Below, in pieces: positions 1-64,000 of a DNA stretch of 64,000 bases (position 1 is the first letter of the stretch; each line of letters starts with the position of its first letter). The stretch covers positions 33,377,364 through 33,441,363 of the forward strand of contig CM073322.1 of the NCBI GenBank assembly GCA_037043015.1, written 5' to 3'. The notes beneath the pieces are model-generated. The model saw only the letters and a program-made list of their open reading frames with translations, was not told the DNA's origin and made no database searches. The stretch is from Bryum argenteum. Lineage: Eukaryota; Streptophyta; Bryopsida; Bryales; Bryaceae. Made by a program: the position numbers and the translations under genes.

Positions 1-574
1 ATGATAAAGAGTGCCTCAAAATTTACCAAGGGAAAAAAGTTCAAAAGCAGACCCCCTTGCACAAAAATTCATGCCATGTCTTCCTCACATCTTCAATGTA
101 TTTAGGGTTAATGTATTTCTACCACTATATTTAGACTCAAATAAGAGTCGAACCTAATAGACAAATAACCCAATAGACGAAAAAAAATTCGACGGTGGAT
201 GAAGGAGGTATAACTTCTCAAGATCCATTTTTATTTTTTTATTTTTTAAAAATTAGTATAGAAACATCATTGCAAATACATACTCAAACCAAAAATCTTC
301 CAACTACAAATTCCACATGATTGGCTTGCAATGGTAACACATGCCCATGTTTGAAAACCCTGGAACTAAAGCTACCTTCACTTCCATGATTGCCATTAAT
401 TCATACATCAATTTCTAAGCTATAAATTTTTAACACACAAACCAGACTTGATTTGGGACCTTACCCAAGTGATTACATCCAAAACGGACTCTGGATGAAG
501 AAGTTATGGCTCTTCAAAGTTGTTGCCTTTCATCCGAAATGTAATTTTCTACATTTGGCATGCTAAGGGGTTAA
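1..574 (+). repeat. 3' part of TTAA-ended dispersed repeat, family A
   Basis: The sequence aligns by eye over its whole length with the complete copy at 15,080-16,061. Shared words include the stretches around ggtggatgaaggag, cacatgattggcttgcaatgg and gatgaagaagttatggctctt. It ends in gctaagggg followed by TTAA (571-574), the terminal signature of this family. The 5' end lies outside the window. It has no coding capacity; the 73-codon reading frame at 520-741 is chance. The family is probably a non-autonomous DNA transposon of piggyBac type (inference from the TTAA site and CCCC/GGGG ends). Confidence 0.7.
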
Positions 575-781
575 ACATCATGAATATATGTCTACCTTTG
601 CCTTTGGTTTTATGGCCTCTAAACACTACTCTCTCATTCAATGATAAAATTAGTGAATTTAGTTTCAATTCTCAAGTTTATACTTTCACAAAACATGAGG
701 AATCTAGATTTAAGATCGGATGTGAGATTAATGTACAATAGGGTCCAAGAAAGAAGGGCATTTTTTATTTTCAACTCTACC

Positions 782-1061
782 TGTTAGAGCAAGCAAGCTT
801 AGCAAGAGAGAGAGAGGTGGAAGGCTCTCCTCTAGTATATATATATGTAAAAGAGAGAGTAGTTATCTCTAGTGATAACTTGATGATAACACAACGACCA
901 CACCTTTATTATCCAATAACTACAACTAAACTGCCCGTTTACTATCCGTGGAAGTTAATTCCAAGGTAATTACTAGGAGTTAATTCCTAGGGGTAGAAAG
1001 TTACTAGGAGTTAATTCCTAGGGGTAGAAAGTTCCTGGGTCGCCTAGGTTGTATCTCAACA
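782..1061 (-). repeat. Copia-1 3' LTR (left in the window)
   Basis: 280 bp, tgttagagc...ctcaaca on the plus strand. It is almost identical to 6068-6357; the short TA run after tctag is 10 bp shorter here. It contains a tandem pair of the word ttactaggagttaattcctag. Because the element is on the minus strand, this is its 3' LTR. Confidence 0.95.
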
Positions 1062-1070
1062 CTCCTCCTC
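1062..1070 (-). other. Copia-1 polypurine tract
   Basis: Immediately inside the 3' LTR. On the minus strand it reads gaggaggag directly before the LTR's TGTTGAG. This is the position of the plus-strand primer of LTR retrotransposons. The same tract abuts the LTR of Copia-2 at 60,463. Confidence 0.8.
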
Positions 1071-1152
1071 GACCAAGGAACGCCTCATTAAAAACTCTTC
1101 TTGAAGTAAAACCCAATGGGAAACCTCCAAGATAGAGAAAAGAGTGCGCCCT

Positions 1153-4100
1153 TTACAGAAGGTCTTGGAGAGGGCGCATTCCGGCTTTATGTACTAACTC
1201 GCGGTGTTTGTATGCCGGTAGAGCCTTAGTCAGCATATCCGCGATGTTTTTCGTGGATTCAATTTTGGTGATGGCGACCTGACTTGAGTCTACAAGATCT
1301 TGCATATATCCGAATAATATTGGGTTGATGTGTTTCACTCGATCAGCTTTGATGAAGCCAGTGGAGACTTGGGCTACAGCCGCGGCATTGTCTTCAAAGA
1401 TCACAGTTGGGGTTGCGGAATCTTGTAACCTGCATTGATCATAGATTGTTCTTACCATTGTTCTTAGCCATACAGCTTCCCGTGCAGCTTCGTGGAGGGC
1501 GAGAAGTTCTGCGTGGTTGGTGGAGGTGGCCGTCACGGTTTGCTTGACTGACTTCCACGAAATTGGCGCCCCGTTCTTCAAGAAGATGTAGCCGGTTTGA
1601 GATTTGCCATTGGTCTCATCCGTCCGGAACCCGGAGTCGGCGTATCCTACTATCTTTGCATCTGCAGCTTTGGTGAAGTACAAACCCAAATCTTCTGTGC
1701 CACGAAGGTACCTTAGCAAATGTTTGATGGCGTACCAATGTCGTTGAGTAGGCTTCTTCTTTGTGGCGTGCCAAAACGCTGGTTGCAAATGAGATGTCGG
1801 GGTGAGTGTGGGTGGCGAGGTACAAGAGCGCGCCGACCGCTGCGAGGTACTTGGGTTTATCCACCTCTTCCTCCTCCTCCTCGCACAGGCGGTATGGATC
1901 CTCGCCAGTCTTGCTGCGCCCGATCATTGGTGCTGAGGTCAGATTTGCATCGGCCATGCCCAAGTTCTGAAGAAGCTTGCGGGTGTAGGATTCTTGGTGG
2001 AGCAGGATGCTACCATCTGAGAAGTGTTGTATCTGCAGGCCTAAACAATATGTGGTCTTGCCTAACAATTTGATCTCAAACTGGCTTTTTAGCAAGTTCT
2101 CAACATGATGGCATTCAGGTGTTGTCCCTATAATGTTGATATCATCAACGTAAACAACAAGAATTGCATAACCAAGGGGTTTGCATAGCACAAAAATGCA
2201 TGGAAGTGCTGGGTCACAGGAGAAACCTTTCTCAATGAGGAATCGGCGAAGGTGGTGATACCACGATCTGCCGGCTTGCTTCAGGCCGTAGAGGGCCTTG
2301 CGGAGATGGATTCCGACAAAGTGACCGGGAGCTGCAACTGGGACCGCGGGAAGAAAATCCGGAGGTGGCTTGATGAAGATAGTCTCCTCGAGCTCGCCAT
2401 AGAGATATGCTGTAACAACATCCAGGAGTTGCGTAGCAAGGGAGAGCTGAACTGCAAGAGCAAGTAGGTACCTGAAGGATGTGCAATCCATCACTGGGGA
2501 GTAGGTTTGATGATAATCAATTCCGAGGTGCTGATTGAATCCTTGTGCCACGCAGCGGACCTTGTATCGAACGATCTCGCCGTGCTCATTCCTCTTGCGG
2601 GTGAAAACCAGCTTGTATCCAATGGGACATGTTGATAAGTTGGTGTGCAGTTTGCCGAAGACGCCACGCTTGCGGAGAGAGTCATACTCCGCTGTTAGTG
2701 CATGTTGCCAGTCGGGCCAATCTGGTCTGGCCTTAGCTTGGTCAAGGGTAGTGGGTTCAGGATCAAGGTTGAGAAGCTTGGTGGCGAAGGTTGAAACGTC
2801 GGAGATGAGACATTCGGGTTCCATGTACTGAGATTCGGAAGTCGCCGGTTCCTTGGATGATCGGAGAGACTTGGCTAGTCGTGGGCTGGGTTTCGGTTGT
2901 GGGGGTAATCTCTTCTTGGAAAGGGGTGGGTTTCCGGATCCTGGAATTGGGTTGCGAAGAATACGAGGGCTAGTTTCGAAGCTATTAGGGATCTGTTGGG
3001 CTAAGGTTTGAAGGTGGAGAAGTTTCTTAACTTCAGTTTCGGCGATTGCCGTGCGTGGATCGGGGTTCATGGAGAGAGGCTCGACGGCACGGAAGGTGAG
3101 AGGAGCAAAACTGGAGGAAAACTGAAGTTTTGGAAAAACCGTCTCTATAAATCTGCAATTTTCAAAACGGGCCTTGTGTAGGGTGCCATTACTGGGCTCT
3201 ATGTACCTGATGATGCTGGGAGAATCGAAGCCTACATATAATCCTTCTAGGCGATGGGCACTAATGGTGCGGATTCGAGGTTCAGGTGCCGGTATCCAGA
3301 CCTGGCATCCAAAGACACGGGGATGACGGATATTTGGTACACGGCCAGATACTAGTTCGAGAGATGTTTGGGTATTGAGCAAAGTTGGTCTGAATCGGAG
3401 AAGGGTAGCAGCATGAAGAACGGCATGACTCCACATAGAGGCAGAGAGGTTAGCATGGATCAGGAGGGGGCGGGTTATCAACTGGATTTTCTTAATGTAT
3501 GCTTCAGCTAATCCGTTCTGGGAATGCTCGTAAGGAGCAGAATACGTGAGATCAATCCCTGAGGCGGTACAATAGTCTTCGAATGCATGGGATCTAAACT
3601 CCTGGGCATTATCCATTCTAAGTGTCTTGATGGGCTTATCCGGGAAGTGGTTGCGAAATCTAATGAGCATCGCGAGGAGTCTAGGGAATGCCATGTTCCG
3701 GGTGCTAAGGAGAGATAGTTCTGCATGGCTTCCAGAGGCATCAACTAGAACAAGAAAGTAGGCAAACTGACCTGAGACGGGGTTAATGGGTCCGCAGATG
3801 TCACCTTGTAATCGTTCCAGTGGTTGAGGCTGGGCCGTAGGTAGCGTCCACCGTGATGGGTACTTCGAGTACTTGCCTTGTATACATGCGGTGCAGTCAT
3901 CGACTTTGGCTGCATCACTTGGGCTGAGAGTGTGGCCGGTGAGGACCGGTATCATGCGGCGCAGAAGGGTCGTGCCCGGGTGCCCCACTCGACGATGCCA
4001 TATCTAGGCCTTGGGTAGTGCCGTTGTATGATAGGAGCGCAGCTCTGTAGTCGGAAAGATTCGTATCTCATACAGTCCGGAAGGTCCAGCAGGAATCTTC

Positions 4101-5584
4101 GTGATGGTTTGAGTGCCCACTTGTAGTGCCATGTGTTCATCATCATTTTCCAAACTTGTGGAAATGTGGATCCCATTGGAGCGCACATCCCGTGGCCGAT
4201 CGGGGCTACGGGGGCGTCCGCGCATACATCGCCTTACTACACACGAGGGGGAATCCCCCGGGCAATACTATCGTTGCCCGGCCCTCCCGGAACTTGAAGT
4301 TCCGGCTTCCGGCAATGGTGAGTATTTCACACTCTTGCCAGGGTCCGCACAAACAAGATGAATCAAAGAATTCGGGTTTCCTAAGTATTGTATGAGTGGA
4401 CCCGCTATCTAAGAGTGCCTTGTCTAATGGCATTGAAAGTCCAGGGGAAAGGACCATGAAATTTTCTAGATCTACTTCATTGAATGAGGGTGCATCGAGG
4501 GAGTGCACTTCCCTCTTCCCCTCTTTCAGTTTTTGAAGTTCCTGGAAAATTTCGACCCAATAGCGTGGGGTGCGGCACTCGCGCGCGTAGTGCCCTATAC
4601 GACCACAGTTGTGACAAGCCCCTCTAGATGACTCGGAACGGGAAGATTGACTAGACGACGATGATGGTCGTCGCGACGCGATCATAAGGCTCACAACGGT
4701 CCTGGTAATACCGTTGATAATCGCGCGCGATCGTCACGGCGGTCGGTCAGTTGTCGGTTGTCACGGAGTCGAATCTTGGTTGTCGCGATGGTAGTTGTCG
4801 CGATTGCTTGAGTAGCGGTTGTCCCGGCCTCGGCCACGTCCTCTGCCGCCGCGTGGGGGTCGTCGTGCGGCCTCGGTATTGTTGGCTTCTACGGCTTTTG
4901 TTGTTGGCGTGGTGGAGAAAACCGGAGCAGCTGCTGGCGGAGTTGGAGTAGCGGAGGTTGTGGTGATGGGTTCGGTCGTATGGATCTCCCGCGCCGGCCG
5001 AGATTCTGCATTCTTCACAAGCAAGAGCTGCTGCTTCTCTGCCATCAACAAGTTGGACATGAGCTCAGAGTGAGTAGTAAATCGCATGTTGCGATCTCTG
5101 CTTGCAAGAATAGTCATTGCGGTGGAAAAGTAGATAAGGTTTTGTCGATGAGGTCAGCGTCGGTGATGCGTTCGCCACACAGTCGGAGTTGAGCAGATAA
5201 ACGGTGGAGGTCGGAGTTGAAATCATGGATGGAAGGGAAGTCCATAACACGAAGGTTCACCCATTCGCTCCGGGCTTGAGGAAGCAGCAAGTCTTGGTGA
5301 TGTTCAAAGCGTGCTTGGATTTGAGACCACAGGCTCGCCGCGTCCGAAATCTGCAGGTACTGTTGGCGTAGTGAGGTCTCCATGTGACGGCGTAAGATCA
5401 TCAACGCTTGTTGGCACTTGGAGTTTGGCATCCCCTCCGCCGTAGCTCGGTACAAGGCACCTTCAAGTTCTTCCGCTACCGGGTAGGTGTGAACGTCGCT
5501 TGTCCATTCGAGAAAATTGTTGCCGTCTACTGCGAGAGCGTCAAAAAGCAGAGCTTGGGTACGAGACTCACGTGCGGTAGTCAT
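1153..5584 (-). pseudogene. Copia-1 gag-pol polyprotein, disrupted
   Basis: Gag starts near 5584 (MTTARESR...), with a UBN2-like Gag region to about 5114. A 1-nt frameshift there moves the frame, and further shifts lie in the Arg/Asn-rich linker near 4700. The CCHC knuckle (CHNCGRIGHYAREC) and the protease motif LLDSGSTHTIL lie in 4206-4694. The pre-integrase frame runs to about 4004, where an in-frame TAG separates LPKA from IWHRRVGHPG, a site where the related Copia-2 has Gln. The integrase has GDICGP, RMDNAQEF and NGLAEA (D, D, E). The RT has YVDD in VVYVDDINIIG. Near 1785 the frame shifts again into RNase H (YADSG, NHAELLAL, FEDNAA), ending at 1153. All domains are present, so the lesions look few and recent. 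Confidence 0.9.
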
Positions 5585-6045
5585 ATTGGTGCAAATGCTG
5601 AGCACCTGCCACAAAGATGGCCAAAGAAAGAAAAATGTCGAAAATAACGAAAGTGGGCTGCGGGGAGCGAGCGGGACAACAACGGTGCGCAAGGGGCGTG
5701 GGGAAAACCAGCGATCTGCTGCGAGGTAGAGGAGCGGAACTTGCTCCGGGCGATGGCTCATGGACACCGGCTAGACAATTTGGTCCCAAAGAACCACACG
5801 AAAGAATTAACTAGAACAAACAGAGAGGAATAAAATATCTTCAGGCAACAGAGTATAGGCTAAATGAGGTTGTGTCTATTGTTCGGCAGGGCTGCGGCTG
5901 TTGTAACAAAACAGCAGCAGTGCATGTAGCAAAAGAAAAATAAAACAAATAAAACGAGTAAGTAACTATCCTTCTCTCAGGTGTCACTTCTAAAAGGAAA
6001 GATAAAATAGCCACAACCACCAAGGAAAGCAAAACTAAGGAATAG

Positions 6046-6067
6046 AGCAAAGCATGTGCTGATAACG
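6046..6067 (-). other. Copia-1 candidate primer-binding site
   Basis: On the minus strand the 5' LTR ends ...CTCTAACA and is followed by cgttatcagcacatgc. The position is right for a tRNA primer-binding site. The resemblance to the initiator-Met type (tggtatcagagc) is only partial, so the primer is not identified. Confidence 0.4.
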
Positions 6068-6357
6068 TGTTAGAGCAAGCAAGCTTAGCAAGAGAGAGAG
6101 AGGTGGAAGGCTCTCCTCTAGTATATATATATATATATATATGTAAAAGAGAGAGTAGTTATCTCTAGTGATAACTTGATGATAACACAACGACCACACC
6201 TTTATTATCCAATAACTACAACTAAACTGCCCGTTTACTATCCGTGGAAGTTAATTCCAAGGTAATTACTAGGAGTTAATTCCTAGGGGTAGAAAGTTAC
6301 TAGGAGTTAATTCCTAGAGGTAGAAAGTTCCTGGGTCGCCTAGGTTGTATCTCAACA
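6068..6357 (-). repeat. Copia-1 5' LTR (right in the window)
   Basis: 290 bp, tgttagagc...ctcaaca on the plus strand, followed by the TSD ctacc. The element's own promoter should lie in this copy. It differs from the left LTR by a longer TA run (about 6121-6142) and one G/A difference near 6318. Confidence 0.95.
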
Positions 6358-6960
6358 CTACCCACTTCAAATGCCTCCATAGAGATTAAAAATTGATGGT
6401 TTATCTTGAAATTTTTAACATGAACCTGAAATCAAGTTGTTACTATGCCTACCTAACTTGAAGACCAAATAATTCACCAAAATAAAGTTATTTAAAATCT
6501 ACCAATATATATGTAACTCTAGAAAACGTTGTACCCCTACCAACTTTGATAACCTCCCAAGAATATTCATCTTTTAGACTTGACATTTTTTTCCATATAT
6601 TGCTAAACAAATTGGTTTCTATCGAAGAAAAAATCAAAGTGAGGAAAAAATAGTTGAATTCTTAGGAGGTTGTCAAATTTGGTAGAAGTGAAACTTTCTC
6701 CACAACTCCTACATTAGTAGATTTTGAGTATTTTTTTTTTGGTGAATTAATTGGCCTTGAAGTTTGGTAGGCATACAAACAACTTGGTTTCTTGGTTTTT
6801 CCACGTTCATGGTAAAAATCCTAAAGTAAAATACCAATTTTTGATCTCTCCGAAGGCTTTCAAAGTAGGCCAACTTGAATTTCACCAAGAAACCAAAAAC
6901 GCCATTCTACCTTGGACCCTACGGTACAAGTTACATACTAAATCTTACCATTACATACTT

Positions 6961-8910
6961 CAAATGTACATGTTACCCCCACATGTTTTTCCAAATTTGC
7001 ATTGAAAGGGCACTTTTGAGAAAAGAACATGAAATTTGGGTCTTAAAACTTTAAGAGTTTAGCAATTTCACTCATGCACTTTAATTAATCTAACAAGCCA
7101 CAACTGTATAAAATAGTGAATATTCTTGTGAGAATGTTGTATTCTGACACCGTATTATTAGCAAGTGAATATTATTGAACCCCCCAAACAATAATTATAT
7201 TTAGCTGTACAAACAATTTATTTTAAGGGAGAGAACAATTTTACTATTAATTTTCTAGGAGACCATTGTACCTTTGATGATTATATTATCTACTCAGGAT
7301 ATTGCACCGCTGTAAAGGTTGTTTAGGAATATAGAATAGTAATTTATGTACAAATAGTTCGTATAATCATACATGTGAAAAATTGTTGTTTATGCAAGTT
7401 GGTGATGTAATCATAAAATCAAGTTTTTGAGTCTAAGGGACGTTTTACATGGAGAGTCAAGGTCAACAACTCTTCAAGCCAATTCACTCACATTCTGAGC
7501 TCAATTGGGTCAATAGACCGCTTGGGGAACACATCAATCAATAATTAAGGTGGGGGCCAATTCGTAAAAGAAAAAACAAGGACATGGAGCCAATTCATAG
7601 AATATATTACCGGCCCCTGGCCGCGGTGGTCAGCCCGGTAACATGTGGTAATATCGTAGATCATGACCACGGCCACGGTTGTCGGGGTGATAAAATACGA
7701 CTTTTAGAGGTCATTTTCTAAAGATCAAAGGGATGTCCGAGGGATGACGATACATTGATCGGACATGTCCGTCCGATTCTAGTACATGAACAACCGCCAA
7801 CCCCTGCCTAATTCTCCATTAAAGTCCTGATAGCCATTCAAGATCCGATAAATAACCGATCATACATTGAGTCAACATAGAACACATGAAAACTCATGAC
7901 ATCTTGATTTGCCAATGGCTCCCTCAGATTTTTCTTTCACGTGGGAAAATGAAATCAACTTACAAACCACTGATTAATACATTCCATGTTATATTCCATG
8001 TTATATTGAATGAAAAATAATCAACAACCTACATGGAATCCATTGATTTTTTTTTTTCTTTTTTTTTTTTCTTTTTTTTTTTCCAAAGCTGGTGAACAAC
8101 ATGCAACTCTGTAGAGGTCTACAATTTCACAATTTCTTTTGAGGAGGAATTACCTTTGGATCTTCAATACCACAAATGGATCTAACTCTTGAGTGTCCAA
8201 ATCTTAAGTCTCTACACTTCAGCCAAATCGAGTTTGGTTAGGAACAAATCACAAACTTTTTTTTGGAGCAAACATTTGGAAAACCAGATTTTTTTAAATT
8301 TTTGTTTTTTGCCTACCTGAGCTCCACTCTTTTCTACAAAATTGCAAAAAGGTGATTTAACCTTTGCACTGTATTTCCATACCTACACAAAGCTTGAACA
8401 ATTAACATAAAAGCTTCAAAAAACTTGCATAATATGTACTTTTCTTATAACAAACCCATCACAAAAAAATGTCCAGATCTTTTTATTGTGTAAGCATAGT
8501 CCCCAACAATGTAAAATGGTTTCCCCTAATAAAATTTTTTTTTAAAAAAAAAAAAAAAAAAAGCACACAAAGATTTATTATTCTTTTCTTTTCTTTCTTT
8601 CTTAAAAACAAACTTTGAATATAATCTTTCTTTTTAAAAAAATAAAAAATAAAAAAATTATAAAAAATCCTCAAGAGTAGAAGTATGCTTCGTAACAGAC
8701 TTCGCAATACTATACGTTTGATACCATCCTGAGACGGACATGGAGTGAGGAGCATGGTAAATTAGAGGGAGCAAACGGGAAGGTACGCAAAATCAAAGGA
8801 CATTCTGGGGCCATACATGCCAAATCTAAGCGAATAAGTAAAGGAGTAACAAGGCATCACATCTGATAACTTATTGATGGAGGTGGGTAGAGTCGAGGTT
8901 AGCATGTCGA
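6961..8910. other. AT-rich intergenic DNA, no gene seen
   Basis: No reading frame here looks like protein. It contains poly-T/C runs (8049-8083) and A/T low-complexity sequence (8535-8665). Around 7,610-7,800 is a less AT-rich patch with imperfect palindromes (ccacggccacgg, cggacatgtccg) of unknown nature. Confidence 0.5.
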
Positions 8911-8974
8911 GTGTGCGACCTGACAAATGGTGACTACTACATGACCCTTCTCTTCATTATTCATTCTTCATTAC

Positions 8975-9115
8975 CCTCCCCCCCACCCCACCCCCACCCC
9001 ACTCCACTCAGCGAGTCCCTTTCGCCCCCCCCCTCCGTTGAGGTACTGGCCATTCCTGTCTTTGAAGGTCCTCCTCCCCCCTCCCCCCAGCGGCGGGGAG
9101 TCCTCTGCCCTTGCG
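8975..9115. repeat. C-rich low-complexity tract (G-quadruplex potential on the minus strand)
   Basis: Runs such as ccctcccccccaccccaccc at 8977-9003 and ctcccccctccccccag at 9073-9089. On the minus strand these give four or more closely spaced G-runs. Overlapping open frames on both strands here are compositional artefacts. Confidence 0.6.
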
Positions 9116-10079
9116 CCTCGTAGTAGTCTCGCTTGGTAGTACGTTACAAGCCTGACAGTCACCCCACCCCACCGGATTCAACTCAACCCTGCCATGTCCT
9201 GCCACTTATATCTTTGACAAGGTACCATTCATGCATCATATATAATTCGTGTACTGCCACATGGAATTGGATTTTGAGCCCCAATGCTTCTTGACAACAC
9301 CAAAAAAATTAAGCGACTTTTGTAGAGCCCTTTTTCTAGAGCGAGACCTTTGTGCGTGTGGCCGGAATGGACGTGCAAATCATTGTTAGAAGAGTCTAGT
9401 GGTTGAATTTCTTTTCTAGCATGTCCCGAGAAGAATGACTAGGTTTTGGCATTTAAGGATTGAAGCTAAGAGAGAGAGACTATCTTTGTGTAAACATATT
9501 GAGAATTAAGTTTGAAGATTGGCATGTATCATGAACAGAGTTTGTATTTTGAAGAAATGAGACAGTTTGAATTTTGAATATGATGAATTAATTTAGGGTC
9601 ATTTTTGAATTAAATGGGTTTTCATCCATTCTTATCATCATCATCATTTGATGTTTACTTGTTACTAACATTTTGATGTTGATGTGGTAAGCTGATTTCA
9701 AGCATATGCAAGTTTATCATGTGCTTTGGAATTGTGTGAACTTAAAATGATGATGATGATAAGATGACCCTAAAATGTTCTTACATCTCCTTTCTCTTTC
9801 TGTATATATTATTATCTATTTTTAAATTGTATTTATATCTGAAAATATGTTTATGAAAGTAATACTACTCAAATTTGTTGGAACTTTTACCAAAACTCAC
9901 AAGATCAAATTTAGATTTTTTTATTTTTGGTTTTATGTTTTTCCCAACAATTTAAGATTTTAAAAAAATAAAAAATAAAAAATAAAAAAATCTTCCTACT
10001 GAAATTCACAAGCTCATATTGGTGACATTTCACTCTCACTTTTCCTCAAAACCAAAAACGTTGATATTATTGAGTTTTA

Positions 10080-10499
10080 CCATATTGTTGTTTTTGTACC
10101 TTCTTCTGGAAAATAATGTGCATGAAGGTCTTTTGATAAGTATCTACGATTTTGCATTGGCACATACTCAACCTAGTTATTTACATGGGAAATAATATGT
10201 GCAAAATATGAGGTAATAATCATCAAGTAACTCTTTGCACAAAAAAGACTATGTTGTTTTTTAACAATGATCGGAAAGAGTTTTGCGTTACCTTTGAATG
10301 TTATAATCTCATAGAATGGTAAAGATTCAACGACTGAAATTTACATGGTAGTACTGATAGTAACAAGATTTGAAATTCAATTTTTAAAAGTATTAAAGCA
10401 CACTAATGACACTAACCATACACCAATTCCCACAAGGTGGTAGAAAACTGGAGTCTTTGTTGTTAGATATTCGAAAACACTTGGGCCTTTAGAGGTTAA
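10080..10499 (+). repeat. TTAA-ended dispersed repeat, family B (3' part)
   Basis: Similar to 30,080-30,514. Shared words include gttgtttttgtaccttctt/agaccttctt, gaatgttataatctca, ggtaaagattcaacga, catggtagtactgatagta and caaggtggtagaaaa. It ends ggcctttagagg then TTAA (10,496-10,499). The 5' boundary is not clear. Non-coding. Confidence 0.6.
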
Positions 10500-10809
10500 A
10501 CCCTGAACAAGAATGGTGATTTTTGGAAGACTGTAACCTCAAAATTGCCATTTCCTACCTCTATGCACTCATGGGGGTGTAAATCAACTTTTTTTCTCTC
10601 TTTTAAAAACTTCCATCTATAAGATCTTGTAGTCAAGACTATATCAAGTTATTGTTCCAAAATTGATTATTAGATTTTTACCATTTGAGAGATCATAACA
10701 TCCAAAGTTCGTTTCTCAAGTTTTCGGGGCATTGTAAAGATTGTTTTGAATTCTTTGGAGGCTGCCTTTGTAAAATTGGTGAATTTTTTGATTCAAGTCA
10801 CTTTGGAAC

Positions 10810-11380
10810 TCAACCCCTAAAAGTCCCCAATGTCAAACAACAACATTTTGGATAAAAGGAAAAAACTTGAAGAGCCTTACTTCTTCATCCGGAGTTCATT
10901 TTGGACAAAATCACTCATGTTGGGTCCCAAATCAAGTCTAGTTCGTGTGTTACAAAGAGCATAATCATACAATGACAATGAATTGATAGCATGCATTGTA
11001 GCAAAGGCAACTTCTCTTAGTGGGTTTTCAGACATAAAGCATGTTTTAGCGTTGCAAGCCTATTATGTGAAATCGAATATAGTATTTTAGAAAATACATA
11101 GTCTTACTTAAGATGGATCCCAAGAACTTTCTAGTTGAAAGATTCTTTATCCAAATACATTTGGTAGTGGATTTGAAATAATGTTTCTATTATGGAAAAA
11201 AGTGAAAATATTTTCAGGAGTTAAATCTCCTTCATGCACCGTTGGATTTTGAATCGGTTTTCTGGAATAGATTCCATTTAGAGTCTACTTTTAGTGATAG
11301 GAAGCTTGATCCAATCAAAAATGTCTTGAATATAGAGAATGGGTCTAACTTTGAGGCATAATATGAGTACCTTACGTTGC
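10810..11380 (-). repeat. Family A repeat, inverted, truncated
   Basis: The reverse complement of the family A right half. It begins tcaacccctaaaagtcccc, a degenerate TTAA-CCCC terminus, and continues through sequence matching 15,500-16,050 in reverse. It fades out near 11,380. Non-coding. Confidence 0.6.
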
Positions 11381-12903
11381 CAATCAACAAGCGGAAGAGA
11401 TTATTACCATGAAATCAATACATGTGTAGTAGGCAATACTAAAGGAATATATAAACACAAACAATCTTAGAATCTTTCTTTCCTGGTTCAGAATCTTGAA
11501 AAAATCATCTGGGCAAGAAATTGATCTGCTTCTTGATGTATCATATTTCCCAGCAATGTAATACATTGTTAAGTTCAACAGTCAAAACCAAAAACAAAAA
11601 AATTAAAAAAAGAAATAAAGTCTTACATGAGTATCACCCAATTATTATACAGCATCATTTTACAGAAAAGATGATGTCATGTCCAAATTCCATGTGAGAA
11701 AAACCTAATATTTTATGTTGAGCAACAGGCAGAGAGGATGGGGGCAGCGCAAATCCTCATAAATGCTCGAGAATGGGAATACGGGAGGCCCCCATGCCAT
11801 GGCCGATTGTAGCTAGCTGAAATGGTTCTGGGCCGGACACAATTAGCGATTGTCAGATTCATACTTGCTGCCACAGGATCCCCCCGCATTCTCATAAACT
11901 TGAATGACACCTTCTTATGACTCACCTCCAGGAGCAGCAGTATTGGTTACTAATGCTCACTGCCCTGCACTGCACTGCAGCATCTTTGTCATTTCGGTCA
12001 AGAAAATTTGCATTGCCAGGCCCGGCCCCCCTTTACCATGCGACATGATGATCATGAAAGCGCAATTTGAACTCTGCTACCACAGTATTTGAACTCCTGA
12101 ATTCCCATTTATTAAACGCCACCACCACTGCACAGTCTTATTCTTCCATTCCTTGCTATTGGCCGGGGGCATCGAGTGGTGTGGTGTAGGGGTGCTCGAG
12201 ACCACCGGCGGAGGAATTGCACGTGGACATTCTTGTCGTAAACAAACTCTTGCACGAGGATTGTCACTCAACATGAAGAGAAGAGGCTGCGCATAATTAT
12301 GCGTATAGTCTCCATAATTCCTTTTTCGGGGCATGTATGATAGTGTCCATCACCTTGATGGGGGAAAGATGGTGTTTGTTATGGGTAAAGTGACATCGAA
12401 ATTGTGTCTTTATAGATTGTGAAAAACCCCTTGCGTAGTGAGAATTTGCTCTGGTTAATGATGCAGTGCTTAAATGATTGATTCAAAACAATTTTTAAGG
12501 AAATAAAAATAAGCGTGTGCATGTTTGACAACCTACACTAGTGGGAGGACGTGGTATTTTCACAAGAATTTTTACTAGGAATGTCTCATTTTACTATATT
12601 TTGTGGAAGTCCTTGAGGAATGAGTCAATTAACTTGGTGGAAATACCACACTTTAGTGTTGTAGTCTTGTTGGATTAGCCTAGGTAAACTCTAAAAGGTT
12701 TAGCAACAAGTATCGTGTTGCACATTGTTAAGTAGGGAGAGAAGTGTTTTATAGAAAATTTTGGTCATTGGTTTTTGGTGGCCAAGGAGAAAAATTGTTG
12801 TTGTTTTGGCTTCAAAGTAACATGGGAACATTGTTATCCCCCTTGATGCTATAGGATTAACGATCAATATCAATATCCTAAGAAAAGATTCTTACATGTA
12901 TAT
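11381..12903. other. Intergenic DNA, no gene recognised
   Basis: 11,720-12,330 is richer in GC than its surroundings, but no frame carries a recognisable domain, splice pattern or RNA gene. I cannot assign it; it may be a decayed element. Confidence 0.4.
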
Positions 12904-13722
12904 GTCCCTAGTGTTGGGAAGAGGATCTTTTGGATGAAGGGCTGAAACTTTGAAGAGCCATAACTTCTTTGTACAAAGTTTGTTTTTGACAACTTACTTG
13001 GGCTGGGTCAGAATCAAGTGTAGTCTATGTGGTTAAAAACTGCAGACACATACACGAAAGAATGGATTTATGGCATGTATTATTGTGAAAAAAACTTGTT
13101 TTTGTTCTTGGGATTTCAAACATAGGGTAAAATTGGCTTGCAATAGTAAAATTTACTACTGCAAGCCAATTCCGTGAAATCAAAAATATTTTGTCATGAA
13201 CTTTTACATAAAGATCAACTCCAAGAGCTTTCTAGTTGGAGGAACCTTAATCCAAATAATTATGGTTTTGTTATGATGTTTCTAAGATGAAAAAACTTTT
13301 TAAAATAGAGGAATTTTGAGGAGCTATATCTCCTTCATCCACCATCGGGTTTGAACTTCATTTGTTGAGTTGGATCTAGTCTAATACTTGTGATAAGAGT
13401 AATTTCTTAATCCAAGATGTGAGGTAGATATAATGTTCATTTTAGTGCAATGGGTCTACATTTTGGACTATTTTCCCCTTTGTGAGTTGGTTGGTAGTTT
13501 TCACCATTGCAAGGCTATTATTGAAGCAAAAATATCTTTTTGATGAATTGTTTTGGTACAAGAGTGTTACTGAGTCGAAAATGAAAAAGTTTCTAGTTGA
13601 TGATTTTTTCCATGTAGAAGAATTTTCACTCTAAAGTGAAAATGATGAAATTTTGTATCCTTTTTTGCTTATGAAATACAATATGATCTTACAATCTATG
13701 AGGCCTAATGACTCAATATGTC
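12904..13722 (-). repeat. Family A repeat, inverted copy (left arm of a head-to-head pair)
   Basis: Starts at gtccctagtgttggg, the inner part of the family A terminus; the outer TTAA-CCCC is lost. It runs in reverse through the complete family A order to a match of cctcatagattg near 13,710. It abuts the direct copy at 13,723. Non-coding. Confidence 0.6.
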
Positions 13723-14649
13723 CTTGGGGTATTTTCAACCAAAAACTCATTTTTGAAAAAATTGATATATAAGAAGATAAAGATAAGCTTTATAGATTTC
13801 AACCATACAAACTTGTAATAGACTTGTTTTAGATCATGTGGATCAAAACTTGACTCATGGAACCTTATTGATTGCAAGATTATAACATTTTGGTGCGCAA
13901 AATAGGCTAAAAATAACTATCATTTTCACTTTGAAGTGAAAATACTACCAAAATGAAGTTTGCAATTAAAAACCACCAACTAAAAAGTTTTTCACAACGA
14001 CTCTAATGTACCAAAATATCTTGGCTCAAATAGTAGCCTTGCAATGGTGAAAAGTGCCAAACATTTTAAAAAGAAAAATAGTCCTAATCTAAACTCTTTC
14101 CACTCAAATATATGCCTTGTCTTCAATAATCTTTGATTGGGTCAAGGATTCTACGACTAAAATTAGGCTATAATTTGAATTCATCTCAAGAAATAAAGTC
14201 AAACTCTAATGGTGGATGAAGAAGATATAGCTCCTCAAATATGATTTATTCTTTCACTTTTTTCATTGAAGAAACATCGTTGCACATTCAATACCAAGGT
14301 TAACCAGATCAAAATTCTTCCAATTAGACAGTTTCTAGGATGCACCTAAAGATCAAACTTACGTATAAAAAATTCATGAATAATTATTTCTGATCTCACG
14401 TAATTGGCTTGCTGAATGCCAAAACATACCAGATGCTTGCAACCCAAAAACAAAAGCTACCTTTACTAAAATGCATGCCTTTTATTCATACTATATTTTA
14501 TGTATTTTCACTTTTTACTACACAAACTAGACGTTATTTGTGACCCACCCCAAGTGATTTCGTCTAAAACAGAGCCTCGACGAAGAAGTTATGGCACTTC
14601 GAAGTTTCTACATTTCATCAAGAATGTAGTTTGTCGACATTAGGGTTAA
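13723..14649 (+). repeat. Family A repeat, direct copy (right arm of a head-to-head pair)
   Basis: Begins ccttggggtattttcaacc, matching tacttggagtattattagcc in the complete copy at 15,090. It continues in order through aataaagtcaaactctaa...ggtggatgaag to gacattaggg-TTAA (14,646-14,649), with the last ~11 bp of the terminus deleted. The outer left TTAA terminus is missing. Non-coding. Confidence 0.6.
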
Positions 14650-15079
14650 AGTCCCCTACCAATCTTTTCAATTTTGTACAACAATGTTTTAATAATTTTT
14701 GACAAACTTAAAAGCACTTATGCTAAATCTTAATGAATCAATCCCTAAAATGAAACATTAAAAAAATCGCTTACGAAGTAATATCCCCCATCCATTTTTG
14801 AAAAACATCAATTGGTAGACAGAATATTAAATAAATCTTTGACATGGATTTTATACGTGATTAAAATTCTCTGCTTTGACGCTGAGGTGGACCTTAGTCA
14901 TGGTTGGTGAGCAAGCAAAAGTCAGGTGAAACAAAACTCCATTAAAATTGCATATGACTCACCTAAGTAATGCTACCGAAAAAAATAAAAAAAGCCCTCC
15001 ATTAATTTACTCAAAGAAATTTTGTTGAACAAAAAAATAAAAGTTTCAATTGCATGTATTAGATTAACTCTATAGATTC

Positions 15080-16061
15080 TTAACCCCTGAACGTACTTGG
15101 AGTATTATTAGCCAAAAACTCATTTTCAAAAAAAGTGATATAGATGAAAATAAAGATAAGCTATTAAGATCTCAACCATACAAACTTGTAATAGACTTGT
15201 AGTAGATCATGTGGACCAAAAATTGACTCATGGGACCTCATAGATTGCGAGATCATAACATATTAGTGCGCAAAACAGGCTACAAAATACCATCATTTCC
15301 ACTTTGAAGTGAAAATACTACCAACATGAAATTTGCAATCAAAAAATCAGCAACTAGAAAGTTGTTCATCTTCATCTCAAAGACACTCTTGTACCAAAAA
15401 AATTCATCAAAAAAAAATCTTGGGTCAAATAGTAGCCTTGTAGTTGTGAAAACTGCCAAAAAATTTACAAAGGAAAAATAGTCCAAAACTAGACCCCTCC
15501 CACTCAAATCCATGCCTTTTCTTCAATATATCCTCGATTGGGTTAAGGTTTCTACCACTAAAAATAGACTATAATTGGAATCCATCCCAAAAATATAAAG
15601 TCAAAATCTAACGGTGGATGAAGGAGATCTAGCTCTTCAAAAATCATCCATTTTTTTCACTTTTTTCATTGTAGAAACATCATTGCAAAGCCAATACCAA
15701 AGTTATCTAGATCAAAAAACTTCCAACTACAAAGTTGTTAGGATGCATCTAAATATCAAACCTATGAAAAAACATTTATGAAAAACTATTTTAAATTTCA
15801 CATAATTGGCTTGCAATGGTAAAACATGCCAAATGTTTGAAAACCCAAAAGCAAAAGCTGCCTTCACTAAAATCCATGCCATTTATTCATACTTTATTTT
15901 ATGAGTCTGCAATTTTTACCGCATAAACTAGACTGGATTTGTGACCTAACCCAAGTGATTTTGTCAAAAACGGAGTTTGGATGAAGAAGTTATGGCTCTT
16001 CAAAGTTTCTGCCCTTCATCCAAAATGTCGTTTTTCGACACTAGGGACGTTTAGGGGTTAA
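15080..16061 (+). mobile_element. Complete TTAA-CCCC element, family A (piggyBac-type MITE)
   Basis: A 982-bp element including the TTAA at both ends (15,080-15,083 and 16,058-16,061). Its termini are CCCCTGAACGTACTTGG on the left and CCCCTAAACGTCCCTAG read inwards from the right, imperfect inverted repeats. Palindromic TTAA targets plus CCY-starting inverted repeats are the hallmark of piggyBac-superfamily transposons. It has no open reading frame of note. This is the reference copy for the partial copies at 1-574, 10,810, 12,904, 13,723 and 39,430. Confidence 0.7.
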
Positions 16062-16499
16062 ATGTCAAAATGGCTTCATGGGAATTTGGTCACCTTAATA
16101 GGAATATCAAATCATAAAATGAATGTAGAGAGTTCAAAAGTTGCATGGGAAACTAGATTTAAGAAAAAGAGGAGTTATGGTGTAGAAAATAATGAAATTA
16201 ATGAAGCATTAGATTTTTAGAGTCCTAATGAGGCTAATATAAATCTTTAAAATTCAAACTTTATATCAATAATCAAGTCAATGGACACTAGAGTTTCGTA
16301 GTACTTATTAATACAGGTACTCTAACCAATCAACAAACACGTTACTTGGTAAACACGTAAATAACTCCAAGCAGACCATCTCCTATTTAATTAATTGTAA
16401 TTAAAATGAATGATGTGAGTCTTCCACCACCAACCAAGCAAATTATTACCTTTAAATAGATTACATTTGAATTGAGTCATGTGAACCTCTCAATGTAAG

Positions 16500-17780
16500 T
16501 CAGGCCACCATCTTTTAAAGGAACATATACTTTTAACTATTAAGCCACCGCTTTTTGACGTTGTTTAAATGTAATGAGTCAGATGAGCCTCTACATACCA
16601 AATTACATGTTTCAACTAGTGTGTGTACATTCTGAACCACACGAACCCTTGATAAGTGACGCACCACCTTTTGAAGGTGTATACACATTTTATATCGTGT
16701 GGGCCTTTTAACATCAAGCTATCGCTTTGTGATGTTGTATGATATTTTAAGTTACGTATACCCCTAGATATGAAGCCACCGCCTTTTGATGGTGTATACA
16801 GATTGTGAGCTACATGGGCCTCTAAATATCAAGCTACCTTCTTTTAACAATGTATAAATCTCTTGTATTATAAATTTTATTTAAAATGCAAAAAGTGGTA
16901 TATAAATATTCTGAGCCAAGTGGGTAGATAATTATAAAGCCATCGCCTTTTGGTAATTTATGACCATTTTGAGCCACATGAGCATGGTAAATACCATACT
17001 ATTGGCGTTTGACGAGATAAAATTCATTAAGTGTTAAAAGGTTGTGTATAAACATTTTGAGTCATGTGGGCATTGTAAATACCATAACACCGCCTTTGAC
17101 AGTGCAAAAGTTACGACGTCAAAGAGGCTAAGTATAAATATTATAAAGCCACCGGTACCACCTTTTGGTAATGTTTGATCATTTTGAGCCATGTGGGCAT
17201 TGTTGGTAATGTTTGATCATTTTGAGCCACGTGGGCATTGTAAACACCATACCATCGCCTTTTGAGGGATTAAAGTTTTTGAAGTATAAAAAGGCGGTGT
17301 ATAAACATTTTAGACCACGTGGGTCAACAAATGTAAAGTCATCGCCTTTTGACAATGTATGATACTTTCAAGCAACGTGGGCTCTGTAAACACCATGCCA
17401 CTGCCTCTTAATGGTGTAAAAATCTTGAATCATAAACTCTATCATTAGCATTAGCAAGGTGGGCTCTGTAAACACCGTGCCACCGCCTCTTAACGATGTA
17501 AAAATCTTGAATCATAAACTATATCATTAGCATTAGCAATATGGGCTCTGTAAACACCATGCCACCGCCTCTTTATGGTGTAAAAATCTAGAATCATAAA
17601 ATCTATTATTGGCATTAGCCGTATCAAATCCATGCCACGGCCTCTTAACGGTGTAAAAATCTAGAATCATAAAATCTATCATTAGCATTAGCAACGTGCC
17701 CTCAGTAAACACCATGCTACTGCGTCTTAATGGTGTAAAAATCCCAAATCATAAAATCTATCATTAGCATTAGCCGTATT
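16500..17780. repeat. Degenerate tandem array with hairpin and G-box-like cores
   Basis: About 17 copies of a core like ccaccgccttttgacggtgta at spacings of about 60-110 bp. The core is self-complementary (CACCG...CGGTG). Many units also carry gagccacgtgggc, containing the palindrome CCACGTGG, for example at 17,225 and 17,313. The last five units (17,385-17,770) form a more regular 70-85-bp series with aaatctatcattagcattagc. No coding sequence. Confidence 0.7.
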
Positions 17781-17826
17781 AAATCTTGATTTTATCGCAA
17801 TCTACTAAGATACGCAAAATATCATA

Positions 17827-17927
17827 CTCCCTCTCTCCCATTCATATTGTTCAGTAGGTTCTCTCAATCTACCTCGCAATGTAGATTTGAGAGAACCTAT
17901 TGTACAATATAAATGGGACAAATGGAG
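17827..17927. mobile_element. Stowaway-like MITE
   Basis: 101 bp flanked by TA (17,825-17,826 and 17,928-17,929). Its ends are ctccctctctcccattcatattgt and, inwards from the right, ctccatttgtcccatttatattgt. The arms continue to pair through aggttctctcaa/ttgagagaacct, so the whole element folds. CTCCCT termini and a TA target are the Tc1/mariner Stowaway signature in plants. Confidence 0.85.
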
Positions 17928-17999
17928 TATTAGACAAGCTTTTGGTGAAATAATAATAATCATGAAACTAATTACATCACGAGATTGGATGGCGTTAAA

Positions 18000-19825
18000 T
18001 CATTATATGGCAACACTATAAAAATTTCTCTTACGAAAACTGTAGCTCTATGATAAATATGGCCCGCACAAATAAAGGCTCCCAGTGTCCTTGGCTCCAC
18101 AAGAAAGTGGGCTCGGACCGAGGAGGGGCAATCCGACCAGCAAAGCGCAAAGCCCGGGGCGGGACGAAAATTCGCAGGGTATACTGGGCAGGTATCAGCC
18201 GAGAGCCGGGTGTCGACGACGGACGACCAGCGGACGACGACGAATGGTGGGACCCATTAGGGCTTCGAGCACCGGGTCTGCCGGTAAGTACGGGCTGGAG
18301 CGACTCGGGAGAGACGAAGGAAGGAAAGGAGGGGGGGAGGCCCTGGCGGGCGGGCGGGCGGGGAAGATTGTCGTTGTTGGCTTTTGGTGGCAGGCTCTGT
18401 CGCCGTGAGCCTGGACTCAGTGCCCAAAAGGCTCACAATAGACTAGACTTGCTTTGGGGGCTGCCTGACTCGAGTTCAAAGCTTGTGCTCCTGCTCCCCT
18501 CCTGCTCAGCCTACTGTCCATTCTCTCCCTTCCCCCTCCCTTGCTAATCACACTCCAGCACCTTCGCTTCGTGATGAGCGGGCGCGCTGGACGTTGCGGT
18601 TTCGGGGTTTGAGTAGATGGTCTGGTGCGGAGGTGGCATGATCGGGGCAATTCCGTGGAGGCCACTGTAGAGTCGGGCCATTGCTGCGAATTGTGACGCG
18701 TCAAATAATATATTTTGCCCCTGGATTGAGAGCGGTGGTGGAGCGGAGGCAGTAGCAGGTCGTGCGTTTCGACAACGTGGTTTCGTTTCTTTTCATTATA
18801 ATATATATTTTTAAGCTGCTGGCAGTACGTGGTGGTGCGTTTAAGAGTTCGCCAATTGGTGAAGACGACGTTTGGACGCCCGCAGTGGTGTTGTTGTTGG
18901 CGTGTTGTTAGAAATGGCGGTAGTCGCTCAGCCCACTGAACGTATCCTTTTCCTTCGTCAATTAACGTCCAGTGGTGTTGTTGTCGGCGATCGCGGTTAT
19001 TTCTTGGAAAGTAAATGGAAGTGTGTGTGTGTGTGTGTGGTTTCTGGAAGCACGTTGTACGGCAATGCAGTGTTGATAGAGAGCCTGCATATTCGTCGCG
19101 GAAGTAGTTTCCGGAGTGAGGTTCGATACACGAAAAGAACTGTGCACTAAGCTTTTTCTTCACCAAGAAGGCTGTAGCTGAGTTGAAAAGTTAGTGAGGT
19201 TTGTTGAATAAACACGGTGTGTGGAACGTGCATTTCGAAGATAGAGAGTGGCGGTAAAGTGATCGTCGTCCAGCGACTGGTCAGGAATCTTTGCTTCCAA
19301 GACTTGCGTCTGCCAGCGCTGGAATATGCGTTGTGTCGTAGCCTCTCGGTAGACGACAACGTTGCGTAGTCTTGTAACGCCATTGATCGCTTCTGTTCTA
19401 TCGGGTGAACTATTTGCGTCGAATCGACTTCACTTCCAGGGCGTCGTGTCTCTCGTCTTCTTGTCAAGGCTCGGGTTTAGCTACTTGCAGGTTATTTTCT
19501 GTGCCCTCGATGCGATTCTCGAGTGACTGTCGAACGCCATAGCAATTGTGGACCACTCGGTTTTTTCAAGAGTGGGACCGTATCACGCAGCAAAAGGTGT
19601 CGTTAGTTTAGGGACGAGACTTCTCCTCGGGTGCGTGATAAAACGTTCTGGAGAGTCGCTTGCGATCGCCGAACGGGTTCAGAACGGCCTCCCTTTACTA
19701 CTTGTTTGCATGACTAGAATTTCGGGACCTGAAGTCAACGCTGTGTACCGTCTTCAGGTCTTTGCTGTGTGTTGGAGGGTGTGACGACGAACTCTGGCAC
19801 GTTTTCCATACCGAGACCGGTGCTC
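18000..19825 (+). promoter_or_regulatory. Promoter and 5' UTR region of the YTH gene (inferred)
   Basis: Sequence composition switches at about 18.05 kb from AT-rich to GC-rich. There is a strong splice donor ctgccg|gtaagtacg at 18,282 and a good acceptor ctacttgcag ending at 19,490, so a 5' UTR intron of about 1.2 kb is plausible. Pyrimidine-rich sequence at 18,495-18,545 could equally mark a transcription start. The long open frames on both strands (18,050-18,547 and 18,417-19,166) have no recognisable domain and look compositional. A (GT)n tract sits at 19,022-19,040. Confidence 0.4.
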
Positions 19826-22800
19826 ATGCCGTACTCGAATGAAGCAACTGCAAGTGCTGGTTGTATCTATCGCAGTTTGTTACGCGACTTGCATTGTACG
19901 TTGCAAGCCGCCGCGGTGTTTTTCGCGGGAGGATGTCTGTTGACGGTTTTACGGATGAATTCCTGTCGACCACAGTTTTAACTTTCTGGACATCTGTAGA
20001 TACTGCGAACGTGAAATTGGGAGCTTTAGTGATCCTGGTCTGGTGAGATTCCAGGATACGTAGGCTGGCATCTCGTTGAGCCGGAGAGGATACTGTTCAG
20101 CCACAGATCATATCCAGTTCCTATTCGTGACGGCTTATATGCTAATTAGCCAGCTGACATAGTGAGAGAGAGGACAGTGACATCGGTCCATCCTCTAGTT
20201 TATCTCCGCCGTCTCGATGGGGTAGAGACGAAGGGCCTGCTCTTCTCGTGCAGTTTGTCTCAGGGGCATTTCACACCGCTTAGTTCTTAATCTATATTTC
20301 AATTTAAAAATCGGCGAGGAACGGAGTCTAAGAAACTCGACCCTAAAAATTCATAAGGAAAGAGTGAGTGTAGGTTGAGCCAATTATAGTGGACCACGGA
20401 AGTTAAATGTTTTCTTGGATGTGGTAGTAGTGCTGTCCTATTCTGTTCGTTAACGTTGTGCACTTTCATTAATTTTCAGTCTGACGACAACTCGCAATGT
20501 TACAAACTTTCTTAAAAGTCTAGTTTGTTCAATCTATCCAGTATACGACTTGTGGATCCATGAGCGGCTCTTGCAAGGACACATTTCCTTTAAAATCTCA
20601 TAACATCCGCACTGTGATTCTTAACCCGCTCTAATCATCAGAAGTGAGCGAACTGCTGCAAAACGTGAAAGTCGACACAACGAAGCAAGCGGACAATGTC
20701 ACTCACGAGGTTAGATGATCTATTGAACTCAAGATCTTGTACTGCCGATAGGTCCTTGAATAACGGAGAGACTTTCTCCTCTGAGTAGGAGAATTTCTTG
20801 TTTGAATATAAGAATGGGTGGCTGTGTTACGTCAATGTAAAACCTAGCAATGTGAGGCAAAACTCGATCAGCTTGCAGAAGGTTATATCCTATTCCCGCA
20901 AGAAATGTTTACAATGTCAACAAAAGGACATGAATGTTGGGTATCATTAACCGCTAGTTGCTGCAGACTACAATCTTACTTTGAGATTTTTCACTAGAGT
21001 CATGTATATGCAGGTGCCTCCAAATAACGACGAAGAAGGCTCCGATGCAAGTGGAGATGCCTCTGCATCTATAGGAACTGGCGATGCAGCGAGCACAAAC
21101 GGAATACATGAGGGAGCACTAGAGGGAGGGATGTACTACGTCGGTGGCGTGAACGGATACACTGCTCAGGGCTATGTGTACGATTATCCTCACGGAGGTT
21201 AGTGTTGGCTTTATTCGACCTTCTCTTCTCCCGAATTGGCTCGTACACTGAGTCGGCTAGTGCAACATAATGGCATGGACAATTGGCTTATCATCAAAGT
21301 CTTGTAGCGATGACTTCCAATTTCTTCGAGAGCTTCTGTTTGATCGCGTATCGCACTCGCGCTTTGTTCGCAGGATACGAACCTCCTGTTGGAGTTGAGT
21401 GGGACGACTACTCCAGATATGTTGTCGATGGAGTGGAACTTCCATCTCCAGTAAGTTGTTGCAAGCAAGTGCATTTCAGTTGGTTTAGAGGATGCTTGGT
21501 TTCTGCATTCTTGGACATTCAATGCTGAAGGTGGCGTGTACTATCACTGTAAAACCGCATCCTGAGTGATAATCGACATCGCAGAACTGCGGAGCCTGTA
21601 TTCTCTGCTGCTTCGTCTGGCACCTTGTATTGAGTGCTCACTGATGGAGTTTCTTGATGTGTGCAGGGTGCGTACGGTGACAATGGCGGCTCCGTGTTCA
21701 TGCATGCCACCAGCTTCGGTTACTCTTCACAGCCATCTTACAGTCCGTTCACTCCTGGGACGCCTGTGCCGACTATGGGTGCCGACGGGCAACTGTACGG
21801 GCCTCAGGCCTTCCAGTATCCCAGCCACCTCTACCAACAACCGATTTCCCCCGTTGCGCAGTACATGGGATCGCGTCCAGCACCGATCAACGGTGGAGAC
21901 GGAGCAGTTCCTGGAAATGGCGAGCCCAGCCCTCCCGGAGTAGATGGCAAAAACGGGGTTCCGAGGCCTGGTTACCCAGCTATGGCACTCATTCCCCCAC
22001 ATGGACCATATTCCAGAGGCGTGTTGCCGCTGACAATTCACGGTACAGGGTCTCAGGACGTACGATATGAGGGCCTCCGGGCCGGCGCGCCTTCGTGGTC
22101 GGATGCTAAAAAAATAACAGATGGTCAGCAGAGACCCGGGATCCCAGCAGGGATACACCCGATGGCTTCGCAACAGTACCCGGCATCGGGAATTCCTGCA
22201 CAGCCATTGAGAGGATTGACTCCGTTGCAGGTAGGTTTCATTCACCCTCAAGTGGATGCATAATTACATGAGATTCAACTGGACTGTTGGAAATGATTAG
22301 GATGGCTGTTGATTCGGCTGTGATGGATCGGCGATTTCAAATGTCACGGAGGTGACCAGACAAGTCCGGGTCTATGCTCTGTATGCTGAACTGCACGAGT
22401 CAGTCGGATGCCTGTCTTGCTGCAATGAGGTACTGATGCCTGTAGATTGTTGGTTTTTAGATTCACTTACAAGCTTCCCAGCAGTCGAGGAATCCATCGG
22501 CATTGACGTCACCCAATCTTGGTCCTGGGGCGCTTGCCCGGGGTTACCCCCCGCTTTCCGGAGTGGTGAGTGGGCCTGTGAGAGGTCGCGGCATGGGGAA
22601 CGTAGCTTTTGACTCGAGGTCCAATGGCCGTGGAGCATGGGTTGGTCTGGACAAGAGCAAGCAGAGGGGTCGTGGTGGCGGACTTGTCAGTAGCAGCAAT
22701 GGCAGTCTTGATCCCATGAACGAGCAGAACAGAGGACCCCGCACGATAAGGAGCAGGAGCCAGCGGGCTATTCCAGGTGTTATGAGACACACTCGTGGAC

Positions 22801-24684
22801 AAGGTGCAAGCTCGTCGGGAAACGGCGATGTGGCAAGTCCGTTCGCGAACAAGGAGCAGTACAATAAGGCAGAGTTCGTGACGAGCTACGAGCACGCCAA
22901 GTTTTTCGTGATCAAGTCTTACAGCGAGGATGATGTGCACAAGAGCATCAAGTACAATGTGTGGGCCAGTACTCCAGTAGGAAATAAACGGCTGGATGCC
23001 GCATACCAGGAGGCTTCGACGAAGTGTAGCGGGGATGGGAAGAGCTGCCCAGTGTTCCTTTTCTTCTCGGTATGTGGTGGAGTGACCTGGGTGATCCAGG
23101 TTCAGCTAGGTTTGGGGTGCTGCTTGTGACGAATGGGCTGTTTGTGGTCATGTTGCTAATGGTGAATGTATGAGATGTAAAAGTTCTGCGTCTGATTTTG
23201 TGCGAGAGGGGAAGTTGAGCAGAAGTCGTCGGGGTGGCACGTGAGGCGGATAGCAGATGAGGAGAAATGAGGAGAAATGATGGTTTAGAGGAATGGAAAT
23301 GTGATTGTGGTGTGGCGGTGGGATGTTCTTCCAGGTGAACGCGAGTGGACAGTTTTGCGGCGTGGCGGAGATGACAGGTCCCGTGGACTTTACGAAGAGC
23401 GTGGACTACTGGCAGCAGGATAAGTGGAATGGTCGATTCCCTGTGACATGGCACATAATAAAGGACATTCCGAACTGCCAATTCCGGCACATAATATTGG
23501 AGAATAACGAGAACAAGCCCGTGACGAACAGCAGGGACACCCAGGAGGTAGTGACGCTTCAGCCCGTGTGTACTTGTGTAGACGAGCGGGGATAGCTAGG
23601 GAGCCGGTCTCCGTGTCGAGGACTTCTGAGTACGTCAGTGCTGCTCGTCACGATATTCTACTCAGTGGAATGTGGTTGGAGACTTCCATGAGCTTTAGCG
23701 AGTGTGGATGTTGGTGTTGCAGGAGGATACGTGGCAGTCCTTAGCATGCATCGGAATGGAACAAGGATGTGGCATAGGATGAGATGTTAAGGTGACTGCG
23801 ATGTCTGATTGGAGAGGACATTAAGCGACTGGAGTTGACGACATGGTTGGCTTGGTGCATGCAGGTGAAGTTCGAGCAGGGTATTGGGATGCTTCATATA
23901 TTCAAGAGCTTCGCGTCGAAAACTTCGATATTGGACGATTTTCAGTTCTATGAGAACCGGCAACGGGCCCTGACGGAGAAACGAGCGAGGCAGCAAAATC
24001 AGCAGCAACGAGAGCAGCATCGTCAGGTATGGCGAGCGATATGTTTTGTTGGTGCGTGATAGGCAAAAGTAAATGTGTGTCGCGTATATGATAGAGGCAT
24101 GTAGTAGTTCTGAAGGAGTGCAGCTTTCATGAGGTGATGCCAATCGCTCGCTGAAGGAATCAAGGTTTTCGTTTTTGCAATATGTTGGTCCCTCATCTCT
24201 TGATTATTAGGAATGTCGGATTGGGTCATGCTGTCGTGTGCGAGTTTATGCGACTCTCCGTATGAATCTGACCGCTTCTGAGGTGGATTGTGTATCACAG
24301 GGTTGTGGGCGGACTGGGGAGAGCGAGTTGGAATCTGGTTCCATGGGGAAAGAGTCGACTCAGTCGAATCATGATGAGGTTGTAGATAGGGTAGGAGCTG
24401 AAAATCCTGCAGAAAGCGAAGTACCGGAGGTATTTGATGGGTCACACAGTTCGAGACTGCATCGCAGTGGAGACGATGAACGTGGCGACGGGAGCCCATC
24501 TGTGAGATCCATGTCGGATGAGCTACCTTCAGGTATAGCAGGATTGAACATCAACGACGAGAAGAAGGAGAATTCTGTCGAGCTGAAAGAGCAGAGTGAG
24601 GCAGGAGCTGCTGTACCGGAGGAACGAAACGCCGCTTCAAGTGGAGAGAAGGAGAGCTTGACGGCGGTTGAGGGACAGTCCTAG
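19826..24684 (+). CDS. ECT: YTH-domain m6A-RNA reader, plant ECT/YTHDF type
   Basis: Nine coding exons: 19826-19859, 20642-20709, 21014-21197, 21374-21450, 21667-22230, 22482-23069, 23335-23547, 23865-24026, 24301-24684. All junctions are GT-AG, phases agree, and the total is 2,274 nt (757 residues plus TAG). The N-terminal ~430 residues are a Tyr/Pro/Gly/Gln-rich, probably disordered region typical of plant ECT proteins, with RGRG clusters near 342-375. The YTH domain spans about 440-610 ([38 protein letters not shown]). The methyl-adenine cage tryptophans are W470, W531 and W536. A Gln/Arg-rich helix follows (611-630), then an acidic tail. Known role of the family: cytoplasmic binding of N6-methyladenosine in mRNA. 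The start was chosen because the 34-nt first exon ([11 protein letters not shown]) joins exon 2 in phase; an upstream start cannot be excluded. Exon 6 has a cagcag acceptor allowing one extra or one fewer residue. Confidence 0.93.
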
Positions 24685-27600
24685 GCGTTGTGCGGGGAGG
24701 GGCATGTGGGGGATTGGGAGGGAGGGTATGATAGGAGCAGTTGTTAGTTGGCGACAGTGGAGTGATGTACCGGGAATGAAAGGCATGAACGGATGCATGG
24801 CGTCACTGGACGACGATGGCACGGAGCCACTTCGCCAGTGCGATACCGCGCGAAGTGGACAACTGTGCCGGTCAGCTGAGTGTATAGCAAATTCCTTTGA
24901 AGAATAGTGTGCAGGTACAGGCTGAAGAGGATGGATCCTCCAGATTAGCGACAAGATTACGGTGTTCCTTGTCCAATTTCGGGGAACAAGGATACACGCC
25001 AGAAATACAGAAAAAGAGAGGGAGCCATGTATAGGGGAAGGCTGTGGACTCGCCGGCTGTTGAACAAGGCATCAGTCCTTTGGCATCCCCTGGTTACAGG
25101 ATACTAAAACTGCGGAGAAGATGGTGTAGGAACGAGTAGGTCATGTTAGGTGCAGCAGAGAGGCCGAACGTGGTCTCTCGCTTGCTAGTCCTCTGTAAAA
25201 TTCACAGTTATGGTAGTTGCTGGAAGAGAGGTGGAGCTTGGGTGCGATCCTCGCCGTTCCCTGTTCCCGAATACAAAGATTGAATCTGCCGCCCAGTCCA
25301 CTGGTAGGCCGTTGGGGTCTTCTTCCTCGGAAGTTTTGTAAAAGCTCCCTGCCTCATGGTCCGGACGTAATAAGAAGTTCACTTTCACTTTTTGCATGTC
25401 TCCGATTCTCCTCACTCCCGGTCCCCTCCTATGGGTTCTTCAACAGAATTTGCTATCGGATGTACTAACATGGTGCTCCACCACTCAAACCAAACTTTCT
25501 ACAGTGATCGGGACCGCAATTCAAGAAGATTAAGATGCGATCGACAACTACTTCCTACGATACCAGATTTGAGAGGAGGCAAACGTGCACTGTTGTACCA
25601 CTTGTGGGCCGTGGAGCGGGTCCAAACTGCAACAACTCAGATGGGTGGACGACCTGAAGGAGACGACGACAAAGCTGACGTTCGAGAAAGTCAGAACTTG
25701 TCGGGTTATGTCGGAGCCTCCTCCGCCATTGGTTTACCCCTGCAGCCTTTTTTCCCGGGTGCGTAATACCGATGTGAGATGCATCCTCATTGGCCATCTT
25801 TTGGAATTGATTTTCATTGAGACCACCGGCCATTTACTTTTTTCTCTGGCTGAGATTGCAGAACGCAGAACAGGAGCGATTGGGCCATCGAAGAAGCGGA
25901 AGGTTTGCCATGTGACCATTCCCATTATTTTATTGAACTGAAAGGAAGCAAGCAAGCATCAGGCATCCTCTGTTTGCTGAGTGGTAGGCCCAGAGAGTGT
26001 ATAATAATTCAGACAGGGTTTGGGTGTAGGACAAGAGGCTCCAACAAATTAGGGGCGAGATGTATGGAAAGTGCAGGCGCTGGGCTCCTCCATCCTCCCC
26101 AGTCTGAGCATCACATCCGGGCGAAATCGAGGACCGCAAAACAAGATTTCTGCTGCAACGTGGCTATTTCTTCCAGCCAACCAGTGTTCTTCTGGTACTT
26201 CTGGAATTCTGGGATGGCTGGCCCGGTCCTCCCTTCCTTTCCTTGCCTCCCTCTCATTTGCCACGCCATGCCCCGTTTGGGGCTCACGGCCTTACCCTTT
26301 TTTGACGCGTTACCACTCTACCCCCTCTCCATTCAATGTTACCTCTCTTTGTACTTGTTTCACCCTCCCAACTCCCACGTCTTATCAATTGCTTCAATCT
26401 TGCCTCTGTTACTGATATCTGGGGATAAATCTACCATGACTTGGTCACATGTATTTTATTCATGGACAAGCCCCAGTCACAAGATGGCCGAATTATCACA
26501 AAATTCCATCTTACTCTCTTGAACCAACATTCTTAACAACAAAATCAATATAAGAACACCACATGGAATGGAAGTCCACATTTTACAAGGGAGAACGAGC
26601 TAAATGATAATATCTCAACAAAGGAATACTCTTAACCACAAATTAACTCAATCTCCTTGAGCATTAAACTCTTGGGGTTATTTTTTAAATAGGGGGTAAC
26701 GAAAGTGTTTCTTCGGTATGAATATAATTATAATAAAATAAATATCAGGGTGGGCATGATATGTTAAAAATCCATGGTATTCGTTTGTAATTACTGTAGG
26801 AAATATCATACTGGCAATTCAAATGTGACGTGGACATGGCAGTCATGGTTATCAAATGGTGGTATTTTTTGGTTCCTAAGTGAAGGTGATACTGACTTCT
26901 ATTCTAGGAAATATTAGATAAGTAGCAAACACCAAGTTGGTGAGTTTCCTGTTTTTCTTCAACCAGAAAAACATTTGGGTTGAGTTTGCAGAAACTTATC
27001 ATTTTTTATGATGATGCATATGGAGTCCATGCAGACAAAAAGTGAAAATTGGAGGTAAAAGAACACTTCTTGCACGTGTTAATATTTCTTACTGCGATTG
27101 ATTGCATGTACCTTGCTGTTGCGCCATTCATTCAATCTTGAGGGCTCTTTTTTGCAGCATAGCATGAAGATAATGTGCAAAGGGTGAGCTCGAGGAATGT
27201 TCATGACAATCCCAAACTTTGAGGTGCGGGTCCCCGCCCCGCCCCGCCCCGCCCGGTGGGGTTCCATGGTCGGTTTTCACTGAGTGGTCGGTGTTGACAA
27301 TGTCTTCGTAACTGGGAGAGCAGAGCAGGCCTTGTTATGTCTCGGTCAGGCCATGCAAGTTGAAAAGTCCAGTCTCTTCCATCTGGTCCGCATGTATGTG
27401 TACAACATGGATCCATGTTGATGTTGGGAATGAATCTTTAACTATGTTTGTGGAATCGATTCCTAGGAATCCATTTGACCATCACTGAAGCAGCCGGTTG
27501 CCTGCACTCTCATCCTAAATTGCACTCTCATCCTAAATTGATAGAAATTCACGTGGAGGAATTTTGCAATTGTTGTGAAAATTTTGAAATTAGTTTGGTC

Positions 27601-28019
27601 TCTAGTTAGCCTAGTTGTTACTAAATATAGACAATATGAAGTTGGAACTTTATGAAGATTGTAGAGTTTTCCCATACCTTTCCGAAATGCCATTTCATGC
27701 TTCAAATTCCTCACACTCTACAGTTAAATTGTGAAAACTAACCAAAATTGCCCAAACACCGACACTTTTCCTCCTCTAAAGCCGGGACAAATCTGGCTTC
27801 GCCGAACATGGCTGAGGAAGCTCTTGTACTACTCTTTATTTTGCAGTGATGTCTCTCTTTATTTGTGTCAAAAAAAGAAAAAAAGAAAAAAAAGAAAACA
27901 TGAGGCACTATATCAACAAGTACACCACATGTGGCAATTTACACCTAGGGTGGGTGTAAAACGCCACATTCGCATTTACTTCGGGTGTATTCATGTGGTA
28001 TACTCAAGCCACTCTTATG
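24685..28019. other. 3' flank of the YTH gene and intergenic DNA, no further gene seen
   Basis: The first few hundred bases are presumably 3' UTR. 25.1-26.4 kb keeps a gene-like composition but no frame shows a conserved domain or a convincing exon chain. A ccccg-type tandem run lies at 27,232-27,255, and an 18-bp direct duplication (gcactctcatcctaaatt) at about 27,502-27,539. AT-rich from 26.5 kb. Confidence 0.45.
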
Positions 28020-28308
28020 CTACACTAAATAGTGCATTCAGTGTGAGGCACAGTAATTGCAAACATCACTCTAAAAATTAAAAAACTACTTATGGGAAAA
28101 AACACTAAATGTAAATTCTCACAGTATTTATGAAGAATAGTAACATCTTGACATCGTGATCTTTTAAGATATGAATATTTAGTGTGAGTAAGGAAATGAA
28201 ATTTGAGGTGAAAGGTGACGACACATGTACCGCCTATACAAATCAACAAATGTAGTAAGGGTAAGCACATAATCTATCACTTCACTCTAAATACACTATT
28301 TAGTGTAG
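28020..28308. mobile_element. Small inverted-repeat element (MITE-like)
   Basis: 289 bp with terminal inverted repeats: ctacactaaatagtgcattc at 28,020 and, inwards from the right end, ctacactaaatagtgtattt at 28,308. About 24 of the first 27 positions match. The target duplication is ambiguous (ta possible). The superfamily is not assigned. Non-coding. Confidence 0.5.
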
Positions 28309-28585
28309 GGTATGGTCACATGCTAAACCACTCTTCCATGCATATAGATAGAACAAGTAGTGTGGAAATGATTCCCACACGTAGCAAATCCAGTGTCAGA
28401 ATGCCAGTCTAGTCTAGAATCTACACCCACAGTACATTCTGAACAGCGTGAAGCCAAAGTCTTGCACATGACAGTCTTGTTTCGCAGGACTTGGCAGTCA
28501 TTTGCATTTGGAGCTTTTATTGCCAGAGACACAAGGATCTTCTGGCCCAATTTGGAAGTTTACACATGTAGAAGTACGCAAACAC

Positions 28586-29027
28586 TTAACCCCTGAGAGC
28601 CCAATCAACCAGTTTATGGTCGATTCCGAACTTTGAGGAGCTATACCCGGTTAAAAAGAGGATTTATTTTTGAATTTCCAGAAGTTTGGTGAGTTGAGAA
28701 TCACATCCAATTTACAGAACCTTGTTTGGATTCATAGATTGTTCACAATAAGCATTCGATCACAAACACGACAAGGTTTTCTTGATGTTAAGAAACTTAC
28801 TATTTTGAGGAACTAATGGTGTTCCTTCTAAGTTATTGATTATTGAAGTTTTAACCTCTTTGATTCATTATTAAACAAATATCTACTATTTTAGGAAATT
28901 TAACGGTATTGATGTGATTTAAGGTATTCAAATTGTTTTTGGAGCAGTTCTTTATAAGTGTTTAGGATTGCATATTTTATAACACACCCAATTTTTTCTT
29001 CAAACCCCTCAGGCCTTTAGGGGTTAA
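28586..29027. mobile_element. Complete TTAA-CCCC element, family C
   Basis: 442 bp from TTAA at 28,586 to TTAA at 29,024-29,027. The left end reads TTAA-CCCCTGAGAGCC and the right end, inwards, TTAA-CCCCTAAAGGCC. Same terminal architecture as family A but a different interior. Non-coding. Confidence 0.7.
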
Positions 29028-29276
29028 AGTGAGAGGGCCTCAAAAACCACCAAAATTGCTCTCGTCCAATGCAAGATGAGAATTTTCAAATTCCGTTGTG
29101 TTGTGTTTTGAGATATGTAACCGCAATATCTACTACGTAACTGTAAATTTACAAGTATATCCAAAATTTAGATTCAATTTCCTCACCGTTTGTGCAAGCC
29201 AAATGTTCAAAGTTGCAATAGTAGGTTTTCTCCCTTGTTGTAGAATGAAAGAGCGATGTTTTAAGTGCTCAAAGAA

Positions 29277-29320
29277 CTTGAATCTGACTTTCTACTCGTC
29301 AAATGAAAGTCAGATTCAAG
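29277..29320. repeat. Perfect 16-bp stem hairpin
   Basis: cttgaatctgactttc, then a 12-nt spacer, then gaaagtcagattcaag, with no mismatches. It is isolated in AT-rich intergenic DNA between two TTAA elements. The role is unknown. Confidence 0.8.
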
Positions 29321-29576
29321 AATATGCTCATAAAGTATACCTCACAAGTCCCGTAAATTGTAAAGAAAAGCTTGAATTTTCACATTTTCAAATACAATGT
29401 AGGTTTTTGGCAATGAAAAAAAAAAAGGCAAATGCCAAACTATGGTAATAAGAATCCAAAGTGTCAAAACATGTATTTGTATCTCATTTAAATGTATAGT
29501 AAAACAAAAGTAAAGTTCCAATTTATGGTGAATTTTTGAAGTTTCTGCAATTTAAATAATTCTTTTTAAGTCGAAT

Positions 29577-30514
29577 TTAACCCCTAAAGATCCACGGACA
29601 CCAAAGTGGAGGTTTCCTATTTCGGGCAGCCTAGATGAAGGGGTTAAAAGTTATATTTTTTCCTAAATTTTTTACTGGGTACTCCTTACACCGCAAAGTG
29701 CACGTGGTAAAATTTTCAAATCCAAATTCCAATTTTAGAACCTTCATGTAGAAATTTTAGGTTTGAAGTCCAAAAAGAGAAGTTTAAATTTAGTCTTTTT
29801 TTGAATTTTTTTTTTGGAAATATGTTCATGAACAAATCACTACTTGAGTTCCAAAGTGACCCAAGTCAAAAAGTTTGTCAATTTCACAAGGGCAACCCTC
29901 AAAAATTACAAAAACAATCTTCACAATTTCTAGTAATTTATGAATTAACTCTTACAAAATTTGTCAAAATTTAAGGTTTTGGAATTTTCTCAAATTTTTT
30001 TTTCTCGAGTTTCACAAACTCATAAAGGCACCTACTCGCTGTTGGGATCTTCAATTAAGCCAAATATATTGAATGAAATGCATGTTTTACTATATCGTTG
30101 TTTTTAGACCTTCTTTTACAAAATAATTTGCATGAAGGTCACAAAAATGGAATGAGTTTCCAAAATTGTGCATGAGCGTACCCAAATTGAATACCCATAT
30201 GAAAAAAAATATGGGAATTATGTTTGGGGTAACAATCTTCAATTTTCTCGTTGCTCCATGGAAACAATGTCTCACAAGCAATGCCCGAAAAAACTTTTGC
30301 ACCAACTTTGAATGTTATGATCTCACAAATGATAAAGATCCAACGATTTAAATTTCACATGGTAGTAGTGATAGTAGGTAGGGTTGAGATCTTACGGTTG
30401 AAAGTACAGATAAACAATAAAAAATTTGACCATGTCTCAATTCGAACAAGGTGGTAGAAAATCGCAGTTTTTGGTTTTGGAAGTCCAAAAAACACTTGGA
30501 TTTTTAGGGTTTAA
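29577..30514 (+). mobile_element. Complete TTAA-CCCC element, family B
   Basis: 938 bp from TTAA-CCCCTAAAGATCC (29,577) to ttggatttttagggt-TTAA (30,511-30,514). The right terminus has drifted by one base. It shares its interior with 10,080-10,499, part of 38,330-38,720, 40,530-40,580, and, in reverse, 58,078-58,637. Short open frames inside are chance. Confidence 0.65.
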
Positions 30515-30885
30515 GAATAAATGATGATGTACTGGAGTTTCGGGCAGATTTCTACATGTCCTAATTGCACTTTTCAATTCTAACAACAACTATCACCTAA
30601 ATTTTGAGGAGTTTTTAGTGTTGCTAGTTGGTGAGCCTAGGATTGTGAGCTTGCAAGCATTAGAGCCTACAAAAGTATACGGAAATAGAAGGTGATTTGG
30701 ACGTACATCTTAGAGAGCAGATCATAAAGTCAATTAGTTAGAACCTATTTTTTAAAGATTTAAGTTGATCTTATATATGCATTCTAAAGCAGTGAGAATT
30801 ATTTTAAAAACTTGTTTCATGAATATTGACCTGGGTTTGGTTAGCAATGAATTATTCTACAATAATAATGATTATGACCGTATGT

Positions 30886-31882
30886 TTAACCCCTAACTGT
30901 CCGTGTGTTTTTGGGAGCTTGAAAGTAGGAAACTTGTCTTTGAGGGTAGGGTATGCCAAGAATTACAAATATGACCACATTCCTTGAGAAAATACGCCGA
31001 TACCTACATAATGTTAGAAATCTAGATGCTTACAAAATCTTAGACAATTAAAAGCTTGTTTATAGAAAATGACATTATTGTTTCTAAAATGTTAAAATCT
31101 TGGAGCCTACAAAATGTTAGACAATTGAAAGTTTGCATAATTGTAAGGATGTTAGAAATTTGAATGCTTGTAAAAATGTACAAGACTTAGTTGTTTATAA
31201 AATGTTAGACGCATTGCCTAGGGGCCTTAAACGTACAGCTTGGGGGCTCCACACGCATTGCTATGAGGTGGACAATTGAAAGCTTGTAAAGTTCTAAGGA
31301 TGTAAGAAAATTGAATGCTTGTAAAAAGTAAAGACAATATTGTTTCTAAAATGTTATAAACTTGGAGCTTATAAAATGAAAGCTTGTAAAATTCTAATGA
31401 TGTTAGAGTGTTGATTGTCTAAAGAATGTGAGATGGAATCAACCATTGTTGAAAAATTAATCTATTACATATTGATGATGAAGTAGGACAAGTCTTAATC
31501 AATGGAGTTTCAATTCAAATGCTTGCAAACGGTGGTTTGGGGGTTAGTCTTGGAATTTGTATTGTCATAGTGCATTTAGTGAGAAGTGTCGTCGTTCTCT
31601 TCTAAGATCATGAATCACACGAAACTCCACTCTAACCAACTATCCTCACTTACCCAAACCTTTGCCCTAAATTTCAGCTTAGTTCTCGGTGATGCAAAGG
31701 CATACCCGAACTGCCCTTTTTGGCACAATAAAATTTGACCTCAAAGTTTTACTACATGAAGATAATAGGATTATGCACCCACTCAAATAAGTGGAGCAAA
31801 AGACATTAATTTGAACACTTTTAAGTCGCCTACTTGAAACCTTAGAAATCTGAATCAGGATTCTCAAACAATTAGGGGTTAA
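30886..31882. mobile_element. Complete TTAA-CCCC element, family D
   Basis: 997 bp from TTAA-CCCCTAACTGTCC (30,886) to the right end, which reads inwards TTAA-CCCCTAATTGTTT (31,879-31,882). The interior repeats variants of acaattgaaagcttgtaaa, atgttagaaattgaatgc and tgtttctaaaatgtta several times between 31,010 and 31,420. Non-coding. Confidence 0.65.
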
Positions 31883-32533
31883 GTTATGAACTATCAGTTC
31901 AAGTTTGTGCTATGAAATGATTTTATCAATAGATATGACCTATTGATTTAGGGCAAACATCATCATATATAAGAAAGTCAAGACTATTTAAGTTCAATTC
32001 ATCACATGAGTAATAATTGAATGACAATGTCAAATAAATTTGTTTATAATATTTGAGAAATTGTACGAATAGTTTCTTCTTGACAAACTTCTATTAAAAT
32101 CATAACAAAATGAGACATCCACATAATAGTACAAATAAGAATTGTAACACACCAAAGAACTACATTAGAGATGAAGGTGATTGAGGTAGAATGTCTTAAC
32201 CGCTAAAAATACAGCGTTTCTTGATTTTCAAGACCCAAGGCTCTAATTTTCTACCAAATTGAGTTTATGAAGCTAAATTTTTACAAACAAAAACAATACT
32301 TTAGATTTAAATGTAACAATTTAGGATAGTTCAAAAAATTCCAAGAAAATTCAAATTTATGAGCAAGGGTTGAAATTTCATGCTAATCATTTATCTAATG
32401 TTGTACCAAGGTTTTTTCAAACAATTACGAGTATTATGAAGTCATATCTCTTATCAATTTGGAAATTTGTGTTGTACCTCATAGTACTTGCATAAAATTT
32501 ATATAGCCAAATCTTAATGTCAGCACTGTCAAC

Positions 32534-32613
32534 TTAACCATTAAACGCCCAACCCCTCTGAAAATACACTAAAAAGCATGCCCGAGGGGCATGCTTGGGC
32601 GTTTAAGGGTTAA
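32534..32613. mobile_element. 80-bp TTAA-ended mini-element
   Basis: TTAA-CCATTAAACGCCCAA on the left (32,534) and, inwards from the right (32,613), TTAA-CCCTTAAACGCCCAA. The centre contains gcatgcccgaggggcatgc, itself nearly palindromic, so the entire 80 bp can fold. Smallest member of the TTAA-CC class here. Confidence 0.65.
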
Positions 32614-33707
32614 TACCATATGTAGAGATGGTATCTGTTCATCAAATTATATGCATATGAACCATTATTTTTCTTTCATAAATTTATCTTCATGAAACCC
32701 TTAAAAATCTCTATTTTAACTTCTCACATTTGGTAAAGCAGCACTTTCCCATTAAAAGATTTCAAATTTTCAGAATTAACCAAAGGTATAGTCATCAGAA
32801 AAAATTATCTCTTTAATTTGTATATTTTTAAGCATAAAATTAATATACCTTGGATTTATTACAGATAATAAAAAAATAACAAGTAAACATCTCATTTAAT
32901 GTATACAAGAAAAAAAATAAATTATACAACAAAACATAATGCTTTATAAGTACAAATCTCAAAACTCAAATTTTCTTTTTTACCAAATGATTCTCATAAA
33001 AATATATGAACATTTAAATGGGTACACATACCTTGCCTACATAATAATGGTCAACAAAGACCCACAACGCGATAATGCAATTTAACGAAGAAAGACATGA
33101 AGGTAGCAATGTAAGTTAACAACCAACTCATAATTGAGTAAAGTTCATTTATTGACTCTTGTAACTAACTTTGTTGTTCTTGCTATTACTTTGTTCTTTG
33201 TCACAACTATTGGTTGAATTTTAATGAAGGGATGTCTAAGCGAAATGATCAACGTTTGTCGACAATCACATATGACAAGATAAGCTCTAAACAATAGGTC
33301 GGGTCAGGAAATACAACCATGAGCCCTTCCGAACATAAGACTTTTAAGACAAAATAAAAGAGAATACATCTATACATAAACATGCACGATCTCATTCAAC
33401 AATAGCAACATACGCCAATGATATATTTGTAATAAAATTAGAAAGAAAACATAAAGAATGTACAAGTGTGATTATTTAAAGTTCCACAACACAACCCTTA
33501 ACCATTCAAATGACCAATTTGGGCTCATCATTCCTACTTTTTAGGCAAACTAGGCACTTTATAATCAATCATATTTCATATTGTGACTTTAATTTTCTAG
33601 ACATTCCACCTTATTTTTAAATTAAAAAAAAAAAAAAACATCAAGAATATAAGAACATTTTTAAACATTAATAATACCATTTTATATTAATCTCAATGTT
33701 GCATATC
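32614..33707. other. AT-rich intergenic DNA, nothing recognised
   Basis: No frame, RNA gene or clear repeat boundary was found. Confidence 0.5.
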
Positions 33708-33905
33708 TTAACCCCTAACTTTCCTTAAAACCTGAAATGGTTTTTGGCTCTTTTTGCAAGTGAAAGTGAAGTAGTAAATTTTAATATTTTTTGTTAATTT
33801 TTTTACAAAATATAGATATATCCAGAGTGAACATGTAGTAAAAATCTTGAAAGTAAATTCAAGTTTAGCCTTTTGTATGGCATTTTGAAGTTTTTAAGTC
33901 GAGAT
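33708..33905 (+). repeat. Left end of a TTAA-CCCC element, truncated
   Basis: TTAA-CCCCTAACTTTCC at 33,708, followed by about 190 bp loosely resembling the left part of family B/D. No matching right terminus was found. Confidence 0.45.
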
Positions 33906-34138
33906 GGGGCAGACCGGGCGGGGCTTTAGGTCAAAAGGAGATGGTCGCACGAAATGGATAATTGTGCAGTTAGCATAGGCAAATTAGGTAGAGGCGGGAG
34001 GTTTAGAGAGAGGTTTAGAGAGGAGATGCATAAGTCATGATTTCCCACGAGGCAATTGTTCACCTAACTCCTTAAATGCAGTGACCGTTCGCTCTAATTT
34101 CTATACAATCTATAAGAGGGCTCACTTGGAATGACAAT

Positions 34139-34438
34139 ATGATTATGGGAGTTCAAGATTTATCACCAAAGACTGATTTGATTCAAAATCTCACGAGTAT
34201 GAAATTCAAACAACAAACATCTCCTGCTTTCGTTCATGAGAGTAAGAATGCTGCAAAGACCGTGACCAATTATTCTTTAGACTCCGAAGCTTATGATTTA
34301 CCATGCAAAGAGAAGCTTCTCTACATTCATGATATTCTAGCATGCAAAGTTTATGCAAGTAAAGGAACAATCGAATTAGCTGGAAGGGAAGTAGCATTGT
34401 GGCTGTTACAATATTATGGCCTACTGAAGCCAGAGTAG
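34139..34438 (+). CDS. Unrecognised 99-codon open frame
   Basis: An ATG-to-TAG frame in an AT-rich setting with no homology I recognise. The sequence is not low in complexity and its C-terminal half looks helical (KEKLLYIHDILACKVYASKG). The preceding 200 bp (33,905-34,130) is less AT-rich and purine-rich. No splice context supports it. It could be chance, an exon of a decayed gene, or a transposon relic. Confidence 0.2.
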   Translation: MIMGVQDLSPKTDLIQNLTSMKFKQQTSPAFVHESKNAAKTVTNYSLDSEAYDLPCKEKLLYIHDILACKVYASKGTIELAGREVALWLLQYYGLLKPE

Positions 34439-34613
34439 GAGACAAACATTGTGACTTGCAGAAGTTCGGAAGGTCGAAAACGGAAGGAGGCGATTTGGGC
34501 CTATGGCAGGTGTGGTAAGGATTTTACACTATTCTAAATTCCTTACAGCATAGTATAGTCTACCTACGGAAAAGCAAAGTAGTATGTCGTATTGTATCTA
34601 AGGTCACATGTTA

Positions 34614-34614
<1 letters not shown>

Positions 34615-34706
<92 letters not shown>
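34615..34706. repeat. (AT)n microsatellite
   Basis: About 45 uninterrupted AT units. Likely polymorphic in length and prone to cruciform formation. Confidence 0.98.
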
Positions 34707-34710
<4 letters not shown>

Positions 34711-35967
34711 AGTATAAACTGACCTAGAGCTTGTCTAGCAGTTTTCACTCTAAAAACTCAGAGATCACTCAATTTAGGTTACTGTCCAATACCAATGCTC
34801 TAAGTCTGAACAGAACGCAGTCTCAGTCTTGTCTAGTATTCTAGGTGTGATCAATAGTTATGGTTAATAGTTCACGTTAAGTCAATAGACTCCAATGCTG
34901 ACTATCACCTAATCAAAATCTTAATGTAATATTTGAAATAATACAAATAAGTATTTGGTCAATAGATCCAGTCCCAGTATATTATATACGAAACTATTTA
35001 CAACATGCGTATCGGGCACTGTGTCAATAAGTTCAAGTGTTAGGCATGAGTGGGAATCTACCTACTTCTGTGCAACTCTCCAATCTGCTCAAGTTAATAG
35101 GTCTTTACTTATAAAACATGTATGCAAATATGCCTTGAAATAACGACACACTTAACTCAATGTTCTATTTTAACAATTTGTGCCAAATACTTAATAGTAT
35201 TCTCAAAATTAATAATGCCAAAATCCAAATCCAAGGACTTATATTTATTCAAAATTTATGTCAATAGGTCTCAACTCAATGTCAAACTAGATATTCAAAC
35301 TCTAATCACTTCTTCAAAACCAATGACAAACTCAAAACATAATTCAAACACTTGGTTCTCAAATGATTGTATATCAAACAAACTTGTCAAACCGGACTTT
35401 TCAGAAATTAATATTTCAATGTAAAATAATAATTTCTAAATTTTAACAAAAGGATCCTCTTTAGAGTAGTACAATTAGTCCGTATACTAAATTTTATAGT
35501 ATTTTGACCATACAAATTGAAACCTATATTCAATCAAAGTGAGAAGAAAATATAAAACTGAATTTCACATGGGGAGCATGTGACCGCGTGATTTGACCTA
35601 TAGCCGTACTTTTTACCCTATGGTTGTGCAAAGTTTTTCCTATAATGGTCTCCTTCGGAGACAAACATAAAGTCTCCCATATCCCTAATTTTACCATAAA
35701 AGTCCAGCGACTCAAATTTCTTCGAATCTCAATTGGATTCACGTTTATTCTTAACCCGATTCACTCTACTGACCCGAATTCTGTAGTGTAAACACAATGA
35801 TGCAATATAATATAATGGTAGCACACTGCTTAAGAATCCACGTGAAAACCTTTTTCAAAATACATACTCCATTGATACTCTTCATGTAGCTCCAAGCACT
35901 TGCAGTACCTCCGATTGCACACCTACTCTGAAGCTTGGAGAAACTGAACTTTGAGGCTTAGGCTTTA
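34707..35967. other. AT-rich intergenic DNA, no gene recognised
   Basis: 34,740-35,330 repeats short words such as tcaatag, aataggtc and caatgctc, suggesting an old tandem structure, but no unit could be defined. No coding sequence. Confidence 0.4.
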
Positions 35968-36356
35968 GAGCATTCCCACCCATCCTGAAAAACGGATAAA
36001 TTCAACTCATGTTAAGAGTCGCGGCCCTCAAAAGTGCCTCACCCATCCTGCAAAAAGGATGCACTCAACTTGTTTTGGGGTTGGAAGTTGAGGTTGACCT
36101 GCAAATTGGGGTCATTTTGAGGGGCGGAGCTCTAACCCTAAAACAAAAAAGGAGCCCACTAAAGGCCAAAGGACAAACTCCATATTCCTCTCCGATTTCC
36201 AAGGTGCCAATATAAATTCATCTTGCTTTTGTTTTTTCCTTGTTTTATCACCAAGTATAGAAGTCATGGGTGGGGCACCCGGCTTGCAAACCAAATCAAC
36301 TCAACTTATTGTGAGGATGATCCACCCTCCCTTTTCTGGGATGAGTGGTGATGCCC
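35968..36356. mobile_element. Harbinger/Tourist-like MITE
   Basis: 389 bp flanked by tta (35,965-35,967 and 36,357-36,359). The ends are gagcattcccacccatcc and, inwards from the right, gggcatcaccactcatccc. A TTA target and G(A/G)GCAT termini fit PIF/Harbinger-derived Tourist MITEs. The cacccatcctg...ggat motif is repeated at 36,046-36,060. No transposase. Confidence 0.65.
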
Positions 36357-36359
36357 TTA

Positions 36360-39226
36360 GTGTCATGGACCTCGTCACTTTTCATGACCACCAGTAAAAT
36401 CAGAATAAGTCAAACTCCATGTTGTTTGTCACCACGACTTCGTCTCGGTAGATTCTTGGTCAATCTCTATCCTCGATTTCACACACACTCTCAGCTACGA
36501 TTCACAGTAGCACTTCAATCTTGAATGACAAGTCACCTCCCAACCTTCATAAAATTTCTTTGCATCGGCTACTCTTACATCGACATGTTCTTGAGAATTT
36601 AAATTTTTCTGCAACTTCGAATCAGCATCCCACTCGCATCGAACATGCACACATGATGAATTTCAACCTTTCAATTTCTTGCAAAATCATCCTTCTAACT
36701 AGGGAAAGGCAACACCCAGCTTTTCCAGCAACATCCTCACCGTCAGACATGAATTGATGCTTCACTCAATTATTTTCTCCACACCAACGATGAAATGAGA
36801 TACCCTGTCCTACAGTTCCTGCAATTGAATCTCCGCTTTGAATTGATGTCAATCATTAGACTCCGCTTCTCGATCGTCCTTCAAGATCGACTGTATCGAA
36901 CACTAGTCACAAAACCGTAGCAGACATGTAGCAATCATGACACCTTCATTTCTACCGCAGTAGTTTTTTATACTGTTGCAATGCTTCAAAGCCCACAACC
37001 TCAGAACTCCAAAATCTTCCACATAATTAAGGATGAGGTGTGATTTCACCAACCGTCGACAGATCCCGTCCGAGTCGGAGTCCAATAAGTTTAGTGTAAT
37101 ACCACATCATTCTTAAAGAAATCCAGTACTTGATTCTTGGTTTTAACAATCATGAGATGGGCATACTAAGGCAAATCGGTGACTTAACTTTTGCAACGTC
37201 ATTGTCAAATTTGATTAGCAATACTTGATTCCACAATTCTGCAAATTCTTGACGGAAGCCTGCTATTAATCAGCAAGTCGTCACCACGTGCACCGCTACT
37301 TCGAACTCTAATTTCTCTCACTTTCTCACTTACTGCTTCACCAAACTCTCTACGAGCAAGATTGACACCCTCACGGCGAAACTAAACGCGCGATCACCGC
37401 TTACAAACACACACACAAAATTGCCAACACACAATGCATCACAATGCACACAAAATTGAGCACACGAAAAATTGAGAATTCAAAGCACGATGCGTATTAT
37501 ACAAATGTCGTGTTCAAAGTTGAAATCTGGAGGGAGTTATGCGGAAGAGTAGGGCAGTTGCGCCTGCAGCGAGAAGGTGCAACCTCCTCTCAAACTCCTT
37601 TCATCCATCATCCATCCATACATGTTGTCATCCGTAATTGTTAATTATTGATATTACTAATTACTAATTTTTACACTTTTATTAAAAGATCTCTAATTTT
37701 TATAGCTTTTTAAGTAACTTTTTAATACTTTTTCGCATATAGAAGATAATATCTATCCAAAAAGTATATTTTTTATAAAAAAAATAGTCTTAAATTGTCT
37801 ATAATATATAAGTACTACATAGCCCCCTACTAATCCTATCAACGCCCTCGTCAATAGTATCTAGGTTTGGTATTTTTGTTGTGAACCATCTGTCGCATCC
37901 TCTTCTCGTACTCCTTTTTTGACATTTTCTTGTTGAAACTCTTGGTTTGACACACTAAGTTCATTAAAATACTATCGTTATTGCAAAAATACATCTAGCT
38001 ACTAATAGCCATTTATTGTTATTATAGCATGTGCCACACATGTTTCGCCATCTATTGCAAGGAAATTGAAGGAGGTTAAGAAAGGGCTTGGCTTTGCTAT
38101 ACTGTCATTCAAATTTATTTATTATTTTTGACTAATTTGGCATTAGAGATTCATAAGTAATTGAGATTTTACATTTTTTACTCACAAATTGTGTGAAATA
38201 TTCACGAAACCACAAATGTATACTTTCACTGTTTAGATTTTTATAATTTTAAACTCCGATGCTTACATGGGAGTTTATCCTATTTCAACCACAAAGTAAC
38301 ATTTCTATCCTTCACGTAAAAATTATTTCTGATGAATGTTTTAAAAAAAGGATCAATATGTAATTTTTTGCATATGCTTAAACAACTTAGTTTCCTACAT
38401 GGAAAAAGTTACGAATAAAATGTTTAGGTCAACAATCATCAACTTGAGCTTTGACCCACATGCACCATGCCTTTCAAGTAATGCCATATTTTATTTTGCT
38501 AAAACCTTGTACGTTATGATCTCATAAATGACAAATATTTAATGCTCAAAATTTACACCAGTTAATCCATGTAGGCTTAGGTACAAGTTCTTTCGGGTAA
38601 AAATCTTAAAAACCAAAAAAAAATTAGTCATATTCTCGGAAGTCAATAGTGGTTAAAAATTGCAGTTTTTCAAATTGAAGCTTCTAAAAACACAAAAAAT
38701 TTGAACGGATAACTTATATTGTCTTGTAAACTATAATGATAATCTAATGGTACCCGAAAAAATCCCAAATTTTAATTATTTACATTCTGAAAGTAAATAT
38801 ATATTTTCTCATAATTCATATGGATATATTCTTTTATATTCTGTGATTTAAATTCTTTTAATAAGTATTTAATGATATCTTCAATATAGACAAATGTGAG
38901 TAAAAGAAACCTACTGCTGAATATTAATTTTGAATTTGAAAATAAATATTTTTTAAAAATCTAATTCATAGATTTTCTTTTCTCTTCTTATTATTTACAT
39001 TTTTAAAATCTTTTCAATAATATGTACTTAACTACGTCTAAACTCAATTTTCCAGATTATGTTCATACGAGCAATCTTTAAAATATATAATATTCCAAAT
39101 TTAAAATTTTATTGTTTTTACATTTATTATTTTAAAAATTGTTACAATTTAAAAGTTTGAATCGCTCAAAAACCAATTTTTTCTAAATTTTAGGAAAATA
39201 TTATCAACAAGCACATTCTTATGTAT
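36360..39226. other. Intergenic DNA; family B remnant at about 38,330-38,720
   Basis: 36.4-37.6 kb is less AT-rich but has no convincing exon. 38,330-38,720 matches family B (gttatgatctcataaatgacaa, tcaacaatcatcaacttgagc-like words). The rest is very AT-rich. No RNA gene seen. Confidence 0.4.
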
Positions 39227-39429
39227 TATCACTAGAAGAAATCCAGGTATATAAATACGTTAAAACATGTCCGAGCCGTTAAAACCATGTTCTTGTGTTT
39301 TTTCTCATTCTCTTTTATCTTACATGTCTTAAAACTTTTAACAAGCCCTGTTAGAACGGAGCACTTTTAACGTCTCTTGTCGTTTTGATATTGTTGTGTT
39401 TCTTGTCATTCTTCTCTGTTAAAGCAAGT

Positions 39430-39885
39430 TAACTAAATCTAACGGTGGATGAAGGAGATCTAGCACCTCAAAAACCATCCATTTTTTTCACTTTTTTCAT
39501 TGTAAGAACATCAATATAAATCCAATAGCAAAGTTATTTGGATCAAAAAACTTGCAACTAGAAAGTTGTAAGGATGCATCTAAAGATCATACTTATGTAA
39601 AGAAAACTCATGAAAAACTCTTTATGATATCACATAATTAGCTTGCAATGGTAAAACATGCCCCATTTTTGGATAACAAAAAATAGAAGCTGCCTTCACA
39701 AAAATGCTTTCCATTAATTCATACTTCATAGTATGGGCCTGCAATTTTTACCATACAAACAAGACTTCATTTGGGACCCAACCCAAGTAATTTCGTTAAA
39801 AACAAAGTCGAAATGAAGAAGTTATGGCTCTTCAAAAATTCTTCCTTTCATCCAAAATGTCATTTATTTCTATGCACACTAGTGC
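39430..39885 (+). repeat. Family A repeat nested in the CACTA element
   Basis: Matches 15,600-16,035 closely in order (aacggtggatgaaggagatctagc, gttatggctcttcaaa, catccaaaatgtcattt). The TTAA-CCCC terminus is absent, so it is truncated. Short words matching family B (accaactttgaatggtatcatctcacaaatgg-like) lie at 40,530-40,580. Confidence 0.7.
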
Positions 39886-39892
39886 ATGGAAA

Positions 39893-40190
39893 GATTAGTT
39901 CACCTATTCGGCTGCGGTTGGAGCGGCGTAGGCAGGAGCGGCAGCGGGACTTCGCGTCTGGTGGAACGTGGTGGACGTGGAGCAGGCAGGGCTTCGGCCT
40001 CACTTCCATAGCAAGATCATGGCGTCTGGTTGGTGGAGCGCGAGCGAGCAGGCTCCACCCCGGGTCGTCAGGGGCGACGGCATGCGGAAGATTAGGTTCC
40101 GTGGTAGAGAGAATCTGTGCAGGTGGAGGCCAGTATCACCGTATTTCCCCTGCGAGTTCTTTTCAGAACTAGCTGTAACATAGTAGGTTG
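39893..40190 (+). other. GC-rich fragment inside the CACTA element, possible captured gene piece
   Basis: About 300 bp of markedly higher GC than everything within 10 kb. One frame stays open to a TAG at 40,183 and includes KIMASGWWSASEQAPPRVV. I do not recognise a family. CACTA elements commonly capture host exons, so a Pack-type fragment is a reasonable inference. Confidence 0.35.
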
Positions 40191-40728
40191 GTTTCTTTAT
40201 TAGATGGTCTGAAAATCAACCGGAAGATATAGTCTGGGATTTTAAGTAATATTAATAGAATAGTATTAGGGAAGTTTATGAATTTTGACCCAATCATTGT
40301 GGTCGTATTTTTTTCCTAGTAACCACCTAATGTGAGAATCCACATGCAAGGGGAAAATTAATGAGCTATGAGAATTTACACTCTCTTTTCCATGTGTCCC
40401 ACTTTATAGACCTCTATCCATAAAACAATTTAGGTAAATGTTCATAGAGTTGAATGAGACTCTAAAAATTTGTGTGTGCATTTTCAACTTAGGTAACTAC
40501 TCAGTATTACAAAAAAAAAAAATGTTTATTACCAACTTTGAATGGTATCATCTCACAAATGGTAAAGATCCAAGGCATGGATAATCTATGATCCTCCAAC
40601 GCATGGATAATACAATCTTAAAGTAGTACTTTTCTGCAACTCAAGTACTTCTTCAGTGGTACTTCTCTGCAACTCTACTACTTCTTTAATAATACTTCTC
40701 GACAATTCTAATACTTTTCTATTATTAC

Positions 40729-41645
40729 TTAAAATCCCAATTTTTTTAATGCTTCCAAGCCAGCTTTTAAAACAATGGGCTTCACCAAGAGGGCAACTCC
40801 ATATTGCTTGTACTTTGTATTTTTACTTGTACCGTGGTTTATTTTTGAAGCATCAAAACATATTAAAGTCCCAGGGGTTGGACGGAAAAATAATCCGTAC
40901 TCCTTCAGACGGAATTGAGCTCGTTTAATTTGAGAATCATCTACAATCTCTGCAAAATATATTGAATTCAATTAGAACATTAGACACTAATAAATGCAAC
41001 AATTTCTTAAAAACTTTTAGTATAACATGTATGCAATTAAATACTTTTATACTAGTTTTAAAAGAAATCTTGTAATGGAAAATTACCTTTATGAACCCAA
41101 AATATGAATCCAGAACCCCCATCTCTATTATCTATATGGTCAGGTGACCAATAGTTCTCTGTCACACTCATTGTTGTAAATGGAGTATTTCCAATTCGAC
41201 CCCATGCTGTTCCTAACTCTTTAGGAACTAAATCTTCCAAACTTTTTATCCAAGATGACATTTTTAAGTTCAGCACGTCGTATACTCTGTTAGCTGTCGG
41301 GGCTGCGAGTGTGTTTAAATCTGTAACTGAAATTGGCATACTTTTTTCCCTCCCTTTTCTATTACTTTGTGTATATATACCAAATCCTGTTGGTGTAACT
41401 CTCCATCCAAATACAACCATATCCCCACCACTCTTTTCCTTACCCCTCTTTATTATTCCTCCTGCATTGTATAGTTTATTACATTCTGTAGTCAATATGT
41501 GAATTTGTTCATCCGAGAAAAAAGAGAAATCAATTATTGCTACTACTGTTTCATTTTCTAACAAAATCGCGCTAGAAGTAATTTCTTCTAAGGGATCCAA
41601 ACTACCTATCTTTTTAGAGACATGGATCACATGGTGAATTCTCAT
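40729..41645 (-). CDS. 2-oxoglutarate/Fe(II) dioxygenase, TET/JBP-like
   Basis: Two exons: 41,645-41,087 and 40,949-40,729. A 137-nt intron (donor AAAG|GTAATT, acceptor TTTTGCAG|AG) keeps the phase; 259 residues, no internal stop. The C-terminal half shows a double-stranded beta-helix iron site: H170 and D172 in SPDHIDNRDGG and H225 in FDASKINHGTSKN. The strand-turn FRPTPGTLICFD just before the last His is characteristic of these enzymes. Spacing and the HGTS context resemble the TET/JBP family, which oxidises 5-methyl-pyrimidines in DNA. The Arg expected about ten residues after the last His to hold 2-oxoglutarate is not seen (K232, K234 nearby), so co-substrate use is uncertain. The gene lies wholly inside the CACTA element. 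An in-frame stop lies just upstream of the chosen Met unless another exon precedes it. Another branch of the oxygenase superfamily is possible. Confidence 0.6.
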
Positions 41646-42289
41646 TGGAATTGAAACTCCTTGTCATCTAAATTTCTCTATTTCACTACATCCTGTAATA
41701 CTCTCACTATTAACAACCTTTCTAGCATGTTTTTGACATATAATGAAACTCAAGTCGTGCTTGAGTTTTCATTATTCTCACACATTCCTCACACTTATAG
41801 GACTCCATACTAAATGATAGATAGATAGATAAGAACTCCAATCTTCAAATCGAAAATAACAATTGTATATAACCAAAGAGCTTACAACAAAAGATAGTCC
41901 CTACCATCTCACCCGCAAGCTTATATATCCAACTAAAAGTCTTTCTCTAGTCTTTTACTTTCCTATTTCTAAAAATAGATCTTATCAATAGATCAACTAG
42001 ATCAACTAGATCTTGTCAATAGATCAACTAGAGAAATAACTCTTTATGTATTTAAACTATTTATTTTAAAAGTAGAATATGTAGATTTATGTATTTACTT
42101 TCTATTTTTAAAGTGGAATATGTATATTTATGTATTTACTATATATTATATATATATTATAGTTGTATTGTATTATAGTTGTATATATAATATAATATAT
42201 ATATTACATATCTTATTTACTATATGTATGTATAGTATGTATATTTGTCTATTTACTATTTGATATAGAGTTTTAGCACACAAAGTAGA

Positions 42290-42740
42290 ATTGAACGATT
42301 TTACCTCTAAATATGTTTTTAGCAAAAACCGCTATTTATGTAAAATGATTTCACCTCTAAATATGTTTTTAGCAAAAATTGCTATTTATGTAGAACGATT
42401 TTACCTCTAAATATGTTTTTAGCGAAAACCACTATTTATGTAAAACGACTTTACCTCTAAATATGTTTTTAGCAAAAACCGCTATTTATGTAGAACAATT
42501 TTACCTCTAAATATGTTTTTAGCGAAAACCGCTATTTATGTAGAACAATTTTACCTCTAAATATGTTTTTAGCGAAAACCGCTATTTATGTAGAACAATT
42601 TTACCTCTAAATATGTTTTTAGCGAAAACCGCTATTTATGTAGAACAATTTTACCTCTAAATATGTTTTTAGCGAAAACTGTTATTTATGTAGAACAATT
42701 TTACCTCTAAATATGTTTTTAGCAAAAACCGCTATTTATG
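42290..42740. repeat. 50-bp minisatellite, about 9 copies
   Basis: Unit ttttacctctaaatatgttt-ttagcgaaaaccgctatttatgtagaacaa, period 50, with few differences between copies (gcgaaa/gcaaaa, acaatt/acgatt). It lies in the 5' flank of the minus-strand oxygenase gene, within the CACTA element. Confidence 0.95.
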
Positions 42741-42811
42741 TAGAAGAAACCGCTATTTATGTAGAAGAAACCGCTATTTATGTAGAAGAAACCGCTATTT
42801 ATGTAGAAGGA
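42741..42811. repeat. 21-bp tandem repeat derived from the 50-bp unit
   Basis: About 3.5 copies of tagaagaaaccgctatttatg directly follow the 50-bp array. They are a shortened form lacking the ttttacctctaaatatg part. Confidence 0.9.
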
Positions 42812-43410
42812 TCATCAAAGCGTTGACAGACGGCGCTCCAGCACACCGATCATTGCTTGCTTCATCCGTCGCGCAACGCAGTTAGCTTGGTTGACGACGC
42901 CGTGGAATCAGAGGCAAAAACATTGGACTACCTTAAAAAACAAACAAAAAATTGCCATGTATAATGCAGTCGCCTTATAATTTAACATGCATGCCCTTTT
43001 AAAAAACAATAAAGTCTAGCAGCCACGTCAGATCAGATTCTTATCCTAAAACCGAGCGTTAAATCAAGATTAACAGCGCGTTAGTTTCACTTTAACGCAG
43101 ATATTATCTACAATACTCCCTTAAATCCACCCTGTTATAAGTCATTTTTCGCGAGTGACCTAGATGACACAAATCTGTTACAAGAATTTAACATCAAAAT
43201 GCGTTATTTAACGTTAAATAAGACTTTAAACGCTGTTATAATAGGAGGGGCCTTCCTCTAGTGTATCAAATCAACAGTTTTTTATTACTGTAAATTAATT
43301 AGAGACTAGATTTAAGCTTGTAATACATTTAGATTTAGGCTAGTGACTGATTAGGGATTTTAGTTACAAAGTTTGATTAATTTAAAGTAAGAATTGATAT
43401 TTATAGGTTA

Positions 43411-44622
43411 AGAGTGTTTGCTATAGTAAAGAAGGAGAACGGTCTGGAACGGAGCGGAAGAAATGGAAGGGTCGAGCCTTCGATGTTCTCACCGTACTCA
43501 TTCGTTGGATGCAGGAGCAGCCTAAACCGAATGACACGCAAATCTTGAAGGACTTTCGGACGATCGAGACACAGTACAAGTTAGCGCAGGGGAAGATTGA
43601 GGCAATAGAACAAGCGTTGACGGATTTGAGTGGAAAGATGGTGGTTGTAGAGAAGGACAAGGACGACACGAGGAACGCGGTGGTACGCCTTGTGAGGGAC
43701 AATCAGGCTCTGCGGGAGAAAATCATGTGTACTCCATTTTGCTATAAAAATTTGGCGGAGAATGTCTCTCTTGTACGTGTTTGGAATACCTTGTTCAAAG
43801 GATGGAGAGTTAGGAGTGTTCATCGACTTGAGAAGAGCAGAAAAGAACCTAAAAAACTTTTTGTGGTGTATTAAGATCTGAATCCAAACCTTTTTTTTTA
43901 ATCAAAAAGTTCTCTAAATCTTTCATAGTTCTGATAAATGGATTCAGAAGATTGGGTAGAACACCACTTTTAGAATGGCGATACGGTAAACGAAAGAGCG
44001 ATAAGCGGGAACGAGAAAAAGAAATGAGAAAAATAGAAAATGACATGAATAAAAGACAATGAGTAATTGACATAATGCAAGTATTGCTGCTAATGTTTCA
44101 TCCATATAGTTTTTTTATTTTACATTATTTACGCTCAGTTGACTATCGATTTACATCACTTTACAATCCCGATATTATTTCAATTTATTTCCGATTCTGT
44201 TACCTTTCAGATATCTTCTGCGATTGCGTTATTTTTTGGACTCTTATGTTGATCTTTTACTATTTTGCGAGTTCCACTGTTGCGATCCAGCAAGCAAATA
44301 TAACTAAGATTTAAGTTACGATTACTTTGTTAGACCTACTATTTAAGGTTGTGAACATTTGAGTTGCGCTGGCGCTGGCTAGCAACAGATTTGCTGTCAA
44401 TTACGGAGAGAGCTGACTGAAGAGTCCTCGCTCATATCAGGGGCCACAACGGTCAACCACAGGGCCCAACAGAAGGTGGACACAAGCCCGCGACTGAGGC
44501 CTCCGTTTTGTGAGGGCTTTTCTCCAGCTGGAGCTGTTGAGGAGATGGGTGACTTTGCATCCAGCAGACTTCCCTCTTGCCCGGCTAAAGCCACCACCGA
44601 CTGCCTCGATTTTCTTTAAATT
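43411..44622 (+). CDS. Possible two-part small gene or gene fragment (unrecognised)
   Basis: Two GC-richer islands in AT-rich DNA. The first (43,411-43,770) is open from before the Met at 43,509 and encodes a charged, probably coiled-coil segment (TIETQYKLAQGKIEAIEQAL); a good donor ctt|gtacgt follows at 43,772. The second (about 44,390-44,620) has a plus-strand frame ending at TAA 44,620, with ELTEESSLISG and GFSPAGAVEEMGDF. Joining them is a hypothesis; no start exon was identified. It could be a captured or decaying host gene. No known family was recognised. Confidence 0.3.
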
Positions 44623-44905
44623 TTTAAAATATTTTCTTTCTTAATTTCTTTATCTCATTTTAATTGAGTTAGCTTGATTTTTTTTGGACTTAAAAAAAAC
44701 ATTATTATTAGATTGTCATATGAGAATTCGATAAGGTAGATAACCTTATTTATCATTTAAGATTGAGATTAATTTAAATTTCAAATCTTATTTCCGTATT
44801 TTCCGTAAATAACTTTCTTTGGGTCTTAAATTCATGTCTCTTTTTTGCATTTTATATAAGTTTCAATGGCGGACTTCATGATAGCGGAGATTCTTGGCGT
44901 TTGAT

Positions 44906-45450
44906 TCATATTATCTGTTTTCTTGCCTTTCTTGGAACTAGAACATACTCCTCAAGGTTAATATGAATTACTCGTTGATCAAAGTCGCGCAAATTTGATG
45001 CAGAAACGTCATTGTTCGTGCCTCCATGTAAATTCCTCATATTTGCGGTATCTTCGAACATCGTTTGCACCTTCTCGTAATATTCCCAACTAGATGTTGC
45101 CGCTCCCGTCTGCCTCATCGTACTATCCAGCTACTATAACTTCTTCTTGAGTTTTTCAATATTAGCCCTGCATTAGAGATGAAAACGAGGAGGATGGAGG
45201 GGATAGAACCATTCAGAATATTAGAAATACATATAAATTGGTTTCTGCTCATGAAATTGCTGTGATTAGTAATATATCTCTCCTTGTACAATTTTAACAA
45301 CGAAGTCGTCGAATCATTATTCCATTCACGGCGAGGCACCTTTGGAGGTGTGGAAATGACACAAGGAGAAGGTTGAGAAGTAAAATATAATGAAACTTGA
45401 CCTTGAAGTACACCAAAACATTGTGAGGTATAGGTGGGCGAGTTTTCCAT
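44906..45450 (-). pseudogene. Trihelix (GT-type, MYB/SANT-like) transcription-factor pseudogene
   Basis: From 45,450 a frame contains REWNNDSTTSLLKLYKERYI, the first helix region of plant trihelix domains. A frameshift follows near 45,190. In the shifted frame, CRANIEKLKKK is followed by two stop codons (TAG TAG, about 45,135-45,140). It then resumes as LDSTMRQTGAATSSWEYYEK, the usual SxWxYY motif after the third helix. The frame ends at 44,906. Trihelix proteins bind GT elements in the nucleus; this copy cannot make a full domain. It lies next to, and in the same orientation as, the piggyBac relic. Confidence 0.65.
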
Positions 45451-45689
45451 GCTAGCGTAAGAGAAAAAAATAAATTAAAAAAATAAAATTTCAAAATTAA
45501 TGAAAAAAAATTCCAAGAAGGTGAAACTAGGAAGAATAGAAAGAGAGAGAGTTTGTGTCTATGCATGTGTTTTATGATTGTTTGTGTTTGATTGTTGTGT
45601 TTTTTTCTGGATATGTTAGATAAGAATTAAGATGTAGAAATGTAGTGAGTGAGGGGTTGTACGAAATAGAAACAAATTACCTCTTATGG

Positions 45690-47109
45690 AACACTAACAA
45701 TAATAACCTCGCAATTGATCGTGGATATCTACACCTCTCATGTATTCTTGATAATGCATTAAAACGGAAGACGTCGGAATTTGAATATAACCCTAGATGC
45801 CACCAAGTTACAAAGAAAAGTTTAAAAGTGTTGATTGGGCTGCATGCGGTTGAAAGCAATGACGCGGGTTTATTATTATATCATGTAACGGCGCACATCC
45901 GCTTGCTTCCGTGAGCCCGATATCAAAGTTCACGTTGGGATCCGGCCGGTGAGTTTGTGAGCGCTTGAAGCAACCCAATTCAGTTCGTTCTACAAGTTTT
46001 CGACGCAAAAATGTCACACTCTAACAAAGACCAAAACAAAGCCGGTGATATAAAAAATTTGTCACAAGTGACAATGTGCCATTATCTTCCAAAACCGGTC
46101 ATAAGAATTAGCAGCAGTCTGCCGTCAACGTTGTCCTCCTCTACCGAATCGCTTGCTCCGCAATATATTTCTATCTGTTGTACATACTTAGACATACAGT
46201 TAGCCAAACACCACATTTTTAGACCATATTGCGTGGCTTTTGTCCATATATTGGCGAATGGGAGCATATTTACCGATATACTTGATCATCATTTCATTTA
46301 CACTTACATTTTGTTCGGAGTGCTAATACAAATAACATAAGTTATTATGTTCCTTCACTAACCATTCCGTTTTTACTAACTTATAAGAATTAGGGCTAAC
46401 TTTATCGGTTGTAACATTCTTATTATCAACTAGGTGCAAACATCTCAAAATCTCCTAAAATCTATTTCTACTCATGCACTTAGTAATAGATTTGGTTACA
46501 AATGACTCATCAAAAGACTTTTGATCAATGTAATCTAACATTCGGTAATTTTTTGGTGATCATTAGCATAAGTATCTCGAAGAAAGTTAAAAACTCTTTT
46601 ACCGTCAATGGGACCCACCAGAGTCTTCTACGCGTCTTGCCTTCCTCGTTGCTTGATGCAGCATATAAGTTAGACATTCTAACAATTCTCTCAAAAATAG
46701 GATTAGGCTAAAAAAACATAAACAAGTCAAGAAGAGTTTGGCTTGGAATTGATGGATCACCCAAACTTTCTTTGCCCCCTATCCAACAAACGAAGAGAAT
46801 CTCAATACTAGGTGAATTCCATATCATGGGTACAAATTTTTCATGAACCGGTAAGGAAGAAAACTCGCTAAAACTCAAATCACATTCCAAGTCTAATTCG
46901 TTAGTTACATTAGAGTTGTTTATGAACCATTTTTTGGAATTTGGGGTTAGGATCAAACTCTCTAATTTGTCGATGTCATGTGACATAAGAGATTCCGATT
47001 GGCCGAGGTAGTATGTGGGGAAAACCACCGGTGTGAGCGTTGAGCGGTGAGCGGTAAAGTTTGAGCGGTAAGAAATAAAAATTTTAAAAGTTAATGGCCC
47101 TATTACCAT
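45690..47109 (-). pseudogene. piggyBac-type transposase pseudogene (DDE_Tnp_1_7)
   Basis: Read on the minus strand across several frames, this segment keeps the family's landmarks in order. They are a leader with FERIVRMSNLYA and LWWVPLTVKEFLTFFEILM (about 46,600-46,700); then MSRNRF-EILRCLHLVDNKN (about 46,435-46,490); then NVSVNEMMIKYIGKYAPIRQ (about 46,270-46,320); then YGLKMWCLANCMSKYV (about 46,190-46,240); then VTCDKFFISPALF; then YNNKPASLLSTACSPINTF (about 45,840-45,900). The first catalytic Asp, normally in a VDE context, reads VNE. There are multiple stops and at least four frameshifts, so it is dead. piggyBac transposases cut and paste at TTAA. Clear flanking TTAA-CCCC termini were not found. 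Confidence 0.85.
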
Positions 47110-47900
47110 GGAATAGGTGGTTTTGAAATTTTGAAATGATTATTTTTAGGCATAAAAGTACCCAAAACCGTGGACATAGGGTACTATATCCATTTCGATA
47201 TATGGTAATGGGGTCCTACAATATTACATAATTAATCCACATTTGCAAATTTAAATAAAAGTCAATTAAATTATGGGCTCGCATCATCATGTGTAACCAA
47301 TTCAATTCAAATCAAATACAAAATATAAACCAAAAGTTGGGATAGCCATTTCGGTAATCAATAAGTATCATTTATCGATTTTAAGATTTAGAGACTAATT
47401 AGGGTTGACGTCATCAATTTCCTATTACACATGTTAGAATTATATGTAAATGCTTCAGTTTATATAATCTGAAATTTATAACTACAGGTCGTCTTTCCGT
47501 GTCTCCTTGAAAGGTGAACATAAAGACATTCATGATTTCACGTGGCATTGTAGTGGTCCGAGTTCGATTCTCCTCGGCCTCGTTTGAGCGTTGCACTGCG
47601 TCCTAAAGCAGCTATCCTGAGCTATACAAATACTAGACTAGAACCCCTACCATCATTGGCAAGTTTCAAAAAATCCAAACTGGAAATAAAGAAATGTTTA
47701 GAAACTTTTAGTTCGCATTGAGTTTAAAAGTTTAACATTTACATGAATTAAGAAATTGTAAAACGTTGATAAGTAATAGGTAAACGTCATATATATATCT
47801 AAAAAGGTATAGCAAAACCACACGTATGACCAATGCCGTAGGCCAACTATAGATATATGACCCTACATGGTCCAAACCAAAACTAGGAAAATAAAATCAC
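47110..47900. other. AT-rich intergenic DNA, no gene
   Basis: Contains a tRNA-like T-arm (gagttcgattctc at 47,558) without the rest of a tRNA. No coding sequence. Confidence 0.5.
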
Positions 47901-50900
47901 CTAGGAAGCTGATGGTGAACGACCATTAAAGTGTTGATCACACTGATCAGCCTCATCATCTATAAACTCAAGCACTCTCGAGCTAGAACGTCGACGTCTA
48001 CTACTGTCTGATATCACGGGAGAAGGGGCAGCGACGAAATCCTGAGCTATCATCTCCGCATAAGATGGTAGAGTGAAACTTTGCGGAGGACTGCTGTAGA
48101 GACTTCCGTCGCCAATCAAGAGTCGATTTGAACCTGCGATTCTAAAGTACAGAAAAAGTTAGTACCAACAAATAATTAGCAACTGAAAGTGACAATAGAA
48201 GGAAGGAAAATAAGAGATTATTACGCACAAAATGTTGGGCGTAGCTTCTTCGGAAGCGGTTCAGAACTATCATTGTCGTAGTCGTAATCCGGAATCGAAT
48301 CGCCGCTTTCTTCCTCAAAAGCGGTACCATCCACGTATGCCGATAAAAGACCGTCAAATATCTCTTCGTCAGCTTCAACTGCAATTAGATGACGGTTTGA
48401 TCGCGCGCACGCAATCACGGAAGCACCTACATACAAGCAACCAACATCAGAACTACAATATTGAATAATATGAATGAGAGTTGGTAGTAGCAAGAACAAA
48501 CATGTACTAGGGCTCCAGTCAAAGACGATTCCACGCTCGTCAGTGAGAGAATCAACAAAACATTGGATGAAGGATGGATCCTTCTCACGCGAGCCACGCC
48601 ACGGGGTACCATCTTCTTTCTTACGAATGGAGTCTTTGCTCGCGAAATTGAAAACATGGTCCTCCTCGTCGGGAAGAATAGGCACACCTGCATACTCTTT
48701 CGCAACCTGCTTGATGGTGAATCTGGTAGCGAAAGACTTCCGAACAAAGACCTTGATGTGAAAGTTGTGAGTCTGCAAAATTCAATCCATTAGAACGATT
48801 TAAAAAAATGTTGTAAATAAGTCAAATACTATTTGATTTGAATGCAGAATGAAGGCCATACCGTTTTGACGTGAGGGTTCGTTGAGGCCATTGGCATGAG
48901 ATTATATCCCCACCAATCTCGAACCATTCGGAAATCAAAAGCCTTTGATTCCGTATCCAGAGCTTTCTCGACTTGACGGTCATTGGGGTGCATTACAAGT
49001 ATCGCATCCTCGTCCGTCAAGTTGTAGAAACCAAAGAAGAACACACTCTCGAAGTAGCTCCTCTCTCGCTTGTTCCATGAAGGGATCTCGACGGGCGACA
49101 CGTCGGGCACGGGTAAGTTCTCCGGAACGTCTGCGTAGATTAGATCAATGCCGGGATGCGGGTGTTTCGTGCCCATCTCCTTACATGGGTACTTCCTGTC
49201 CTTGCCAATCTGTAAAAATCACAGAAAGTTAGACATGTTAAAAGCAAAGTGTTTCATTCAAAATTTCAGAAAGAAAATAATGTACAAAAAATTATAAGAA
49301 GTATTACCTTTCTGATGTGGTTGATGATGTCCAGGACTTGCGTGTCCCACTCTTTAGTATCATGAGTTGCCTTCTGCACAGAGGATCCAATATCCCCTTT
49401 TTCCAAGTACATAGGGAGATGAAATGTAATCTCTGAAGACAAACAATCTACAACGTGTTTCGATTCGAGAAAAGGGAGGGTAGCAAACTTCTTCCCCAAG
49501 TTCAGATCAAAACCGCATGAAGGCGGTGGTGAGGAAGTATTTGTAACACCACCTGTCGAGACTTGAGTCGAATTTGCAACAAGGCTTCGACGATGGCCAA
49601 CAACTCCATGAGAATGCTGAGTCAGATTTTGCTCACCAACACCTACACCGGAGCCGCTGGGTGCAGAATTCTTGCGTTTCTTTCCTTTCGCCAGGGGTTG
49701 TGCAAGGGCTTCGACTTCAGGTACTGCGGCTACTGGCGGAGGGGGGGATGCACCTGGCAAGATGGAGAAGTCGTTGTCGTCGTCCTCGACCATTGCTTCG
49801 GTAGCAACCGCCTTGTAAGGATCTTGAACTAGATGCTTCTCTTCCCGGTGGACAAAGTTGTCGTGACACTCGAGAAACCAACCTCCTGTCATCAGTTGTG
49901 CACTAGTAAAACGCTTCTGCTGGTGATCAGAAAACATTTTGTCTGGATCTTCCTCGACTACCACGTCTTTAAAGACAGAAGGAATGCGCGCAGCGGCAAG
50001 GCCTCCCTTGGGCACGAGCTCGTGCTTGATGTACCTGCACGTGGAAGTAAACTTGTAAACGCTTGAGATTAAATGAATATAAACAATGCATGAGAAATAG
50101 AATTCGAAATAGAAATGTACCTGAAAACCAATCGGTTTCCTGTCTCTACACCACCCGAAATTTTCTCTGGTTTAGAGCCTTTAAGGAACTTCGGGCTCGC
50201 ATTGGGCCCGAGGTAGTTCTCGAAGGCCTTATCCCAGAGAATAAGCCTCCATTTCTCGACGTAGTCTAAAGGCTTCAGAATGCTCTCATTCCAAGTAATG
50301 AGGAAATTTTTTTGTATTTCTTCAAGCTTTTCTTCCAAGTATTTGGCCAGCTGTAGTTGGATAACAAACGTTAGAACAGAAGTTTGGAATACCGATGAAA
50401 TAAATGTAGATGCAATAATATGAGCACAGTGATGTGGTTACCTGTGCCCATAGAGAGGCGCGGTTAAGCCAGACACTTAGTGGTTTATTCTGGACCGGCA
50501 CAGGGAAGTGGTTGGCCTCACGAACCTCAAACGAGGAATTCCACCAACGAAGCCATTGTGTCTTGAAATCCTTGTGGCAATTCGTCGTTGCGATCGAATG
50601 CAAGCGGTCCAGTGTGAATTCCGGAATGAGGTTCTTGCTGTAGTGCGAGTAGATCTGCGAAGACGATGGACAATGAGTAGGTGAGTAACGAAACTAAAAT
50701 TTAATGTTCGGATTTCCAAAAAAAGTTAAATGGCATACCTCTTTGGCCCATTTGCCACCGAGGTCTTTGTTTGCAACGGCCAACATTCTATCAAATTCCT
50801 TCGAGCGGATTTTCCGTATTTCCAATTTCCGAGCATTATCCATGGCAGTCCAGACCCCCGATACAGTGCGCTTGTCAATTGGAGTCTCGGAATTGTATTC

Positions 50901-52138
50901 TGCTTCTGCATCGTCTGATGCCTTCGCAATTCTCCTCTGCAACAAATACGGATGACAAGTATGAGCTAATAGTAATCGATTGAAATAAGTTAAGGGAAAG
51001 GTTTGGAAGATTCAGAATTTTTACCGCGTATAGGAACTTCACAAACACGTCGACCGCGAGTGAGTACCATTTGTCTTTCTTCTTCTCCTTCACTCTTTCA
51101 AAGTCTTGTAATCCTCTTTCTTTGATGAGGTCTTTGAAATCATGAGCTTTAGTTTGCCGAATTTCCGCATGCTACTGGAGTGGCAAAAAAAAAGTTATCC
51201 TCGACATGCGCATTCTCTGTGGACCTGTTCACAACATTAAGTGAGACAAATATAATGTGTAGAGAGAGTGAATAAAAAGAGTATGAAAATTTAAGAAGCT
51301 TACCAGTTAATATCAGCCATTGCATTTAGGAGAACATTCCTTTCTTGCCGACCGTCAAGAACAATGCAGTCTACAGAAATGTACCATGGCCTTTCGTCAG
51401 GATGATACCGCTCGATGTGCCTATTCCATGCGGTCACGCGATGATTTCCTTCATAAACGTAGAAGTACTTATCGCTGAACTGATGGAGGTCTAGATCGGC
51501 CATCAAGAACTCCTCAAACTCGTCATTAACAGCTTTCCAATGAGGATTTTCCAAAAAGCCGTCAGTCGGCTTCACAGGACACAACTCCGCCTTGGTGGAG
51601 TATAGTGAAACGTATAGAACACGATCACCTTCCCGGTACCCATGTTAAACTCTTTCATGAGTTTTTCAACATCAACGTCAATGATCGGACGGACCTTTGG
51701 ATGAGTTTTTAATCGACACAAAGGTATGTTGAAGCGGGATTTGTTAACCGGTTTGTTCCGAAGCCGGTTGATGACATGAATATGCTCACCCTTGTGCAAT
51801 TGTCGCATCTCCTCTCCAATCCACCCGGCGTCCTTGCCCTTCAGATGGTCCGGCATTTTGAGACCACTCACGTCATCTAATTCCGAGAGAGGAGACCCAA
51901 CATCACCTTCAACAGTCGTAACTTCGTGTCGTGAGCGCTCTTGAGTTGGCAGTTGAGGTGAAAGAGGCTGAACGAGCAATGCCTCAAATTCTCCGGAGTC
52001 AATGTCACCCGTGGGAGTTTCCTGAATGTCATCACTTGGAGGTATCTTCTGAGTGTCGGGGGAAGGAATCGGTCCAGAGGGCGACGGCGGTTCACGAGTC
52101 GCCTCTTCATTGAATTCAGGATCGCTTGGGCCTCCCAT
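47901..52138 (-). pseudogene. Ten-exon gene: ParB-like domain plus DNA-methyltransferase-like domain (exons 1-2 damaged)
   Basis: Exons (minus strand): 52138-51304, 51224-51025, 50936-50739, 50654-50442, 50350-50121, 50034-49308, 49209-48862, 48772-48508, 48426-48225, 48141-47901. Exons 3-10 join in phase at GT-AG sites with 80-150-nt introns for most. Exon 1 has a Pro/Ser-rich start, then a ParB/sulfiredoxin-like unit ending in YVYEGNHRVTAW (about 51,430-51,460). Its frame shifts by one base near 51,613. Exon 2 is out of phase at a T9 run and has a TAG (about 51,178), so the gene is probably dead here. Exons 3-6 are an unrecognised middle part with a low-complexity stretch. Exons 7-9 resemble a beta-class N4-C/N6-A DNA methylase: LIYADVPEN where DPPY/W is expected, RGSREKDPSFI, then VFDWSPSASVIACAR where FxGxG is expected, then LIAVEADEEIF. 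Both key motifs are eroded. The lengths and damage suggest a multicopy or transposon-linked family (inference). Confidence 0.6.
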
Positions 52139-52309
52139 CTATCAATTTCAAATAGCGAATTGAGACAGAAATAAAAAGTAAACTTCGAACGGGCAAAATA
52201 ACATAATAGAAATTATCATAGATCAAAATGTGATTAGAATACAATACTCATATCAAGAGTCAACCAAGTTTGAACTAAGTAGACATAGACATGAATCTAG
52301 TTGATCTGC

Positions 52310-55300
52310 AGGCAAACACATTCGACGCCGCAAGTATCAAAATCTGTTTTGCTCTCAATGCTCCACTTCAGCTCCATGAATACAATCTGCACAAACATAC
52401 AGGTAGTCATTAGACACATTTCACAAGAAGAAGGGCAGCCCGTTGACTCCAATTCTCAGAGTGATCATCGAAGAATTTAGGTGAAGCCATCTCAATAAGC
52501 ACGAAACGCCAAAGAACCACAGAAGTTTTGAGAGCTAATAAGCTTGTGCCAAGCGGAATTAATGGCCACTACCGAGGAATGCAGGGAAACAAATTCGACG
52601 GCTTATGTAAAAGGAAACCACCAATCAAAATGCAGAAGGGTCACGAGCTCCCCCTACCTCACCAACCATCACCTTCCGGGGGGTCTCCTGAATACCCACT
52701 ATCATGACCTGACAATGCAATTTCGGAATGCAGGGAAACATATTCGACGGCGCAAGTTAAACGAAAGCAGCAATCAAAATGCAGAGGGGTCAGTAGCTTC
52801 CCCTAGCTCACCGAACTTCACCTTAGAGGAGGGCCTTGTCAATACCAAAGATCATGGATCATGAACTGAGAATGCAATTTCGGAATTGAGGAAAACAAAT
52901 TCGACGGCGCAAGTAAAAGCAAACCAGCAGACAAAATGCAAATTGGTCACTAGCTCCCCTAGCTCACCAACCATCACCTTCTGGAAGGCCTCGTGAATAC
53001 CCACTATCATAACCTGACAATGCAATTTCAAAATGCACGCAAACACATTCGAGAGCGCAAGTTACAGAGGACCAGCAACCAGCCGTCACTCGACATCACC
53101 AACTATCACCTCGAGGAAGGGCTCTACAAAATCGAAGATCATGACCTGAATTCGGAGTACAAAAAAAACACATTCGGCGCCGCAAGTGACAGCACATTCG
53201 GGGAGCAGACTGATAACCTGAAACTCAAGCCGTATCACACAGCTCACAGGGAAGGTGAGCCCACCCCTCCTTGGCACTCGACGTTAACTAGGATCTGAGT
53301 GCAGGACCACCCCCCCACTTTCGGTGCCAAAGACGCAAACACATTCAACGGCGCAAGTTAAAGAGGACCAGCAACCAGCCGTCACTCGACATCACCAGCT
53401 ATCACCTCGAGGAGGGGCTCTACAAAATCTAAGATCATGACCTGTTTCGGACTACAATAAAACACATTCGGCGCCGCAAGTGACAGCACATTCGGGAAGC
53501 AGACTCATAACCTGAAACTCAAGCAGTATCACACAGCTCACAGGGAAGGTGAGCCCACCCCTCCCTGGGACTCGACGTTAACTAGGATCTGAGTGCAGGA
53601 CCCCCCCCCACTTTCGGTGCCAAAGACGCAAACACATTCGACGGCGCAAGTCAATAAGGACCAGGTACAATAAAAAGAATGGTCAATTGAGTGAGCCCTA
53701 CCTCCCCTTCTTCCTATCCGCTGACCAGCAATACAAAAGCACAGGGGTCAGTAGCTCCCCTCCTCCTCACCTGCCATTACCCTTGAGGAGGGACTCGACC
53801 AAACCAAAGATCATGACCTATTTCGGTAGCAGTCAATCACATTCGACGGCGCAAGTACAAAAGAGGACAAGCAGCAAAATGCACAAAGGTCACTAGGACT
53901 GGACCTCGCTGGCCATCTCATCCGGGGAGGGGCTCTACAAAGACTAGGATCATGACCTGTTTTGAATCTGTAGGCAAACACATTCGTTGCCGCAGGAGAA
54001 AGAGAGCAAGTAAAAAATCCACCACAAAAAAATTCCACGACAAAAAAGATGATCTTGACAGCACGTTCGGGAAGCAGACTAACAAGTAACAACCTGGTAC
54101 TCAGCACGTATCACACACTTCACAGGAATGGCCGATTGAGTGAGCCCACCCCTCCCTGGGACCCGACGCTAACCCAAGATGATGACCTATTTCGGGATTC
54201 TGGAAAACACATTTGACGGCGCAAGTAAACAAGATGACAAAAAACCAAGATGCAGAGGGGTCACTGGAACTTCACTTCACCGGCCAGTACCTCCAAGGAG
54301 TGGCACTAACCAATCCCAGATCACCTCACCAGACTACTATCAAGCCCTCTTTCGGAATTCGAGCAATCACATTCGACGGTGCAAGTATGAGATAACTCAT
54401 CTGGAATGCATACTGGTCACTGGGACTAGATCTCACCTACATTCACCTCCCATGAGAGACTCTGCGGAACCTAAGATCAGACCTCTTTTGGAGAATACAA
54501 AATCACTTTCGAGGGCGCAAGTAAAAAGAGTAAGATTGACAACACATTCCAGTAGCACACTGATTATATGGGACTCGGCATATGTCACTGAATTCACAAT
54601 AACTGCCGATTGAGTGAGCCCACGCCCCTTGGGTGCACGAGCTCCTGTATTGCCGAGTCAATGACTAGCAACCAAGATGCACAGATGTTAGTAGCATCCT
54701 TTTGTCCGTTACAAGGTCCAGCAACATAACTGCACATGGGTGACTACCTCTCTTCTCCCTCACTGGCCATCACCTCCCAGTACGGGGACTGCTGAACCCA
54801 TGAACATGACCTCTACTGGAATGCCGGCAAACACATTCAACGTCGCAATTAAGAAGCGACCAACAACATAAACGCACAGGGGTTACTACGCCTCGACCTT
54901 ACCGGCAATCACATCCGAGGATGAGCTCTACGAAACCCAAGATCATAACCTATGATCGATGTGCAAGCATACACATTCGACGGCGCAAACACAAGGGATC
55001 AAAAAACATTCACCTAAAATCCACACGAAAAAACTTCACAGGCCATTCGGGAAGCAAACTCATAACCTGGAACATATCTAATGTCACAAAATTCACAGAA
55101 AATGGGGATTGAGTGAGGCCACCCCTCCCTGGAGCTCGACGATGACAGAGTCGTGAGTGCATGAGTACCCTGGTGTCTGAGTCCAAGACCAGCATCAGAA
55201 CTTCACTGGGGTCACAAGCTTCCCTCTTCCTCACGGACCATCACCCCCGAGGAGGGGCTCATCAAACCCCAAAATCATGACATGCTTCGGAGTGCAGCCA

Positions 55301-56200
55301 AACACATTCCACCAGGCAAGTGATACAGAGAATAAAAGCATTCTCCGAAAATCCCCGACAAACAAATGAACTTGACAGCACATACGGGGAGCAAACTCAC
55401 TATCAGGGACTTAGCAGATGACACACAATTCACAGGAAATCGGAATGAATGAGCCCTCCCCTCACTAGGCATTGACGTTGACTGTGCCTTGAATGCAGGA
55501 GCTCTCCTCTGTCTCACTCAAAAACGAATAACCTCAATGCACAGGGGTCACCTATTTCGGAACGCAGGCACACACATTCGATGGCGCAAGTGAATTTGGT
55601 CCAGCAACATAAACGCACAGGTCTCACTGGGACTTCACTTCAACGACCATCGCCTCCAAGGAGGAGTCTACAAAACCCAAGATCATGACCTTTTTCGAAC
55701 TGTACGGCAACACAATCGACGACGCAAGTAATAGAGAGCAAAAAAAGAAATGCACAGGGGTCACTCGGACACGATAACAATGACCCTCTCTTCCACTGAG
55801 CGACTCTGCAAAATCCAAGATGATACCACGTTCTGTCATACAATCAAACACATTCGACGGCGCAAGTACAAGCTTGAACTTTCGGGAGCAGTCTCCTAAC
55901 ATGTGCCGTCTGTGCGAGCCCAAACCTCCCTGGGTGTTGACGTCATCTGAGTGGTGAATGCAGGGTCACTGGGCCTCGACACTCACCGACCACCGCCGAC
56001 GACGTGCTCTGCGATACTAATAGACGAGTCACCTTCCCGAATTGCAGGTAAATTCATTCGACGGTGACATTACAGCACGACTAGGATCTGCTCACGGGTT
56101 CGTGAGACTCGAACTCAACTACTACCGGCTCGAAGGAGAGCCTGTGCAAAATCCGACAGCAAGGCAAGCTTCGGAGCAAGCATACACATTCGACAGCGCA
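52310..56200. repeat. Array of about 22 degenerate repeats with core acacattcgacggcgcaagt
   Basis: The core recurs at about 52,319, 52,742, 52,898, 53,047, 53,171, 53,341, 53,465, 53,634, 53,840, 54,208, 54,369, 54,506, 54,973, 55,574, 55,852 and other more diverged sites, spaced mostly 120-170 bp. Units also carry gggtcactagctcccc, ggaggggctctacaaa and aagatcatgacct. Two neighbours form a ~295-bp higher-order duplication (about 53,040-53,335 and 53,336-53,630). The array starts about 170 bp upstream of the ParB/methylase-like gene, on its 5' side. Plus-strand open frames inside follow the repeat and are not genes. Confidence 0.85.
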
Positions 56201-56540
56201 TGTACCTGCTACACTCCGCAGCCTATACACAATTCTCCAAACAGTCCGAAAAATACATCGACATCTATGAAGGCCTCGGCATCAACTCCGTCAACTGCGC
56301 CGCCACTGGAGGACCTCCCCTCTTTCGGAGCAAACGAATACCAGCATAAATGCTGCGTGTCACTGGGCCTCGACCTCACAAGATACACTGTCCAGACTAG
56401 GGTTTATGGTTTACAAATCGACATTCACGATTCACTACATAACAAAGTGACGAGAACAATGACTCACCTCCAGTACATCGCCATTCATCGCGCAATGGCC
56501 GCAGCTCCTTCGACCTCACGTTCGACTGGAGTTTTGTTCA

Positions 56541-57011
56541 CTACAGACGTCTGCATAGACTCACCGCCAGCATGTTGTTGACCTCGATACAAAGGCTGAA
56601 TTCGGAATTCAATCTACTTACTGCGTTCAGCACGACCTCCGAGCTCTGCGTGCCTGCCTCCAGAATGGTGAGCTCATCTCCTACCCTTCTCGCCATTTCT
56701 TCCTGTTCTCCGATCGCAACTTCCTCCTGCAAAACCAATGCCAGTGCAGAACAAGATAAACTCAATACTGAAGAGCTCATTCAGGGTCTGAGGTGCTCGT
56801 ATTCCTTCTTCGGCAAGCGGCCCATCGGCTCGACCGGGAACGGCGGCATCCTCCGGCGAATCTCACCCTCCGGCGAATCTGCCCGAGCCGGCACTAGCGC
56901 CTGGCACCTGGCACCTCGACAGTCCAGCACCGGCCCTGGCACCTCCTCTATCCCGTTTCCGGCACCAAAATTTTTAGGACATGGTACTAGCCAAACGCAT
57001 TTCTGATGCAC
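56541..57011 (-). other. Candidate exon(s) on the minus strand, unrecognised
   Basis: A clean exon-like unit at 56,733-56,612 is bounded by acceptor tggttttgcag and a consensus donor gca|gtaagtag. It encodes EEVAIGEQEEMARRVGDELT and onward without stops. Upstream, GC-rich DNA (56,780-56,960) contains another open stretch (PPFPVEPMGRLPKKEYEH). Together they could be the first exons of a gene reading towards the repeat array and possibly the ParB/methylase-like gene, but no phase-consistent chain was established. Confidence 0.35.
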
Positions 57012-58077
57012 TCAAGTCTAAGTTCCTAGGAATATTGTAAGAACAGTAGTGAACTACAATAGTCAATATAGTCAGTATATAAAGGTAGTTGCATTCTATG
57101 CCCTTTCAATATTGACAATTGGGCTATATATCATCAACATATATTTAATCTGTAACATTTCTCGTAACAACTCATTAGATTCAAGTTCTCATTTTTATTT
57201 TATTTTTTAATTCTTTCTTTTACGCGGTGTTTTTCTACTTATCTTTGTGCATAACTCCATAGAACACATCACCACACACTTGTCACAAATACTTGTTTCT
57301 TTTGTGCATTTTCACCTTTGGTCGGTGTCATGATTACTTCTACTAAATAGGAATGAGATTAAGGGCTTTTCATAGAGCAATTTGTACCAATCAACAACCA
57401 AAATAAACAAAACAGAGTTACTTGTGAGGAATCCATTATCTAATCGTACAATTGAGTCCAAATACAAGCAATATTTTTGAACATTCAAAAATCATCACAA
57501 TCTATCATTTAACGGAAGATTTTTTTTTCATTGTTTTGTTTTGCAAGTGGCATTATGATGTGGGGAATTGCTAGTCGGATCAAGGCGCATGAGGTGTCGT
57601 TGGAAGTGGATTTTAACATAGGGGTGTGAGCAACAATCGGATTGCACAATATGTCGACGAATCCCTAGATATTGTATTTTGAATTAAATATAGCCCCCAA
57701 AATCACCGAAATCATAGATCTAATCACCTGATTTTAGATCTAGCATACAATTAAGAGGAGCATGGTCAAAGTATATAAGTGGCCGTGGCAACGCCGTGAG
57801 GGCATACTAGTATATATTGCTATTGTTCGAAAATGTTTATGTGCAATCATACCAAAACATATTTTATGTGAGTTCCAAACAACATATAATCTTAAAAGGG
57901 CCTATTTGATAATTTTGTTTGTTAAACAGTTCAAGTACTCCAATCCTAATATGTCAAAGCCATTTCGATTCATGTTAATGCACTCAAGAAGCTATTTACG
58001 CAAAATCAATTACTTCATACAAGTATGCTATTTTACACAATTGATAATCCAATCACAAGATCTTGATATGAGCGTAC
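57012..58077. other. AT-rich intergenic DNA, nothing recognised
   Basis: No gene, RNA or complete element seen. Confidence 0.5.
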
Positions 58078-58637
58078 TTAACCTCTAAAGGTCCAAGCGT
58101 ATTCTGAGCCTTCGAAACCCAAAAGTGCAATTTTTGTCCACTTTTTGTAGGTTCATGTATAGTTTAGTAATTTTCACTATTTTGGTATTTCCATCGATAA
58201 GATGTTCAATATGGCTACTTGCACTAGGTACTATTTTCAACCTTTGGATCTGTATCAATTGTGAGATTATAATGTTCAAAGTTGATGTGACAAGTTTTTT
58301 GCAAATTTGAAGCTCTTCTAGATTTGAAGGTTGCCCTTGAAAATTGGTAAGAGCTTCAACCTAGATAATTTTAAATTTGAGTAGTAGTATCATTGGTAGC
58401 CAACTTTGAAACAACCATATCTTTTTTGTTGCCCTATTTGAACTTGAAAGTTTAATTTTACATTAGAAAATTTTGAGTTTAGAATTTGAATTTGCAAATT
58501 TCCACACACTCACCTTGTAGTATACTAGGAAAAGTTTAGTAAAAATCTTAGGCAAAAAATACTAATTTTAACCCCTTCATCTAAGCTACTCAAATAACAA
58601 AATGTATGATCAACGTTTCTTGACCTCTCTGGGTTAA
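58078..58637 (-). mobile_element. Complete TTAA-CC element, family B, reverse orientation
   Basis: 560 bp from TTAA-CCTCTAAAGGTCC (58,078) to the right end, which reads inwards TTAA-CCCAGAGAGGTC (58,634-58,637). The interior is the reverse complement of family B (ttaaccccttcatctaagct against the reverse of agcctagatgaaggggttaa at 29,630; ttgtgagattataatgttcaaag). Non-coding. Confidence 0.65.
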
Positions 58638-58752
58638 TGGTGAGAGTGATGTCTTAGTTCAAAGAAAGTAATCAAACTTTGGAAGTTATAAGGTATTCAT
58701 AAGATATTTAAAGTTGACCATGTTAGAGACTTTTTGGAGTGTTTTGCAATGC

Positions 58753-59023
58753 TTAACTTCTAAAGATCCTAGATGCAAAAGTGTTTAAACTATCAAAATC
58801 GACCTTCTTCTACCTCATGCCCAATAGACTCAATCTAAGCATTGATTAGAAGATTTGATGAAAGGATCTTACAACTAGCTCAAATCTTGACTCACATGTC
58901 AAACTTGAGATGTTGATTCTTGTTCATATGTGAGATACTAATTATTAAAGTTGAATGAGATTCGCTTCTGCAGGAACTCCAAAATGCCATATTTACTTTC
59001 TCAAATCTTTAGAGGCTAATATA
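58753..59023. mobile_element. Probable TTAA-CC element, decayed
   Basis: TTAA-CTTCTAAAGATCC at 58,753. The right end near 59,020, read inwards, is tTAg-CCTCTAAAGATTTG. The inverted ends match, but the right TTAA has mutated. Non-coding. Confidence 0.45.
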
Positions 59024-59340
59024 ATTGTTGTTTATGACAACATATCAACTATAGAGATTCATGTGAAGAACAATCTGATACAATTTTCTATATTTCAATC
59101 ACTACTGGTCCCAACATAATTTAGTTAAAAAACACATCTCCAAAAAAGTATTAGAGATGCTATCAGCTTTCTCAAATCTTTAGGGGTCAATATAATTATG
59201 GTCTATAAAAACAAATCAATGGTAGAGATTCATGTGAAGAAGAATTTGATAAGATCTTCTACATTTCAAACATTACTTGTCCCAAAATGTTTTAGTCACA
59301 AAACACATTTTCAAAAAAGTGTTATAGATGAAATGAAGGT
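59009..59340. repeat. Tandem duplication, unit about 164 bp
   Basis: Two copies beginning ctcaaatctttagaggctaa and ctcaaatctttaggggtcaa. They share agagattcatgtgaagaa and cacatttc/tccaaaaaagt. They overlap the end of the preceding TTAA element. Confidence 0.75.
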
Positions 59341-59904
59341 GAATCGTTCACATCTCAACTGTTGAATCTTATAGTAGACTAAATGTAAGTCATGCTGACG
59401 AGATTCTCAGTTAAGAGGCCTCATACATTGGCATACCATAACGTATCAATACAAAAAGCTCGTGTTTGGTACATCCCTTTTCAAGGCTTTACAAAGCTTA
59501 TATCTTGAGCTTTTTCAAATACATACAAAGAACAATTAAAAATACTATTACAAAAATACTATATTTGTAAGAGCTTAATCAAGGTAAATTGAAAGATCCC
59601 AAAGCTTCAAGAAACAACCTATGCACTCAATTAAGGTAAATTAAAAACACTCAAAGCTTGGGAAAACATCCAGTTCTATAAAGAGATTAGATAGTATATA
59701 CAAAATTAGAGTGCAATTGACAACACAGTGTCCAATTGTTTGAAGAACTTTCAAAATATATATAAAGAAGCATTTGTAATAGAACAATAGTTACCCAAAG
59801 TAGCGATTGCATGGTAAAGGTAACACCATGCGCTTTTGACACACATAATAGAAAGAGCCTATGAATGTAGTTAGGCACTAATTAAGTATGTAACAGTAAC
59901 ATGG

Positions 59905-60115
59905 TTAGCTAGTAAGTGCTCTTGCAGAAACTAATACCTAACAAAATATCTGGCTTTTCAACGGTGTCAAGCAAACACCCCAAACTTGCACACTGCAAAA
60001 TGACACTACAAAAACAACACCGCAACTAGTAAGTGTTTTTCCAGGACTAATACCTCGCAAAATACCTGGCTTTTCACCGGGGTCAAGCAAACACCCCAAA
60101 TTTGCACATCAACCC
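59905..60115. repeat. Tandem duplication, unit about 117 bp
   Basis: Two copies of ctagtaagtg...actaatacct...ggcttttcaacggtgtcaag...aaacaccccaaacttgcaca just left of Copia-2. No coding sequence. Confidence 0.75.
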
Positions 60116-60219
60116 CACACAACAAGCACTCGAGTAGTACTCTTGACGACATGAAAGGGTCGGAGTCTCTAGGCTACTCATGAGAGCACATAGGGGTCAC
60201 AATCGGTACCTATGCAGAC

Positions 60220-60462
60220 TGTTGAGGAGAAAGAGAGAGAGAGAGAGACAGAGAGCAATGAGTATATCAAGATAATGAGAAATATATATAAGAGTGTTCC
60301 CTGACCACATATTTATATTGAAGGATTCAAAACCTTTTACGTTATTGAATTGGCAGTGGAACTAATCCTTTTACGTTATTGAACTAGCAGTTGAACTGCA
60401 GTCTAAATGGAAGCTTCTAATTTTCTCTAAGTTCCGAAGGGCGCCTTATCCTTATCTCAACA
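60220..60462 (-). repeat. Copia-2 3' LTR
   Basis: 243 bp, tgttgagga...ctcaaca on the plus strand, with a GA-repeat near its start. It contains a direct repeat of ccttttacgttattgaa (about 60,332 and 60,369). It is followed by ctcctcctc, the polypurine tract (gaggaggag on the coding strand). Confidence 0.8.
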
Positions 60463-60553
60463 CTCCTCCTCGACCAAGGAACGCCTCATTAAAAACTCCT
60501 CCTCGAGCAAAACCCTGTGGGGAAAATCTCAAGTGGAGAAAAGAGTGCGCCCT

Positions 60554-63500
60554 TTACATGAGGTCTCGAAGTGAGCGGAGACCCGCTGCGCGAACCAACT
60601 CTCGATGCTTAGAAGGCTGGAGTGCCTTGGTTAGCATATCTGCAATGTTATGCGCAGTGTCGATTTTCTTCACCTCGATTTGATTCGTCTCCACGAGGTC
60701 CTGCATAAACCCGAAGAGTTGAGGTGGGATGTCTTAACTCGATCGCCTTGATGAAACCGGCGGAACTTGGGCAATCGCAGCAGCGTTGTCCTCGAAGATA
60801 ATGGTCGCCTTGGGTCATGAGCTCATACCGCATTGCTCAAAATCGTGTCCACCATAGTCCGAGCCAAACCGCCTCTCGAGCGGCTTCGTGAAGCGCAATC
60901 AACTCCGCATGGTTAGTCGAAATCGCCGTGACGGTGCCCGCTTTCTGATTTCCAACATATCGGAGCTCCGTTCTTGAGGAAGATATACCCTGTCTGGGAC
61001 TTGCCACTAATCTCATCCGTGATGTACCCGGAATCTGCATATCCCGTGATGTTAGGACTCGCCTCCTTCGTGTAGTGTAGACCCAAATCTTCCGTTCCCT
61101 TGAGGTATCGAAGAAGGTGCTTCACCCCGCGCCAATGTCGATCAGTTGGCTTGCGCCCGTGACGAGCTAACACACTAACAGGAAATGAGATGTCGGGGCG
61201 AGTGTGAGTTGCGAGGTAAAGCAGTACTCCGACCACAGCGAGGTACTTCTGCTGATCCTTCTCATTCTCCTCCTCCTCGCAAGGTCGGTACGGGTCGTCT
61301 CCCGTGCTGCTCCTCCCAATCATTGGTGCCGAAAGGGACTTGGCGTTGGACATGTTAAATGCCTTGAGCAGCTTCTTGGTGTAAGTGTCTTGGTGGAGAA
61401 GAATACTCCCGTCGGGAAGATGGCATACCTGAAGTCCAAGACAAAACGTGGTGCGGCCAAGGAGTTTCATCTCGAACTGAGTAGTGAGAAGCTCCTCAAC
61501 CTCGGTGCACAATGCGTCAGTATCCACCAAATTGAGGTCATCTACATAAACTGCGAGGATAACAAAGGCAGAATCTCGACGAAGCACGAAGATGCTAGGT
61601 AAGGCATCGCGGCATGTGAAGCCTTGATGAGTAAGGAACCTCCTGAGGTGATGATACTAGGCGCGCCCCGCTTGCTTCAGGCCATATAAAGCTTTGCAGA
61701 GCTTAAGGCCGCAAAATTTGCCGGGTGAAGGTCTTGGAGTATCCTTCAAAAATTCTGGGGGCGGCTTGATATAAATCTTCTCGTCCAACTCCCCGTAGAG
61801 ATATGCCGTGACTACGTCCACGAGGCGAGTGGACAACGTGAGTTGCACAGCAAGTGCGAGCAGGTACCGGAAGGAAGTGGAATCGATCACCGGTGAGTAA
61901 GTCTGGTTGAAGTCGATCCCGGGACGCTGGTTGAAACCTTGGGCCACGCAGCGCACCTTGTAGCGAACAATCTCACCCTTCTCGTTGCGCTTGCGAGTGA
62001 ATATGAGCTTGTAGCCGATGGGCTTTGAAGGAAGATCAAGTACCACGGGACCAAACACTTGGCGCTTGCGCAATGAAGCATACTCGGCTTGCAATGCGGC
62101 TTGCCACTGTGGCCATTCGGGGCTGGCTTTGGCTTGTTCTAAGGTAACCGGATCTGGATCTAAGGTGGTGATGGAGGTGACAAAGGCTTCTACCTCAGGT
62201 AGAAAGGGTGGTTCAGAAGAAACAAGGGGTGCGGGTTCTATATGAAGAACTTCAGGATTCTGTGCTACCGGGGGTGTAGCAACTAGCTCTTTGGCTCTGG
62301 AATTCTTCGAGGCTTTGGGTCCCTTAGGTACCGAATGTGCCTTAGGAGCCTTCGGAGGTTTTGGGGTCTTAGGGTCTTTCTGCTTGGGTGCTATGGGAGG
62401 ATTGCCTGAACCAGGAATTGGGTTTCGAAGAATTCGGGAAGTAGAGGCAAAACCATCAGGAATGCGGGTTGCTAACTCGTGAAGATGCAAGAGTTTCCGG
62501 ACCTCAGTTTCAGCTATGGCAGTTCGTGGATCAGGGTTCTTGGTGAAAGATTGGGTGGCTCTGAACCTTAAGGCTGGTGAAGGTGTGGGTCTATAGAGTG
62601 CTGGGAAGACTGTCTCTATGAAGCGGCAGTTTGCAAAACGAGCGCGGTGTAGAGCACCAGTTTGGGGTACTAGATAGCGGATAATGCTTTGGGAGTCAAA
62701 GCCCACGTAAATGCCTTCAAGGCGATGGGCAGCAATAGTGCGAAGTTGAGGTTCCGGGGCTGGAACCCAAACTTGACAACCGAACACTCAAAGATAACTA
62801 ATGTTGGGAGTTCTACCGGAAACCATCTCTAAGGGAGTCTGGGCATTGAACAGTGTGGGGCGAAGTCTGAGAAGGGTTGCGGCGTGAAGAACTGCATGCC
62901 CCCACATAGAGGTAGGCATATTGGCATGAATAAGGAGGGGGCGGGTGATAAGCTGAATCTTCTTGATAAAAGCTTCAGCTAGACCGTTTTGGGAATGCTC
63001 GTATGGGACAGCATACGTGAGCTCTATTCCTGTGGCTGTGCAGTAGTCCTCAAAAGTTTGGGATCTAAACTCCTTTGCATTGTCCATTCGTAAACTTTGG
63101 ATTTTTCTATCGGGAAAGTGGGTTCTAAAACGAATAAGCATGGCTAAGATTTTGGGAAAGGCCATGTTCCTAGTGGTGAGTAAGGAAACTTCAGCGTGTG
63201 CCCCCGAGGCATCAACAAGTACCAAGAAGTAAGAAAACGGACCTGAATGCGGCTCAATAGGCCCGCAAATGTCGCCATGCAGGCGCTGGAGTGGCTGAGG
63301 GAGTTCTGTAGGCAACTGTGACCGCGAAGCAGCCTTCTGAAACTTGCCTTGAATACAAGCAAGGCACTCCGCCATTTTGTCCGTATCAGCAGGACTCAAG
63401 TTGTGTCCGGTGAGTATCGGGACCATCCGACGAAACAAAGTCGTGCCAGGATGTCCAAGTCGCTTATGCCACAGCTGGGCCTTCGGAAGCACCGCCAAAT

Positions 63501-64000
63501 TACATTCCCTTGGCGCGTCCGCCATGATGGGTAATGCGTAAAGGCGATCGGTCCCGTATCACTCTCTAGTCGAACTCGCTTATCTTTGCGCAGTTCAATG
63601 GCATCATCATAATCATCGCCTTCCCGTCCACAAAATGGAAGCGTGAATGCCATTTGCACGTAGATCCCGGTAGGCGATCGAGGCTCGGGATGCATCGAGA
63701 GCATACATAGCTCTCTCAATACGAGGAGAATCCCCGGCGAACCACTCTTGCCCGGCCCTCCCGAAACCGCAAGTTTCGGCTTCCGTGTCGTGACAAGGTC
63801 ACAATTCAACCAGGTATCTCGCATGACTGAAGACTCAAAGAAAATGGGGTCACGTAGGATAGTATGTGTCGAGGCGGAGTCAAGTAAGGCAGTATCTGTA
63901 TAAGACTCCTCCCGAGAACGGACGACCATATGGTTCTCGATATCGAAGCTAGTGAAGAAAGGGGCATCAAGGGTGTGAGTTTCCCGTTTTGTCTCCTTCA
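60554..64000 (-). pseudogene. Copia-2 pol polyprotein, disrupted and incomplete
   Basis: From right to left: protease (ALLDSASTHTILRD, about 63,880, where the active-site D-S-G reads D-S-A), pre-integrase (LPKAQLWHKRLGHPG), integrase (GDICGP, RMDNAKEF, NGLAEA), then RT with VYVDDLNLV, then RNase H (YADSG, NHAELIAL), ending at TAA 60,554. In-frame lesions: TGA near 62,790 where Copia-1 has an Arg codon, TAG near 61,658 where Copia-1 has Trp, and frameshifts near 60,930 and 60,760. The polyprotein's N-terminal gag part lies beyond the window. Confidence 0.9.

Follow-up and report, generated by a model that had tools for sequence, protein, structure and literature searches.

We found that the genome of the moss Bryum argenteum contains a family of CACTA/EnSpm transposons to which an oxygenase gene belongs, and that the assignment of its predicted product to the TET/JBP family is supported. 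LEAFY in this genome indicates a land plant, probably a moss. One member of the transposon family lies in a window of 64,000 nucleotides (the whole stretch of DNA analysed), and the features of this copy are as follows, with coordinates of the window and strand where one applies.

39227..39229: TAT target-site duplication, left; matching 3-bp flanks in 8/8 family members
39230..43263: CACTA/EnSpm element, 4,034 bp; both ends common to seven other elements genome-wide
39230..39240, plus strand: left terminal inverted repeat CACTAGAAGAA; homology to the C10 copy (L027) starts at 39230
40729..40949, minus strand: oxygenase exon 2, with the second iron-site His and the stop
40950..41086, minus strand: intron, 137 nt, GT-AG; donor in 7/8 copies, acceptor in 8/8
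41087..41645, minus strand: oxygenase exon 1, open core from an internal ATG, with the HxD of the iron site
41646..41808, minus strand: broken 5' part with the family's start codon and a C2H2 zinc finger; frameshift and stop in the window copy
42293..42790: tandem repeat, unit ~50 bp; self-matches in 50-bp steps, occurs in family members
42925..42926: deletion junction; interior including the transposase missing from the window copy
42926..43263: right terminal region retained by the deletion derivative
43253..43263, minus strand: right terminal inverted repeat, CACTAGAGGAA on the minus strand
43264..43266: TAT target-site duplication, right

A first-pass annotation had placed CACTA ends and a TAT duplication at 39230..43263, and both are present: CACTAGAAGAA starts at 39230, its partner CTTCCTCTAGTG terminates at 43263, and TAT lies outside each. 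The sub-terminal words that it had pointed out (CGTTAAA/TTTAACG) occur three times in the first 500 bases and four times in the last 500, with none in 2,000 middle bases. By itself the 11-base end word is poor evidence of element ends, having 721 exact matches in the genome versus 465 for the reversed control. The last 339 and the first 240 bases of the element were also used as queries against its own genome. The former gave eight matches (8/8 candidates scored) and the latter eight full-length matches among 40 scored of 365 candidates, the remaining 32 of the 40 being 35-38-base matches to another repeat. The left and right ends pair into eight elements of 4.0-17.6 kb, every one of them flanked by a perfect 3-bp duplication (TAT, GAA, ATA, CAG, TTC, CAT, ACC, AGG), which rules out chance ends. 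All eight contain oxygenase sequence, in answer to whether the gene recurs in other copies with the same ends. Two members, C1:35.5 Mb and C2:31.6 Mb, are inserted in copies of one repeat, and each shows the other's site uninterrupted with a single target copy. The annotation had named empty sites with different boundaries as the contrary outcome; the two found fit the CACTA boundaries.

Two long copies, C3 and C10, encode the transposase Tnp2 (PF02992; E 4.4e-66 and 3.7e-66) within the same ends, and the family is therefore a true member of CACTA/EnSpm by its ends, its 3-bp duplication and its transposase, as the annotation had called it. The C10 copy also matches DUF4218 (E 1.6e-25) and DUF4216 (E 5.7e-6, below its cut-off). 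Tnp2, oxygenase and family ends occur together in these two of the eight elements; Tnp2 is absent from the window copy, and six elements have no Tnp2 core match among the 150 listed. An interior gene near the right end has frames without a Pfam match above cut-off.

At the 42925..42926 junction, six of the seven other copies continue into interior sequence, and the 10.4-kb copy has, at its right end, a 98.5% match to window positions 42925-43263. Within a family of 16-18 kb, the window copy is a non-autonomous deletion derivative that has lost transposase and zinc finger. The C7 copy has an identical junction (50/50 bases), and since the two have the same deletion, the derivative has moved, being mobilised at least once.

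The two-exon frame, the 137-nt intron and the iron site H170/D172/H225 proposed for the oxygenase are borne out by the frame and by an alignment with Chlamydomonas CMD1 (5-methylcytosine-modifying enzyme 1), and the window core is open over two exons and 259 codons with these residues as its predicted iron site. The family gene starts 55 codons before the window core's start, zinc finger first. This 5' part is open in the C3 copy, whose uninterrupted gene of 301 codons starts with a C2H2 zinc finger, and in the relatives P0002-P0005 from other datasets, whose frames, open over 256-257 codons, include the zinc finger. The claim of an intact gene consequently stands for the core and is ruled out for the window copy by the frameshift and stop in its zinc-finger part. 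The whole gene is open in only one of eight copies and the core in only two.

The call of a TET/JBP-like oxygenase held. The window protein matches Tet_JBP (PF12851) at E 6.3e-8 and 32.5 bits, 2.4 bits short of the curated cut-off of 34.9, so that the outcome of no 2OG-Fe(II) match did not occur; the C3 protein matches at E 3.3e-7 and 30.1 bits, and the relative P0018 at 37.2 bits, above the cut-off. In a PDB search the only oxygenase match was CMD1, with E 2.1e-6 in the sequence comparison and E 5.8e-7 in the profile comparison, a weak similarity of 30-33 bits. H345, D347 and H397 of CMD1 align with the window's H170, D172 and H225, and D350, T337, W358 and T399 with D175, T162, W183 and T227 (CMD1 numbering by counting from its HxD motif; residue letters and roles per PMC7854593). 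Arg244 of CMD1 possibly corresponds to R82, the one column that is invariant in A1, and no clear counterpart of His249 was found in the alignment of the window protein. An AlphaFold model of P0018 alone gave a fold of low confidence (pLDDT 41.5), and a protein search with P0018 as query matched only itself.

These residues bear on the chemistry. According to PMC7854593, Arg244, His249, Thr337, Trp358 and Thr399 are essential for ascorbate binding by CMD1, Trp358 blocks 2-oxoglutarate and Asp350 reads 5mC. The Trp358 equivalent is kept in 7/8 own-genome sequences (window, L040-L043, L068, L069; L044 has Lys) and in 17/21 of the database relatives that have an HxD motif. Ten residues downstream of the second iron-site His, which is position 279 in NgTET1, Gln stands in 6/7 sequences (window, L041, L042, P0013, P0018, L069) and Val in one (L068), at a position placed by spacing and not by structure. 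It is there that NgTET1 has Arg289, which binds the C5-carboxylate of 2-oxoglutarate (PMC7854593). Together with CMD1 being the only PDB oxygenase match, the Trp and Gln are consistent with a CMD1-like enzyme that would transfer glyceryl from ascorbate onto 5mC (giving 5gmC), so that the mark would be hidden but not removed. We regard this as possible, if on balance doubtful, given the lack of a clear counterpart for the essential His249, the weakness of the CMD1 similarity, and the restriction of the Arg/Gln comparison to the seven sequences above.

The same Trp and Gln, at the predicted 2-oxoglutarate site, speak against an ordinary 2-oxoglutarate TET producing 5hmC, 5fC and 5caC, a rather improbable reading that is favoured by the Pfam family match and by the precedent of transposon-linked fungal TETs (CcTET, as told in PMC12730594). 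The substrate might also be RNA or protein and not DNA, with a zinc finger of the dsRNA-binding (jaz) type, since the C3 protein matches zf-C2H2_jaz (E 2e-5) and the PDB match of the finger is the dsRNA-binding ZFa (E 4.8e-4). Small zinc fingers of the jaz kind bind DNA too, and D175 matches the cytosine-reading D350 of CMD1, with an equivalent Asp in 17/21 relatives, which together render this reading very improbable.

We identified ~83 further TET-like loci; the genome has about 100 in all. Eight have a Tnp2 hit no more than 15 kb away versus 1.46 expected, a number reached in 0/5,000 shifts; within 10 kb there are five versus 0.98 expected (12/5,000 shifts), and within 20 kb nine versus 1.96 (0/5,000). 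These three distances were all that were tried, the lengths used for C6, C11 and C21 are guesses, and the shifts do not fully allow for repeat-rich regions possibly common to both kinds of locus. A TET-like gene adjoins two further Tnp2 genes. Candidate elements with TET-like genes are at C7:8.54 Mb and C9:4.62 Mb. A second copy group of the oxygenase, at ~87% DNA identity (seven full copies and a partial one, C8), has 3.9 kb in common at ~97% and lies in a different repeat. No CACTA end pair was recognised over 20 kb around its C4 copy or 16.9 kb around one of its copies on C10. The annotation's other contrary outcome, oxygenase copies without these ends, therefore occurs by half: it applies to this group, and the eight close copies lie inside the ends. 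In the C4 stretch the right boundary is near 16967 and the left one beyond the 20 kb read; of two frames searched left of the common part, one matches DUF7869 (E 1.8e-38) and the other has no Pfam match.

Taken together, we consider it probable that this family carries its own zinc-finger TET/JBP oxygenase, beside Tnp2 in its long copies, modifying 5-methylcytosine to loosen silencing. In a long copy, the oxygenase would be made together with the transposase; the C2H2 zinc finger would bring it to nucleic acid, where it would flip out and modify 5-methylcytosine on the element, and this modification would loosen silencing. More tentatively still, the enzyme might use ascorbate as its co-substrate, like CMD1, in place of 2-oxoglutarate. 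The wider proposal, a large transposon-borne TET/JBP lineage of mosses or early land plants, with about 100 loci in this genome, built into several Tnp2 CACTA families with an anti-silencing role and CMD1-like ascorbate chemistry, we put forward with low confidence; if it were true, the DNA of such plants would contain transposon-made 5-glyceryl-methylcytosine or a similar base.

CACTA elements capture genes, and the oxygenase could have been a plant gene captured and copied as a passive passenger of no benefit to the element. The core is broken in 6/8 copies, and three comparisons with the second copy group, which is degraded, give dN/dS of 0.70-0.77; both would suit a passenger. Between the C3 and C1:21.4 Mb copies dN/dS is ~0.48, on 13 changes. 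These estimates leave out L012, whose comparison runs out of frame, as well as comparisons made inside the second group, on 7-12 changes. The passenger explanation nevertheless seems to us rather improbable in view of the retention of the oxygenase in all eight members, the open frames with zinc finger of P0002-P0005, and the TET-like genes beside two other Tnp2 genes and near Tnp2 more often than in the shifts. To return to the anti-silencing role, the copies show a C-to-T excess at CHG/CG in a masked recount that excluded the tandem repeat (eight rows, two of them partial: C5 without its first 0.35 kb and C1:35.5 Mb without its first 1.5 kb). Such an excess would be as expected if the copies were methylated anyway, and counts against that role. 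Transversions at CHG are also raised (14/727 versus 18/5,689 at CHH), so that some of the excess at CHG may stem from misalignment at individual places or from clustered changes.

According to papers of 2019 (PMC6917789) and 2024 (PMC11233409), plants had no identified TET/JBP homologues, and a literature search covering titles and abstract openings listed no description of a TET-carrying transposon from a plant. Reports of oxidised 5mC in plants have conflicted and name no established maker; about 100 TET-like loci in one land-plant genome, some of them adjoining CACTA transposases, offer a directly testable source. Since mosses can be transformed, they would allow the conflict between transposons and methylation to be tested.

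Among known systems, CMD1 (PDB 7CY4-7CY8) is alike in its iron site, its 5mC-reading Asp and the equivalents of Trp358, Thr337 and Thr399; it differs in not being described as transposon cargo in the CMD1 literature covered, and the moss zinc finger lies outside the CMD1 match. Plant CACTA/EnSpm elements of the En/Spm type have characteristic ends, a 3-bp duplication, sub-terminal words, Tnp2 and non-autonomous deletion derivatives. The moss family has all of these, and differs in that an oxygenase gene belongs to it. TET-bearing DNA transposons of fungi were reportedly described by Iyer et al. in 2014. The fungal association that the annotation had mentioned is described for EnSpm, Plavaka, Kyakuja and other DNA transposons, of types PU, AG and PE (Kojima 2025, PMC12730594), in a text where 'moss' and 'Physcomitr-' occur 0 times and 'plant' three times, none on plant TETs. 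Like the C3 and C10 copies, these fungal elements have a TET/JBP gene and a transposase inside complete ends; their EnSpm members have CAC..GTG ends and 3-bp duplications as in the moss family (PMC12730594), and several transposon lineages are involved, as at the moss loci. Unlike them, the moss family has a land plant as host, a Tnp2 with DUF4218/DUF4216, an N-terminal C2H2 finger and CMD1 as its PDB relative. This suggests that the fungal pattern, transposons with a 5mC-modifying enzyme, also occurs in the green lineage.

The B. argenteum genome searched here comprises 258.8 Mb in 25 contigs (C1, C2 and so on; L numbers denote stretches of it that we read). LEAFY, which occurs in land plants and related algae, is present at C5:15179479-15180018 and reads MRDYVHCYALHC where the Arabidopsis protein has MRHYVH; Asp at this position is of moss type, and the gene thus points to a land plant, probably a moss. 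The window (C2:33377364-33441363) contains the following features:

39230-43263, CACTA element of 4,034 bp, starting CACTAGAAGAA, with terminus the reverse complement of CACTAGAGGAA, TAT on each side
41645-41087, minus strand, oxygenase exon 1, open frame
between the two exons, minus strand, oxygenase intron of 137 nt, GT-AG
40949-40729, minus strand, oxygenase exon 2
1153-5770 and 60913-63558, minus strand, Copia-type retrotransposons (RVT_2 in 1616-4003, 60913-61656 and 61657-62787)
22461-23129, plus strand, YTH-domain gene (YTH E 5.6e-15)

Both the CACTA ends with their TAT duplication and the two-exon, stop-free frame of 259 codons with H170, D172 and H225, as proposed in the first-pass annotation, are borne out. 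A right-end query (last 339 bases) gave eight genome matches, all eight candidates being scored, and a left-end query (first 240 bases) gave eight full-length matches among the best 40 of 365 candidates, the remaining 32 being 35-38-base matches to another repeat. The two ends combine into eight elements, which have these ends in common, are all flanked by identical left and right 3-bp sequences, and all enclose an oxygenase match:

C2:33416593-33420626, 4.0 kb, flanks TAT, window copy
C7:18349433-18353515, 4.1 kb, flanks ATA, C7 copy
C2:31567501-31574817, 7.3 kb, flanks AGG
C1:21387981-21398365, 10.4 kb, flanks TTC, C1:21.4 Mb copy
C5:316647-327108, 10.5 kb, flanks ACC, C5 copy
C10:16555545-16571650, 16.1 kb, flanks GAA, C10 copy
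C1:35530390-35547165, 16.8 kb, flanks CAT, C1:35.5 Mb copy
C3:15836344-15853952, 17.6 kb, flanks CAG, C3 copy

Moreover, two family members are inserted about 25 bases apart in copies of one repeat, each of which has the other's target unbroken and its three bases single. The structure of the family and its past mobility are established. Other sequences (L001, L006, L007 and pairs such as C1:3000600/3003111) start CACTAGAGGAAAACA and have their first 11 bases in common with the element of the window; some of these matches are arranged as inverted pairs spaced by about 2.5 kb, which may represent a non-autonomous family.

Six of the seven other copies diverge from the window sequence at 42926 and continue into interior sequence, while at this point the window sequence passes directly into the 339 bp of the right terminus, which are 98.5% identical to the same region of the 10.4-kb copy. 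This junction marks the window copy as a deletion derivative of longer family members. The same junction is present in the C7 copy (50/50 bases) at a different target site, and the derivative was therefore mobilised once the deletion had occurred. In the C10 interior, the CACTA transposase Tnp2 (PF02992, E 3.7e-66) is encoded in the orientation of the oxygenase, along with DUF4218 (1.6e-25) and a DUF4216 match (5.7e-6) whose 27.2 bits fall under the cut-off of 30.6. The C3 interior, about 98% identical except for a 0.9-kb insertion, has a 598-codon frame with Tnp2 (E 4.4e-66). Transposase and oxygenase hence occur in one element. Among the best 150 of 566 candidates for a Tnp2 core query, two were at 100% (C3 and C10) and the next at 64%, with no match in the other six elements. 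Opposite-strand frames near the right end of the long element gave no Pfam match above cut-off, nor did a short frame inside that element (L048 5053-5358, minus; L039 5281-5553, plus) whose basic stretch SERKRRKKLNGG resembles bHLH factors.

The oxygenase is a TET/JBP homologue. The 259-residue window product matches Tet_JBP (PF12851) at E 6.3e-8, but its 32.5 bits are under the cut-off of 34.9. Its sole PDB match (E up to 1) is CMD1, the Chlamydomonas 5-methylcytosine-modifying enzyme 1 (7CY4, E 2.1e-6); a profile of nine relatives finds CMD1 at 5.8e-7 and, with its zinc finger, ZFa at 4.8e-4. Database relatives at E < 1e-3 number 11 by the window protein and 26 by the profile, with uninformative names. 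In the C3 copy, the C1:21.4 Mb copy and database relatives, the coding sequence begins 55 codons further upstream, with a C2H2 zinc finger; the spliced C3 protein has 301 residues (zf-C2H2_jaz 2e-5, Tet_JBP 3.3e-7). In the window copy this first part is broken by a frameshift and a stop codon, so the gene is open solely as a core from an internal ATG: the description of the oxygenase as intact holds for the core, but not for the zinc-finger part. The whole gene is open in one of the eight copies (C3) and the core in two (C3 and window), six being interrupted; the splice donor GT is kept in 7/8 and the acceptor AG in 8/8.

Aligned with CMD1, window H170, D172 and H225 lie opposite its iron ligands H345, D347 and H397, D175 opposite D350, which reads 5mC, and S160, T162, W183 and T227 opposite the ascorbate residues S335, T337, W358 and T399; we could not find a counterpart of CMD1 His249 in this alignment. 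The CMD1 positions were numbered from the HxD motif of that enzyme, and the residue letters match PMC7854593, according to which W358 stands where TET2 and NgTET1 have their 2OG-binding Arg, and Ala substitution of R244, H249, T337, W358 or T399 abolishes activity. The HxD motif is present in 21 of the 26 database relatives, 17 of these 21 having D at +5 and 17 W at +13. The Trp is kept in seven of eight sequences from this genome (window, L040-L044, L068, L069), L044 having Lys. In NgTET1, Arg289 lies ten residues past the second His (279); by this spacing, the position is occupied by Gln in six of seven sequences and by Val in L068. The comparison, made with CMD1 and with the NgTET1 spacing, favours a CMD1-like use of ascorbate, short of proof.

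The association of oxygenase and ends holds for all eight elements, but a second group of oxygenase copies, with about 87% DNA identity, sits in another repeat (L015-L018, L020, L021 and L031 full, L036 partial). In the six read (L015-L018, L020, L021), the oxygenase is about 40 codons shorter and the frame shifts after HID; three comparisons with the C3 gene give dN/dS values of 0.70-0.77. Seven copies of this repeat (with L050-L053) are about 97% identical and contain the degraded oxygenase relative, diverged inverted stretches and tandem repeats; near one lies a 298-codon frame with DUF7869 (L050 2-895, minus, on C4; E 1.8e-38).

TET-like oxygenase genes are greatly expanded in this plant genome: with the window protein and a C9 relative as queries, 83 further clustered loci reach E 1e-3 or better, and the weakest among them may be false matches. 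Examples are C9:4619434, C8:5886089 and C6:14134440, and many have open frames. Of the 83 loci, eight have a Tnp2 match (best 150 of 566 candidates) within 15 kb against 1.46 expected, a count reached in 0/5,000 circular shifts; the corresponding values are five against 0.98 within 10 kb (12/5,000) and nine against 1.96 within 20 kb (0/5,000). Two places were read:

C7:8537001-8547000, Tnp2 gene (E 2e-65) adjoining a split TET-like gene
C9:4618501-4628500, Tnp2 gene (E 1.4e-58) adjoining a split TET-like gene

HxD..D and the Trp are present in both TET-like genes. In Pfam, the C9 protein gives Tet_JBP (2.1e-6); for the C7 protein nothing is matched at 0.1, and its assignment comes from similarity to the window protein and the C9 relative (E 1.1e-4 and 2.3e-10). 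Putative TET-like cargo therefore appears to recur near CACTA transposases in this genome. L040 (C1:8264501-8267500) and L041 (C5:21501-24500) have a TET-like frame continuous across the site of the window intron, with one stop in L041 at a position read through by the database relative P0013; these are possibly host-type genes.

Comparing the eight copies (two partial) with their majority at C/G sites, with the tandem repeat masked, we counted transitions at 30/727 CHG, 10/705 CG and 18/5,689 CHH opportunities (CG+CHG vs CHH, Fisher 9e-16). This suggests that the copies bore plant-type CHG/CG methylation, with the caveat that CHG transversions are also raised (14/727). It further suggests that they were a silencing target which the enzyme, if active, did not lastingly protect.

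The oxygenase would be co-expressed with the transposase, its zinc finger would bind nucleic acid, and it would modify 5mC on element DNA, which may relieve silencing of the element. The same kind of role was proposed by Kojima for fungal TET+ transposons (PMC12730594), where it is described as not experimentally validated. CMD1-like proteins occur in close relatives among green algae, according to a review (PMC11065753), and PMC11233409 describes TET homologues as unidentified in plants as of 2024. We found no report of a plant TET transposon in the literature searched, most subscription papers being outside its coverage. TET+ EnSpm elements are already described in fungi (PMC12730594), and what would be new here is a plant host for this kind of element.
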